Assembly: GCA_950295325.1 (NCBI GenBank)
Contig: OX485803.1
Span: forward strand, 46,265,554 to 46,329,553
Direction of reading: 5' to 3'
Length of the DNA stretch: 64,000 nt
From: Polytrichum commune
Lineage: Eukaryota; Streptophyta; Polytrichopsida; Polytrichales; Polytrichaceae
The notes under the pieces were generated by a model that had not been told where the DNA came from, searched no databases, and saw only the letters and a list, made by a program, of their open reading frames with translations. Positions 1-64,000 of this stretch are shown here, piece after piece (the first letter of the stretch is position 1; the number at the start of each line of letters is the position of its first letter). A program made the position numbers and the translations under genes.

Positions 1-1740
1 TATGATTGGAATTGTCATAAAAAATTTAGAACTTCAACTTTAGTCGTTGGATTTGAAGTCACATTTTCTAGACAAATTTGAGGGAAATTAGGGGTTAATG
101 TGATATGGTTCTAGGGTGTCGTTCCAAATGATTTTTTGAGTGCTTCACATTTGCACACGTTCGAGAGGTTGAAATTGACCATGATATCATTCAAAAGCTC
201 TTGAATTTTCTATAAATTTGATAAACTCGTTTTCTCTTGTACTCTAGGATTTAATTAGTTTCAGAAAAGGTTTTAATTATTTTAAACAAAATGTTTTAGT
301 ACTTGGCCTCTTGAAATTATCTTTAGGGTGATGAATTTACTTGCTTCATTGGAGTAAGCTAGAGTTTAGCATAATATGATCAAATTAGGGTTGGCTAGGC
401 TTACATGCTTCTAACAAAATCTCTTGACCCTTAACTCCTTGGCGCTTATTGTGATTTCATTACATCATCTAAAAAGTAATCTATATGGAGCTCAATGCTT
501 ATTGTACCTAAAAGAAAAGTTGTTGTTAATGATTTTAAGATCACATTGATATAGTAGCAATAATTAGTAATTTTCATGATTTTTTAATAATTGATGTAGA
601 ATCAAACTTCAAGAAATTATGGTAAATATATAATTATAGTCCAAACTCTCAAATTTCTATTAAAAATGGATATACACTTTGAGGTAGGTAGAAAATTCCA
701 TAGAAAATCGATGATCTTCCATCAAAATGTTACGAAATTACTATACATGGAAATATATAAACAAAGGGAAAAATTAGTTCATTCTTGATTTAATTCAATC
801 TTTTGTGAACAACCATCTTTTCATATTGGAATGGGATCATCGCAATTGCCAAAAAAAATCATGTGGGACACAATGATAAGTATTGTGGCTTTCCTAACAC
901 CTTCCTTTTGGATGAATTTGCCTTCAAGAGTCATTCACAAGCCGTAAAACAACCTCTCATGAAGTTAAGGGTTAATGTATGTCATTATCAAGTGATCGGA
1001 GTTTAGGTTCAATTTTATAGTATTAGTGGGAAGTTTTTCAATTTTCATGAAGTCATGTGTTCTTTCATTTTCGTTGAGCAAGGTTTGTACAAGTTATGAT
1101 TGAATTGCTTTATATCATGATTCCCATCCAAGGTTTCCAAGGTAGATTTGTTCTACAAATGCTTTCCATTTATGGATGCTTGGGAGACTATGTGTGATAG
1201 TAGTAACGACATTGGTGGCTCTTCCCATGTTTAAAACAATGTTTAGGTCTTTTGTTCACTCAATTGCCATTTTAATTTGTTGTGATGTCTTCAAAGATAA
1301 CTTATAGATCTTACCTTCTACGAGTGATACCCTTATGTTAATTTTTTTTTACATACTACATATTGACCATTCTTGTGTATCTACATATCCTACATTTGTA
1401 CTTTTGGCATGCATTGCAACCATTCTCATCTTATATGAAGCTTTTTAATAAAATCTTGGGAACACAATCTAGGACCCAAAGGGTGTAAACGGATCTAAGA
1501 AATCTTTTAACTCAACAATTGGACTTGAATCGTGCTTGTATACGATCATGTGTAATGATGTCAATGTGTATGAAGATGAAGCTATTTCAAGGTGTATCAA
1601 ACCCTAACGTAGGTGCATCCCTACAATATACTTCAAGCAATTCAATGTTGTTTCCAACTACTTGAGAATTCACATGTAATTCATTGGACAAAACTATGCC
1701 ACGATCATTCAATTTTCATTGGACTGTAATTTGAGATGCA
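1..1740. other. Anonymous AT-rich intergenic DNA
   Basis: I see no open frame, tRNA, repeat array or terminal inverted repeat that I can support here. Composition is AT-rich with stop codons in all frames. Confidence 0.5.
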
Positions 1741-1839
1741 TGGCGCTCGCTAGCTAGATACATGTGGATGTGTGAGGCCAATGTGGAATGGATGTCGGTT
1801 GGGAATGTTGGATGAAGGGGACGCGAGCGAGGCGGAGAG

Positions 1840-2260
1840 GTTGAAAACATAATGACGTAAGGGATCGAGGAAGAGGAGGAGAGAGGAGAGGCGTTGTGTT
1901 GCTTCACCTCCCGCCTCCCATCGTGCCCACCGCTTCACCCACACCATGGTTTCCCCATCCCCACCATCCTCTTGCCGGTGCCATCCTCTCGTCACCCTCC
2001 TCTCCTTCCTCCATGTCGCTCTCCTCCTCCAACCTTCACGCCATGTCATCATCCTCCCCTCACCTCCTTTCATTCTCGACATCTCACACCCGTTCTCACA
2101 CCTTCGAAACGCACATTCATTTCATGCATGCTAAGCTCGTTTAAAGCACATCGCTCGTCCATCTCTTCTTGCCACCCAACTCGCTTGATGCATGACCACG
2201 GTCCCTTGCATCACGCCTTGTCAATGAGCTCCACATGTCTTCTCCTACACCTTCTCTATG
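1840..2260. other. Pyrimidine-rich tract upstream of the membrane-protein ORF
   Basis: The plus strand changes abruptly to C/T-rich, low-complexity sequence full of CCTCC and CCACC words. Several overlapping open frames exist but they encode only Ser/Pro/His-rich low-complexity peptides, as expected from such composition, so none is called a gene. It lies about 220 bases upstream of the ORF at 2480 and could be its 5' flank or leader; this is inference. Confidence 0.35.
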
Positions 2261-2479
2261 GATAGTTGAGATGTCTATTGAGCCATTCAACACCTAGTTG
2301 TCGATCGCATCCTCGGTGGGCCATATATCTTCGAGTTCCAAGGTATATTTCCAAGTAACAATCGAAGTGGATTCATGTGTGGAATAGGTGGCTCCTAAAG
2401 GGGGTCGTAACCACTTAACTTAGGCCAAGATTCTCAACAAAAGTAAGTAACGAAAACGAGGCATTGAAGCAAGAAGAAG

Positions 2480-3088
2480 ATGATATCAATTGGGACCATC
2501 ACTTATTGGTGCTATATGACGTGTGTGATCTTCCAAGGCATTCAAGCACTCGCATTCGTGTCCGCTCCCACATTTCTATACCCTAGCGCAACCGATGCGA
2601 CGGCGCAATTCTTTGTGCGCATAACGGGGGTTTGCTTGCTCATGCTAGTGAATGTGTTTTGGAGTTATCGCCACATTCCCATTCAAATTGGAGGCATCGG
2701 TGGCATCGGGGGATTGGACCCGATGATGGCATCGACGTCGATAGGCATCGCACGCATGTTCACCAAGTTCCATACGATGGTCGCCTTAACGATCGCGTGG
2801 TCCATGTTCCAAGCGGGCCTTAGCATCCCATACTGGCGGGTCATGTTGGGGCTGCATACGGTGTGGGCCATGGCCATGACATGTGCCGTGATGAGCAACC
2901 ATCAATCTATCCATGGCCACATCATCGACACAAGCTCGGGGGGTGCGGCTATGCAAAGCGTGGTGCAGATTATCAAAGGCGACGACGCTCAACCTCGCAC
3001 CATGTTGCAAATGATCAAGGGCGAGGATTCGTCCAGGGGTGTCGTGGCGATGATTCAAGGTCAGTTCGTTTCCTTCGGTCTTTTGTGA
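2480..3088 (+). CDS. Small four-helix integral membrane protein, unrecognised, probably the first exon
   Basis: An ATG-started frame of 202 codons, clearly more GC-rich than its flanks. The protein has about four hydrophobic segments, near residues 5-28, 43-62, 95-113 and 120-138. A Gly/Ile-rich loop (GGIGGIGG) sits between the second and third. The C-terminal tail is soluble and carries three related words: IIKGDD, MIKGED and MIQG. I do not recognise the family. The frame probably overruns an intron: ATTCAAG|GTCAGT at 3059/3060 is a good donor, which would drop the last eight or so residues and continue the protein in an exon I could not find. Either a diverged membrane protein or an orphan or degraded gene is possible. 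No function is claimed. Confidence 0.5.
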   Translation: MISIGTITYWCYMTCVIFQGIQALAFVSAPTFLYPSATDATAQFFVRITGVCLLMLVNVFWSYRHIPIQIGGIGGIGGLDPMMASTSIGIARMFTKFHTMVALTIAWSMFQAGLSIPYWRVMLGLHTVWAMAMTCAVMSNHQSIHGHIIDTSSGGAAMQSVVQIIKGDDAQPRTMLQMIKGEDSSRGVVAMIQGQFVSFGLL

Positions 3089-3099
3089 TGTTCGCCTGT

Positions 3100-4600
3100 T
3101 TGTAGAGTTACCGGACTTGATGTGGTTTACTTGCATAGACCTCGTCATCATTTAGCATTGTTGTCAATGTAAAGTTCAATCCTCAATCATATATTGGGGA
3201 CTTATGCATTTGAGGACCTTTTTTTTCCAATATTTGATGACGAGTTTACGAACTTGGATGCGTACACCCAAATTATATCGAGTTGGTTACTATGGCCCAA
3301 GCATAGTAACCATGGAATATATATGTCATTGTAATGGGTCCAATACATCGTAGGAGCCTAAGGAATTGATCTTAGTGTACGTACCATAATGTTCATCATT
3401 AGGTCGGGAAACGAAAGGAGACAACTACGTTCATTTTTGGCCAATTTGGCAATGTTGTATGGTGCCACTTGTAACACATATGGAAGCATGGAGTCATGAG
3501 ATCAGGAAGGAAATTGCCAACCAAACTCTACTAATCCAAATTTACGGGATACCAACAAGTATCAATATTGCATGGCTTTTTAGTATTTGCATTGAAAACC
3601 CTCAATTGAAATGAGTGCGAAGATGTTGCTTGAAAGTTGAGAAGTCACCGAATGGCTCACTACAAGAGCTTGAAATTATGAGCAAAGTTTCAAGTTGGCT
3701 ATACTTTTATTGACGATTTGTGGCATACAATTTAGGGTTCAAATATGCTGCAATTAATTCTTACAAAATCTATTACTCTTTACAAAAACAATACAATATG
3801 GCCACTTTTAAGCCTTTAGAGCTTTAGAGTGGGCACTCATTTTGATATGTGCAGTGCTATGAAACTTTTTTTTATAGAATTAAAATTTCTATAAACAATG
3901 TATAATTAGGAATTAAGTGTTGAGATAATAGAATAAAAAAGGGATCACATTAGAAAACACATGCATTATGTAACATTATAGCACTACTAGACTATGACAT
4001 TGTATTACAAGGATACATCATAAGTGACATTAGTGATAAATTATACTTAGTTTGCATTTTCCTTGAGGGGCACCTAAGTTGTGTAGTTGAGCCTGAGTGT
4101 ATTATCTACTTTCATATCCCAAATCAATTAAGAAAAAAAAAGGTTTTTGATGAATGAGTTGGTTCTGGAGAGGGTCACCTTAGACACAACTAGCTCAAAT
4201 TGGGTGCATGTAGTTCAAATACTCAATTTTGTGCATATTGAGGCCCATATTGGACCTTGTAGATGCTCAAGGGTAAAAAGAGACGAAGTTCTAGCGTTAT
4301 CAATCACAATACTATGTTGACACCATCTAGTGGATCTAATACTTTCATATGGTCCTTTGTGTGCAGATGAAATCAAAACAGACTGAAAAGGCTATGCTGA
4401 AATCTTGATAAAAGACTTCATATGCTTCGCCATGCCTCTAATAGGATGTTTATCTTATTTTCAAGTTTCATCTTCTTTCAAGGCTTTTGTTGAACTTACT
4501 ATTATGTACGTGACATCTTATTCGTGCCAACCTATGGTTGGCATCACCTTTCTCTCTATGTACGTGACATCACTTTAAAGTAAACAAATGGTTCTTCAAC
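3100..4600. other. Anonymous intergenic DNA
   Basis: AT-rich sequence with no supported gene. A further exon of the 2480 ORF could lie here, but I cannot identify one. Confidence 0.45.
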
Positions 4601-4609
4601 TATCAAGTA

Positions 4610-4874
4610 CCGTAGTACCATAGCTGGTTCGTTCAAAAATAATTCTAAAAATAAAAAACGTAAAAATTATGAAATTATGAAGACAGAAAAACGAAAATGA
4701 AATTAATTAATTTTTGCAATCTTTTGGTGTTTCTAAGCCATTTAAGGTCATTTTTACTGATTTTTTTGCTAAAAATGAAAATTGAGAAATTCAGTTTTTT
4801 GAGAGGCGAACCTTATTTTTTCAAAATAAATAAATATTCGTTCGCCAGGGGACGAACCAGCTATTGTGTTACGG
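4610..4874. mobile_element. TA-flanked inverted-repeat element (Tc1/mariner-like MITE candidate), copy 1
   Basis: The left end CCGTAGTACCATAGCTGG and the reverse complement of the right end (CCGTAACACAATAGCTGG) match at nearly all positions, and the TIR runs on to about 23 bp (GTTCGT). A TA dinucleotide flanks both sides. The element at 30211-30842 shares the ends and an internal stretch (GAACCTTATTTT, then AAATAAATATTCGTT). It has no coding capacity beyond a spurious frame. Confidence 0.6.
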
Positions 4875-7302
4875 TAGTTGTTTCTCATAGAGGCATGGTT
4901 TGTGAAATGTGATCAGCAACAACCCATGTGTAATTTGGATATCACTTTAGAGTGTTCATGTTGGTAAGTTGGCTTTGCAAATTCTAAGTTATCAACTAGG
5001 ATTTCAAAAGAAGCAAGGTGTGTGTGTGTGGCAGGGTGTAAATCACATTAGGATGTTTAAAACAAGAAGGGTCTCAATGTGAGATGGGTTTTGGAGATAG
5101 TGTTAAAAACATTAAAAATTGAAAGGGGCATAAGGTCAAGAAGCATCATAGCAATGTAACTTGCATTGACATGTGGATAGTTGCCCCCAACAACTTGAAA
5201 GATGATTCTCAAGTAGGTAGGTCGCCACAACACTTAGATGATTGACAAAAGGAAGGTGATTGGTTATCTGCACACACATAAGAGAGCAACTTTCTTTAAG
5301 ACAAGTTCATACTTGAGTTATGTGGGTGACAAATACTTCACTCTTGTCTTGTATATGTATGAAGTTTGCATTTGATCATAGATCCTCTTTTTCTTTTTCT
5401 TTTTCTTTTTTTCCCTCATGCTATATCATTTTGGCATGGGAGAGGAGTATTAATGAGCTACATTTTGATGAGTTGGGAGCTCAACCTTTGGATTCATAAG
5501 AATTATTACAAAGTGCCAACTATGTTCCAAGTCCTTGACCATCTTTCAAGAGCTATCAATAGTTTTAGCAAGTGTAAAGTGTTTATGCTCAAAGTGGAAT
5601 ATTGAGTTTAGGAGGGTGGTATTTAACAAAAGGGAATTCATGACAAAAGAATGCTTGAATTTTCACTTGCTTGGGCCTATTCAACAAGGGTTTGAGCTTT
5701 TAATATGTTCAAGCAACCTCCACAATGTACTAGATCATCATTATGAACCAAGAGTTTGTCTAAAAATGATTGATATAACGTTGTAGTCATTCCACATGGA
5801 ATCCATCAAGGCATCGTATAAGCATGATATTCTTTTAGAAATTATGAATCATGATATTTTTGCTTAATTTTGAAGTAAAATTGAGATGCAAAAACTACAA
5901 GACATCAAAGTGGAGAATGTTTTTCATATTGAACAATCGCATAGGCCCTCCTAATTCTAATAACCATGGTACTTGGAACCGTGTCTACAATTTGAGAATA
6001 TAATCTAATCTCATTGTGACATGTGTTTTTTTGGAGCCAATACTTAACCACAAGTCTTGCCATACCGCACACCGTATTAGGTGCATGCATGTCCATTAGG
6101 TTTTAGACAAGTGACACAACATATTAAAAGCATGGGCAAGAAATAATATGTGCTCAACCTTATCGCTCCCAACTCTAGATTCTTTCTACAAGGAAATAAC
6201 AAAATATTTGAATTTGTATGGATGGATAGATAGATAGATAGATAATCCGGCTTTATGAGGAAGCAATCATGAATGAAGAGTTTCTTGAACTTGTTTGTAA
6301 CTTTATTACATCCTATTGGAATTTGACCATGGATAGCCAACTTCGCTATGTCTATGGTATGATTCTTGAAGTTGCAACCCTTGAAGATAACCCACAATAT
6401 TGGCTAGCATTCAACCATACTAACATGCATGTGATTGAATCTTGACCGTCGGCTTTGCATCCATTTAGCCACATGATGCAACAATATGTAGACCAAAGGC
6501 TAAATCTTTGCCATCGCTTTAGCATCCGGTATTCCTACACATTTTGACATGTTATGTTGGTAATGTTGTCATTGTGTCAAATCTCATATCAACCCAAGAT
6601 GATCCAAAGCACACAAGTTTGACTACAACAAACCGCAACAATCAAGTTTGACACATGCCAAATCACCTAATTTATGTTGAACTTACATTATTATTATGCT
6701 TGTTGATTATCTAGCTACATGTTTATTGTAGTGAAGGGTGACCAAATTAAGGTCCATGTACCTTAGGTGACGAGTGGGGTAGCAAAGGGGGAAGATGGTG
6801 TTGGAAGAATTGCATTAACTTAATGGAGTCTCCTGATGACTTGCATCTCCCTTTTGGCATCTTGATACATTGCCTCCAAAGGCACTGCAAGACATACATA
6901 GTCACTTATATATTTGTAGCTTGTAGGTGACTCAATGGTTCTCCAAATTTTGATGTTAAACACAACTCCTCATGCTTTGTTAACATCAATATTCTGATGA
7001 ACATTTGACACGAGTTGATGTTGAATCTAATGAAAATTCAAACGACCTTGCTCTCAACTTCTAAATGGTTTCTGAAGATAGAGCATTGAAAGTCCTTGTT
7101 AAATTATTGAAGGTTGAGAAGTGAATTCCTGTGCATATCGTGGTTCACACATGCTTTGTGTAAGAAATTTACACATGAAATGCAATCAGGTTTGTGGAGG
7201 ACAGTTGACCCATAAACTTAGCTAATATAGAATTAGTCCCATTGTTTATATTGGTGGCCCCAACCATGCAAATCAAGATTCCATATATAAATTCTCATTT
7301 TG

Positions 7303-7325
7303 AAGAAGAAGAAGAAGAAGAAGAA
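7303..7325 (+). repeat. GAA microsatellite
   Basis: About seven tandem GAA units. Another GAA run occurs near 39603-39626. Confidence 0.8.
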
Positions 7326-7649
7326 TTGCACATATACAAGAGTGTGTAGTATCATTTAGTCCACCTTTCCCATAAATTTGGTTACTTGACTCTAAGTTTT
7401 TCTATCATACGGATTCTTCTAGAAGGTAACGGGCTTCAACCATACACTTTTAGCTTTGCACCCACTTTTCGCAAGATATGGAACGTGAGAGCAGTGCGAG
7501 ATGATTAGCAACTCCAAATCATGCCATAGCCATTTTCCTCGTTTTTTTGGAACTCATATGAATGCTTCTGTTATTATCAAAGTGGAGACTCACTTTCTTA
7601 TAGAATGACCATGTAAAGCCCCCCAAATTAAGTTGATTGTTGAACTCAT

Positions 7650-7730
7650 AATGGGTAACAAATATTGAGCACGTAGTCTAACCTCTTTTAAACACTTGTG
7701 TTCATGGTGTCCGTTCTTAGATACATGCCT
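7650..7730 (+). repeat. Dispersed repeat, copy 1 of 3
   Basis: About 75 bp with the pattern GGTAACAAAT...GTAGTCTAACCTCTTTTAAACAC...GTCCGTTCTTAGAT. Similar text occurs at 13479-13556 and 44934-45010 with scattered substitutions. This suggests an old interspersed element, perhaps part of an LTR. The class is not determined. Confidence 0.55.
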
Positions 7731-8030
7731 AACCTCACACCACTCAAATAGAGGTGTCCATTAAGGATAAGTAACCGAATCATCAAGGCCCACACCTACC
7801 TCATGCTCAGTCTTAGCTCCTTGTGTTAAGTTGTACGGAATAAAGGTTCAATTTTATCACAAATTTATACATCATCTTTGACAAGTATCAATGATGTCAA
7901 TCTGGAAATCATGAACTGTGGTTTCTTCCCATCACAAGAGTCTAGTGAGTCAACCATGTACAAGGTCTACATTTATTCTAATCCTTGAATTGTCTATTTA
8001 TGTTCAAATGTGTCAAAGACATTCAACTTA

Positions 8031-8530
8031 GGGTTGCTTTACCCTATGGCCGAAGGTTGAGAGGCTGTCAATTTCCACCAATCGTATTGCAAGAAACCAC
8101 GAATTCGGCCTCTTGACCCTTTACACTAGAGGCCAAAGTCCAAAGGCCGTCGCTCTTCAAAATATCTAAATGGCAGTACTTTTTGACCAAGGCGATGAAC
8201 TCTCGAAAGACGGTTGGGCTAGAAAAGGAATGAAAACCCAAATTATGGTCAAGAGGTCATTGATTATTTTTCATTATTTAAAAAAAATGACAATATCTTG
8301 GCCGTTAGATTGGAGGGGTTGTTTTGGGCAAGGAATGAAGTGGGATGCTCTTTCTTTTTTTAAGATTTTGGGCTTGACCTTTGGAGGCTTCACACTATGC
8401 CCGGCCGAAGGCTCCAATTCCTATATTTTATGGGCTATTATTTTCAGCCCATTTCATTGGACTCTCAACAAAATTTGGCCACTCAATCCCACGGCCACTT
8501 GACTTGGACAGCCATAGTGTGAAGCGACCC
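8031..8530. mobile_element. Tourist-like (PIF/Harbinger-type) MITE
   Basis: The left end GGGTTGCTTTACCCTATGGC and the inverted right end GGGTCGCTTCACACTATGGC are imperfect TIRs. A TTA target duplication lies on both sides (8028-8030 and 8531-8533). Size about 500 bp. The ends resemble those of the 21.8-24.9 kb elements (TTTACACTATGG core). Frames inside it are not genes. A 3-bp TTA/TAA duplication with G-rich TIRs is typical of PIF/Harbinger MITEs. Confidence 0.75.
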
Positions 8531-8549
8531 TTAGACTATCTTGTTGAGA

Positions 8550-10710
8550 ACACACAACCATATACGAAAAAGAAAAAGAAGATAAATTGAAAAGTTGCTC
8601 GTTTTTTTTATCCACTTTATGTAGCGATTCAATAGAATTACTCATGGCATCAGGCACATGTTTTCAAAAGCATCCAAATCATGTTGGGTTTAATTACATC
8701 TGCATCTAACTTCAAAGATACAAAGCAAGTATTCATGACGGCCATGTATGAGGTGCAACTCCTATATGCATTCAGGGATTAACAGCTAAAGGCTTTTGAT
8801 TGTTTTTGTATGAATTGCATCCATTCGCTCTATGGCTACGCCCTTGATATGGATTTGTGAACCATTTTGTCCCCGCCAAGCATGTTTAGTGTCACCAAGA
8901 GAAGTGGACATACATAACAATCTTCAGCTCAATTTGTATGTTGGGTTGGGCCGGGAATAATCCATGTCTATTCATAATTATATGTTGTTTATTCTCACTG
9001 CAGAGCATATTCATGCTAATAAACTTGGGTGGAGTAGTGACACTGATATTATTAGGACAAAATGGTTGTTAACAATTGAATATTGTTACGTAGAGCTAAC
9101 AATGCCCATTTTAAGTGCACCTACATGGTTTGTGGCTTATTTTAAACTCCTATTCGTTTGGGTATCAAATAGAGGCATAGCATGGCTTGTGTGCACATTG
9201 TGAAACACACCATGTCAAAGACAAGTGCATGAAGGCTTTGCTGTAGGTAGGGTCATGGACTAAACCCTGGAGGTGGACTCCTCACACCACATACGAACTA
9301 ACGTGAGTGTAAGAAGGGGTAGTATAATTTGAGGTGTTAGTGTACATAATATACATAAGGGAGAGGTGGTGTTTTTCTTCTTCTTCTAGTGTGTACATTT
9401 TAAAAAGGTATTAAGAATCTTGAAGCAAAGGGGGCCTAAGGTTTAAAGGAAATTTGACAAGAGATGTTTTTGTTTCATCCATTGTGGTCATATGGTAATA
9501 GTCCTAAATGACTACCTTGTTCATTTTTGTTAGGGTTAATTTCTACAAATTAGAGGCTCTTGGACAACATAGGCTCCCTTGAGTTTTGCTCTCCGAAATT
9601 GTTGCTAAGTTATTGGGCTCTAGTCTTTGTATGTTTGGTGCAATTGTTGAGTTACATGCTATATGTGAAAACTCGTTCATTGGATTTCTCTTTGGAGAGT
9701 GAAAGTGGACTTTATATATGATAAAGACCTTTTTAAGTCATGATTTATGTTTTGTGTATGTAGTGCATGTATTTTTCACATTCAATTGAAAAGCTTAGTA
9801 TTAATACATAAATCCGTTTGCTAGCTTGCCATTAGGACATATACATTGAAGTTCCCGTGTCTAGGGGGTTTAATTTCATAGTGACCCATGCACGTGATTT
9901 AGGTTTCCAATGAAGAGTCCACGCCCTAAAGGACTGACTAATTTTATACCTCAATGATTACATATATACAAAATCGGAAGCTAGAGTGGCATGGCACTTG
10001 TACGTGGTCACACATTCTCACAATCATTTGGTATAGACAAGCCCAATTAGGTTACTTAAGCAACACCTCAGTCCATGTACAAATGGATGCTTCTATATGA
10101 CCACAATGAGTTGACAAGTTTATAAGAAAATGACACATAATCCAAGATAGATTTGGGTTACATGAATCTTAAATCCATTTCGGAAGGCTAATACAACAAG
10201 ATAGTTGGGGCATCGATCAAATCACGCTAAATACCCAACCTAATCAATGTATTGGGAAAATATACGACTACCTTATGAGCTTCCGAGCACCATCAATCCA
10301 ATAGCTTGAGTGCTTGGAACCCATCGCCACCTTGCAAGTGGTGTGGGTTGCATTCTTCACTTGGCTAAGTCCTCTTTAGATGTGTGGGTGCCAGTGGACA
10401 AAGTGAACCTAGTAGGGGAGGAAGAATGGACGCTCATGTTGCCCCGATCCCCCCTCCCGATTATGATCATTTGCAAAACTCCACCTCTTATTTAGAGCAT
10501 TAGCATGTGGGTAAGACTATACGCCATGCTTGTTAGTGTTGACAAACACATGCGTTGTCCATTTGATTCCCTTTCCTCTTCTTAACCTCTATTGTGTTTG
10601 TGATATTTATATGGCACCATGAGAACTTATAACTTTATAATTTATAGATTTGGACAAATGTTCACTAGAAATAACCATAAAATTGTTCATCTCCATTTCA
10701 CGGATTGGAT
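8550..10710. other. Anonymous intergenic DNA
   Basis: AT-rich with no supported gene or repeat array. It could include the 3' flank or terminator region of the minus-strand STPG gene. Confidence 0.4.
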
Positions 10711-10716
10711 TGCGAT

Positions 10717-11750
10717 GACTAGAGGGATGATCGTTGAGATCAAATCCATTCAAAGAGAACTTGTGAGCAAGAGACTTTCAAAATCATCGCAGTGGTCACG
10801 TACGAACCATAACCACAATCACTTGAGCAGTTGTGTGTAAACCCACCTTCAAGCAGGAGGGGATTCCGCAAGTGTAAGGGACGATGAGGCAGGAGTTGCA
10901 ACATTATAAGTAATGATGGTCCGCCTTACTTTGTGCAGATTAATGGCAATGTCTTTCCAACTATCTCCCAACTAGAGGGACGATCGCGGAGATCAAATCC
11001 ACTCAAAGAGTACTTGTGTGCACAAGACTTCCAAATAATCATCGCAGTGGGCACGTACGAACCATAACCACAACCACTTGAGCAGTTGTGTGTAAACCAT
11101 AGCCACACACCTTCAAGAAGGAGGAGATTCCACAGGCGTAAGGGACAATGAGGCAGGAGTTGCAACATTACTAGTAACGATGGTTTGCCTCACTTTGTGC
11201 AGATTAATGGCAATGTCTTTCCAACTATCCCCTCAACTAGAGGGACGATCGCTGAGATCGAACCCACCCAAAGAGTTATTATGTGCACAAAACTTTAAAA
11301 AATCATCGCAGTGGACACGAACCAACCGTAACCACAACCACTTGAGCAGTGGTGTGTGAAACGCACCTTCAAGCAGGAGGTGATTCCGCAGGTGTAAAGG
11401 ACGACGAAGCGGGAGCTGCAACAGTATTAGTGACGATGGTCTGCCTCACTTTGTGCAGATTAATGGCAATGTCTTTCCAACTATCCCCTCAACTAGAGGG
11501 ACGATCGTTGAGATCAAACCCACTCAAAGAGTTCTTATGTGCACAAAACTTTAAAAAATCATCGCAGTGGACACGAACCAACCACAACCACAACCACTCG
11601 AGCAGTGGTGTGTGAAACGCATGCACCTTCAAGCAGGAGGTGATTCCGCAGGTGTAAAGGACGACGAAGTGGGAGCTGCAACAGTATTAGTGACGATGGT
11701 CTGCCTCACTTTGTGCAGATTAATGGCAATGTCTTTCCAACTATCCCCCC
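10717..11750 (-). repeat. Four-copy tandem array (about 260 bp unit) made from the STPG last-exon 3' end
   Basis: The marker GTCTTTCCAACTATC recurs at 10951, 11215, 11471 and 11731, giving periods of 264, 256 and 260 bp. The last copy is the genuine 3' coding end of the STPG gene (stop at 11629-11631). On the minus strand each unit carries the tail that reads SWKDIAINLHKVRQTIVTN in the gene, then its stop and about 140 bp of 3' flank. Upstream of the Ser-Trp the first three copies switch to unrelated sequence with a stop, so they are not coding on their own. Confidence 0.85.
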
Positions 11751-14700
11751 GCTCCTTCTTGGCTTTCTTCTCCACCGGCTGCTCCTCGGGAGGTTGCTTC
11801 ATCGTCATGGTATTACTAGTATTGTTGTTATTGCTCCCACAAGCGGCCGCGTTCGGGTCAAGGCAGGGTGGGAGTTGGGGTTTGCGAGGGCCGGGCTTGT
11901 GGTAGATGTGGCTAGGGATGTCGGGCTTGTAGTGGATGTGGGTGGTGTGCTTGCGGTGAATCTCATGGGGTGGAGCAGGGATTTGCTCCACGTCAAAGTC
12001 TTGGGGAAATAACACGGTCGCCCTCTTTGGCTTGAAGTCAAAGAATTGGCAATCAGCAGGAGCATGGCTGGCTGGCACTACTGCAAGCAAGCCCAGGTTT
12101 GAGGGCACATACGTAATGAAAGTGTGTGCACACCCATCCCTAGCTAACCTTGACCTATCGTGCTTAGGGCCAAGTTCCATGTGCCGGTCCCGGTCCGTTT
12201 TTTAAATGGGTGAGAAACAGGTGACATCATCCAAAAAATGGGTGATGTCACCCATTTTATGGAGGGGTACTTCTATGTGGGGTGCCGGTTTTTTTCGATT
12301 TCCTACTTTCTAACTAAATTTGGTGAGTGATAAGACATGACACTTTATGAAGGTCACCGGCAATGAAGGTCACCTAGATTCTAAAAACATCATAAAATAC
12401 ATGTTCCCTAGGAGTACTCTGCAAAAGAAGGGATTAGAAGAACAAAGTGGCCTTTAGTATCCAAGGGTGTACCCTAGGTGACCGGAAGATCCGGTCACCT
12501 GAGCTTTCTAACCGGCACATGTCCTTCTCGTTACCGTTAGGACCGCCGGTCCTTTGGCACCCGTTCTTGCACAACACAAAATGTGGGACACCCATCCATG
12601 GGGGGCACCGGTCCTTGGGTGAGAAGGATGGGCACATGGCACCACCCTCTTTTCACCAGCCCACCCATTTATTTTGAAAAAAACGGACCGGGACCGGCAC
12701 ATGGAACTTGGCCCTTAGGGTAGACGTGTGTTAAGTGGTGAAGTTAGGGCGGGTTTAGACTTGGAGTCAAGGCTCAAAAATGGGTTGGGGTGAAAGAAAT
12801 CCACTCCTCTCATTGGTAGAGAGGCTGGGACTCGCCTCTTTAAGTTTACACCATGAGTTGGGGCCAATTAACAAATAAATTATTTTATTCATCATGACAA
12901 TGGCCTCAAGCCTTGGAAAATAGAGCTCCCAACCTTGTGGACTCTTTCCCTCTAGTTGAGGCCATTGTCAGAGCTTTTATTTGCTTGTAGTAGTTTATTT
13001 TTTTAGCATTGAATAGGACGGGAGACATTCTAAATTTATTATACTTTAATCATTATCCATAGAATAGTTCATGAGTATGTTGGAACCTCTCATAACCCTA
13101 TATAATTGCAGCCTCCAAATGGCCCCAACCCCACCTAAATAGGTTTACACATGAAAACAATGTATGGAGTTAGGTTACTTTCTTATTAATGGCCTTGGGG
13201 GCCCATTTGCATGCCACATGGGACATATTGGCCTTCGTTCACAATGGCCTTGGCCCCAAGTCTAAACATGCCCTTAGTCTTTGTTGTTTGCCATGATTCC
13301 GAGATTGGATTTCGGAGTTTGGACTCTCTTGCGCGTGGTATGAGATTCTAGCGACAAATCTATGGAGTTGTCCGTATCTCCCATGTTGTTACAATGAGCT
13401 TATAACATCGGTAGTGTTGGAGCGGTAGAATGACCATGGTTAGGACTTGCCTCCCTTCGATTGTGTTGAATGTTGAGGCTAGGATGATTAACAGGTTTTG
13501 AACATGTAGCCTAGTTTCTTTAAACACGTGTCTATCTAGTATCCATTCTTAGATCTTCGAATGTAGACCACCAATCAAGATAAGTGACCAGATTGCGCAC
13601 GTCTAACTTAAATGATACTAAGTTAGTTGTTTCTAGCGATCGTCATACATGATATTATTAGATTGACAAGTTTTTGAATAGTTAGAGTTAGCATTTGACA
13701 GGGGGTTTCTTCACCGCACCAAAGTATGTTTGATTTGATTCCGTATGCAAATGGTATAATAAGGGTTCAAACTTTTATTGGTGCATGATTCAGAAGTGAT
13801 GTGGGGAACATGATGTTAAGGTGGTGGAGACTCTCATAATTAATACATACCTATTGTTCAAGGTTTATAGTTGTTGGTTGGGGATGGGGGTGTTGGTTTT
13901 GCACCACCTATCTTACCTTATAATGCGTTCTAACTTTAGGTACATATCCAAGTTTGAAATGTACATATTGTAGAGAAAATCGTTTCAACTATGACTTTCA
14001 ATTCAAGAAATTGGAAGACATTCACCTCAAGTTCAAAAGAAATCTCATCTCTCATGTTCCTCATTTGGATTTATCGAAGTCTTCATGTGATTTCTATCTT
14101 GTTACACACATGCTAAAATCCAAAAAGTCTCCATAATATGTGGACTCACCTTAGGTATCATGAAATCGTGCGCTATACTTCTCGATACACTATATGTACA
14201 TGCTCATCAACGTGAATGACAGTGATCTCTTGACAAATTTCAAGTTTGTTCCAAATTATTAAGTATTAATGTTATAATTTTTGTAATATTGGACTAAAAT
14301 TGTTATGGAAAATGATTTACTAGATGCAAGATACCCTAATCCCTACATTATTAGACGCATTTGCACAAACCTCGCAAGTTTTGTGTCAATGCATAAAATC
14401 GACCTTATCTCAATAACTTTGTATTGCGATACAACATTGTGAGTCATGTCAGTTAAATGGTCACACTGATGATCCTATTTAGTGTGATCTGAATGAAATT
14501 CTTGAGGTTGCATGGGATCCAAGTTTCTCTTTGGATGACCCTAAAGGGCAAGAGTGGCCACATTGCCATCAAGGGACCGAAATACAAACATTTTTTCTTA
14601 ACATGGCCATGAATAGAAGTGAAATGAAGAATATGAGACCCAAATTTCTATGTGATGTGCATAATGATCATCATATTTACAAAACAATTATTAGTTTAAT

Positions 14701-16886
14701 ATCAAAACCACAAAGCATGACCTGATTGGCCACTAAGACAAGTGTAATATTGCCTCCATCCTACCACAATGGCTACCAACAACCCCCAAAAAAGAAAAGA
14801 ATTTTTTTTGCTACTGCATGTATGGATGTTTTCTTCCTAACATCTTCATGAAAATTAGATCTAGGATTGATAAGGCGCAAGATTGTTATAAGAAACGTAG
14901 TGCATAAAAATTAGGGTCCCATTTAATGTTTCAAAGTCAAAATTAGAATAATATTTGAAAATCTATGGTAAAAAAAATTTAACTTTGAGAATATAATATG
15001 CATATCTCAATAATATTCATCAAAATTTGCAAAACATGTCATGAATATGTGCGCTACTCACCACACCTACAATCATATCAACTCGTGGGAACACTTGAGA
15101 TGAGGAGATTACTTGGCATACATGAGGAGTGTGTGTCCAATACCAAGGGTTGTTTCATCTTGGGGTGGTTGTGTTTGTTTTTGAGGTTGTGAGTTAATTT
15201 CTTTGATTCCAATTACATTGTAAAATAATAATATATGCTAAGCACAAAACCATGACGATCCTTTACCCCATGCACCCCACTACTCCGCGTGGTTAACCAC
15301 CCCTATGGTGGTTGTTCAGACTCATGTGGTACTACTAGAGCGCTTCAAGGCCAAGGTCCAGGGAGAAAGCCGAGGAAGCAACCACTCTAGTGCATCTTTT
15401 CACTAGGGCCAACCATGCATGTGCGATTGACCACCCCTAGTGCAAATGCAATGCGATCGTGATCGTAGTCGGTGATTGATGGTTAGAATATACCATGACC
15501 GACCTAGTAGTGTCAACAACCCTTTTAGCGGTGATGACAACGTGAGGAAGTGCAAACGAAAGGGAAATGCACATACCACCGCGCGGATGAATTAGTGGCA
15601 GGGCGGGTGTGGGGGCCCTGGGGGGGGGGGGGACCGTTGCCGTGGCACTACTAGAGTGCTTCAAGGCCAAGGTCCAAGGAGAAAATCGAGGAAGCAACCA
15701 CTAGATCTAGTGCACCTTTTTACGAGGGCCGACCATGCATGTGCAATTAACCACCCCTAGTGCAAATGCAATGTGGTCGTGATCGTAGTCCATGGTCGAT
15801 GGTTAGAACTGACACCATAACCAACCTAGTGGTGTCAACAACCCTTTTCGTGTTGATGACAGCGTGAGGAAGTGCAAACAAAAGGAAAGTGCACATACCA
15901 CTGTGCGATCCAGTGGCAGGGCGGGCGTGGGGGCTCTGGGGATGGGACCATTGCCGTGGCACGACTAGAGCGCTTCAAGACCAAGGTCCATGGAGGAAAA
16001 TCGAGGAAGCAACCACTCTCATGCACCTTTTTACGAGGGCCAACCATGCATGTGCGATTAACCACCCCTAGTGCAAATGCAATGTGGTCGTGATCGTAAT
16101 CCATGGTATACCATAACCAACCAAGCGCTGTCATCAACGACCCTTTTCGTGGTAATGACAACACGAGGAGGAAGTGCAAACGAGAAGGAAAGTGCACATA
16201 CCACCGCGCGAATTAGTGGCAGGACGGGCGTGGGGGCCCTGGGGGTGAGGCCGTTGCCGTAGTGCATTCGAGTAGCGCCGCTCCCTCTTCTTATCGCGGA
16301 GCCGGTAGAAGCGCTTGGCCATACTGAACATGGGACCCGAGAACTCGGCCGAGCGCAGGTTATAAGTGCCCGGGCCCGGCCCACTCAGGAGCGTCTCGAA
16401 GAAGTGTTGGCCCATGCTATAGGAAGGAGCACTGGATGGGCTCTTAGGGCTGTAAGTGCCGGGACCGGGGTTCGTATTCAGCTTCGCATTGAACCGCTGG
16501 CCCAAGCTGTAGGCAGGCCCTCCCAGCTCCTCCCGCAAATCATACGTTCCGGGCCCGGGGATGCCCTGGTCGGGGTGGTAGTTGTAAGGGCCCTGCATGG
16601 TGTATTCCGGCGCTTTGTGGTTAGTGTGCTTGAAGTTGGCGTGGTATGTTCCCGGGCCTGGCACGTTCGTGCCCGAGGGCCCTAAGAAGCGGTCCCCCAT
16701 GGTGTACTTGGGACTCGTGTTGCCGTCCCTCCGCACATTGTAGGTCCCGGGTCCGGGGCGATCGTAGTCGAACCATATGTTGGTTCGCAAGCCGAACGTG
16801 GGTTTCGGGGCCGACGGCAGCGTCTGCTCGTACTTCGCGTGGTATGTGCCTGGCCCCGGGTTGTCTTCGTTCCAGTCCCGCTCCAT
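11629..16886 (-). CDS. Sperm-tail PG-rich repeat (STPG/SHIPPO) protein, two-exon model
   Basis: Exon 1 is 16886-16202 and exon 2 is 12080-11629. The donor is GGTG|GTATGT (intron starts at 16201) and the acceptor is CTTGCAG|TAGTGCC. Exon lengths 685 + 452 total 1137 nt, in phase, giving 378 residues. Exon 1 has six PGPGTY motifs at residues 10, 44, 76, 110, 140 and 170, with Y(S/T)MG-type words between them. That is the hallmark of STPG proteins, which associate with flagellar or axonemal microtubules. Exon 2 adds a Pro/His/Lys-rich tail (PHEIHRKHTTHIHYKPDIP) that I do not recognise. An in-frame TAG lies just upstream of the ATG, so the start is plausible, though an extra 5' exon is not excluded. 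The apparent ATG at 12180 lies inside a MITE and is not a start. The 4.1-kb intron could hide further small exons. Confidence 0.75.
12167..12714. mobile_element. Tourist-like MITE with 37-bp perfect TIRs, inside the STPG intron
   Basis: The ends read GGGCCAAGTTCCATGTGCCG and continue as a perfect 37-bp inverted repeat. TTA duplications lie at 12164-12166 and 12715-12717. It is the best-preserved MITE in the window, which suggests recent insertion. It lies 86 bp upstream (in the gene's sense) of the exon-2 acceptor at 12081. Short internal frames are not genes. Confidence 0.88.
12747..13273. mobile_element. Tourist-like MITE, second copy in the STPG intron
   Basis: The left end GGGCGGGTTTAGACTTGG and inverted right end GGGCATGTTTAGACTTGG match, with TTA on both sides (12744-12746, 13274-13276). 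About 527 bp. Only 32 bp separate it from the previous element. Confidence 0.78.
13280..15320. other. STPG intron sequence without recognisable features
   Basis: This is the middle of the proposed intron. One dispersed-repeat copy (13479-13556) is embedded. I see no exon here with STPG motifs. Confidence 0.45.
13479..13556 (+). repeat. Dispersed repeat, copy 2 of 3
   Basis: Matches the segments at 7650-7730 and 44934-45010: GATTAACAGGTTTTGA, then CTTTAAACACGTGT and CATTCTTAGAT. Class unknown. Confidence 0.55.
15330..16262 (-). repeat. Three-copy tandem array (about 315 bp unit) made from the STPG exon-1 end and 5' splice site
   Basis: The marker CGCTTCAAG(G/A)CCAAGGTCCA (first two bases TG in copy 2) starts at 15341, 15657 and 15971, giving periods of 316 and 314 bp. 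On the minus strand every unit carries a version of the end of exon 1 (coding CCACGCCCGNCCTGCCACT) followed by the donor GTGGTATGTGCA. Units differ by substitutions; the 15.6-kb unit has a run of 13 G. The array lies within the proposed intron directly behind the real donor at 16201/16202. Confidence 0.85.
15899..15964 (-). other. Candidate 66-nt cassette exon in the STPG intron
   Basis: Within one unit of the splice-site array, a minus-strand acceptor (pyrimidine-rich, ending CGCTCTAG) and the donor GTG|GTATGTGC bound exactly 66 nt. The segment is open in the phase used by the gene (VPRQWSHPQSPHARPA...) and resembles the end of exon 1 (RQRPHPQGPHARPA). Inclusion would keep the reading frame. 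No expression evidence is available, so it is a hypothesis. Confidence 0.35.
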
Positions 16887-16959
16887 GTATGTGTGGGTTC
16901 CCTTACTTGTTGCCTTCTTTAAGAACTAAGTGAAGTGGGTCGAGGTTGGAATAATGTGG

Positions 16960-19250
16960 GACTTCGATGAGCGCCATGGCTGCACTCTAGTCGTCCATGC
17001 ATATGCCCAGAAGCTCTCGTTTGGTTACCAGTTCATGTTTTGCAATTTATTTGCTTCCAGCACCGATGTGTGGTGTACTGCCAAATTGATGTTCACGTAG
17101 CGAGCATGCCCGGGTAAGCCATACCTTTGGCTTACAAAGATCCTCAATTCCAAAAGCATTGGATTTCTGATATGAAGACACCTCTCTCTCTCTCTCTGTC
17201 TCTCTCTGTGTCTCTCTTTTCGAATTGTATCAACCAATACTCAATCAATAAAGGAATAAAAACCTGCAAGAATCGGAGCTCAGAGACTGAAGAATCGTCC
17301 ACTTTTGAACACGAACGTCAGGTAGTGACCTGCGGTAAGATTATTTCTTCTTTTCTCGTTGAGACCTTCAGAAGCAGCTAATCAAACCACTGAACAAGGG
17401 CTCAATGTTGGTAACAAAGTATCTTCAATACGACTGTACCAAGGATATACTTGGATTGTTGAGTGCACATTCTGATATATATTCAAGTGACGAGTACCCT
17501 TGCCCAGTTACAATGTTACTGTATTCCACGGATGATTTATCGTTTGGCCGATTCGTCACTAGGATCTGAATTCCTCGCATGTTAGACCAAATCGTGTGCG
17601 GTACTTTGCAGAGTTGGACCTTCTGGACCATCCGTTGGGATCAAATATCTATAACATCAAACTGGTTGTTGAACTGAAAGCCCACGTGCTCATTAGTGTT
17701 GGTCCCTGTGCAAAAGGTTGCTTCCATTTGTGATCATTTGCGCCAGCCATGGTCAAGTCTTTGAAAAACGAGGTTGGTCTTGAGAGCCAGGCCAAATTGT
17801 CGTAACTCAAATAAGGTCTGATCAAGCGCCTGTTGTGGGCACTTCCAGCTCCACATACCAATGTGGCCGTTGGGTCAGCGAGCTGAAGATCTCAGTCTGT
17901 TAGCATGTCTGAATGAAGAAGAATGCCGGTGAGAAAACTACCCTTACAGTTCATGCGTTTTTGGGATCTTCAATCAAGATCCGCATTCCAATTCTCATGA
18001 AGTGGTCGTGTAGGAGGACCCATTGTAAGATTTTGTTTGTTTGAATAGGACATTTTTGTGTGCGTGCTTGGCTGTCAGGCGGTGTGTAAAAAGCATTATA
18101 TGCCGCATTCAATCAAGCATGTCTTGTGTTTGAAACTTATTTATGAAACACGTGTTGGATATATCTATATATATGGAAGTGGTCCTACAGTCGTTACAAA
18201 ATAAGACTCCTCTGCTTTTTCGACTACAAATGATCTCAAAGTGGTTCCATGAATGGAGATGGACATCTGCTCGGAGGTTGTGCAAGTATGCCTAGAATAA
18301 CATGATCACTTTTGATTTACACAAATCTTAATTTGTTCAATTTGCATGTGCTTTAAATCCAATTAAAACCCCAAATGAACTAGCCACACAAGACAAGGGA
18401 CTGCATATGGCACACTAACCTTCTGAGAGGCCTTTCATGCGATAATATTATGTGGGAGATCGCATCCCGCAAGAGATTACGATCCTAATCTAGAATGACA
18501 TCCAGCGACATGAATGAGAACGTATGTAGTTGAAGAGTAACTTAGCAGAAGGTTCGAGTGAGCGAGAAGAGGAAGCATGATGGGAGAAGTGAAGGTCAAG
18601 TGTCATGACGCTTCATCTCTCTTCACATTTCAGCTCTCCTTTCGATGTATATGCGAACTTATGTGGGCAAGTGAAAGGCCGTTACAAGTCGGAATCCTGG
18701 TACAATTTGCATTACAGAACGTGACAGTAAATTTTGAAAATGTCATCCCAATAGTCGGTTTCAAAATAAACTTGCCATATGATCGCTATTTCGTACAATA
18801 ACAGACCTCCTTGGCATCACATTCTCTTATTTTTTGAAAAGTACAGTAGATGCCATACTGATTTGGATTTGCATGTGAATTGAGAGATAGATGAAACGGA
18901 TAAAATGTAACATTTAACAAGATTTGAAGACATAATGGACACTCATCGCAACCTCTAAATTTCATCATGACGTGCGCATAAGTAAGCCCTACCAGTGTTT
19001 ATAGAATTTAGGGTTTGGGCTAACATTGTCAAAATGTATGACCGTTTGTGGAATGTAGTGTAGGAGTTTCATGTTGCGTTCTTCACTACGTGTCAAACTC
19101 AATTATGGACTACAGAGGGCCCCCATTCTTTACTGATGAAGACCAAAATTTCTCATCAATACATATGAAATGAATTTGATCTTAAAGTCCAAGAATCCAA
19201 AAGGCTTATGGGACTAAAAGCACATTAGGATGATGTCAAATTGGCTAATT
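16960..19250. other. 5' flank of the STPG gene and intergenic DNA
   Basis: Contains a CT microsatellite (about 17183-17220). Base composition is more balanced than the surrounding desert, so promoter, leader or an undetected gene could lie here. No frame in it shows a recognisable motif. Confidence 0.35.
17183..17220 (+). repeat. CT-rich microsatellite
   Basis: Interrupted CT/CTGT dinucleotide tract, about 300 bp upstream of the STPG start codon on the minus strand. GA/CT tracts are common in plant promoters; any role is inference. Confidence 0.7.
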
Positions 19251-19260
19251 TCCTAGAGTA

Positions 19261-19900
19261 ACAGAGTGCAGAAGCCTCTATGAGATAGAAGCTAATATCG
19301 ACTTGATTGTCTAATTGAAAGAGACTTGAGACTCCCTAATACTACATTCTCAAATAGTGTTTGAAACTTATCTTTAATGAAGTCATATATGGGACACTCC
19401 AACACAAAGTGTGCCTCATTATCAACTACACTATAAGAGCAAAAGTGGCATAATCTATTATCTCTAGAGATAGGGATAATATACAAACCACTATCCAATC
19501 TCAATGGCAAGTTTTGTGATTCGAGGTGGGGTAAGAAAAAATGATCTTGCATTCTAGTGGTGTCAATGGTTGCATCAAGTACAATTCACATTTGTATTTG
19601 AGAAAATCCTTGAGGCAAAGGTAATCTAGTTTCTTCCCCAAGAGATGGAAAGAGTTCCACTCTTTAGCAAGAAAAGCCTCCTTGAGATCATCCAATATGA
19701 CTTTTGATGGTGTTGGATTGGCATGGGAATCCCAATGAGAGAGATCCCATGATGCCTCCCACATGGTCGTCAATTGTGCTAAGTGTCAAATCCTTGTTCC
19801 GCAAGGTGACAAGATTTTGAGCTTGCTTTACCAGCCAAGAGGAGGGTAGGTGGACAAGCCGTTGTTGAAAACTCATAATTAGCTTAAGGTGCAAGTACGG
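19261..19900 (-). pseudogene. Decayed 3' end of a LINE-type retrotransposon
   Basis: Two overlapping minus-strand frames (19773-19501 and 19552-19292) plus 19894-19688 read like one frameshifted protein. The last has RLCHFCSYSVVDNEAHFVLE followed by CPIY. This C-x2-C...H-x4-C pattern is the zinc-binding segment seen after the reverse transcriptase in plant LINEs. The preceding text (LRLDSGLYIIPISRDNRLC) matches the usual context. The frame is broken at least twice and no catalytic RT motif is present, so it is a 5'-truncated relic. Confidence 0.6.
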
Positions 19901-19904
19901 TCAA

Positions 19905-21830
19905 GTATATGGAAAAAAATGCTTCGGTATACCAAAACTAGAAAATTTTGGGTCAAACGCCTAAAAGTAATAGTAAAGTGTTGTTTGGAATTTTTTTTTC
20001 ATGGCGCCCTCATTGTTGTGTTAGGTAGTCGAATATAGAATATCAAGACAACAACTTCAAAACTTTATCATTAAAAGTATTGCTCAAAAGGTAATGCCTA
20101 AATCTAGTTTTGGACGTAGGTTTCATGACCTTAAATATTTTGAAGTTGGATTTTTCCATATTCCTTGAATTCATTACAAACATGAGGCCAACATTACAAA
20201 ACTTTGTAGAAAAACATCACTTTTTTGTAATTTTATCATGTTGTAAACAATTTTTAAACAATTACGTGTTCAATAAATCTGCTTGCACATTGTTTGCATT
20301 GTCTTCTGAAGTATGTAGACTTTTCTTTTAAACAAATTTATCAACATAAATTGCTTGGCTTTGCAAATCAAATTGTTTTTCAAATGTTTATGATTTTTCC
20401 CTTCACAAATTCAAAGTTAGTATATAATTTTGAATAACTTTCACTTAACCCTATCTAAGCTAATGGAGTTGTGTGCTTGACTGTGCTTGCGCCCTACCAA
20501 ACTAACTATTTAGTTTTTAGCTATTCAAATTTCATCACCAATTGTTCATTACTATTGTGAAGACATGCCTAGTATGTAAACTACTAATATGGACTTTGTG
20601 CCGTCCCAACCCTTTGCACCCATGCATATGACACATCACTTTAATGTGGTCCCCCCACCTTTTGGAAACAATGCGGAACAGCCGGACGACCACCACCACC
20701 ACCACATCTTCCAGTGTATAGTAGATAATAACATGCAAGTACGAAATAGTACTTGTACACCGACGTAAAAGAAGGTTAACATGAATATCATGACATAACA
20801 TTACTCAGCATTATGTGTTCATGTTGTGGACCTTGGGAATGTAACCATGGGATGCAAAACTATGACAACGAAACTCATATTTAGACTGAACATGCTATGG
20901 TTATATTCCCATGGCCCACATCGTTGAGTAATGTTCTGGAAGTTAATTGAAAACCAACCAAGGGTACTTAGTAACTTGCACTCAAAAGCTTGGACTTTTA
21001 AGCTTGACTAAACTTTCGTGAAGCATAATATGCGCTGCAATATATCTTGCTCGTAGGAAGAACATAATATGTTCCAAGTAATTCGACAAATAAGCACCAC
21101 TACATGAAATTGTATCCTTGATCACTATAGTCAGTAATCGGAGGTTTTTTCATGATTTTGAGATTATTTAAGGATGTGGTTTTCAAATAAAGAACAAGGA
21201 AAACACAAAAAACATATTCAATGTGACTCAATAAAGTGATTTGCATGGGTGGCACTAACCAACTTGGCAAAAATACATGTCATCACCATAAGAAATTGAA
21301 TTAGATAATAAACCATTTAGATTTATTTTAAGACTTTCCAAAATCTCTGATTAACGAATATAGTGATACAAGTTCTCATAGCTTCATGTGAAGGCACTCA
21401 ACAACATAGAGCTAGAATTTTGCAGGAGTCCATTGCGTAGAGTCTATTACATTGAGTTAGAGTGTCATTGTGTTTTAAGTGTCACTCATAAGTTTAATCG
21501 ATTTGCATTTAGATTCGAAATCATACACACATCTCAGTATTTACACATTCCAGTCATAGATGTTGAAGTTCAATGATCTTACATAGTATATCACAAATAA
21601 GACTCTTATTTTTATCATAGCAATAGTCGTGCAATTTGCCAACTTACCCATTTATGAACGAACTTGGTTTGTTTCTTTACATATGTATGCATGATGACAA
21701 TGTGCATTAGTAGGGCATTAATCTCTTATCTAGACTCAACATGTAGGATAAAAGATGTGTAGTTGGCCAAAAATAATTTCAAGGCTCGTGTACTTTTACA
21801 AACATTACCAAAAACAATTTTTTTAAAAAT
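19905..21830. other. Anonymous intergenic DNA
   Basis: AT-rich. The one notable segment is 20540-20720, which is homologous in inverted orientation to 37860-38010 (see its own entry). Confidence 0.45.
20540..20720 (-). repeat. Dispersed coding-like repeat, inverted copy of 37860-38010
   Basis: The minus-strand translation contains VMCHMHGCKGLGRHKVHISS. The plus strand near 37910 encodes MMCHMHMHKRPRQHKSILVI in a comparable frame. The conserved CHMH...RHK pattern suggests fragments of one old element or gene. Family unknown. Confidence 0.45.
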
Positions 21831-21840
21831 ATACACATTA

Positions 21841-22350
21841 GGGGTTGTTTACGCCATGGACCATGAAGTCGTCCCAAGGCCCTATATAATTTGTGATTGG
21901 TTGTCCTGGGACCACTTTGGTTTACATCTAGGAAAAACTGTCAAAGTGACCATGGAGTTCGAGGTCCCCAAAAGACATATTTTAAAGCCTAAATTATCCA
22001 CTGACATGGTCCAATGGGTTTTTCCAGTAGGAGAAGCAAAAGAGGCGCTCTAGTAGGAAAAGGCAAGGGCCCATGATAGAGAAACAATGTTATAATAAAA
22101 TTTTAATGAATTTTTTTGGGGGGAAGAGAAGATGAATACAAGAGAATACAAGAGAATGGTCACGCTGGCATATATTTTTAAAAACCATCACATTCACTTT
22201 TTGGTGCATAGTCATTCCTCTTGGTCCACATTCAATTTGCACCTAGTGAAGGGCCCTAAAACTGTGTAAATCAGTTTTTTAAGAAATCGGACCATGGAAA
22301 AAGGCCACCTTCCATGGTCCAACTTCATGGTCCATGGTGTAAACCGGCCC
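21841..22350. mobile_element. Tourist-like MITE, diverged member
   Basis: The left end GGGGTTGTTTACGCCATGG and inverted right end GGGCCGGTTTACACCATGG match, and the TIR continues as ACCATGAAGT. TTA duplications flank it (21838-21840, 22351-22353). It shares internal words (GAGGTCCCCAAAA, GGTCCAA(T/C)GGGTTTT) with the two elements downstream. The open frame inside it (21763-22053) is a by-product. Confidence 0.8.
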
Positions 22351-22602
22351 TTAGTAGTGTGGAATGGTAGCTAACATAACCTTATAATCTATAGGGTTTC
22401 ATGGGTGTCCCCGAATATGATGTAATTTTATATTTTGGAAGGTCGATGCTGGTAATAACGATCACAAAAGAGAAAACTTTAAACATCAACTTGTGAAATC
22501 ATTGTGGTTTGATTATGAATTCATATTATACATAGCCCCGATGATTTAATATCTTGTAGATTGCAAGTAAAATAGTCATGAACACTTCCTCGTTATGTGT
22601 AA

Positions 22603-23103
22603 GGGGCGGTTTACACTATGGACCAAGAGCCATGACCATGAAATTCTAAAATTTGTGATTGGAGAGTAAAGTGCTCTTGGTCCCATTTGGCTTTACACTA
22701 CCTTGAAAAAAGGAGAATGACCACTAACTTTGAGGTCCCCAAAAACTACTAAAATCTGCCATTTGGATAATGTGCCATGGTCCAACGGGTTTTCCGTTGA
22801 GGCAAGGCAAAATGCTCGACTCAACAGAAATCAAGGGAGCCGTAAGGCTGAAAATCAGCCATTGGCCGAATTTTGTTTTTTAATATATTTTTTCCCAATT
22901 TTTTTTGACGTTATTGTATTTATATTAAAAAATCAGCCCAAAGTTGTCCCGGTCCAAATCCACTTTACACTACAAGAGTGACCAAGCCACTCAAAAATCC
23001 ATTTTTTATTTTTCATGGTCACGGCTCTTGGCCAAGAGCTGTGACCATGAAAATGATTTAATTTTCTTGGTCATGGCTCTTGGTCCATAGTGTAAACCGC
23101 CCC
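22603..23103. mobile_element. Tourist-like MITE, copy A
   Basis: TIR GGGGCGGTTTACACTATGG extends to about 40 bp (ACCAAGAGCCATGACCATGA, with one subterminal palindromic repeat). TAA flanks both sides (22600-22602, 23104-23106). 501 bp. Nearly identical to 24381-24945. Confidence 0.9.
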
Positions 23104-24291
23104 TAAGTACATGTCGGGTCCAGTTTTTTGGATTGAAGCATGAGATTTTATTCATCGAGTCTAAGCTTGATCACTTTGTAATATTTTTCCACTTAGAAAC
23201 AAGTTTTACGCCTCTTCGTGCAAAAATACATTTGATGACAGAGTTAGATTTTATAGATGGGGAATAAGCATGTCAAATATAGTAATGGTTTAAAAAAGAA
23301 AATTTCACAAGATGTGAGACATGTGTACAAGATTTACAATGTTGAAAGATGTGGCTTGGTAAATTTCAAGGCAACAATTGACGACATATAGTTAAGTTAA
23401 AACTCTTTAAAGAGTATTGTTATGAGGTAGTATATGTGACGTAGAATCATAATCTTTACAACATGCACGACTATACAAATTATCATTTTTCCTCATCTCA
23501 CCACATGTCAAAATCACTACTTATGGAGTGGATTGTACGCGGTGTTGCCAATGGGCTCCAAATGGACATTAGTTTGACGAGTTGCCCAACAATATTTTTC
23601 TTGTATATTCAATGTTTTTTAATTTATCCATCACGATAGTTTGTTTTCGTTACCAACTCTCCAACAATCCTCCATACCACCCTGTTATTAAGTAATCACT
23701 ATGCGTTGTCAAGTACTCAAAAATCAATTTATGAATTTCTAAACATCACGCATCAACGTTGCATACTATATTCTTTTGTCAGGGATGCCGTCAAGATGAC
23801 GGTTATGTATTGCATTTATATCTTCAAGGTACCACCCTTGGTACAATTTGACTACAACTGCAAGCTTTTCAAGTATTGGTCTAAAATTCACACAACATCG
23901 TCCTTCAAGATTGCATATCTATACACATGTGTTGTTATAAACTTTCTATCAAACAAGCAAGCGTCAACAAATTTGAGCATACATACATATTCTCCTTGTG
24001 GCAAAACCCAGTTTTGAACTCGAATATGTATTTTTGAAATCTACTGTACATGGAGGAGTGGTGTTTTTTGTCTGCGACCAGGAGACGGTTCATGGCCACA
24101 ACAAAAGACCCTGCCCCTCCCATGCTTGGACAAGAACCCAAAGAAGTTTTGTGAAGAGTTTTTGTTTCAAGTTGAAAGTGTCGTGAATTGTCGTAGATGA
24201 AAGAAACGAGTGGTGCATAAACGAGCCACGTGCCACAGTTCTTTTTATCGCAGCGCAACTCTAGCCGAACATTTTTATTCAAAATAATTTT

Positions 24292-24364
24292 GTCCCTTTT
24301 GTCTAGGGGCATAGAACATCATCTTTTCATGACGAGAACACGGGTTCGAATCCCGTAAGGGATA
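24292..24364 (+). tRNA. tRNA-Glu(UUC)-like sequence, probable mitochondrial-derived relic
   Basis: 73 nt with acceptor arms GTCCCTT/AAGGGAT plus a discriminator A. The T arm is perfect: ACGGG-TTCGAAT-CCCGT. The anticodon loop TTTTCAT places TTC as the anticodon. From memory it resembles the plant mitochondrial trnE rather than the nuclear one, suggesting organelle DNA inserted in the nucleus. The D stem (GTCT/GAAC) has a C-A mismatch and the anticodon stem has one mismatched pair, so it is probably non-functional. Confidence 0.6.
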
Positions 24365-24380
24365 GCCTTCCTTACACTTA

Positions 24381-24945
24381 GGGGCGGTTTACACTATGGA
24401 CCAAGAGCCATGACCATGAAATTCTAAAATCTGTGATTGGAGAGTAAAGTGCTCTTGGTCCCATTTGGCTTTACACTACCTTGAAAAAAGGAGAATGACC
24501 ACTAACTTTGAGGTCCCCAAAAACTACTAAAATCTGCCATTTGGATAATGTGCCATGGTCCAACGGGTTTTCCGTTGAGGCGAGGCAAAATGCTCGACTC
24601 AACGGAAATCAAGGGAGCCGTAAGGCTGAAAATCAGCCATTGGCCGAATTTTTTTTAATATTTTTTTTTCCCGATTTTTTTTGACGTTACTGTAGATCGT
24701 TGGGATAGAAATATTAAAAAAATCAGCCCAAAGTTGTCCCGGTCCAAATCCACTTTACACTACAAGAGTGACCAAGCCACTCAAAAATCCATTTTTGATT
24801 TTTCATGGTCACGGCTCTTGGCCAAGAGCTGTGACCATGAAAATGATTTAATTTTCTTGGTCACGGCTCTTGGCCAAGAGCTGTGACCATGAAAATGATT
24901 TAATTTTCTTGGTCATGGCTCTTGGTGCATAGTGTAAGCCGCCCC
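24381..24945. mobile_element. Tourist-like MITE, copy B
   Basis: Same TIR (GGGGCGGTTTACACTATGG) and interior as copy A, with TTA duplications at 24378-24380 and 24946-24948. It is 64 bp longer than copy A, mainly from a tandem 52-bp duplication of a subterminal module containing CTCTTGGCCAAGAG. It begins 16 bp after the tRNA-like relic. Confidence 0.9.
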
Positions 24946-24999
24946 TTACTATGCTTGCTCTGAAAGACAAGCAAAAAAGTTAAAGAATGGTTGGACAAA

Positions 25000-26330
25000 A
25001 GTGGCAGTTCTAAAAGATGGGCCAATTGCTAACTCATCAACATTTTTTTCCTTTTTTTTTCTTTCTCCTTAGTTTTGAGGGCTCCGCCGTGCTTGCACAA
25101 TCGTCCATGTCTTACAACCGTCCGATCTCACATCCAAAAGCCCACATCCATTCCCACACACCCTTTCCACTCTCTTTATTTCCCAGCCGCACGATATACG
25201 ATCCAAGGGCTGGAATGTCTTTTGCTTTTATGAACACATACACAACTCCGATTGTGCACCCAACAACCTCGATTCGATTCACTTTCATCTCTTCTTCTTC
25301 TTAAGCTTATTATCTCCCAGCTGTTGGATTTCAAAACCTCCCTTCTTCCCGAGCTTTTAAAGCCTTCTTCCAACTGTTGCTGGCAACCAATGAGACCTTT
25401 TGAAATTTGACACTTTCCTAAAATCGAAGTTAGATGACAAGCGAGATCTCCTCGTAGTTTGAAACTCCTTAAAAATCTCAGCAAAATTTAACGTCTTATC
25501 AAAGAAAATTTGTACAAATTTCCATGTGACCAATGTCTATTAGGTTGGGGGTTTATTTTTATATAAGTATTGTACATGGAGTAGAGGCATCCATAACCAA
25601 TCGCTTAAGAGATTTTGTGTCAAATATGGAGAAGTAGAAGGTGGTGAAAAAAATTCTTGTGTAGGAGGATAAAACATAGGAGGACTACAAAAAAGGGTTG
25701 GTAATTTGATTCCTTGAATCGAAACTACTGTGAATTTTTAAAGCCAAAAGTTAACACGAACATCTTACCAATGTCTAGAGTCTGTCATAACCGCTCGTTT
25801 TAACCATTCGTTCCTCCTCACTTTAGCACTCGAAACTAGCATATGTGTTGTTGCACTATTGGTTCCAGCATGATCGAAATTTAGTCCCATCATGATCAAA
25901 ATTCCAGTACCTTATAGATTGCCGATGGAAACCTGATAAGGAATAGGTGCCTCTACTATCTTTGTAGAAACATTGAAGTATCACCTCAAAGTCACCCTAT
26001 GCCTTAACAACTCCCCCTCAAACAAGACCCTAGCCCCCTAGACGCATCAACCAAGGTTAACATATCCAAGAAATGAGAATAGTAAAAAATAGTTACCTTT
26101 TATTGGAACACAATCAAGTACAAAGTGAGTAGAGAATAGATAAGGATTAGGGAAAAAGTGGATTCGTTAAGGATAAGCTAGAAGGTTTCATAGAAGAGGA
26201 ATCATTGTGTGTAAGGGATGATTAGAATTGAAGGATGGAGATTGGAGATAAGGAAGTAGGAAATATTTGAGGAGACGAAGAACAATGTGTATGGGACCCA
26301 TTTTTTATTACGTACCTTGAGGTTGCTTAT
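25000..26330. other. Intergenic DNA with a CT-rich, leader-like patch
   Basis: 25030-25330 is C/T-rich with a short open frame (25017-25304) of low complexity. It looks like a 5' leader or a captured fragment rather than a gene. The rest is anonymous AT-rich DNA. Confidence 0.35.
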
Positions 26331-26335
26331 TCCAT

Positions 26336-26477
26336 AACATTATTTAGATTCATAACAATGTTTTGTGGGACTGACAGTAGTATGTGGAATATTCCCCACA
26401 TATAGTCTGAATGTGAGGAATATTTTGCATACTACAGTTAGTCCCACAAAATATTGTTATGGATTTGAATAATATTA
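26336..26477. repeat. Foldback with about 45-60 bp arms (miRNA-precursor-like or MITE)
   Basis: The left arm CATAACAATGTTTTGTGGGA and the inverted right arm CATAACAATATTTTGTGGGA continue for about 45 bp with only about six mismatches, around a loop of about 22 nt. The outer flanks (ATTATTTAGATTC / GAATAATATTATG) partly pair too. Size and mismatch level fit a plant miRNA precursor, but a small MITE would look the same. Confidence 0.6.
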
Positions 26478-26499
26478 TGTCGATGAGTGTTTTTTTTGG

Positions 26500-27460
26500 T
26501 AGTAAAGAGCTCTCAACATTAGTTTTGGCATAGATGTGTACATGTGCAAGCACGCTTGTGTGTTACCTAGAGAATCCATGTGCTTGGAGTATAGGACTTT
26601 AGAATCCAACTGCCTTAAGAAAATTGTACGACTATGGAGGTGGTCTAAAGAGTAAAGTTGATGTTCTTAGTGACATTTGAGGAACCACACTAAATATGGT
26701 ACTTGGTATCATGTGGCATTTTTTGTCACTACAGTAACTTTTTTACTAACACTTTCTATGATTCATTTTACATATATTGGCATCCCAACTTACTTTCAGT
26801 TCATCCAAATGCAAATTTTTGAAACAAAGTTTGGTAAGATTTGCAGTCTAACAAATATGTGATGAAATATTGTCATGGATGGTTGAAAGTTGGATGAAAA
26901 CTCAGTTAGTCAGTGACATTACTTGCAACATTGTAAACCTATAACGTCCAATTTTGAATTTTTTTTACAAGGACTGACAAATATTGGTACATTAGCATTT
27001 AGTTTTGGTTTACAATTAGTATTGAGCAAGAGAATTAGAATTGGTGACATTAAGCAGTCTTTATTAGTGTAGTTCTTGCACGAGGAAGTGAGGGACAATG
27101 TGTTCTATTTCCGGTAAAGGATTAGTGGGTGGATTACTATCCATGATAGGTTGGACAACTGAGTTATGGTATAGAGTCTTTAACATACAATAATTAGTAG
27201 ATAGAAAGGTGTGTTTCCATATAGAATGACAAGGTCATATTGTATTGGCAATTTCATCCCAAGGAAGAACCAATAAGCGAATGTCAAGATGACTATAACT
27301 AGTAAGATAGGCGAATGGCATTGAGCAAGAGGGCCCAGTAATGCTAAGTAGAGATGAAAGCGATAGTCTTAAGGAAGTGGAGAAGGGAAAACAACTGAAG
27401 GATAGATAGGGTCTAGTTTTGAGTCCCAATACCAACGACACCTTGGTAGGGGATGGTGAC
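26500..27460. other. Anonymous intergenic DNA
   Basis: No supported feature; possibly degraded retroelement sequence. Confidence 0.4.
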
Positions 27461-27469
27461 GCTAAAACC

Positions 27470-27817
27470 CACTACACTAAATAGGTAGATTAGTGTTGGA
27501 AACACTAATAGTCGACGAAAACGCTAAATGTAAATTGTCTCTATAGTGTTAGAACACTAAATGTCAACTCTAACACTATTTGTACCAAGTAGTAACTTTA
27601 AATATTTACATGAGCGCATTTAGTGTTAGATGATATTTTGTAAATCTTGGAATGAAGAATTGAAGGAAGAGGAATATGAGAACCTCGTAAAAGGTATAAT
27701 TTGTTCAAACCCTATTCAAACACCAATTGTAATATCAGTTGAAAATTAGTGTTTTAGGTAACTATTGCATCTAACACTAATCTTCATCTAACACTAATCT
27801 ACCTATTTAGTGTAGTG
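27470..27817. mobile_element. MITE with 28-bp perfect TIRs beginning CACTACACTA
   Basis: The left end CACTACACTAAATAGGTAGA is perfectly repeated, inverted, at 27790-27817 (ending TTTAGTGTAGTG). The CACTA...TAGTG ends recall CACTA (CMC) elements, but I cannot find a matching 3-bp target duplication, so the superfamily is uncertain. The word TAGTGTT(A/G)GA is repeated inside. Confidence 0.65.
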
Positions 27818-27854
27818 AATAAGGGTTAATTGACACTTATTACCGAGATTATTA

Positions 27855-27977
27855 CTCCCTCCGTCCCAAAATTATTGTCCTACTCCCCGGATTTTAATAT
27901 CCCAAAGTGTTTGTTGGACAAATATTTTGAGATATTAAACTCCGGGGAGTAGGACAATAATTTTGGGACGGAGGGAG
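27855..27977. mobile_element. Stowaway MITE
   Basis: 123 bp starting CTCCCTCCGTCCC and ending GGGACGGAGGGAG, flanked by TA on both sides. Arms of about 48 bp pair almost perfectly, so the whole element folds back. CTCCCTCCGT is the canonical plant Stowaway (Tc1/mariner-type) terminus. Confidence 0.95.
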
Positions 27978-27999
27978 TACAATATAGTGAGGATATCTA

Positions 28000-29400
28000 C
28001 CAGCACCAATAACGTTATCTAACTGACGGGTCATAAGACATGGGAAGGTTTAAATAGGCAATTAGGCTAGGTTGGTAAGGCCGCAAGATAGATAGGAAGG
28101 GGTTGTATCTGACAAGGCTATTGGTAATGTGTCATCAAGGTAGGATTGTAACCGATATTGTGAAAAACAATTACCGGTAAGGTACACTCGGTAGAGTACA
28201 AAAGAATAAGAACCCAAATACGGTTATAACGACCTATCTATTAGGGGGTAGAGAAAATATTATTTTATAATAAAAAACCACCCCACCACCCCTCTACTAC
28301 CACAACCACCGCTTTAAATGCCCTAACTCCCACACATACTATACATACGGATCATTGGCCTCCCCCCAGCCCACCGAGGCAAAGAAGGCACAATTGGGCT
28401 AGGGGTCTACCACCATGCATGCAACATTCAACCTACTTATTGACTCCCAAACAACTAAAACATCCTACAAGTCAAATTTATAGCCATGTTCACAACCCTC
28501 CACTTCACCAAGGACAACACGACACACTCATACACTTTCACAAATAACGTGAAGTCTCTCTACCTCATCAACAACCACATCCGCCACATGATCTTCCATC
28601 AAAATCACCCAAATGAACTACTCGTTGAAGTTGTAATATGATGTCTCTTCCACCAAAACTACTTAATCACGCTCAAAAAAATCCGTGCACACTTGGTAAT
28701 CCTCAGCAACGACATCCCCAATAATTTTGGAGCCAACAGACCACCACAATGTATCACTCCTACAATGCATACAACACGTATTGCCCCTTTATGGCACTTC
28801 AAAATACTCGTAGAACACCCACATACCACACCCAACCGACACCTTATACCCTACATATGGAAGGATTACATTGCCAACTCGTGACCACAATATGCACACC
28901 TCACAAAATGGCTCACCACTACAACCCCCTTGTCCGCTCAACTATTTCTAATTATGTTTGGTCGTATGCACAGACACTCAACCTACAGTGTGGCCAATAC
29001 ATGGGCAATCATAGGAAACACACCATTTGGCCTACTTAATTTCTCATATTAAGTATTTCTCATATTTATATTGAATTTGAAATCTCCAATGCAACTTAAG
29101 GTTTGGATCATGTGCTCCCTTGCGAGGTGGAACACATATTACATCTTCACCAATTGCTTTGCTCCCTACTTGCATATTTGGAAGGTTATAGGCAGTGCTC
29201 AAGCGCCAAAGGTGCAACTTATGCATTAAAGAAGGATTGTAACTTCCACTGACAATATCAATGATTTATATTTCCTCATAGTTGCAAACAATTCCCAATT
29301 TAATCCATCCTCATAAAAAGTTTGTGGAGTTTGAAGTGCATACATCGAGTGAAATATCTATATATAATCCATAACATTGACGGGGATGCTTCACGTGACT
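28000..29400. other. Intergenic DNA including an A/C-rich, G-poor block
   Basis: From about 28270 to 29040 the plus strand is strikingly A/C-rich and poor in G, with several open frames of no recognisable type. This skew could mark a decayed element or transcript. No gene is supported. Confidence 0.4.
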
Positions 29401-29402
29401 AA

Positions 29403-29930
29403 TGCCCCTTCCCACCTGACTTTAGTTAAGACCCAAAGTATTTCCTAAAAACCGGGTAAAGCTCCCTCGGTTATAGCGGAGGCATTTGACTATCCCAATG
29501 CACCTACAAGAACTTGCTCCGGAGATTTTCAAGTAGGTTTTAGTTAAGTAGCTTTCACACATGTTCATGGTTTTATCTACCGAGCAATGAATGTTGGGTA
29601 GTTTTTGTCCCATCCCCAAATGCCTTACTACTCACCTATCTTACCATCGGTTTTTGTTAATGGGGCTCCTCGTGCCCTCATAGCTAAGACTAAAAAGCAA
29701 CCAATCACAAGGGTGGGAGGCGACACTTTTAAAGCTCCTATATTCTTGCCTCATGTTTAGGTACCGATGGGAGGGTCGGTGGTTGAGGGCCTGAGGCTTA
29801 AGACCTCCACTTTTAAGCCATGCCACATCATTTGCCAACTAGGCTCGGCACTAGATAATGTCGATGGTGTGAAGGCCGGTTTGTTAGAACCAACTTTTAG
29901 TCTTAGCTAAAGTCAGGTGGGAAGGGGGTA
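29403..29930. mobile_element. Tourist-like MITE candidate
   Basis: CCCCTTCCCACCTGACTTTA at the left is inverted at the right (ending TAAAGTCAGGTGGGAAGGGG). The TIR is about 28 bp with one mismatch, and possible TAA duplications lie just outside. Text resembling its flank (GGGATGCTTCACGTGACT) recurs at about 30158 (GAGGATGCTTCACATGACT), so it inserted into an older repeat. Confidence 0.6.
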
Positions 29931-30210
29931 TAAGGCAAGTTCATGAGGCCGTTCATGCATAATATCCTTCACATGACCGAGGCACGTTCATGAGGCACCA
30001 TTCATTATATTTTGTTTTTCAAAAGTACTTATTTTTCCATCATGCATGGGACAAAACATGGAAATGAAAGTATGTAGAAATGTCTATCTTTTAAGTCGTA
30101 CATGAGACGACACAAGTCATACTAGACCAAACCATTTGGATATCCATAATATTGATGAGGATGCTTCACATGACTGAGGCACGCTGATGAGTCCGGTTTA
30201 CATTAACATA

Positions 30211-30842
30211 TTGTAGCACCATAGTTGGTTTGTGTAAAAATAATTTTCAAATAAAAAATTAGAAATTTTCAAATTTTATGCACCCAGTCAAATGAATAAG
30301 TGAAAAAAAGTATTAGGAAAAAAACTAATTAATGGTAATTTTGGACTCTTCTAAGCTCCAACCACGTCAACGCACCATAAGAGGCTGCATGCTAATGCAT
30401 TAATGGCTCGGCGCCTTGCTCACTCAAAGCGGCAAACTCTCTTTCTATGTCCATCTCCCTCTCCTCCTTGCTAATAGGGATTAAAGCAAAATCAACCCGT
30501 CATTGTTTTGGTGCCATTTCTAACACTCTTCTCACACATGTCAAAGTGCAAATACATACAAAAGACCTAACACATATATTGTGCAAAGACAAACAAGAGC
30601 CACACTAAATAGGGTTAATGTGGATACTTAGGTTTAAGGCCAAGAAACCACCACGAATGAATGAAAAAAACAACCACCTACTTCCAGTATTGCTGGACCT
30701 TACCAAAAAAACGAATTAAATATATTTAAATCATTAGACCGATGAAATTTCAAAAATTATCTTTTTAGTTGACGAACCTTATTTTGCAAATAATTAAATA
30801 AATATTCGTTTTGAGGTGCACGAACCAGCTATGATGCCATGG
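30211..30842. mobile_element. TA-flanked inverted-repeat element, copy 2
   Basis: The ends (left TTGTAGCACCATAGTTGG; inverted right CCATGGCATCATAGCTGG) and internal words match the 4610-4874 element, and TA flanks both sides. Longer (632 bp) and more diverged, containing extra internal sequence. Confidence 0.55.
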
Positions 30843-30849
30843 TACACAC

Positions 30850-33260
30850 TTTCCATGCATAATTTTCCCTACACATTTCTAGAAACATACTTGTGCATAG
30901 TTGACATATCCAAGTTGCAATGCAACGGGCCACGATGCTAGTATTATATTGCTAGGTTTAGTATGAAGCGCAAAATAGGAGTCAACATGAGAAGTTATCC
31001 AAGGGGCATGTTCAACTTGCTCACAACCTTGTCACAACAAACGGGTGTCAATCGCAAGAATTGAGTTAATATTGCAACAATTTTGGCTAGTGCTAAAACT
31101 TAGTGAAGCGTGCATTTTGAATCACAAACCTCTCTATAACAACATGATATGAGAAATTTCACAATGTTTGTGGATTGATTGCCGTCGCAAAATTTGTGAT
31201 CACCATCGAGAGAAAGCTACTTGCAAGATTATTCATGCAACTTTCCTTCTTTTTTTTCTTCATATATTCGGATCTTTATTTTTCATTCATTCATATGCTC
31301 TTGTTTCCGACCTACCCGGCAACGATGTTATGGGCTCTCCTTCATATGCACAACGTGATGGGGCCCGCCACAATGAACTCCACTAAAATGTGATAGTCTA
31401 GTGTCATATGGTATTTTATGTCGTTGTGGTAACTTTTTGCATCGTGACACTTCTTATGAATAAGTGAACAAATATTGTCATGGATGAGTTCGTCCATTGG
31501 CCAAAACCCTACCTTCTCTTTGTAAAAAAAACAACTTGCTATGAAATGTAGTCATGGATGATTGAAATTTGGATGAGAAATCAGTTGGTAATAGCAACAC
31601 TGTGAATCTATAATCCCCCCAAAATAATGTTGGGTTAACATTTAATGTTGGTGACACTATACCGCGGTTTACAATTAGTGTTGAGCAAGACAATTAGAAT
31701 TGGCGACCCTAAATATCATTATTAGTGTAGCTTATGATCGTTTACTGCAAGAAAACTGAAATTCTGAAAAATGCATGTAAACTTTTTTTCTTTCTTTAAA
31801 GGAATGGAACTTGGCCTGATGGTTGAATAATGGAATGTGAGAGGCACGTATTTGTAACCAATTTATTTGATGAAACTTGATACATCTTAAACCAATGCTT
31901 GAACTATAGATGATAACCAATTTTAACCGACATTCCAAATGACAGAATAGCCATTTGGTCTTGGTTTTCTAATTGGCTTGTGGAAACATCCATTATTTAG
32001 CTAGCCGGAGGTTTGTGCAATTCTTCATGAGATGTTATAACATGGTTATAACATGCTAGAAGCTAAATAGAGAGAGAAAAAATGGTTACTTTATGGCTTA
32101 CATTGGACTCCATGACTATGTTCAAACTACTTGGACCAATTAATATTGTCCTCGTATTTACCCAACATCAAGAAATACGGGAGTTTGTGATGATACTCAA
32201 AGCATCACACATTTGGTGTAACAGGCTACTTCAAATTATATATGGGCTTCCTTGAAAACCAAAATGTCCCCCAATTAAAAAGTCCATTTTGTATTTTCCA
32301 TGGGATCTATGGGAAATGTCAATGCCAATAACATTGAATATGGGTTACATAGACAAAAGGTTTGAAATTTGTGAACTAAAATCAGTGTTATTCATTTCTC
32401 TTACACCATACATTTTGATGTTCTTACTACTGGATTTTTTTATGAAAATGTAAATACCCCTCCACTTTACCTTTTAGTGGTCCACTCATATTCGAATTCA
32501 ATATGAAACATAGTAGATCATATTTGCACTTAGTCTTTAGAAATTGACGGTTGCAATGGAATTTACAAAGCATGTTGAAAGTAGCACCTTAATGCTTTAA
32601 AACTTATATACAACACGTAAAAGTAACATATATTCATGTATGATCTCTTGATGTGCAATTTGCAATGGATTTGCAACTAATTTGCAAAGTCAAAATTGGA
32701 ACTAGCCTCAAGAAGTGAGAACCAACTTAGCCCAAGTGCCAGAGTATTAGGTTGGCATGGGTTCAATGTCCTCAAACATGGTCCTCCAACCCATGAGGAG
32801 GACATGAAGAGAGTCCATCCCACAAACATTCCTCCAAGTGTAATTGCTTTGCATATGGTACACCCACATCAATGTCAATTTGATGTAAACAACTCTTGGA
32901 AATGCCGACCCACAAATGTATTTTGCACCTTTTCACCATGCATATACATCACTTCACATTCTTTCCACAACCGTGACAAATTCTTCCAAGGCACAAACAA
33001 CATATTTCCACTTTTGTGTCGATTCCCTTGGACCTCCGACCTCAAACCTAGTGCCCGTTTGTGCCTCGTGTCCAAGTGTTTATGGGACCGTGTATTTCCC
33101 GAGCTTGATAGTTTCAGTTTTGTGTATTGCCAAAACTTATAATAATTGCTTTTGGTATATTATAATTCAACCGCCTAAGTCAAGCTAGAAGAGCTTATGA
33201 AAACCATGAGATCGAGTGTGTACATCCATGAAGCCTACATGGCTAGGAACCAACACGTTC
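30850..33260. other. Anonymous intergenic DNA
   Basis: AT-rich. The frame at 32696-33142 (148 codons) has no recognisable motif and no compositional support, so it is not called. Confidence 0.45.
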
Positions 33261-33268
33261 TTCCATAA

Positions 33269-33330
33269 TGTATCTATATAGATTGTTGCACTTTGTTGAC
33301 ATAGTTTATGCAACAATCTATATAGATACA
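33269..33330. repeat. Perfect 22-bp hairpin
   Basis: TGTATCTATATAGATTGTTG (plus CA) at 33269-33290 is exactly inverted at 33309-33330, separated by 18 nt. The left arm itself contains a short palindrome (TATCTATATAGATA type). The flanks do not extend the pairing. It could be a tiny foldback element or a small-RNA hairpin. Confidence 0.75.
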
Positions 33331-33339
33331 ACATTTGGT

Positions 33340-35780
33340 CTATATTTGTTGTGAGCAGGGGACCACCAAATGTAGATGATTCAAAGTAAAATATGTTGTA
33401 TGTACTCATCATTGGAGTTGTTCGTTCTTTGGTTGAAGATGAAAATATCCATCCTCCATTCCTTGTGTCTCCTTCAAACACTACCACCATATCCTCCTCC
33501 ATTGTTAGGGAAGCACCCACAAGGTTGTACGCTCACATGCAACACATTCATGGAGAACATCACTGCACCTTGTGTGGCGGGAACATAAGAAGGGGATTCC
33601 TTGCATAGAATGAAGTAGTACAACATTTGCCAACATATGAATTGGTGTCCACATGGTTGTAAATAAATATCCATCACATATGGACTCCAACTTGCAACAT
33701 CTATGGCTCATCTATGAAGAGTGGATCCCCGAAGTCATATATCATGATCTCATTTATAACAAATAGTCTCATGTCCAATTGTGTAGGTCTTCGGTGAAAA
33801 CATTTGTACAATAATTATTGCCCATTGATTTAAAAGGAGTACTTTTATCATTTTAAGAACATGATATTATTGTTGTTTCCATGTTGCTCCAAAAGTTTTC
33901 ATGTCCCAAACAATCCTTTTATATTTTGTTGTGAAAATTGCCACAAAAGCATGTTCATTCTGAAATGAATCATCGTCTCCCACAAATGTCTTCCAATTTT
34001 ATTGTGCAAATTATAATTTAGTTTGTAGATCATTGTGTTGAGGAGTTTCCATGCAATTTATTGCAAAAATGAACTTTTGTTTCACAATCCCTTGTGGATT
34101 GGACTACTTATTTGTCAAATTCGATCACCCAATAGAATGATGTTATTGTTCAAAGGTGTGTGTGCTCATGCACACATGTGTACACAAATGAATATTCACA
34201 TGCATTAAAATCATTTGTAATAAACTAGTCCACAAAATCACATTGCTCGTCCTTCTAAACTTGCACCAAATTCCAATACATGGCCCACATTTCATTACAT
34301 GCGTACTTTAATTATTAATGCTAGAAGTAAAGCGCTTTAATGTAGGTACATATTTTGTCATTGTCCCTAGATGTTTGTGCCCACCTATTTTGATGAAGTC
34401 TTCTTAGTTGAATGCATTACACTAGCGGTTTTTTAGTTGGCTATGTGGCGGCTTTATGATAAGTGCCATCCCCTCGGTGCTAAATCATTGAAGGGCACCC
34501 CAATTATCTTTTGCATTGGAAAGACAAAAACTTGGCGGCTGTTGATATGGATAGTGGGATGGCCGATAGATGGCTGTGAGCCCAAAAGGGTGCCCACATT
34601 TAGTCTTAGACCCTTGAAACGTTAGTTGATGCACTTTGAAGTAGCATGTTACTTCACAAAAATATAAAAAGAGTGAAATGTTAGTCTTAGAAGTACCATG
34701 TTGTAAGAGGCTAGGATGTGAGTTGTTATTGTGTTTTTACCTTCGGAAGGATTTGAGTGAATGAGGATAGGTAAGGAGAACTTGGATTGAGTAGTTAGTG
34801 AGTAGGCTAGTACAAATGGATGGAGACAACCAAAGTGACTCAAGAGGCAAGTGCATTCGAATTGGGATGAATGGAGGATCACATGGAGCGCACAAGTGGA
34901 CCACCTCATCATGGCCACTTAATGGGGAAGGCCCAAGGAAGAATGCAAGGTGGAGGATAAGCAAATTCTCAAAGCACCAATCAAATCACGAGTTAAGCAT
35001 CGTGGTTTGAATTAAGTGGTGAGCGACGATTTGGGAAAGTAAGGGGAGAAAGTTATGGCGGCGGAAAGCGAAGGAGGCTAAGTTTGGGTTGAAGCATCCC
35101 AAGTTTGGTAAAGTGTGGTAGGTAGAAAGCCAAGGCTAGTTAAATGTTCGAATTAGGATCCTTGTTGATCATTTGAGGGAGGAAGGTTTAGAAGATAGGA
35201 TTGGCGCCTACTAAGTAGGAGGAAATCTCAAGGGCTTATCGTGAGCCTTGAGGGTGCTCACCCCCTCAAGCTTACTATATAATCCCTCATTCTTCCCTCA
35301 CTCATCCTCTCTTTCCTTTGTGCTCCAAGGCACCCCACGAGTTATAAGTGTGGGTGTGGGAAGCCATATTGGAGCACATGTGTGTGCTTAGTTTTTAGTT
35401 TGAGAGCCAAGGCTTGTTAGCCTTGAAGAGGGCTTGACCTCTTGGTAGAATTAGCGTTGACGTGAAGGATTTTAAAGTTAATTCATGATTCCAATTTGTG
35501 GTACTTAAAGTTCATGTTTTGAATACACGTGGTTGCAAGTTCCATGTTTAAGAGTTGAGCACTTGATGTTGTGATGAGTGCAAAAATATACTTGTGTGGA
35601 TTAGTTAGTCTTAGTGAAGTTAGGAAATTCTCTCTCCCCCTCTCCTCTCTAGGATTTTAGGATTTTAGGATTAGAGAAGAATTGTGTGATTAGAAAGGGG
35701 TTGTTAGTAGAATTAGGGAAATTAGGTAGGAAGATTAGTTAAGGGCTTGAATAATTAGTGAGGTAGTTGGGGATTACAAC
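33340..35780. other. Intergenic DNA, possibly LTR-like toward its end
   Basis: No supported gene. Around 35274-35285 a TATA-like word (ACTATATAATCCCTC) is followed by CT-rich leader-like sequence. This resembles an LTR promoter, but I could not find the matching second LTR. Confidence 0.3.
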
Positions 35781-35793
35781 TACAAAGTTGTGG

Positions 35794-36027
35794 GTTCATG
35801 AAGGAGCTGGGTTTATGAAGGAGCTGGGTTTGTTTAGTTAGAAAGTAAAGAGCTGGGTTTATGAAGGAGCTGGGTTTGTCTAGTTAGAAAGTAAAGAGCT
35901 GGGTTTATGAAGGACCTGAGTTTGTTTAGTTAGAAGCTAAGGAGCTGGGTTCATGAAGGAGCTGGGTTTATGAAGGAGCTAGGTTTATGTAATTAGAAAG
36001 TAAAGAGATGGGTTCATGAAGGAGCTT
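35794..36027 (+). repeat. Minisatellite, 46-bp unit, about five copies
   Basis: AGCTGGGTTTATGAAGG starts at 35805, 35851, 35897 and 35943 (period exactly 46). The next copy is offset by 46+17 because a 17-bp sub-unit (GAGCTGGGTTTATGAAG) is itself duplicated. Copies are highly similar. Confidence 0.9.
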
Positions 36028-36029
36028 AG

Positions 36030-37450
36030 TAGATAGCCTACCTAATTAGCTCATAGACAAGTAGTTAGTTACATTATGCTAGTTAGTGTTATGGTGGCTT
36101 TCACAAGTAAATGTATTTGAGATTGACTATAGAGAATAGTGTTTTTTTTAACACTTGCATCCTCTCTTTAAAAATAAACCACGTGCACAAATTAATGGAG
36201 AATGTGGAGCACTCTCGCGATGGCAAGACAAAGGAAGCAAAGACCAAAGGTGCGAGGGAGAGATTGACATAAGTCACATAAGTATTTCTTAATACTTAAA
36301 GGCTTATGTACGGTATGGAGACACCAAGTGAGACCTCTTATAGTAGCGATACGGAATACACAAGTGATAGTTCAAGTGGTAGTATAGAGTCAACGGCACG
36401 GACTCCATTTAGGAGAGGGATATCCTTAAGGGCTTGTGTAGCTAAAGCGGCCGGATGGACGTTAGAAGCAAACAAAGACAAAATAGCACCCGAGCATAAG
36501 GAGGTTAAAATAACATAGTTAACTTGTGCATTCTCCACATACGTATTGAAATTGTACATTGAGTTGTTAAAAGTGAAATTCCAGTTAAATCCAAGACCAC
36601 TTGAAGGGTGAACCTTGCACTATGGACTCATCCAAGTCCAAATCCAATACCGCGGAGGAATGTGAGCCCAAACCCACTACTCGGACTACGGACGCTTAAG
36701 GGTGGGGGGTTTGGCCTCACATAGGCACCATTGCAATCATTGATGTACTATCAATCAACGGTAAAAGGGTCCAGGAGTCCATCGCCTCGCCCCTAACCCT
36801 AAACGGAGCCAACCCTACTCCCTTAGCACCCCCCGCTAGCCATTCATTGGTAACACCTTGGTCCACTCCCTAGCCAATGTTCCCCGCTCCTACCTCCCCA
36901 CGTAACCACCTGCCACTTGCCCATTTTCGGTGGTAGCCACCTCTCCAATAGTTCGCTCCCCCTCTACATTTCAAACTCGCTCATGCTCCCACTCCACCAG
37001 GTCGCAATTGCAACCTACTTTGCCTTTGGTCTTCGTTATGGCTAATTTTCCTTGCTCTTCTCACCTTTGTCCTCCTCCCCTCCTAGTAATTGCCATGTTC
37101 GTTGTCCCTTTCCTCTTCTTGATTGCCTTGTTCGATGTCTTCCTACAACTGATCGTCACTCACTTTGGCCATGTTGTTCATCGTTGTGTTCATATTCCTC
37201 TTGCTATTCCCAGTTGTCATTTGTTGTCCTCCTCTTATTGGTGGTGTTGTTGTTTTTATATTTTTTATATTTTTTATAATCACCATCTCCCCCCTCTTCC
37301 TAATTGTTGTCTTCCCCATGATCAATGTGGTCATCCTCCTCATTGCCATGTTCACCGTCCCGATTGTTGTGTTCATCGTGTTGTTGTTGCTTATGGGTTC
37401 CGTTCATCTGCCTCTTATTGCTAGGGTTCTTGGTGTCTACCCTTGATCAA
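36030..37450. other. Low-complexity intergenic DNA
   Basis: A short Ser/Thr-rich frame (36306-36518) and a pyrimidine-rich stretch (36930-37440) lie here. The latter is built from imperfect short repeats such as CATGTTC(G/A)(T/C)(T/C) alternating with CCTCCT. Read on the minus strand it gives Asp/His/Asn/Glu-rich text. It may be a decayed coding repeat; no gene is supported. Confidence 0.35.
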
Positions 37451-40200
37451 CGTGGGCGTCCTCCTGGTTGCCGTGATCATGATTCATTGATTTGCGTGTT
37501 TCTTCGAAAGCATCATCATGATATCTACCCAATCCACTATATGTGAGTAGATGATGTGGACGGGTAATTATAGACAACTTTTTGGTAGTTCCAATTACTC
37601 CATTCTCCGTGTGCAAACCATGAAATTGGTTTGCATCAATGCTACGGTTGTGTTTTAAATACCCATATTGCATGACGATGTTGTTGGGACACGGTGAGGC
37701 TCAATATGGGGAGCTCTTCAATGTCCGCATATTTTGTGTGATGTTCTCCATCAACAAACATGAAAGCAACTAGTCACCATTGTCCATGGAATTATCCACA
37801 CCTATCAACACATCCAACATGTGATCTCTCGAGGCTCACATGCAACATTGTCGATTATAATATGGAAGGTGGCGGTTGCCCCGCCATTCCTTGATGTTCT
37901 CAAAAGGTTGGAGGAGCACTTTAAGATGATGTGTCATATGCACATGCACAAAAGGCCAAGACAACACAAATCCATACTAGTAATTTCACATGACAATTCG
38001 ACAATAACATCAAATTGTTCAGCAAAGGAGTGTGCATACGTTAAATCATGTGTTTAATCACGTGACGATGTTTGAACAACAAATTGCCGTGTACAGTGAC
38101 CAAACACAAACCAATGGCTACAACACAATAGGTCGTCCAAGTTGGTGATTGTTACACTTGTACATCGTGTTGTCTAATTAGTGTGGGTTATCTTTTGGAC
38201 TTACACATTGCTATAACATTCTACTGAGAGTATCATTTCTCACCCAAATAACATAAGTAGTCAGCATGCACACCGAAGAATTCGATATAACTTAGTTGGT
38301 AAAAAAAGGACAATGTTGGTAAAAAGTTGTAGCAACACGTAACTCCGAATGGAAACGCACACTTATTAGAACAAGGAGGAAAGCTCCGAGGTAAACCCAA
38401 TTACAATTTAGCAAACACTCATCAACCAACACACACACACACGTGTCCACATGGTTATACAAATATAGTGTATTGCCAAGAAGGCCTGCTGCTGTGTTTC
38501 CTACTATGGGGTAAATACTTATGTGGCTAAACCTGATGATCCCATTACCATAGTGAGGCTAATTTACCATGGCCATGTGAAAGTGAATTGTTGCAAACGA
38601 GCATACCTCTCATCCAAATTATGTTAAAACACATGTCACTTACAAGGTTTGTGATAAATTCATCTCAAATTATGGTTGTGTCTTGTTATACTATCTCGGG
38701 GTCTTTGAAGATAATCTCAACATCAAACCAACTAAGAAGATTCACTGGGTTGTATCCATTGCTAGGGCATTGTTGTTGGATGAATGAGAGGTGTGTATTC
38801 ATGTTATAATTTCCTCCCTTCTTATATTCATAATTAGATGTTTTGCTCTTTGAGTTGGGCCCCATCGATGCTACCAAGGTAAATGGGTCTAGTAGAAACT
38901 TGTCTCTCCAAGGTTTATGGTTAATCCATCTCCTGTCAAATGACTCTCACTAATATAATTGGGGATCTTGAAGACTAATCATGGAGTTAAATAAAATATA
39001 AAACAAACTTGCCTTCCACAGGGTTGTGGTTGATTCATCCCAATTGAGTTCCATTGAACTCATTTGGACCCTCATGTGTTAATTCCATAGTCAAATGAAC
39101 CATGGAATACAATTAGTTTATTACGATTATGCAATTGATTGCATAAGATTGGTGGGTGCCCCAACTCACATAACAAGACATTTTATCCATGACTGTGTAC
39201 TAAACTTAGGGTAGACATGCTCAATGTGGCTACTTATCTTAATCTAGCACCTATATTTAAAAGGTATGTGGTTTGGCAGCGTGGCTCTAGAATTAGAGAC
39301 CAAAAAGATATGTGTTTAACGAATATTAAATTGTGTGCTTTAAAATAGGATAACTATTAGCTCCATAGTCAACATAATTGGGGTGGGGAGAGGAGCACCT
39401 ATGTGACCATTTAATGGACATAGAGTAATCACTTTAATACTGAATAAGATATTCATGTGAGGCTACGGGATCGATTTGGATTCGCTAACCCTCTAGTACT
39501 AATCATATGTTGAAGTGGGCTAGTCGGAAAAGGTAACCATTAAACACCCATCTACCTTACCATGGTGGGTGCGATGACGTAGAGGGAGTAACGTATAGGT
39601 TAGAAGAAGAAGAAGAAGAAGAAGAACTCCGGTCCCTATTGGGGGCCGGAGTGAATAAAGTGTCTGTTCGTAGGACAACCGCGGCCATACCCCAGGGTAG
39701 TGGCGTTGGGTGTAATACTACTTCACCCTTTACAGGGAGTAGACACTATGTTAGTAACTGAGGTTTTAACCGGTTGAACCGGGGGGGGGGGGGGAGAGGA
39801 TGCATGGATTTTAATTAGAGTTTTGTGGGTCTTGCTACTTTGTTTGAGACGAGTGGCGAGCGTATTTGTTTGGGGTATAAATGGTGGTTGGTTATGTAGT
39901 TGGTCGCCAAGTCATGGTTCCAAGGTTGGTTGGATAAGGACGTGCGTGTTGTGTTAATACGGTCCGGGTTCTATAGGTTAGAAGAAGAGATCGGACGATC
40001 TCAACAAATATCCACTATGTTTGACTAGACTACCACACACTAGACACCACCCCTTTGAGTTAAGCTTAAACACAAATATCCCCATCTTCTAACTAAAACA
40101 TCTAGATTTCATTTGTGATAACACCATCGCTCATAGTACACCAACATCTGGTTTAATGCAACCACACTATTCATTGTCAACCCACGCTAATTGTCTTGCA
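37450..40200. other. Anonymous intergenic DNA with GAA and G runs
   Basis: Contains the repeat homologous to 20540-20720, a GAA microsatellite (39603-39626), a 15-G run (39781-39795), and otherwise no supported feature. Confidence 0.4.
37860..38010 (+). repeat. Dispersed coding-like repeat, copy of 20540-20720
   Basis: Encodes MMCHMHMHKRPRQHKSILVI in the frame 37821-38057. The inverted segment near 20.6 kb encodes a similar peptide. Family unknown. Confidence 0.45.
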
Positions 40201-40221
40201 ATGAGTAGGTGGTGACTACCT

Positions 40222-40564
40222 CGGGCTAGATCACATCTTCATTCAATTGGGCCCCACGCATCCTTCACTGCCCGGTCTTCCTGCCCGCACATACATGGGA
40301 ACTCTTCCCCGTTGGGAACCAATATGACAATACCTGGTCAAATTTACAAATATTCAAGTTGACATCACTTTCATTACTCCCAAGTTAATTGATGGAGTTC
40401 CTTCACATGCCAAAGGAGCTTAATGGCTTAAGTGACCGAGTATTATCACATTGGTTCCCAACAAGGAAGAGTTCCCACACATGTGTGGGCAGGAAGACCA
40501 AATAGTGAAGGAGGCGTGGAAGGGATGGGGCCCAGCCGCATGAAAATGTGATCTAGCATGGGGT
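40222..40564. mobile_element. Long inverted-repeat element, copy 1
   Basis: Arms of about 120 bp: GGGCTAGATCACATCTTCAT at the left, inverted at the right (ATGAAAATGTGATCTAGCAT). Inner words also pair (CTGCCCGCACAT / TGTGTGGGCAGG; GTTGGGAACCAAT / TTGGTTCCCAAC). The loop is about 100 bp. Same element as 47899-48302. Confidence 0.75.
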
Positions 40565-42190
40565 TGTGGTGGCTAGAGGATGCTCGGTGCAATATTAGAA
40601 GTAACAAAGACCATTCTAACTTTATCACACCGATTTTAACACCGCACTTAATCACATGGTTAGTGTAATAAACATATTTAATACTTCGTTGAATGAATGA
40701 TCCACACTAAATTTAGGAAACCAAAGTTTGGAATACTTTTGGTAAGCATTTGAGTTACACTTACTATGAGCATGCATCCTAAATGTGAATATACTACATT
40801 GCTTTTGATGAATATTGTGGGTAGCACTATTGAAGGGCTATTGAACTTGTTTCCACACTACAAACATCGGGGGTTAATAAGATGGGTGCTTATTAATCAC
40901 CCCTCCACATCACAAGTCCACGTTGTACATTACAATATCCGTATGGGATTAAAATTTGTGTGCCACGTGTTCCTTTCTATTCAACAAGTGGCTTTCTCTC
41001 ATGGAAGTGAGCACCTAGTGAACATGGCACTCACCACCAAATCTACATTCAAGAAACAACCTCCAATTGCGTCTTCCTTGAATAGTGCTCATTGTTTACA
41101 AATGAATATCTCATTGTGTAGAGCTTATGAAGCCATTATATAGACCCCCAAAATTGCCTCCTAACTCTTCATCGGTTGAGCATATTGATCATCCAACAAT
41201 CGATTGCTGTATATGTCTTCTCTATTCATGGACCCATGAATAGAAATTAGGGTATTTGGATACAAATTCGCAATAGCTTTTTCATGTGACTCAAATATGT
41301 TGCCCACTACTAGAATCAAAAGAACGAGAACATTTATTTAGAAATTTAGTGAGCGGTTGAAATTTAGAACATCGCTAGGATTGCACACTATTTTCTTGCT
41401 TGATGATATATAGTGTGGACCACATTGTAAGGGTGCCCAAGGTAAGTCAAGCTACATACCCACCCACATTACTTAACATAGACAGTTATTCTAGCACTTT
41501 CTACTCTTTAATAATGTAGGTTAGGAATTGTGTACTGTAAATCATTGACTTATGAAAAAATTTATTCCCAAAATCTAAAACATGGGGATTGGAGAGAAGG
41601 GATATTTGTCCATTCTCTTGATGTTTGAGCCCTATATCATGGACCACACTATAGGATTGTCTGTGGTACTAAAGTCACATCATTTACGTGATGTTTGACC
41701 ACACTATTTACTACCAATCAGTTATTATGGTCCACATTGTTATTGAATTAAGTAATTCAATGTGCAATAAAATTTTGGATTAAGAAGTTGTTCCCCCCCT
41801 ATCCAAATTGTGGAGTTGGCAAAGAGATGATTGGTCATTCTATTAATATTCCAATGACATTGTGGTGCTAAAACACTACACAACATGTGTCACATTCCCC
41901 TTTCACATATAACCAATACAAATCACTTATTGTACACGAGACATCGATATTGTGCACTTTCAAAACCCTGGACATCATATTAATTTCATAGCTTAACAAC
42001 AACACTATGATTGCCTATGAGCTCCAACTACCGACCATAGGAGAGAGACAAAAGACCTTCTCTCCTCTCCCAAGCTTCCTTTTATCTCAGAGGCACTACA
42101 TCTACTTTCTATTTTCAATTTATTAAAAGCCTTCTATTCACAATTCTACCTTCAATTCCATTGTGAATCTTCTATCACATGGCTCAATCA
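40565..42190. other. Anonymous intergenic DNA
   Basis: The frame at 40766-41143 (125 codons) shows no recognisable motif. Nothing else supported. Confidence 0.45.
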
Positions 42191-42199
42191 CATTCACAT

Positions 42200-42550
42200 T
42201 GTTGGAACCGTCTAATTTCAACTTGATTCATTCATCTATTCGTGTAGTTGGAATTGTGTAATTCCAATGTGGTTCATTCATCCACACTTCTAGTTGGAAA
42301 CGTCTAATTCCATCTCGAGTCATATATTCATTGAGAGTTGTCTAGCTCCAACAAATAACATCCATCCATTAGGAGTTGTCTAACTCCGATTCATGTATTT
42401 ACATGCAAAGTTGTTTAGATCCAAAGCAAAGATTTTCCATTGGGAGTTGTCTCCCATACACAATTCCTTCACATGTTGTCTAGCCCTTGTGCATCATTCT
42501 TTATTGGGGTTGTCGAACCGTTTCTTCCTTTGGGGTTGTTTGACTCCAAA
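42200..42550. repeat. Array of about ten degenerate palindromes around GTTGTCTAACTCC
   Basis: Variants of the imperfect palindrome GGAGTTGTCTAACTCC recur every 30-45 bp near 42204, 42249, 42293, 42331, 42371, 42406, 42440, 42474, 42505 and 42531. The words between are not conserved. Such spaced motifs are seen as subterminal protein-binding repeats in some DNA transposons; the function here is unknown. Confidence 0.6.
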
Positions 42551-42718
42551 CACCATATGCTCAAATGCTAAATACAACAAAATATGGTTAGTCATCAATC
42601 TTGCATAATCAATCAACAAGTCTATTAATCAAGGTATATCACAACATGACATTGCCACTCTGTTTATAAATAGGGAGTGCATAATCTTGAGTCGACAACA
42701 CCCACAATACTCCCATCC

Positions 42719-42905
42719 TGGTCCGAGATGACCTTAAACTACCGGGTGATGGTAGAGGGATACCCAAATCTCAAGGAAGAGGTTGGCGGTTCGAATCCCG
42801 GCTGTGAAATCTCTTCTCTACTTGACGGAAAACTTGCCAGGTGGTGAATTGCCTCCTGTGCTTTGGCGCTGGCCTGTCGGCCTTCTGTCACAAAAAAAAA
42901 TAAAA
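42719..42905 (+). mobile_element. tRNA-derived SINE with 15-bp target-site duplications
   Basis: A 187-bp element bounded by perfect ACAATACTCCCATCC repeats (42704-42718 and 42906-42920). It has an A-box-like TGGTAGAGGG and a B box GGTTCGAATCC, the two internal pol III promoter boxes, and ends in CACAAAAAAAAATAAAA. The head resembles a tRNA. The intact duplication suggests a fairly young insertion. Confidence 0.93.
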
Positions 42906-42999
42906 ACAATACTCCCATCCATTAATCAAGGTTACTCTATTCCCAACCTTTGTTGCAGTACAGACCGACATGCCTAATAGGTGGTCACTTCCATGCATG

Positions 43000-44410
43000 G
43001 CATGGTGCAAGCAACCACCATGCAACATTGGCATAATGTGCACCTTAAAACATGCTTAGTCTGGTAAGTAAATGCGGGTTTGACTACCTATCAATTAAAA
43101 AATACATGTTATGAACAAAACTGATGCTGAAAATTGTTCAATTTGTAAGAGATGTCCATAATAAAAGAGCAATAATACCCCAAAAATGTCCCAGACCCAT
43201 GATGCATCAGCCTACACCTTACTAATGTTATGGCACTCTTAACGCACTTTATGACATGTAATATTACCATGTCAGTTGCACCAATAACATTAAGTAAAGT
43301 AATATGACACTCGCATGCTCTCGAGCTTTGTTTACTCATACATGGACGTTCTTATCGGCTAATCTACGCTCACTAGTATATGGTGTATTTATGCCTCATG
43401 CTATTGAACATACATTACAATGACCTTTCACAATGTATCCTGGTCATCAAGGACTTGGCCCCAAAAATAACTAAGCCTAGTTGATACATTGATTTGTGTC
43501 CTTAGTGCCGCTCATTATACTTCCGCAAAAACATACTACTTTTCCCAATGATGGATAAACAAGGGCTCCAAATTTAAACTCATGTGATTTCTAAGTGTTG
43601 CATACAATAGTCTACCCTAGGTGTCATGTATGTCACGATGTTGGTTTATTAAGATTACTATGGCCGTTTGAAGGGAGCGTCCCATAAATTCTTAAATTCC
43701 CAATCCTTGAACGATTATGAACCGACTCCCTTCAAATCTAGTGCAAGGGTACTCTAATACATTTAGAATAGGTTAGCTAAAATTGAATGGTTGTAAAGAG
43801 AGGGAGGATGAAAACTAATGTTAAAAGCTTATGTACCTTTCCTTCAAATGTATTGATGATGTTTGCAATTGACATTAGCAAGGGAGATTTAAAATGAAGA
43901 ATGAGCTTCCATGCCACCTTCTCTTGCAAATCACATGTTACTCGTCACTATGAATTTTTGGATCTCCCACCTACAACAAGGTAGGTAGTAAACCCCACCT
44001 TGCACCAAGGGGATTCTTGAGCATGGTAGGGCCAACAGGTTCAAATTCACATCAAAGTGCTCGACGTTTCTTCTTCTTCATCGTCTTTTTCGGATTCTTG
44101 TAATCAAGGGCAAGGGTGAGGTTTATAGACCTTCAGATTCTAGCCAATGTCCAAGGACATTTTTGAGCATAATCGGTTAAGATCCTAGTCTATCTAAGTC
44201 CAATTGGTTGCATGTTGACAACTTTTGTTTTTTTCTATATGGATTTGAGGTATATTATGTACATTACTTTGAAATATTGGCAATTTTCATGAAGTCTCGA
44301 GCTTCAACCGGTTATTTCTCACACTTAACCAGTTCATATGTAACTACTGGTTGGTTCTCCCTGTTCATTGATCTCGACCACTCACCAAACCACTTCATGC
44401 AGTTAAAACT
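43000..44410. other. Anonymous intergenic DNA
   Basis: Nothing supported. A B-box-like word (GGTTCAAATTC near 44038) is too isolated to call a SINE. Confidence 0.45.
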
Positions 44411-44418
44411 TTGAGAAA

Positions 44419-44620
44419 ACTTGTCTGTTACAACCACTCTTCGCAACTTGTTCATTGCAACTCACCATGAAAAGAGTGCATAGGTGAGTCATTTTTTGTT
44501 GGCAACCAAATGTTTTGGGTTGTCATTTGTATTAAACTTACAACCAAAATTATTATTTACATATGTTCTCCTCACGAGTTGCAATGAACAAGTTGCGAAG
44601 AGTGGTTGTAATAGATAAGT
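44419..44620. repeat. Foldback with 45-bp arms
   Basis: The arms 44419-44463 and 44576-44620 are inverted copies with 43 of 45 positions matching (core CAACCACTCTTCGCAACTTG). The loop is about 112 bp. Probably a small MITE; no clear target duplication seen. Confidence 0.75.
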
Positions 44621-44933
44621 CTTCTTCAAGTGTAATGGTTTGGTTTGTAAACCCATGAGAACATGGTCCATGCAATAGTGCAGGCGAGGAGGATATAGTG
44701 CATTGGCAAAGTAGGTCTTAAACGGACACTTTTCTCTCTACACCCACTTTATGTAGGACATGAAACACACAATTAGTGTGAGGTCATTAGCAAATCCAAA
44801 TCGTGTTTTTAGTCATTTTTTTGTAGTTTTAAGAGCTTGAACCAATATCTTATTCATTATCATAATGAAGATTCTTGGAGTTATTGAATGATCGTATAGG
44901 TCCCCTCAATTATGTTGACTATTGCATCTAGAA

Positions 44934-45010
44934 TGGTTAACAAATTTTGAGGATGTAATCCAATCTCTTTTCAACACATGTCACATGGGTGTATGTTCTT
45001 TCATATTCAA
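44934..45010 (+). repeat. Dispersed repeat, copy 3 of 3
   Basis: GGTTAACAAATTTTGAGGAT, then CCAATCTCTTTTCAACACATGT and GTTCTT, matching the segments at 7650-7730 and 13479-13556. Confidence 0.55.
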
Positions 45011-45014
45011 ACTC

Positions 45015-46440
45015 AACCATTCACCACTCAAATACATGGTCAATTTAAGACCGTTATCTAAATTAGTCCATCTACCTTATATATTTTATGTTCCTTTTTC
45101 TTTTCTTTCTAATAACAATTTCATTGGAATACATTGGTAAGAGGTGATACCAGTTGGAAGACACAATAAATGCCACTACAAGCATTGATTGTGTATATTG
45201 TTATTAGATTGATGATTTTTCTAGATGTTCTAATGTTAGCAATTGAAAGGATTTCCAATACGTCAAACTTTGCCTTGTTTGAACTCCACATGTAAAAATT
45301 ACACAGGTTCTAAGTTTTATCAGTAAATGGCCCAAGGCCAACATGGATGCTTGATGTTAAGCTAGCATACATTCTCATAATTAATATGCTTATTGTGCAA
45401 TGTTTCAGAGAAATGATTGTGGACATGGTGTTGGTTCTAGCACCATCTACATTAGTGACTAATCAAAACTACTCCTATCATAACCACATGTTGCCATGTA
45501 GAAAATTCTTGACTATGCAAAGGAAGGAATGGGGACCCCGGATGTCACCTCACCCAAGAAACTTCCGACACCAAACCCAAGGGGAGTCGATGCAACAACG
45601 AAGAACTTCAACATGATTGGTTGCACGTTTATTTCAATCTCACGGTCAACTTCCTCCAATTAGTTGATCACATTCGCTTTGACACCCACTAATACTATTA
45701 CAAAGCACGAGCACAAACAAAGTGCACCCATCCATGAAAGTCCCAACAAGTAAGGCACCATGTGATTCTACACTATGTGGACTAATCCAAAATAGCATGA
45801 TCTACACTCTTTGAGATAAACTTGCTATGGATAGAATCATTTGGTGACGATTGGTACTTATATCTTGCAAGTGATTGTGACACCTCATAATTGCACTCTC
45901 TCAAAGCATGGAAGCAAATGGTACCATGTTTTCACCTTGATACGTCCCCTATCCCAATTAACAATTTGTTTTCATGTGCAGAGAGACGACACCAACCAGT
46001 GGTTGGCATGAACGAGGGATGCTTCGCTTGATCATAGCTGCAATCTCGTATGTGAACATGAACATGGTTTACAGAGCATGGCTATCGGACATGTGTTACT
46101 ATTTCGTGTCCTTGTAATCAAGACAAACGTAAACTATGGCATCTAACTTACCTTCTTAAATTTCCTCCTTCAATCAACCCACAACAAATGTGAGGGCAAA
46201 TTTAATCATACACCTCACCTTGCTTGATTTTAAAGCTCCTTTGGTCTTGACCTCAGTGTAAGATACGTGGGTGTTATTTGGTTCCTTCTCTTAATCGGAC
46301 CCCTATATTTGATCAGTATGCGCTTGGTGAGCAAACGTCATAAAGACACATGTTTGAAACAAATTAGCCTACGCCATCAAACAATATTAACTACTCTACA
46401 TTTAATAATGAACAAAATTTAAGGGTGATGCTTCATCATA
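45015..46440. other. Anonymous intergenic DNA
   Basis: No supported gene or repeat. Short frames lack motifs. Confidence 0.45.
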
Positions 46441-46451
46441 TATTTGTTAAT

Positions 46452-47697
46452 GCAACACGAGTTTTGGGGGGACGTTAAACCTCCCCCTATGAGCTTTTAG
46501 GGGGGGGGGGGGTGGACAGGGGCCAAGGCAGCCCCTTCGAAAAAAATGAGATTTTTTGGATTCGACCAAAAACTATTGCATGCCTTGCCCAACTCTAGAA
46601 AAAAAGACATGAATGGCCCTTGCATTCTTGAAGGCCGTTGTCCACAAATGTCATATCGAGTGCACTTCACCTTCAAGGTCTAAATTCCAATATATATGCG
46701 CACCTCCAATTGGTTAATAAACAATTGATTGGGATTTCATTCCCCAAGTAAAATTGTCAATCAAGCATGTAATCAACTTGGAAGCCAAAACATTACAAAA
46801 TCTTCATAAACTTTGAAGTTATAACTCATGTAACTTACCATATGAAAGAATTTTAGTCATTCTAAAGTGAAACTTAAATTAGTGTGTTGATGTTAGTACT
46901 ACGTGGTGGGTCGAGCGGGCATTCCAATCACGCTGATCACATGGTCAACGTTTCTTCTCTCTTTCTCTATGTTTTATAATATTTTATGTAGTTCCTTTTT
47001 ACTTTGACAGGTATTCATATGCATTCAAACTAATTAAGTGTGAAATGTAATCAAGCATAAATAACCGCGATTGAACGTAACTGAATGCAAGGCCAAAGTT
47101 TCTACAAGTATTCATACACATTGGAGTTGATTAAGCCTGTTTATGTGCAAGTAAGCACATTGAACTTAATTAAGCGTATTGAAGCCTAAACAAGTGTAAT
47201 TAATTATTAAGCACATCACATCTCATCTCTGAATTTATATCATAATTAAATAGAGGGTACGCTTTTCATATTTAATTAGGATTAATTATTTTGGTGAGTA
47301 TAATCTCTGATTTGATTAGGCTTAATTAGGTCCATCAAGCTTAATTAGGCTGAATATGCCTGACTACATTTAATCATGCTTAGTTAGTTTGAATGTGTAT
47401 AAATACTTGTTAAAGTAGAAGGCATTACATACAATATTATAAAATTTACATACTAAAATCAACACACTAATTTAAGTTTCGTTTCAGAATGACAAAGCCC
47501 CCTTCAAATGGTAGGTTTCACATATTATAACGTCAATGTTAATGAGGATCTTGTAATCTTTTGGCTTCCAAGTTAACTACATGCTTCATCAATAATTTTT
47601 GTTCGGGTTTAAAAAATCTCAATCTTTCGAGCAACCCCTATCCACCTCCCCTAAAAGCTCGCATAGCAAGGTTTAATGTCCCCATGTTATGTTGTGT
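46452..47697. mobile_element. 1.25-kb foldback element with arms of 400-600 bp
   Basis: The right half, reverse-complemented, follows the left half through many colinear words: GACGTTAAACC, GAGCTTTTAGG, TTGGAAGCCAAAA, AAACTTAAATTAGTGTGTTG, TATTCAT(A/)..CATTCAAACTAA. The left arm has extra segments (about 46585-46735 and 46905-46975) absent from the right, that is, later insertions or right-arm deletions. There is no coding capacity. Long-TIR MULE-type or Foldback element is the best guess. Confidence 0.7.
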
Positions 47698-47884
47698 GAA
47701 TCTAAATCACTAGACGTTGGAGAACATGAACAATGGATGAGTGGTGGCAGGAACGGTGGAGATCTTACATCGGTCAAATCCGACGGTCGGGAATGCACAT
47801 GCAACGTGGCCTCACCAGAAGCCAGAAGCTGCTTTCATCGCCCATAGACTTCTTCTCGAAAATGAAGCGAATAACACCCACATA

Positions 47885-48325
47885 CCTTAAACCGCCCTGG
47901 GCTAGATCACATCTTCATTAAGTCGGGCCTCGCTCCTCCCACGCCTCCTTTAGTGCCTGGTCTTCCCCATGCAACCTGCCCGCACTTGTGTGGGAACTCT
48001 ACCTTGTTGGGAACCAACGTGACAATAAAATTATATCAAAATTACAAATATACAGGTTGACATCACTTTCATTTAATTGATGGAGTGCCTTCACATGCCA
48101 AAGGAATTGAACTACTTAAGTGACCGGGCGTTTAATGAAAGTGATGTCAACCTGAATATTTGTAATTTTGATATCATTTCATCGTCACATTGGTTCCCAA
48201 TGAGGCAGAGTTCCCACACAAGTGCGGGCAGAGAGCATGAGAAAGACTAGGCAATGAAGGAGGTGTGGGAGGGGCGGGGCCCAGCCGAATGAAGATGTGA
48301 TCTAGCACGGGGCCCTTAAACCCGC
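47885..48325. mobile_element. Long inverted-repeat element, copy 2, with flanking direct repeats
   Basis: The core 47899-48302 has the same ends as 40222-40564 (GGCTAGATCACATCTTCATT). Arms of about 190 bp include AATGAAAGTGATGTCAACCT and its inverse. Imperfect 18-20 bp direct repeats flank it: CCTTAAACCGCCCTGGGC at 47886 and CCTTAAACCCGCCCTTGGGC at about 48308. They may be a target duplication or part of the element. Confidence 0.7.
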
Positions 48326-48329
48326 CCTT

Positions 48330-51300
48330 GGGCCCACCTTCTCATTTAGGTTATTTCGTAACGAGAACAAACACTACTATATATAAGTCAAACACATACA
48401 TATTAGGTGGGGTCAGTAATGCTATGTGTGGAGAAAACGGAGGGCATTTCCTATGAACAGATAGAACCTTAAGCTACCATTCCAAATGGGGAAGAATAAA
48501 AACAGTTGTGTGACCTGTCAATCATACCAAACTTACAGATATTTATTAAAACATGTGCCTTGTCACTTTTGGTGCTTGTACAGTATCGACTTCCTAGTAT
48601 GTATATATATATATACACACATATGATGAGATTACGGTACTCTATGTAGTGAACTAAATCAAGTTATTCCATTTGAAATTTGAAAGAACTGAAATAGAAA
48701 TCGCATAGGATCTTGGGCACCCTAAGAAGAGTCTTTTGTAAGTAGAGGAGCATCTTCCTGTCATTCAAAGCATGTTAATAAGATGGCCGTGGACTTATGT
48801 TAGGTGGGCTATGTTAGGCCCGGGTGGTTCACATGGGATCCCAAATTCCCGGTTCATTTTGGGGTCGATTCGTGCGATCTCAGCCGTTGAGAGCCATGGA
48901 AGTTTGGATTTACCACTTTACATGGGGTCCCGAGTCCCTGGGTTCCAAGTACACCATGGATGCCTGGAGGGCGACCTATTTTTTTTCCTTTTTTGGAGGT
49001 GAGGCTCGGGACCTGTGTTGAAAGTTGGTTCGAGCAAAAAAATCTAGATCCAATGCGCAACACAATCCACGAGATTTTTGCATCAAATAATCGAGGTACG
49101 ATTTTACCGGAATTTAAACCATGCGTTAACATTTTCTTGAGGCTCGAAAGTTAGAATATTACATTTGTGTTGGGACTTGTTGGCATGAAGTGGAACATCG
49201 TACTTACTCCATAGGCTTGTGGTCAATTCCTCTCAAGGTGGGTTTACACTTAACCACTATTTTGGTGGACGATGATTGTAGTATTTTTGGTTATTATATT
49301 TTTTGTGATGACGAGGGGAAATGCGTATTATGACAACCACAACTATAATTACCTTTTACTTGATCAACTACGATACGAGGTAAACACACCTTCAACTAGA
49401 TCCTACTACACGGATTCCAGGTTTCCAATATTGCAAATGATTATGGGGTTTAATGAACTAAACAAAACGATCTCATGAGTAGAATGTAAATGACTACGTT
49501 TTATTTGAAGTGGGATTGATAGAGCCCAACCGAAAGAACAAAATATCAAACCGCGTGAATGTTACATTTTTCCCATTTGAACAACAAACTCATGTACCAA
49601 CTACACTCTTGCCTAGAGTCTAAGTGGTAGTTTGCACCGGTATAGCAAGGGGACCACTTCAATATAATGGTACCGTAGTTTTGGTGCTCATGCCTTGAGG
49701 TTCGTGAGTCACCTCCACTTTGGTGGTTGGTCCCTAACCCTGGTCCTTGGCCTTTGTGATATCCATTGCATAATGAACATAATGATGTTTTGTGCATACA
49801 ACGGGCATTTCAATCACGCTGATCCCAATATGATTAGTGTTTTTTTTTCTTTCTCTTTTGTACATACAAAATTACATCTAGTCATAACATATACAGTTTC
49901 ACTACACATTGAACTCACAAGTTGCTCCTACCTTCTCCCATCCCACACAGTCGCAACTTGACACCAATGGGTTGTATAGTCATTCATATCTATAAAAAAA
50001 ATATAGCATCTTCAACATTCAAGATCTTACATGTAAACTGTCAAATCTAAAACTAGATCATTGTAATTTATAGCATTTCAATTTTTTTTTATAAATGGTG
50101 TTGAACTAGCTTGTGTGGTGTGGTGTCACTCTCAATGTTATTACTATGAACTTGGTTGTGGTGATACCAACACATTTTTCTTTAATGAGGACGAAATGCT
50201 TAAAGCAACTATCATGGTTGCATTGGTAAGGTAATTGATGACATGATGCCTTTTAGGTGTCATGATATTTTCTATGTGTCAAGTGGGATTCATTGGCTTG
50301 TGCTTCAAGGGAGATAGGTACATGTTAGTGCACCTGTCTAAGGTGTTCACCTTCGAAAGGAAACAAATTTGCTTGACCCTCCCCCCCCCCTTTGGATTCC
50401 TAATTCTTGGAACAGTCATGGGATTAGAGTGTCAATATTGACCCCACTTGAAGTCGAAGCATTGCTATAATTTATGGTGGCGGAATCATCATGTTTGTTG
50501 TCTATCACCTTGTAATTCCAATAATGTTTTTAGAAAAGACTTGGAGAATATCATTTGTTTTAGAGTGTAAACATCTTGAACAACCACATGAATACCAACC
50601 ACATTTTACAAGCTCTCTAGCAGCTTGGGCACCTTTTCTACCTAATAATTAGTTAAAATGCGAAATCAAGTTAAGCATCCTAGAAAATCATATTCTAAAA
50701 TTGGGAAAATTCAAAAAGTCATTTAAAATAAGTTAGGCATTCATTCCCAATTGCTTGTCTCATTCCCGTTTTTTATGATAGTGTGTCAGCATGACTTGTG
50801 GAGCAAATTCATGTTTGTATTGTTTTTAGACCGTGAGTGAGATCGATGTTGCTTGAAGACAACGTTGAAGTTATTTAATGATATTTTGTTGGATTCTAGT
50901 GAATGTCACTTGCATTATTGTGATTTTATGCACTCTTTGAATGTTATTTCTTGTTTTGGCCACTCAACAAAATTAATTTCCCATAATTTAGGCATCTTCA
51001 AAATTAATCATTTTTTGTCCAAGTTGCTAGAGAGCTGCAATATCTCTCTCAAGGTCAACATAATTTTTTTTACCAATTTAAAAGGATACATGTCTTGCTC
51101 TTTGAGTGCCCCTTCCCCTTCAATATCATATTATACGCAAGGGGCATCGACATTAAAACGGCTTAGAGGACAACTTTTTGTAAAAATTAAATCAAATTAT
51201 ACAAAAATAAAATGACCAAAAATTGGGTGAGGACCAAATTAAATAAAAATGAGATGTAGAAACAGTTGGGTCGCATGTATAAAAAAAAGTCCTCCACAAC

Positions 51301-52430
51301 GTATATAAAGAATTGAAACCTTCTTTTTTAATTTTTAAAAACCCCTTGTAGAGCGTTTAATTTAAAAAGGTCCACACGAGTGGTTGCCTCTACTTAAAAT
51401 TAAGAGTCATTGGCCATGTTTTATTTACAATAAAAATATATTGTTTTTTAAAACTAAAAAGCCCAAAAAGTTGGGTAGTTTGGCCTATGGTACCCGTATT
51501 TTAAAAACTCATATAATGAGGTTGTTAATGCAATTATATGCGTCAAGGAATATTCATGTCTTGTATAAATTCCTTGTCAGAAGGGATATAAGAGTTTCCT
51601 ACATCAAAACAAAATATATCACTCGAGATTGGACTAAAATGCGTTATAAATGATTACAATTAGGGCCATATAATACTGGACTTGCGTACCTAGGCATAGT
51701 ACATGTTATAGTCTAGGCACTTTGCTATTTTTGGACCGTGCCACATCAAAGTTTCCACATCTTCCAAACCAACCACCATATGACACATGTCAACATCATT
51801 TGCAGAAATGATCAATAATAGTGTCAGAACCGATAGAATACCATGACGGTATATGAAATTCGGTGAGTTTACATTTGGCTCCAAGTTCACAAAACTTCGG
51901 GTCCAAAACACCCCTTAATGGACTCTACTTTTTGTACTCGATCTTTAGACCCACATTTGAAGATTGGTTTCTCATACTAGGAAGAGCGATTTCTTGAGTG
52001 GGGACCGTTGGATTCGATGGGGAAACGATCCCACATTCTTGCGACTTCAGTTCGTCATAACTTGGATTTGAACCGTAATGTAACCTCCTTGGATCAAAAA
52101 TTGACTCTCAACTAACAAGATCGCGACTGGCATTTTAAGTATATTTGGACAACCCACTTGTTTAAAAATAACAAGGGACGTGCACACGTGGGGACAAAAA
52201 CATCAAACGACATAACAACCACGACTTCGAGTATATTGTATTCCATGCTTGCCAACCACCACATCTATGTAGTTTTGCGACCCAATGCATGTCATATCGA
52301 TAATCGTGATTATTCAAAACTCGTGCATAAATCCAAATATACTTACACCCCAATTTCCCTCAGAATTTTCAAATCTTACACCTCAGTTTACAAACACTCT
52401 CATTATGAAACATGTGAGGTTGATTACACT
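48330..52430. other. Anonymous intergenic DNA
   Basis: Includes a TA microsatellite (about 48600-48616), a C run (50382-50391), and a 25-bp segment near 49802 similar to 46918. No supported gene. Confidence 0.4.
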
Positions 52431-52773
52431 CCCCTCCCCCAACAAGAGAAGGAAGGAATGACAAAAAGGGAAGAATACCACAACCCTCTCCCCCTCCCCA
52501 AACCCTAGGAAGCGAAGCGCAACGAGTGTTGCATGGCCACCCCGTCTCTACCCCCCTAACTTACTTGCCACATCGTGATTGCCGAAATATCACTTTGGTC
52601 GGTTGACGAGGTGCCCGCTAGTGGGGGCCCCACCACCACACACCGCGGTTGACTAGGTGTTCACACTTATGGCGTAACAACACTAGGGCGAAGGTTGGTG
52701 GGGCCCACACCAAAGAGCCTATGTAGCAAGGCAACTAGCCCTAGTAGGGTACCCTAGGCTCCCCTTAGTAGGG

Positions 52774-52795
52774 GGTGGGGTGGGGTGGGGTGCGA
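52774..52795 (+). promoter_or_regulatory. G-quadruplex-capable tract upstream of the SOV gene
   Basis: Four or more runs of GGGG separated by single T (GGGGTGGGGTGGGGTGGGG) can form a G-quadruplex. It lies about 480 bp upstream of the SOV start codon. A regulatory role is inference. Confidence 0.5.
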
Positions 52796-52829
52796 GATCT
52801 AAAGATAGGAGGAAGCCAGGCAGGACTAT

Positions 52830-53270
52830 CATCATATTATTTAATAATAAGAAGTCCTTAGAGCAAGGTTATTGGAGAGCGGAGCCACCGGGGGTCTGAC
52901 GCGGCGGGCGAGGAGAGGAGCGAAGCAGGCAGGGAGGGCAGGGGCTCGGGAGCCAGTAACTTAGAAGTCGCTAGAAGCTGGAAGCCTAAACGCCAAGGAC
53001 GCACAAAGAATAGGGAAGGGAAGGGAAGGGAAGGGGAGGGGAGGAAGACAGTAACAACAACGACGACGAAGAAGAAAAGACGCTCCGAAGGCACCCGAGG
53101 CGGAAGGGAGGGAGGGAGGGAGGGAGAGAGGCAAGTGGAGAGGGGGAAGGGAGAGCTCAACATCATCTCATCACAACGCAGGGAGCAGGGAGCGACGTCG
53201 GGGTGGAGGAAGCGGAGGAGGAGGAAGGAGGAGAGGAGGAGGAGGAGGAGGAGGAGGAGGAGGGAGAGAG
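52830..53270 (+). promoter_or_regulatory. Promoter and purine-rich 5' leader of the SOV gene
   Basis: A TATA-like AT block (ATATTATTTAATAATA, about 52833) is followed by a GC- and purine-rich stretch. That stretch holds GGGAA repeats (53014-53040), GGGA repeats (53107-53125) and GGA repeats (53216-53262) running up to the ATG. The start of transcription is not visible; layout is consistent with a long GA-rich leader. Confidence 0.5.
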
Positions 53271-56200
53271 ATGAAAGCGGCCGAGACGCGGCGCAAGGAC
53301 AAGGTGCGATGGCACTCGCTACCGCCGACCTCGTCCACCATGTATCGTTCGGTGTCTGCACCGAGCGGCGATGTGGAGGTGACGGAGCGGGTGGTGGTGA
53401 AGGCGTACGGGAACGTGGCTCCGCCGCACAATTTGTATCCGTCGTCTTCGGGGATGATGACGGTGTTGCCGGTGCAGCAATCCTCGTCGTCGTCCTCGTC
53501 GTCGTCGTCGTCGCAGGTGGTGCCGATCAACAATAGCAGTAGTAGCCCCGGGGGCGGCCTCCCGGACTCGTCCTCGGGGAGGGATGGCGGCAGTGCGCGC
53601 AAGAGGCCGGGCAGGAAGACGAGGCGGCCCGATGGCTATGGCTCCTCGCCGGATGCATATGGCAATGGTTTCCCTACTTCCTTGCAATTCGGTTGGTTCC
53701 TATTATCCTTGTTCATGTTGTGCGTCTTGCCATGTCTTCAGCCTAAAAGGATGATGATGATGATGATATTGCCCTTCGGCAGAGGGTTGATGTCAGATTG
53801 GGAATCTCTCTCGCTCTCAACAGGTGCTATCCACGAGGGGAATAGTGTCACGTGTCTTTTCGTTTCGGGAGATGGAGCGTCTGTTTGTTGTTAGGGTTGA
53901 GTCCGTTGGATCTGTGGTGACGAGCCATTTGATTCGACCTTGTGGATGAGGGGAGCCGGTGTGTGATGTAGGAAGGATTTTGTTTCTTTGTTTGTGGGAG
54001 GCAAGGAAGAATTGTCACGTGCAGATTTGTTTTGAAGTGGCAGAGGTTAAGTCGATGTTAGAACACCTAGGAGCATCTTTTGGTGCCCGAACTTCTTTGA
54101 TATGTGAGATATGTGAAAGTCGTTGTTGCTTTGTTCTGCGACGCAAGTTCCAACACCTGTTAGCATATCGAGCTCAATTACTTGATGATGGCGCTCGGAG
54201 TAAGTTTTCTGACGAAAATTGGGGTATGATGTGGATGCGGTTTTTCCTAGGCAGGAAGTTAGACCATGGGTGATTGGTGTTCGGTGTCTGACAGGTTGGT
54301 TGTGTTTGATGAATGTGTGTGTCGCTCAGGAGATTCAAGGGAGGGAGGTTGTAAAATACAAGCTGAGCAGATGGGAAAGGAGGCACCTCTGCGGGGGACC
54401 AACAATTATGCATCCTTACTGTCTAGCCCTAGTCCTAGTTCTATTCCCAACCCTTCGTTCAAAACTAAGCTTTCTTTTGACGCTGTCAGTCCAAAGCTGC
54501 CGACGGCAGCTGCGGTATCTGTCGTCAGCCAACCTTTAATGAGATTCGAGGGGAACACTGTACAGCAGGTTTCTACCCCTCCATCACCAAGACAACCTGA
54601 GTTTCTTCCCCATAGTTCTGATGTGAAATATGTAGAAGCTGCTTTCTCGCCTCTTTTGGCATCATCGATGCCACTTACCACTTCAACAAGGTTCGAAGTA
54701 ACTAGTCCGGAGAGTTCCAGTCCCACGGGAGCCGCGTATCCCATGGAAGACTCCACTGGAAATGACAGTTCTGAGGCTGAGGTGTCAACCCCTCCGGCCA
54801 CAGATTTTATGACAAGATTTGAGGCTATGTATGTAGATGAGCCTACCTTTGACACAGCCGTACCTCAAGATGTGAGGAGCACGGCGAGCAGTAACGGACA
54901 CGTCTCAAACCCTAGTTCGGCGGTTTCCACTTCTACGTCGGAACGTCCTGGGTACAGTAACGGGCACGGGACTGGGCGGGAGACAAAATCTTCTGCTGCT
55001 GGACCCAGAAACAGGCTGGAGTCTTCATCAGCAATAGGCATTCCCAAGGCAAAAGTGAAACAAGCGATTATCAAGTCCAACAAAGCAACTAATGATTATG
55101 CAGACCCTAGGAGGCATGGCGTGCCAAACATGGGGCCTCGCCAACCAGCTGCCGAAAAGGGAGCAAGGAGATCTTCGCCTACGGTTTCTTCGGGAGTGTC
55201 AGTCGTGCACTCTCAGTGTGCTGCTGATCCGCAGTCGCATTGGAAGCCTGTTACTCCAGTATTGGCGAAGGAGTCTCCAGTTTTGAATGGTGAAGGATTA
55301 CTGGAATGTCCTCATTCTTGGCCCGGTCCAGGATTAAGTTTGCTTGGCTCTCCAATTGGATCCCTCGGGAAACCTGGTACAGAGTGTGTGGTTAACGAAC
55401 AGGGAGGGGTAGGAAATGGTAAAAGTTCTGGGCAATCAAAGATTTTCTCAGAACATTGGTCTCCTCGAGAAGTGAGTCAGGCCATGGAGGTAAGTCTTGG
55501 TTTTGGGTCTTGTTGTATTTCATGAACCTGTACCTTGATGAAGATTCGGTTCTACAGTGCAGTAGTTCTGGGGTGTATACAGTTCTCCTAGCTGATTCCA
55601 AGTTGAAGAATTATTTCTTGCTAAGATTGTTACTAAAATGTGCTTTACCTGAATATCTGAGGCTCAGTGGAATTTTATGTGACAGGCTGGGCAGGTTTTT
55701 AAGGCAACTCTGCGTGTGAATTCTCATAATCGACATGAGGTGAATCTTTCTTTCTTCTGTTCTGCTCCTTTTATGTTGCAGCATTGTGCTCTTTTGGAAG
55801 GTTGCTTCAGTTCGAGGGGTATATCTCAGAAAGTTTGCAGCCTGAACATTGCCCACCAGCCTAAACATCATGTTGTCCTTATGATATTGCACAGGGTTAA
55901 ACTTGTTTCTGAAACTTATATCCATTATTTGGCAGGCCTATGTAACTGTTGACGGGGTACCTCTTGATATTCTCATTGATGGATTACCAGCACAAAACAG
56001 AGCGGTATTTTTCTGTCTAGCCTCAATGCTTTCTGGATTTTTTGACTGATAGTGGTGCTGTCAAAGGTCTATTGTTAGCTGCTTCACTGTTATTTTCATA
56101 CTGGAGCAAAGGAACCTGTATTCTGATGTGGATTAAGTTTCACTGGTTGTTTTTTTTGTTGGAGTCGGTTGACCTGACTCTAGTGTGTATGCAGATGGAG

Positions 56201-59200
56201 GGGGATATTGTAGCTGTTGCAATTGAGCCAAGATCATCCTGGCCAAGGCTGAAGGGTTCTGTTAACAAGCAGGCCAATCCGGAGACTGTAGTGTTAGGAG
56301 ACTGTGGCTCAAGATCTGAAGGTAGTAAAGATGGAGGTGGTGAAACCGGAGAGGAAGTTTTCACGCAGAAATGTGCTTCACTGCAAGCAGACACTGGTAG
56401 AGTACAGTCCGAGTGCCCAGAGAGGAAGATTGAAGACTTGGGAGGCAATGGGTGGATGTCACGAGTGGAAGAAAAAGTAACTGAAATTCGTCAACAAAGC
56501 TTTGTTCGCAAGGATTGCAACAAAATTTTCTCTGCTGTTCACGATGAAGCTCACTCACAGAAATCAAAAGTTGTGAATCACAACAATGGTCGTGTGGCCG
56601 ACCAGCGAGTTGCTGTAACTCGAAGTACGGTGTATCAAATTTTGAAGAGACCTACCAGTGAGAACACGGCAGCCCCTACACTTCCTCAGAATGGGATGGA
56701 GAAGGGGGAACCTATCAAGGTCCCAACTGCAGTGGGGCTTGGTAGCTTGGTGGCTGAGGATGTATCAAAGGGACCAACCAATGTAGATATCAGTGGCACC
56801 AAAGTGGCTGCAGCCACTGAGAGCCTGGCATCTCTAATTTCAACTTGTCCTGGAAAAAGACCTACAGCAAAAGTTGTGGCCATACTTGAGAAGTCTCATC
56901 GGAGGGAGGCAGTGGTTGGCTTCTTGGAAATGCCCCAGCAGCGCGCTGGAAATAGACCAAGTGGAAGAGGGCAGCAGGATGAATCCCCTCAGAGGAGGAG
57001 GAGTGTGGTGACAATGCTCCTTATGCCTGTTGATAGTAGGTGTCCTAAAATGCTTGTTCCCCCCAGTGGCCTTCCTAGTGACATACTTCAACGAGTAAAG
57101 GATGGGGACTCTTCCATTGGGACGGAACTTGTTGCAGCGAGGGTTGATGGGTGGCGAGTAGACAGCTTCCTTCCAACTGCTTCTGTAGTTAAGAGTTTGG
57201 GTCAAGGAGGAGAGATTGAGCCCCAATTGAAGGCAATTTTGTTTGAACACAATGCTCATGCTCCTGATTTTCCTCAAGCTTCACTAGATTGTCTACCCAA
57301 AACGCCTTGGAAGATACCCGCTTCAGAAATGAAGAAAAGAATGGACTTTCGGGGTCATCGGATCTTCTCTATCGACCCTCCAACAGCAAGAGACTTGGAT
57401 GATGCTCTTTCAATTGAGAGATTGTGGAATGGAGTATTGAGAGTTGGTGTTCATATTGCAGATGTGTCATACTTTATCAATCCTGGCTCTGCTCTCGACA
57501 AGGAGGCTGCTCAAAGGTCAACCAGTATTTACCTTGAGCAACGAGTTTTGCCGATGCTTCCTAGACTTCTGTGCGAAGAGCTTTGTTCTTTGAATCCTGG
57601 GGTCGATCGCCTTGCTTTCTCTGTTGTCTGGACAATTAGTCCTTCAGGGGAGATTTTAGAGCAATGGTTAGGCCGATCTATGATCAGGTCGTGTGCTAAA
57701 CTTACGTATGAGCATGCGCAGAACATGATTGATGGAGTCTTTTTGGATATGGAAGGCACAGAGGCTTGTGATGGTTTGTCTAAATCTGGCACTGGATTGC
57801 CCGAGATTCATGGAAACCACTCGTGGTCAGATATTGTGGGTGATGTACAGGCACTTCATGAATTAGCAAAAAAGAGGAGGGAGAGTCGAATTGAAGCGGG
57901 GGCTCTGAAACTAAACAATTCCAAGATTGTCTTTTCATTGGATGAAGATGGTACACCTTACGATAGTGCAATGTATAAAACAAAAGACTCCAACTTTGTT
58001 GTGGAAGAATTTATGCTCTTGGCCAACATGACAGTTGCCAAAGTGATATCAAATGCATTTCCAGACAGTGCTCTGTTGCGGCGACATCCGGAGCCAAATC
58101 TGCGCAAGCTGAAGGAATTTGAGGAATTTTGTGGGAAGAATGATTTTGACCTGGACACATCATCGTCAGGGGCCCTTCGCCTTTCACTGGAAAAGATGCA
58201 GGATCAAGTCAATCATGATCCAGTCCTGTTCAACATTCTCATGCTGTTTGCTACCAAGCCAATGCAGCTGGCAAAGTATTTCTGCACGGGGGAGTTGAAA
58301 GATAAAGAAGAAGAATGGGGTCATTATGCGCTTGCATGTCCTCTTTACACTCATTTTACATCTCCTATCCGGAGATATCCAGATGTTTTAGTGCATCGTA
58401 TGCTAGCAGCCGCTCTTGATGCTGAGGAGATCCTTAGTAAATATGAGGCCTCTTCAAACAAGAGGAACAAAAATTGTGCAGTATCAGCCGGAAGAAATCA
58501 ACTTGCAAGCCATTGCTTTTCTAGTGCCAAGTCAGCAAGAGTTGTATCAGATGCTCCTGGTGTTCAGCATGCACTGGCTTTAGCTGCAAGCAAACATAGG
58601 ATTCCTGCTAGCTCTGATCTTGTTGGAATCGCTGCACATTGCAATGAAAGGAAGTTGGCAAGTCGTAATGTGAAGGAGGCTAGTGATAAGCTCTATCTAT
58701 GGGCTATGCTGAAGAAAAAAGGGGTACAAAGCTCATCGTCTTTCTCCTCCATTTGCTACTTATTAAGTTGCTTGTTCCTCCTGCCTTGCACCTATCTGTG
58801 GGTCATATTTGTAGCTTTACAAATTCGATTGACAAAGGGACCTTTGTTGAAGGTATGACCTGAGGTCTAAGAATTGAACATGTGAGGAATCTTCTTTATT
58901 GAGGTTGCAGTGCCTTTGATTGGCAGGTCTGGAAATTTGTGAAGTCAGTTCTTCAGTTTTGCTGACACTAATTGGAAATATGATTTTGACTACAGGGCTT
59001 ACTTTCGGATGCAAGAGTGCTTGCTCTAGGCCCAAAATTCATGTCTCTATATATCTGCAAAATTGCGGTATGGACTATCACTCTAGTTGCTCTTGCTTTT
59101 TATTCTGTCTCTTGATCATAAGCGTGATGGACTCTGGAATTATGATGGTCCCACATACAATATGTAATCTAGTTTATAGATTGCTATTTACTATGTTGCA

Positions 59201-59840
59201 CACTTATTTTGCATTTATATTAACATAAAGGATATGGAATTTATATTCTCTAAGGGATATTCCTTACTCATTCAATCCTGTGGCAGTCAGGTACTCTAAT
59301 GGGTCTAGATGTTTTCATATTTTCATACCTTAGCATGTATTTGATTGATACTTATGTGAATTAGTTGAGTATTTGATATCATTGCAGATGGAACGCCGCA
59401 TCTATTATGAAGAAATAGAGGGTGTGAATGCTGAGTGGTTTGAGGCGACTGGGACACTTGTGCTCGACATCTCTTCTGCCAAAAAAACTATGCCTCCGAG
59501 AAGGCCCCAGGGCAGGTCTGGAAGGCAGCCAAGAACTGTTGCGGATATTGCTATGGTGGTGAACCCTGCAGACAGTCTAGGCAGTAGCCCAGAACAAGAT
59601 TCTTATGATGATATAATTCGAGAAGTGGAAGATCGACTTGCTGGAAAAGATTTTCCTTATGACAGTTCAACCACATACGACATTGAGGAGCTTTCTAACG
59701 ATGCTGAAGTTGAACCTACAGTTTTACCCTTGACATTGCGGCTATTTTCTGCAGTTCCTGTTTCCCTGCATGCAACAGGAGGTGATCACCGTCCACTGGA
59801 TATTGCGGTGAAGCTCTATGTCAGCTCCTATGCAACTTAA
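53271..59840 (+). CDS. SOV: DIS3L2/SUPPRESSOR OF VARICOSE-type 3'-5' exoribonuclease, seven exons
   Basis: Exons: 53271-53667, 54330-55489, 55686-55739, 55936-56004, 56195-58723, 58996-59067, 59388-59840. Total 4734 nt, all in phase, 1577 residues. Exons 2-7 join to give text matching remembered Arabidopsis SOV: KIFSEHWSPREVSQAME, then the cold-shock domain (about 500-590), the RNB domain with IDPPTARDLDDA (catalytic Asp 954, 960, 962, 963) and HYALACPLYTHFTSPIRRYP (1270 onward), and an S1-like end with ERRIYYEEIEGV. The absence of a PIN domain fits DIS3L2, the cytoplasmic enzyme that degrades uridylated RNAs. Unusual: about 500 Ser-rich N-terminal residues and a long spacer after the cold-shock domain, so it is longer than Arabidopsis SOV (about 1050). 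The first junction (ATG|GTTTCC donor) is the weakest. Confidence 0.9.
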
Positions 59841-62570
59841 TGGAGGGCAGAACCTGGGTGCCCCTGCTTTTTTGTGTTTTCCAGTCTGGGACCTCCTACT
59901 TCTTGCCTTTTAGCCATAAGTCGCTTTTCTTGTCTGTTCTCACATCTTTTTGAAGCCGGTTGTCTTCAAGCACCTATCAGTCACACACTGTAAAGCCTCA
60001 ATTGTATCTCATCAGGGTTAAAGTCAGGTCATCTTTTCACTAGGTCAGTTCTGGGTAGAGTGTTTCTACCTCAAGATCTTTCATCTTGCTTCTGTAACCT
60101 GAACATCACATTGTCTATGGTCGATGTCATCATACCCTTGAAGGAGAGTCTCGTCTTGGTCATATCCATAGTAAATCATCTATTTTGTTATCCTGCAACA
60201 AGAGTACATCCTAGACCATGAACCTGGAGTTTGATACTTATTTTAGTTTTTTCTGGTTTAGGCATAGAGTATTTTTCTTCGTTGTAAAGATATTGAACCC
60301 ATTTGAACATACCTTGTGTACCCTTGAGAAAGCGGCCTTCAAGCGCTGCAATAGCTTACGCCTCTGTACATAGTCCTCCTTTGGTCCTGCAGAAAGGTTC
60401 TGTAAACTCAGGGTATCTGGATATGAAACTCCAGCAACACTCTCAAAAAGCCCTTGGAAGCAACGGTTGCTCCGGCTTCATGGCTTTAGCTAGCATCTGA
60501 TTCTTGGTTCTCTCCAATCTCTCTCTGGACTAAGCTGTATCATCTGTGGTACTTTCCCTCCTTTTCAGCACTGATATGGGACAGTTGGGTTGGTTATCTG
60601 AGTCACGATGTCCCATCTTTTACATTCGTTTCTTAAGTAGGAAAATGACAGTGTTAACAGAGTCATCACAAAACTTTTGAGTTGATGATGACTCGTGAAT
60701 TCTTTTCCTTGTGCCTCTCAAAAATAGATTTGGGTCAAATTTTAGCAGTATTTACAATCTACAGTGGCAAGTGAGAGATGTCCGTAGTCATGTTAGGATC
60801 TGCTTGGATATGCCACCAATGGAGGAGCATGGCACTTCAATTGTGCTCAAGCTGTGTTTCCTTTTCTTCCACTTATGATAGATTCAAGTAGTGCACGAGA
60901 GACTGCCCTTTTTTTTGTGGCCTGTCCTCGGCAAGTACCTCCTCCCCCCTTTTAGCATCCCCTACTACTTTCCTGTCTTCTCTCCCTCTTTTCATTCTTC
61001 TTCCATCGTCCATCTGAACAGAAAGGCCCTTCTTTTATTGGGACCTTTTTGGTGAGGTATGGAGGACGAAGTGACAGACAGCAACAACGTGAAGTTTTGA
61101 AGGCTGCAGTGTGACTGGCGGGTTGCGCAAGGATTCTCTGTGGCGGCTGTTCCAGATCAGTTACTAGAACCAGGTTACTTGCAAGTTTGAAGAAAAAGGA
61201 TGTGGGTTGATCATGATGGACCTGTGTTTTGTTCAGCAGTTATATACTTGGTGATCTTGTACAAAGAACAAGGATATGGTTGCTATCAAGATAAATATTA
61301 GAGGCATTATTTTCCAGGCGATATTTGCAGTGAGGCATGTGTAAGTTGATCTGCAATTCTGGTGAGAGCTTTAAGGTGCTGTTTTAGGGAACCCTTTCAG
61401 GTTCAAAAGCACGTGGTACCTGATGAGTCAGGTTTTATGCCCAAATAAAGCTTTCTACTCTGTTTTTTTGGAAATAAATGATTCCGTTTTTGCAGTAATG
61501 ATTACTATCTATGTTCAACTTGGGACGGGTTTTCTCTTGGCTATCATGGATGGGAAGGTGTTGCTAGGCTTTATCAATATTTTTGGTCCCATACTCTACA
61601 TGCGTCGTGAATACTAATGGTTTATATCTGGAGATTTAGTTGAATTGAAGGACGTCAGATGAATTGGGCAAGATCCTGTCGCTTGGCTTTTGGTTCCCTT
61701 TGTCTATTTCATTCCATTCTACTATGTCACAGCTTTCTAAAATGTTCTTGTATACTCCTATCGTTTCAGTCGTCCTGTTCCACCTGCCTAGGATCTCCTT
61801 TAAAGCGAGGTCACATGGAACCTATCTATTTGAGCCTTAATGAAGCTAACATGTAATTGATTGGTGTAGGAAATTCCAAAGACATCTCTGGTCCGAGCCC
61901 GTTTCATTATCCTTTCAAAGCAATGAAATCTGTGACAGCGGGGACCAGCTTTGTCACCAACTGTATCTTCTTCCTTTTGTAGGCATACAACTATATGCAG
62001 AAACCATTTCAGCCAATTTGCTCACCTTCTTGGGTGTCAAGCAGCCTGCACTTGACGCCCTGGCAAGTGCCCTTAAAGTTGGGTGATAGCACATACACAT
62101 CTTTGGTTACGTATCTAAATCGGACCCATATAAGCTAGATGGTGTTACAACTGTTATGTTTTTTAAAAGTATGTGTGGTTCTTGTTAGGAATCCATTACT
62201 GAGTGGCTAGATGATGGTCTCTTTCTGAAGAGATGCTTTCATTAAAAACTGAGGCATCAATCAATCTTCACCCAAATAACAGTAGGAGTGGTGAAACTTC
62301 CTGTATCTAACTGTTTTGTGTCATTAGTGTGGGTTACTGTTTGGACTTGTGATCTCAGGCCCTGCAACATGGGCAGGCCCCCAGACTGCCAGCTGCGCTC
62401 CTCATTTCAAGGTCACCGCTTTCTGTTTATTATTTCTCGTATGTATACACCTTGTATACACTTGATAGACTTTTTTAACTGCTCCTCCACTCACCGGATC
62501 TTACCCAAACTCTTCCTGTGCTCTTGCATTTGGTAACTTAGCAATCTACATTTTGAACGTGCTCCAAGAT
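59841..62570 (+). other. Transcript-like 3' flank of the SOV gene
   Basis: Composition stays closer to transcribed sequence than to the upstream desert, with T-rich patches and an AATAAA at about 61444-61449 that could serve polyadenylation. Several short frames (60303-60500, 61423-61617, 62288-62536) show no motif. It is read as a long, perhaps intron-containing 3' UTR or a noncoding transcript. Confidence 0.4.
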
Positions 62571-62574
62571 TTAT

Positions 62575-64000
62575 CAGTTTGAGAGTTCAATCCTGGATGG
62601 AGTATGCAGGCATTTGTAGCAGTTGTGTGAAATAACATACAAAACCTGTGGTGTAAAGGCTTCATAGTTGCGACTTGAATCGCTTCCGATCCCAAAAGCT
62701 TGTTCAAAGTAATTCATCTCAAAGGTACAAAATCCTTCGACGTGTACGCAATCAAACGATTTCCTGGTGCTTTTCATATCACCTTCAATAGTCCGGCCCT
62801 TGGAAATAAATAAGAAATCAGAAAGAATATCCTGATTGATGATGCAGGTATGCATGTATATTTGAGGATGCACGTATAGATCGCGATGAGGAAGGTAGAG
62901 GGTGCTAATCCCATTAACCCACCCAAACCTACACCTACATCTGTTGTTGGTGAAGCAAATTTTTATAAGATATAAAATAAAAATAAAAATGATATTGTTA
63001 TTTCGTTTGATTTTATAGAAAGGATAGTAAAAGGAGAAGTTAGGAGTGATCACCTAGGTGTCTAAAGATAGTGATTTGTCTAAAGTTAGTTGTTAAAAGT
63101 TAGATAGTTGATAGTTATCTAAAGAGAGTTGCCTAAAAGATAGTGAGTTGTCTTAAGTTAGTTATATGGTTGTCTAAAATGTGAGTGGATATATAAAAGT
63201 GGGGGGAAGGAAGTCTTCTTCCCCTTCGAACAGTTTCCTCTCTCTCATGTTTCCGTCAAGAGTTTTGAGTTTCGAGTGTTTGATTTTCCCCATCCTTAAC
63301 TTAGACCAGTTGTAGCTAGAAACTCTGCGTTTTCCCATAGCAAAGTTCTCTATACGATGCCGCCACCCAATTACCAACACTCTACTACCTTGAACTGGTC
63401 CCCATGGAAAGGACCTACTTGGACCCACATAGTGATGGCTTTGAGTTCATCTCATATTTGGCCTCCACTACCTCCATAAAGGGTAGATAACGGGTTGCAC
63501 TCTATCTCGGGTTAGTTTAAGATGGGTTTAGGGTGGTTTCTTAGTGCTTATTCTAGCCATTCTATTCACGGGAGGAGGGAGACGTTTATCCTAAATGAAG
63601 GGGTCGGCTTTGTACTTGCAATCTCTTGATTTTTGCGTTGGTTTAGGGAAAGAGTTGTTGTTGGTTCAGGGTTGGGTGTGCTGTCGGCTAGGATTAACGT
63701 TGTTGGGGAGGTTGGTTCAGGTTGGGGCTTGTACCATAGGGTTGGATACTGATGCTAGCAATTGAAATTGTTGTTACTTGGTCTAATGGCCTAGTTTTGT
63801 TGTTTTGTTTTGGGAAAATCCATGAGATTTTAAGTCTTTAATGAAGTGCATACCTAGTTTGAGGTGAATTTTGAGACCAAATGTGTGGATGAAAAGAAGT
63901 GGCCATGGTATGTTTTTGAAAATGGCCACCAATCTTGCATGGGTGCACACATGTGCATTTAGTTATAATTTGAGTTGTGTGGAATCAAAGAGGGAAAACG
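62575..64000. other. Anonymous intergenic DNA
   Basis: No supported gene. 63050-63180 contains short imperfect repeats of GTTGTCTAAA(G/A) spaced about 20-45 bp. Confidence 0.4.

Follow-up and report, generated by a model that had tools for sequence, protein, structure and literature searches.

Duplicated 5′ splice sites have reportedly been set in competition by Reed and Maniatis (in 1986), in constructs that were engineered and assayed. In the case of IFI6 (also 6-16 or G1P3), a repeat with a short unit stands beside an exon. This minisatellite provides several donor sites (Turri, Cuin and Porter 1995, as cited in PMC2572611 and PMC4526556), and PMC4526556 reports that two downstream units of the repeat serve as donors. 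In the potato RdRp gene, a tandem genomic duplication across an intron-exon boundary is described together with a new intron backed by RNA-Seq reads (PMC4974935), and in Drosophila, intron sliding and novel introns by tandem duplication are described (PMC2891723). Here, a tandem array is described that copies the end of a coding exon together with its donor in a gene of Polytrichum commune, within a window of 64,000 nucleotides (the whole stretch of DNA that was analysed, to which all plain coordinates refer). A literature search in general terms found neither this gene nor its array.

Host gene and predicted exons

The gene lies on the minus strand, and two coding exons and the donor between them are predicted as follows.

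16202..16886, minus strand: predicted first coding exon (exon 1), 685 nt, from the ATG at 16886 to the last base at 16202
16193..16204, minus strand: genuine donor GTG/GTATGTGCA (the slash marks the splice site), GT at 16201-16200, with an in-frame junction to 12080
11629..12080, minus strand: exon 2, predicted to be the last coding exon, 150 aa, with an open frame that is in phase with exon 1

Joined at the 16201 donor and an acceptor before 12080, the two exons would read in frame through to the TGA stop at 11631-11629, and the predicted protein is 378 aa long (379 codons including the stop). The exon 1 protein contains PGPGTY repeats and is matched by PF07004 in five stretches (E 4.8e-23, 80.9 bits versus a cut-off of 20), as are characteristic of the SHIPPO/ODF3-CIMAP1 family, and its sequence matches two solved chains, both of ODF3/CIMAP1A (best E 3.1e-6). 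The exon 1 product is predicted to be a SHIPPO, or sperm-tail PG-rich repeat, protein; the name STPG comes from an earlier note on this DNA, while the matches themselves name SHIPPO repeats and ODF3/CIMAP1A. Exon 2 has no Pfam match at E 0.1. A search of the whole genome with exon 2 gave four matches, all within the window gene and its own array, where a missing match elsewhere is not proof of absence.

Contig C7 carries a paralogue that starts at the equivalent Met and shows 62% identity over residues 14-229 of 241 aa. In the 9.9 kb near it, no convincing counterpart of exon 2 was found (one 10-residue match, E 0.43, on the wrong strand). Exon 1 of the paralogue apparently ends at CCCCAAG/GTGAGT, where the window gene has CCCCAGGGCCCC. 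By hand alignment, with a gap nearby in the protein alignment, the window donor seems to lie 36 nt (12 codons, 16202-16237) downstream of that of the paralogue and in the same phase, and the exon 1 donor of the window gene may itself have been shifted relative to the C7 paralogue.

The donor array

The end of exon 1 belongs to a direct tandem array on the minus strand (window 15326-16260, 935 bp), for which TRF gives 3.0 copies, 83% matches and a score of 1201.

15956..16260, minus strand: array unit 1, 305 bp, with the last 59 nt of exon 1, the genuine donor, the start of intron 1 and the left part of an interspersed element
15642..15955, minus strand: array unit 2, 314 bp, with a donor copy, GT at 15898
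15326..15641, minus strand: array unit 3, 316 bp, with a donor copy, GT at 15576

The near edge of the array is 59 nt inside exon 1, and the far edge is inside an interspersed TIR element of the intron. It is not a tandem duplication of a whole exon: the unit starts 59 nt before the donor, within a coding exon of 685 nt. The earlier note had proposed that a stretch bearing a 5′ splice site was amplified in tandem into its own intron, and the TRF array agrees with this; the end of exon 1 plus GTGGTATGTGCA, said to be copied in each unit, is indeed present in three of three. The arrangement had been read differently in two respects, with three units behind the genuine donor and up to four donors. 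Unit 1 (16260-15956) itself carries the genuine donor, and only three GTG/GTATGT donors exist on the minus strand of the array, with GT at 16201, 15898 and 15576; a fourth GTGGTATGTG, at 28820 on the minus strand of the window, is unrelated to it. The term “near-identical” suits the donors (12/12 bases) and does not suit the units, whose pairwise identities are 264/295, 258/295 and 269/308 (87-90%), leaving 31/295, 37/295 and 39/308 mismatches plus indels, with K2P of 0.115-0.143. Three copies at 87-90% identity over 935 bp do not look like a chance match. A collapsed or assembly-made array is unlikely because the units have diverged, and a false expansion as an assembly artefact has hardly any chance of being the explanation, when 10-13% of positions differ between units, in addition to indels, and the entire array is <1 kb.

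Predicted use of the three donors

As in IFI6, each unit places a donor beside exon sequence. When scored with a plant donor matrix written for this analysis, the three donors tie as the top-scoring GT sites in 16400-15100 and stand at the 99.1th percentile of 7408 GT sites on both window strands. By default, donor 1 would be used, and units 2 and 3 would be removed as intron. If exon 1 is extended to donor 2 or 3, translation meets a common in-frame stop at 16136-16134, which follows 263 codons when counting starts at 16925; such an extension keeps the SHIPPO part, replaces the last 150 aa by 22 aa, and leaves the junction at least 235 nt downstream of the stop. mRNAs with a junction that far past the stop are expected to be NMD targets. 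Because both extensions reach the same in-frame stop, they would probably yield truncated, NMD-prone messages and not a series of proteins.

Such messages could serve a functional multi-donor switch, in which donor 1 gives the full-length product and donors 2 and 3 give truncated ones (22 aa for the C-terminal 150), possibly for dose control through NMD. It would accord with the three identical donor 9-mers, top-scoring in the 1.3-kb region and invariant over 12 bases, and with the downstream repeat units of IFI6 reported as donors in PMC4526556. However, the invariance is only weakly above the alignment background: the unit alignment has four stretches of at least 12 invariant columns (12, 13, 16 and 24), of which the donor 12-mer is one, and a column shuffle gives 0.022 at exactly that place, in a test picked after the invariance had been seen. 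Furthermore, the exon part of the units (46, 52 and 47 of 57 positions identical in the three comparisons) is no better kept than the remainder (218/238, 206/238 and 222/251). The sign of selection on the donors is only weak, and a switch is unlikely; the best reading of donors 2 and 3 is that they are unselected decoys, which could at most give rise to truncated isoforms at a low level.

Units 2 and 3 might also become new exons via AG sites in the unit tails, as emerging cassette exons or a case of intron gain. The donor of unit 2 combined with CTCTAG ending at 15965 would delimit a cassette of 66 nt (15964-15899) that reads through to the exon 2 stop, and a boundary-crossing tandem duplication created a new intron in potato, as stated in PMC4974935. 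This cassette is the sole one in frame among 14 candidates of ≤140 nt ending at donor 2 (1/7) or donor 3 (0/7), and pyrimidines number 7-13 per 20 positions in all but one candidate, which has 16. The “newly arisen exon array” of the earlier note accordingly finds little support in units where no more than the 3′ end of an exon is copied, and the emergence of cassettes is very improbable.

The interspersed element and the direction of copying

The element cut by the far edge of the array has a left and a right terminus in intron 1.

15145..15524, minus strand: interspersed TIR element in intron 1, left TIR 15524-15510, right TIR 15159-15145

Its 15-bp inverted termini are near AAGGGTCGTTTACAC. 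Units 1 and 2 carry further copies of the left part of this element, with left TIR-like sites at 16145 and 15846, and each unit has one such site (16145, 15846 and 15524) versus a single right site at 15159-15145. The last ~62 bp of the units have at least 42 matches in the 408-Mb genome, at least 41 of them besides the array; those 41 sit in 39 loci, of which seven were first compared in detail and 32 were added. Both ends of the element were found in five of the eight loci picked for an end search, with 446-484 bp between the outer ends of the 15-bp TIRs. The element is short, dispersed and bounded by terminal inverted repeats, like a MITE, yet 14 of the 39 loci have neither end at 3 mismatches, and its flanks show no clear target-site duplication. 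The TIR motif is weak when taken singly (1.73 chance matches expected in 7.3 kb at 4 mismatches and five seen, one of them in a second array described below), but the register of these matches and the continuity of the BLAST matches agree. Two loci, L048 (994-1685) and L060 (1062-1711), each contain two copies of the element in direct orientation ~450 bp apart.

The match of unit 3 continues beyond the array edge for ~140-180 bp in six of the seven interspersed loci, whereas the matches of units 1 and 2 end at the edge in the seven loci compared. When crossing is defined as a match that starts before the edge and ends at least 24 bases past it, similarity crosses the far edge in 34 of the 39 element loci, the exceptions being L008, L040, L045, L057 and L061. 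Both internal junctions read CCAC/GGCAA, versus ...CACT/ACGGCAA in the exon and ...CCAC/ATGAG in the element, with “AC” in common. The exon side, held to be ancestral in the earlier note, is supported as the source, because the far breakpoint cuts an interspersed element that continues past the array edge.

A second array and arrays elsewhere

There is another array in the same gene, at the last coding exon.

10718..11748, minus strand: second array, 4 units of ~256 bp each (260, 256, 264 and 251 bp)

Each of its units combines ~120 nt from the end of the coding sequence, stop included, with 3′ flanking sequence and a left-hand piece of a related element, and copies 2-4 are 95, 85 and 84% identical to copy 1. 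The match of copy 4 passes the far edge to 10650-10656 in three of five loci (L016, L017 and L020), at only 63-66% identity, and stops near 10804 in L018 and L019. The flank begins right at the stop codon with a left-end-like sequence of the related element. The TGA directly abuts the left terminus of that TIR element (11631-11617 and 10852-10835, minus strand, TGAAGGTG..TTTACACAC), and the stop of the gene may be partly derived from this terminus. The two arrays seem alike in joining an exon end to the left part of an element, with the far breakpoint inside the element, more firmly so for the first.

A Helitron was considered, as the units of both types end near CTCTAGT, and a Helitron-like end has the motif CTRR/T; the idea was set aside, since the interspersed copies run on and have inverted terminal motifs instead.

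In addition, arrays were sought elsewhere in the genome. None of the 39 loci of the first element family (88,040 bases) has a TRF array with a unit of at least 40 bp, while a random sample (12 10-kb stretches of 14 drawn, 120 kb) has one array with units of at least 150 bp, a single case being too few for a rate. This array, 3 x 206 bp at L028 (1835-2441), has a last unit that runs into an interspersed sequence common to L042, L033, L030, L056 and window 51851-52124. On C7, a 4 x 175-bp array (L021, 7393-8117) lies ~2.9 kb beyond the paralogue exon; its units hold an ATG and a donor-like site CTAG/GTAAAC, and it has no match among the other loci compared. Clearly, such arrays are not extremely rare and not confined to the window gene, and the abundance of repeats alone may lead many of them to end in one.

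The element as a general cause of arrays is not supported, given the absence of a TRF array in all 39 loci and the presence of the L028 array in the random sample, although the L028 array too ends inside interspersed sequence. In a more far-reaching reading, insertion of the TIR family beside exon ends would repeatedly give rise to arrays of an exon end plus half an element, as in the threefold donor array and the fourfold stop/3′-end array of one gene, with the donor array acting as a switch between the full-length and a C-terminally replaced sperm-tail protein; we regard it as improbable.

Proposed origin of the donor array

Our favoured explanation is an ordinary duplication. A MITE-like TIR element would have inserted in intron 1, ~55 nt behind the donor, and a local tandem duplication would then have copied the segment that starts 59 nt inside exon 1 and ends midway through the element. 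The ends of the duplication have only “AC” in common, as expected of end-joining or replication slippage, and later unequal exchange or slippage would have added a third copy with the same junction. We infer the order of events, the repair mechanism and the normal use of donor 1 with removal of units 2 and 3 as intron; the units, both junctions, the run of the element beyond the array edge, the one right terminus against three left ones and the in-frame junction from donor 1 are read directly from the sequence. Very likely, the array arose through element insertion, tandem duplication and an increase from two to three copies, with donor 1 normally used and donors 2 and 3 as decoys. Points against it are the invariant donor 12-mer, the in-frame 66-nt cassette, the five non-crossing loci, the weak TIR motif and the lack of a clear target-site duplication. 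Also counted against an ordinary duplication is the second array at the other coding exon, which hints at a special cause. As read from its sequence, the donor array is a real but ordinary local duplication with a clear origin, and functional claims are not favoured.

By itself, such an array is ordinary genome turnover. It also offers, in natural form, a clean example of one exon accompanied in cis by identical 5′ splice sites, in which the far breakpoint inside a mobile element reveals the direction of copying, and with a parallel array at its last exon the gene is useful for studying the duplication of exon ends.

Comparison with known systems

Copies of an exon end and donor in cis are common to the window array and to the constructs ascribed to Reed and Maniatis; theirs were engineered, whereas the window array is natural and known from sequence. 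With IFI6, the array shares exon-adjacent tandem units that each supply a splice donor. The use of downstream donors is reported there, while the donors here are candidates read from the DNA, in ~310-bp units that include part of a mobile element. The potato RdRp gene likewise has a tandem duplication that crosses an exon-intron boundary; in contrast, it concerns the acceptor side, with two copies and an RNA-supported new intron, versus the donor side and three copies here, from genomic evidence. To the Drosophila cases, the window gene is similar in having a tandem duplication near an exon boundary and a donor whose position apparently differs by 36 nt, with phase kept, from that in its paralogue, by a hand alignment with a nearby gap.
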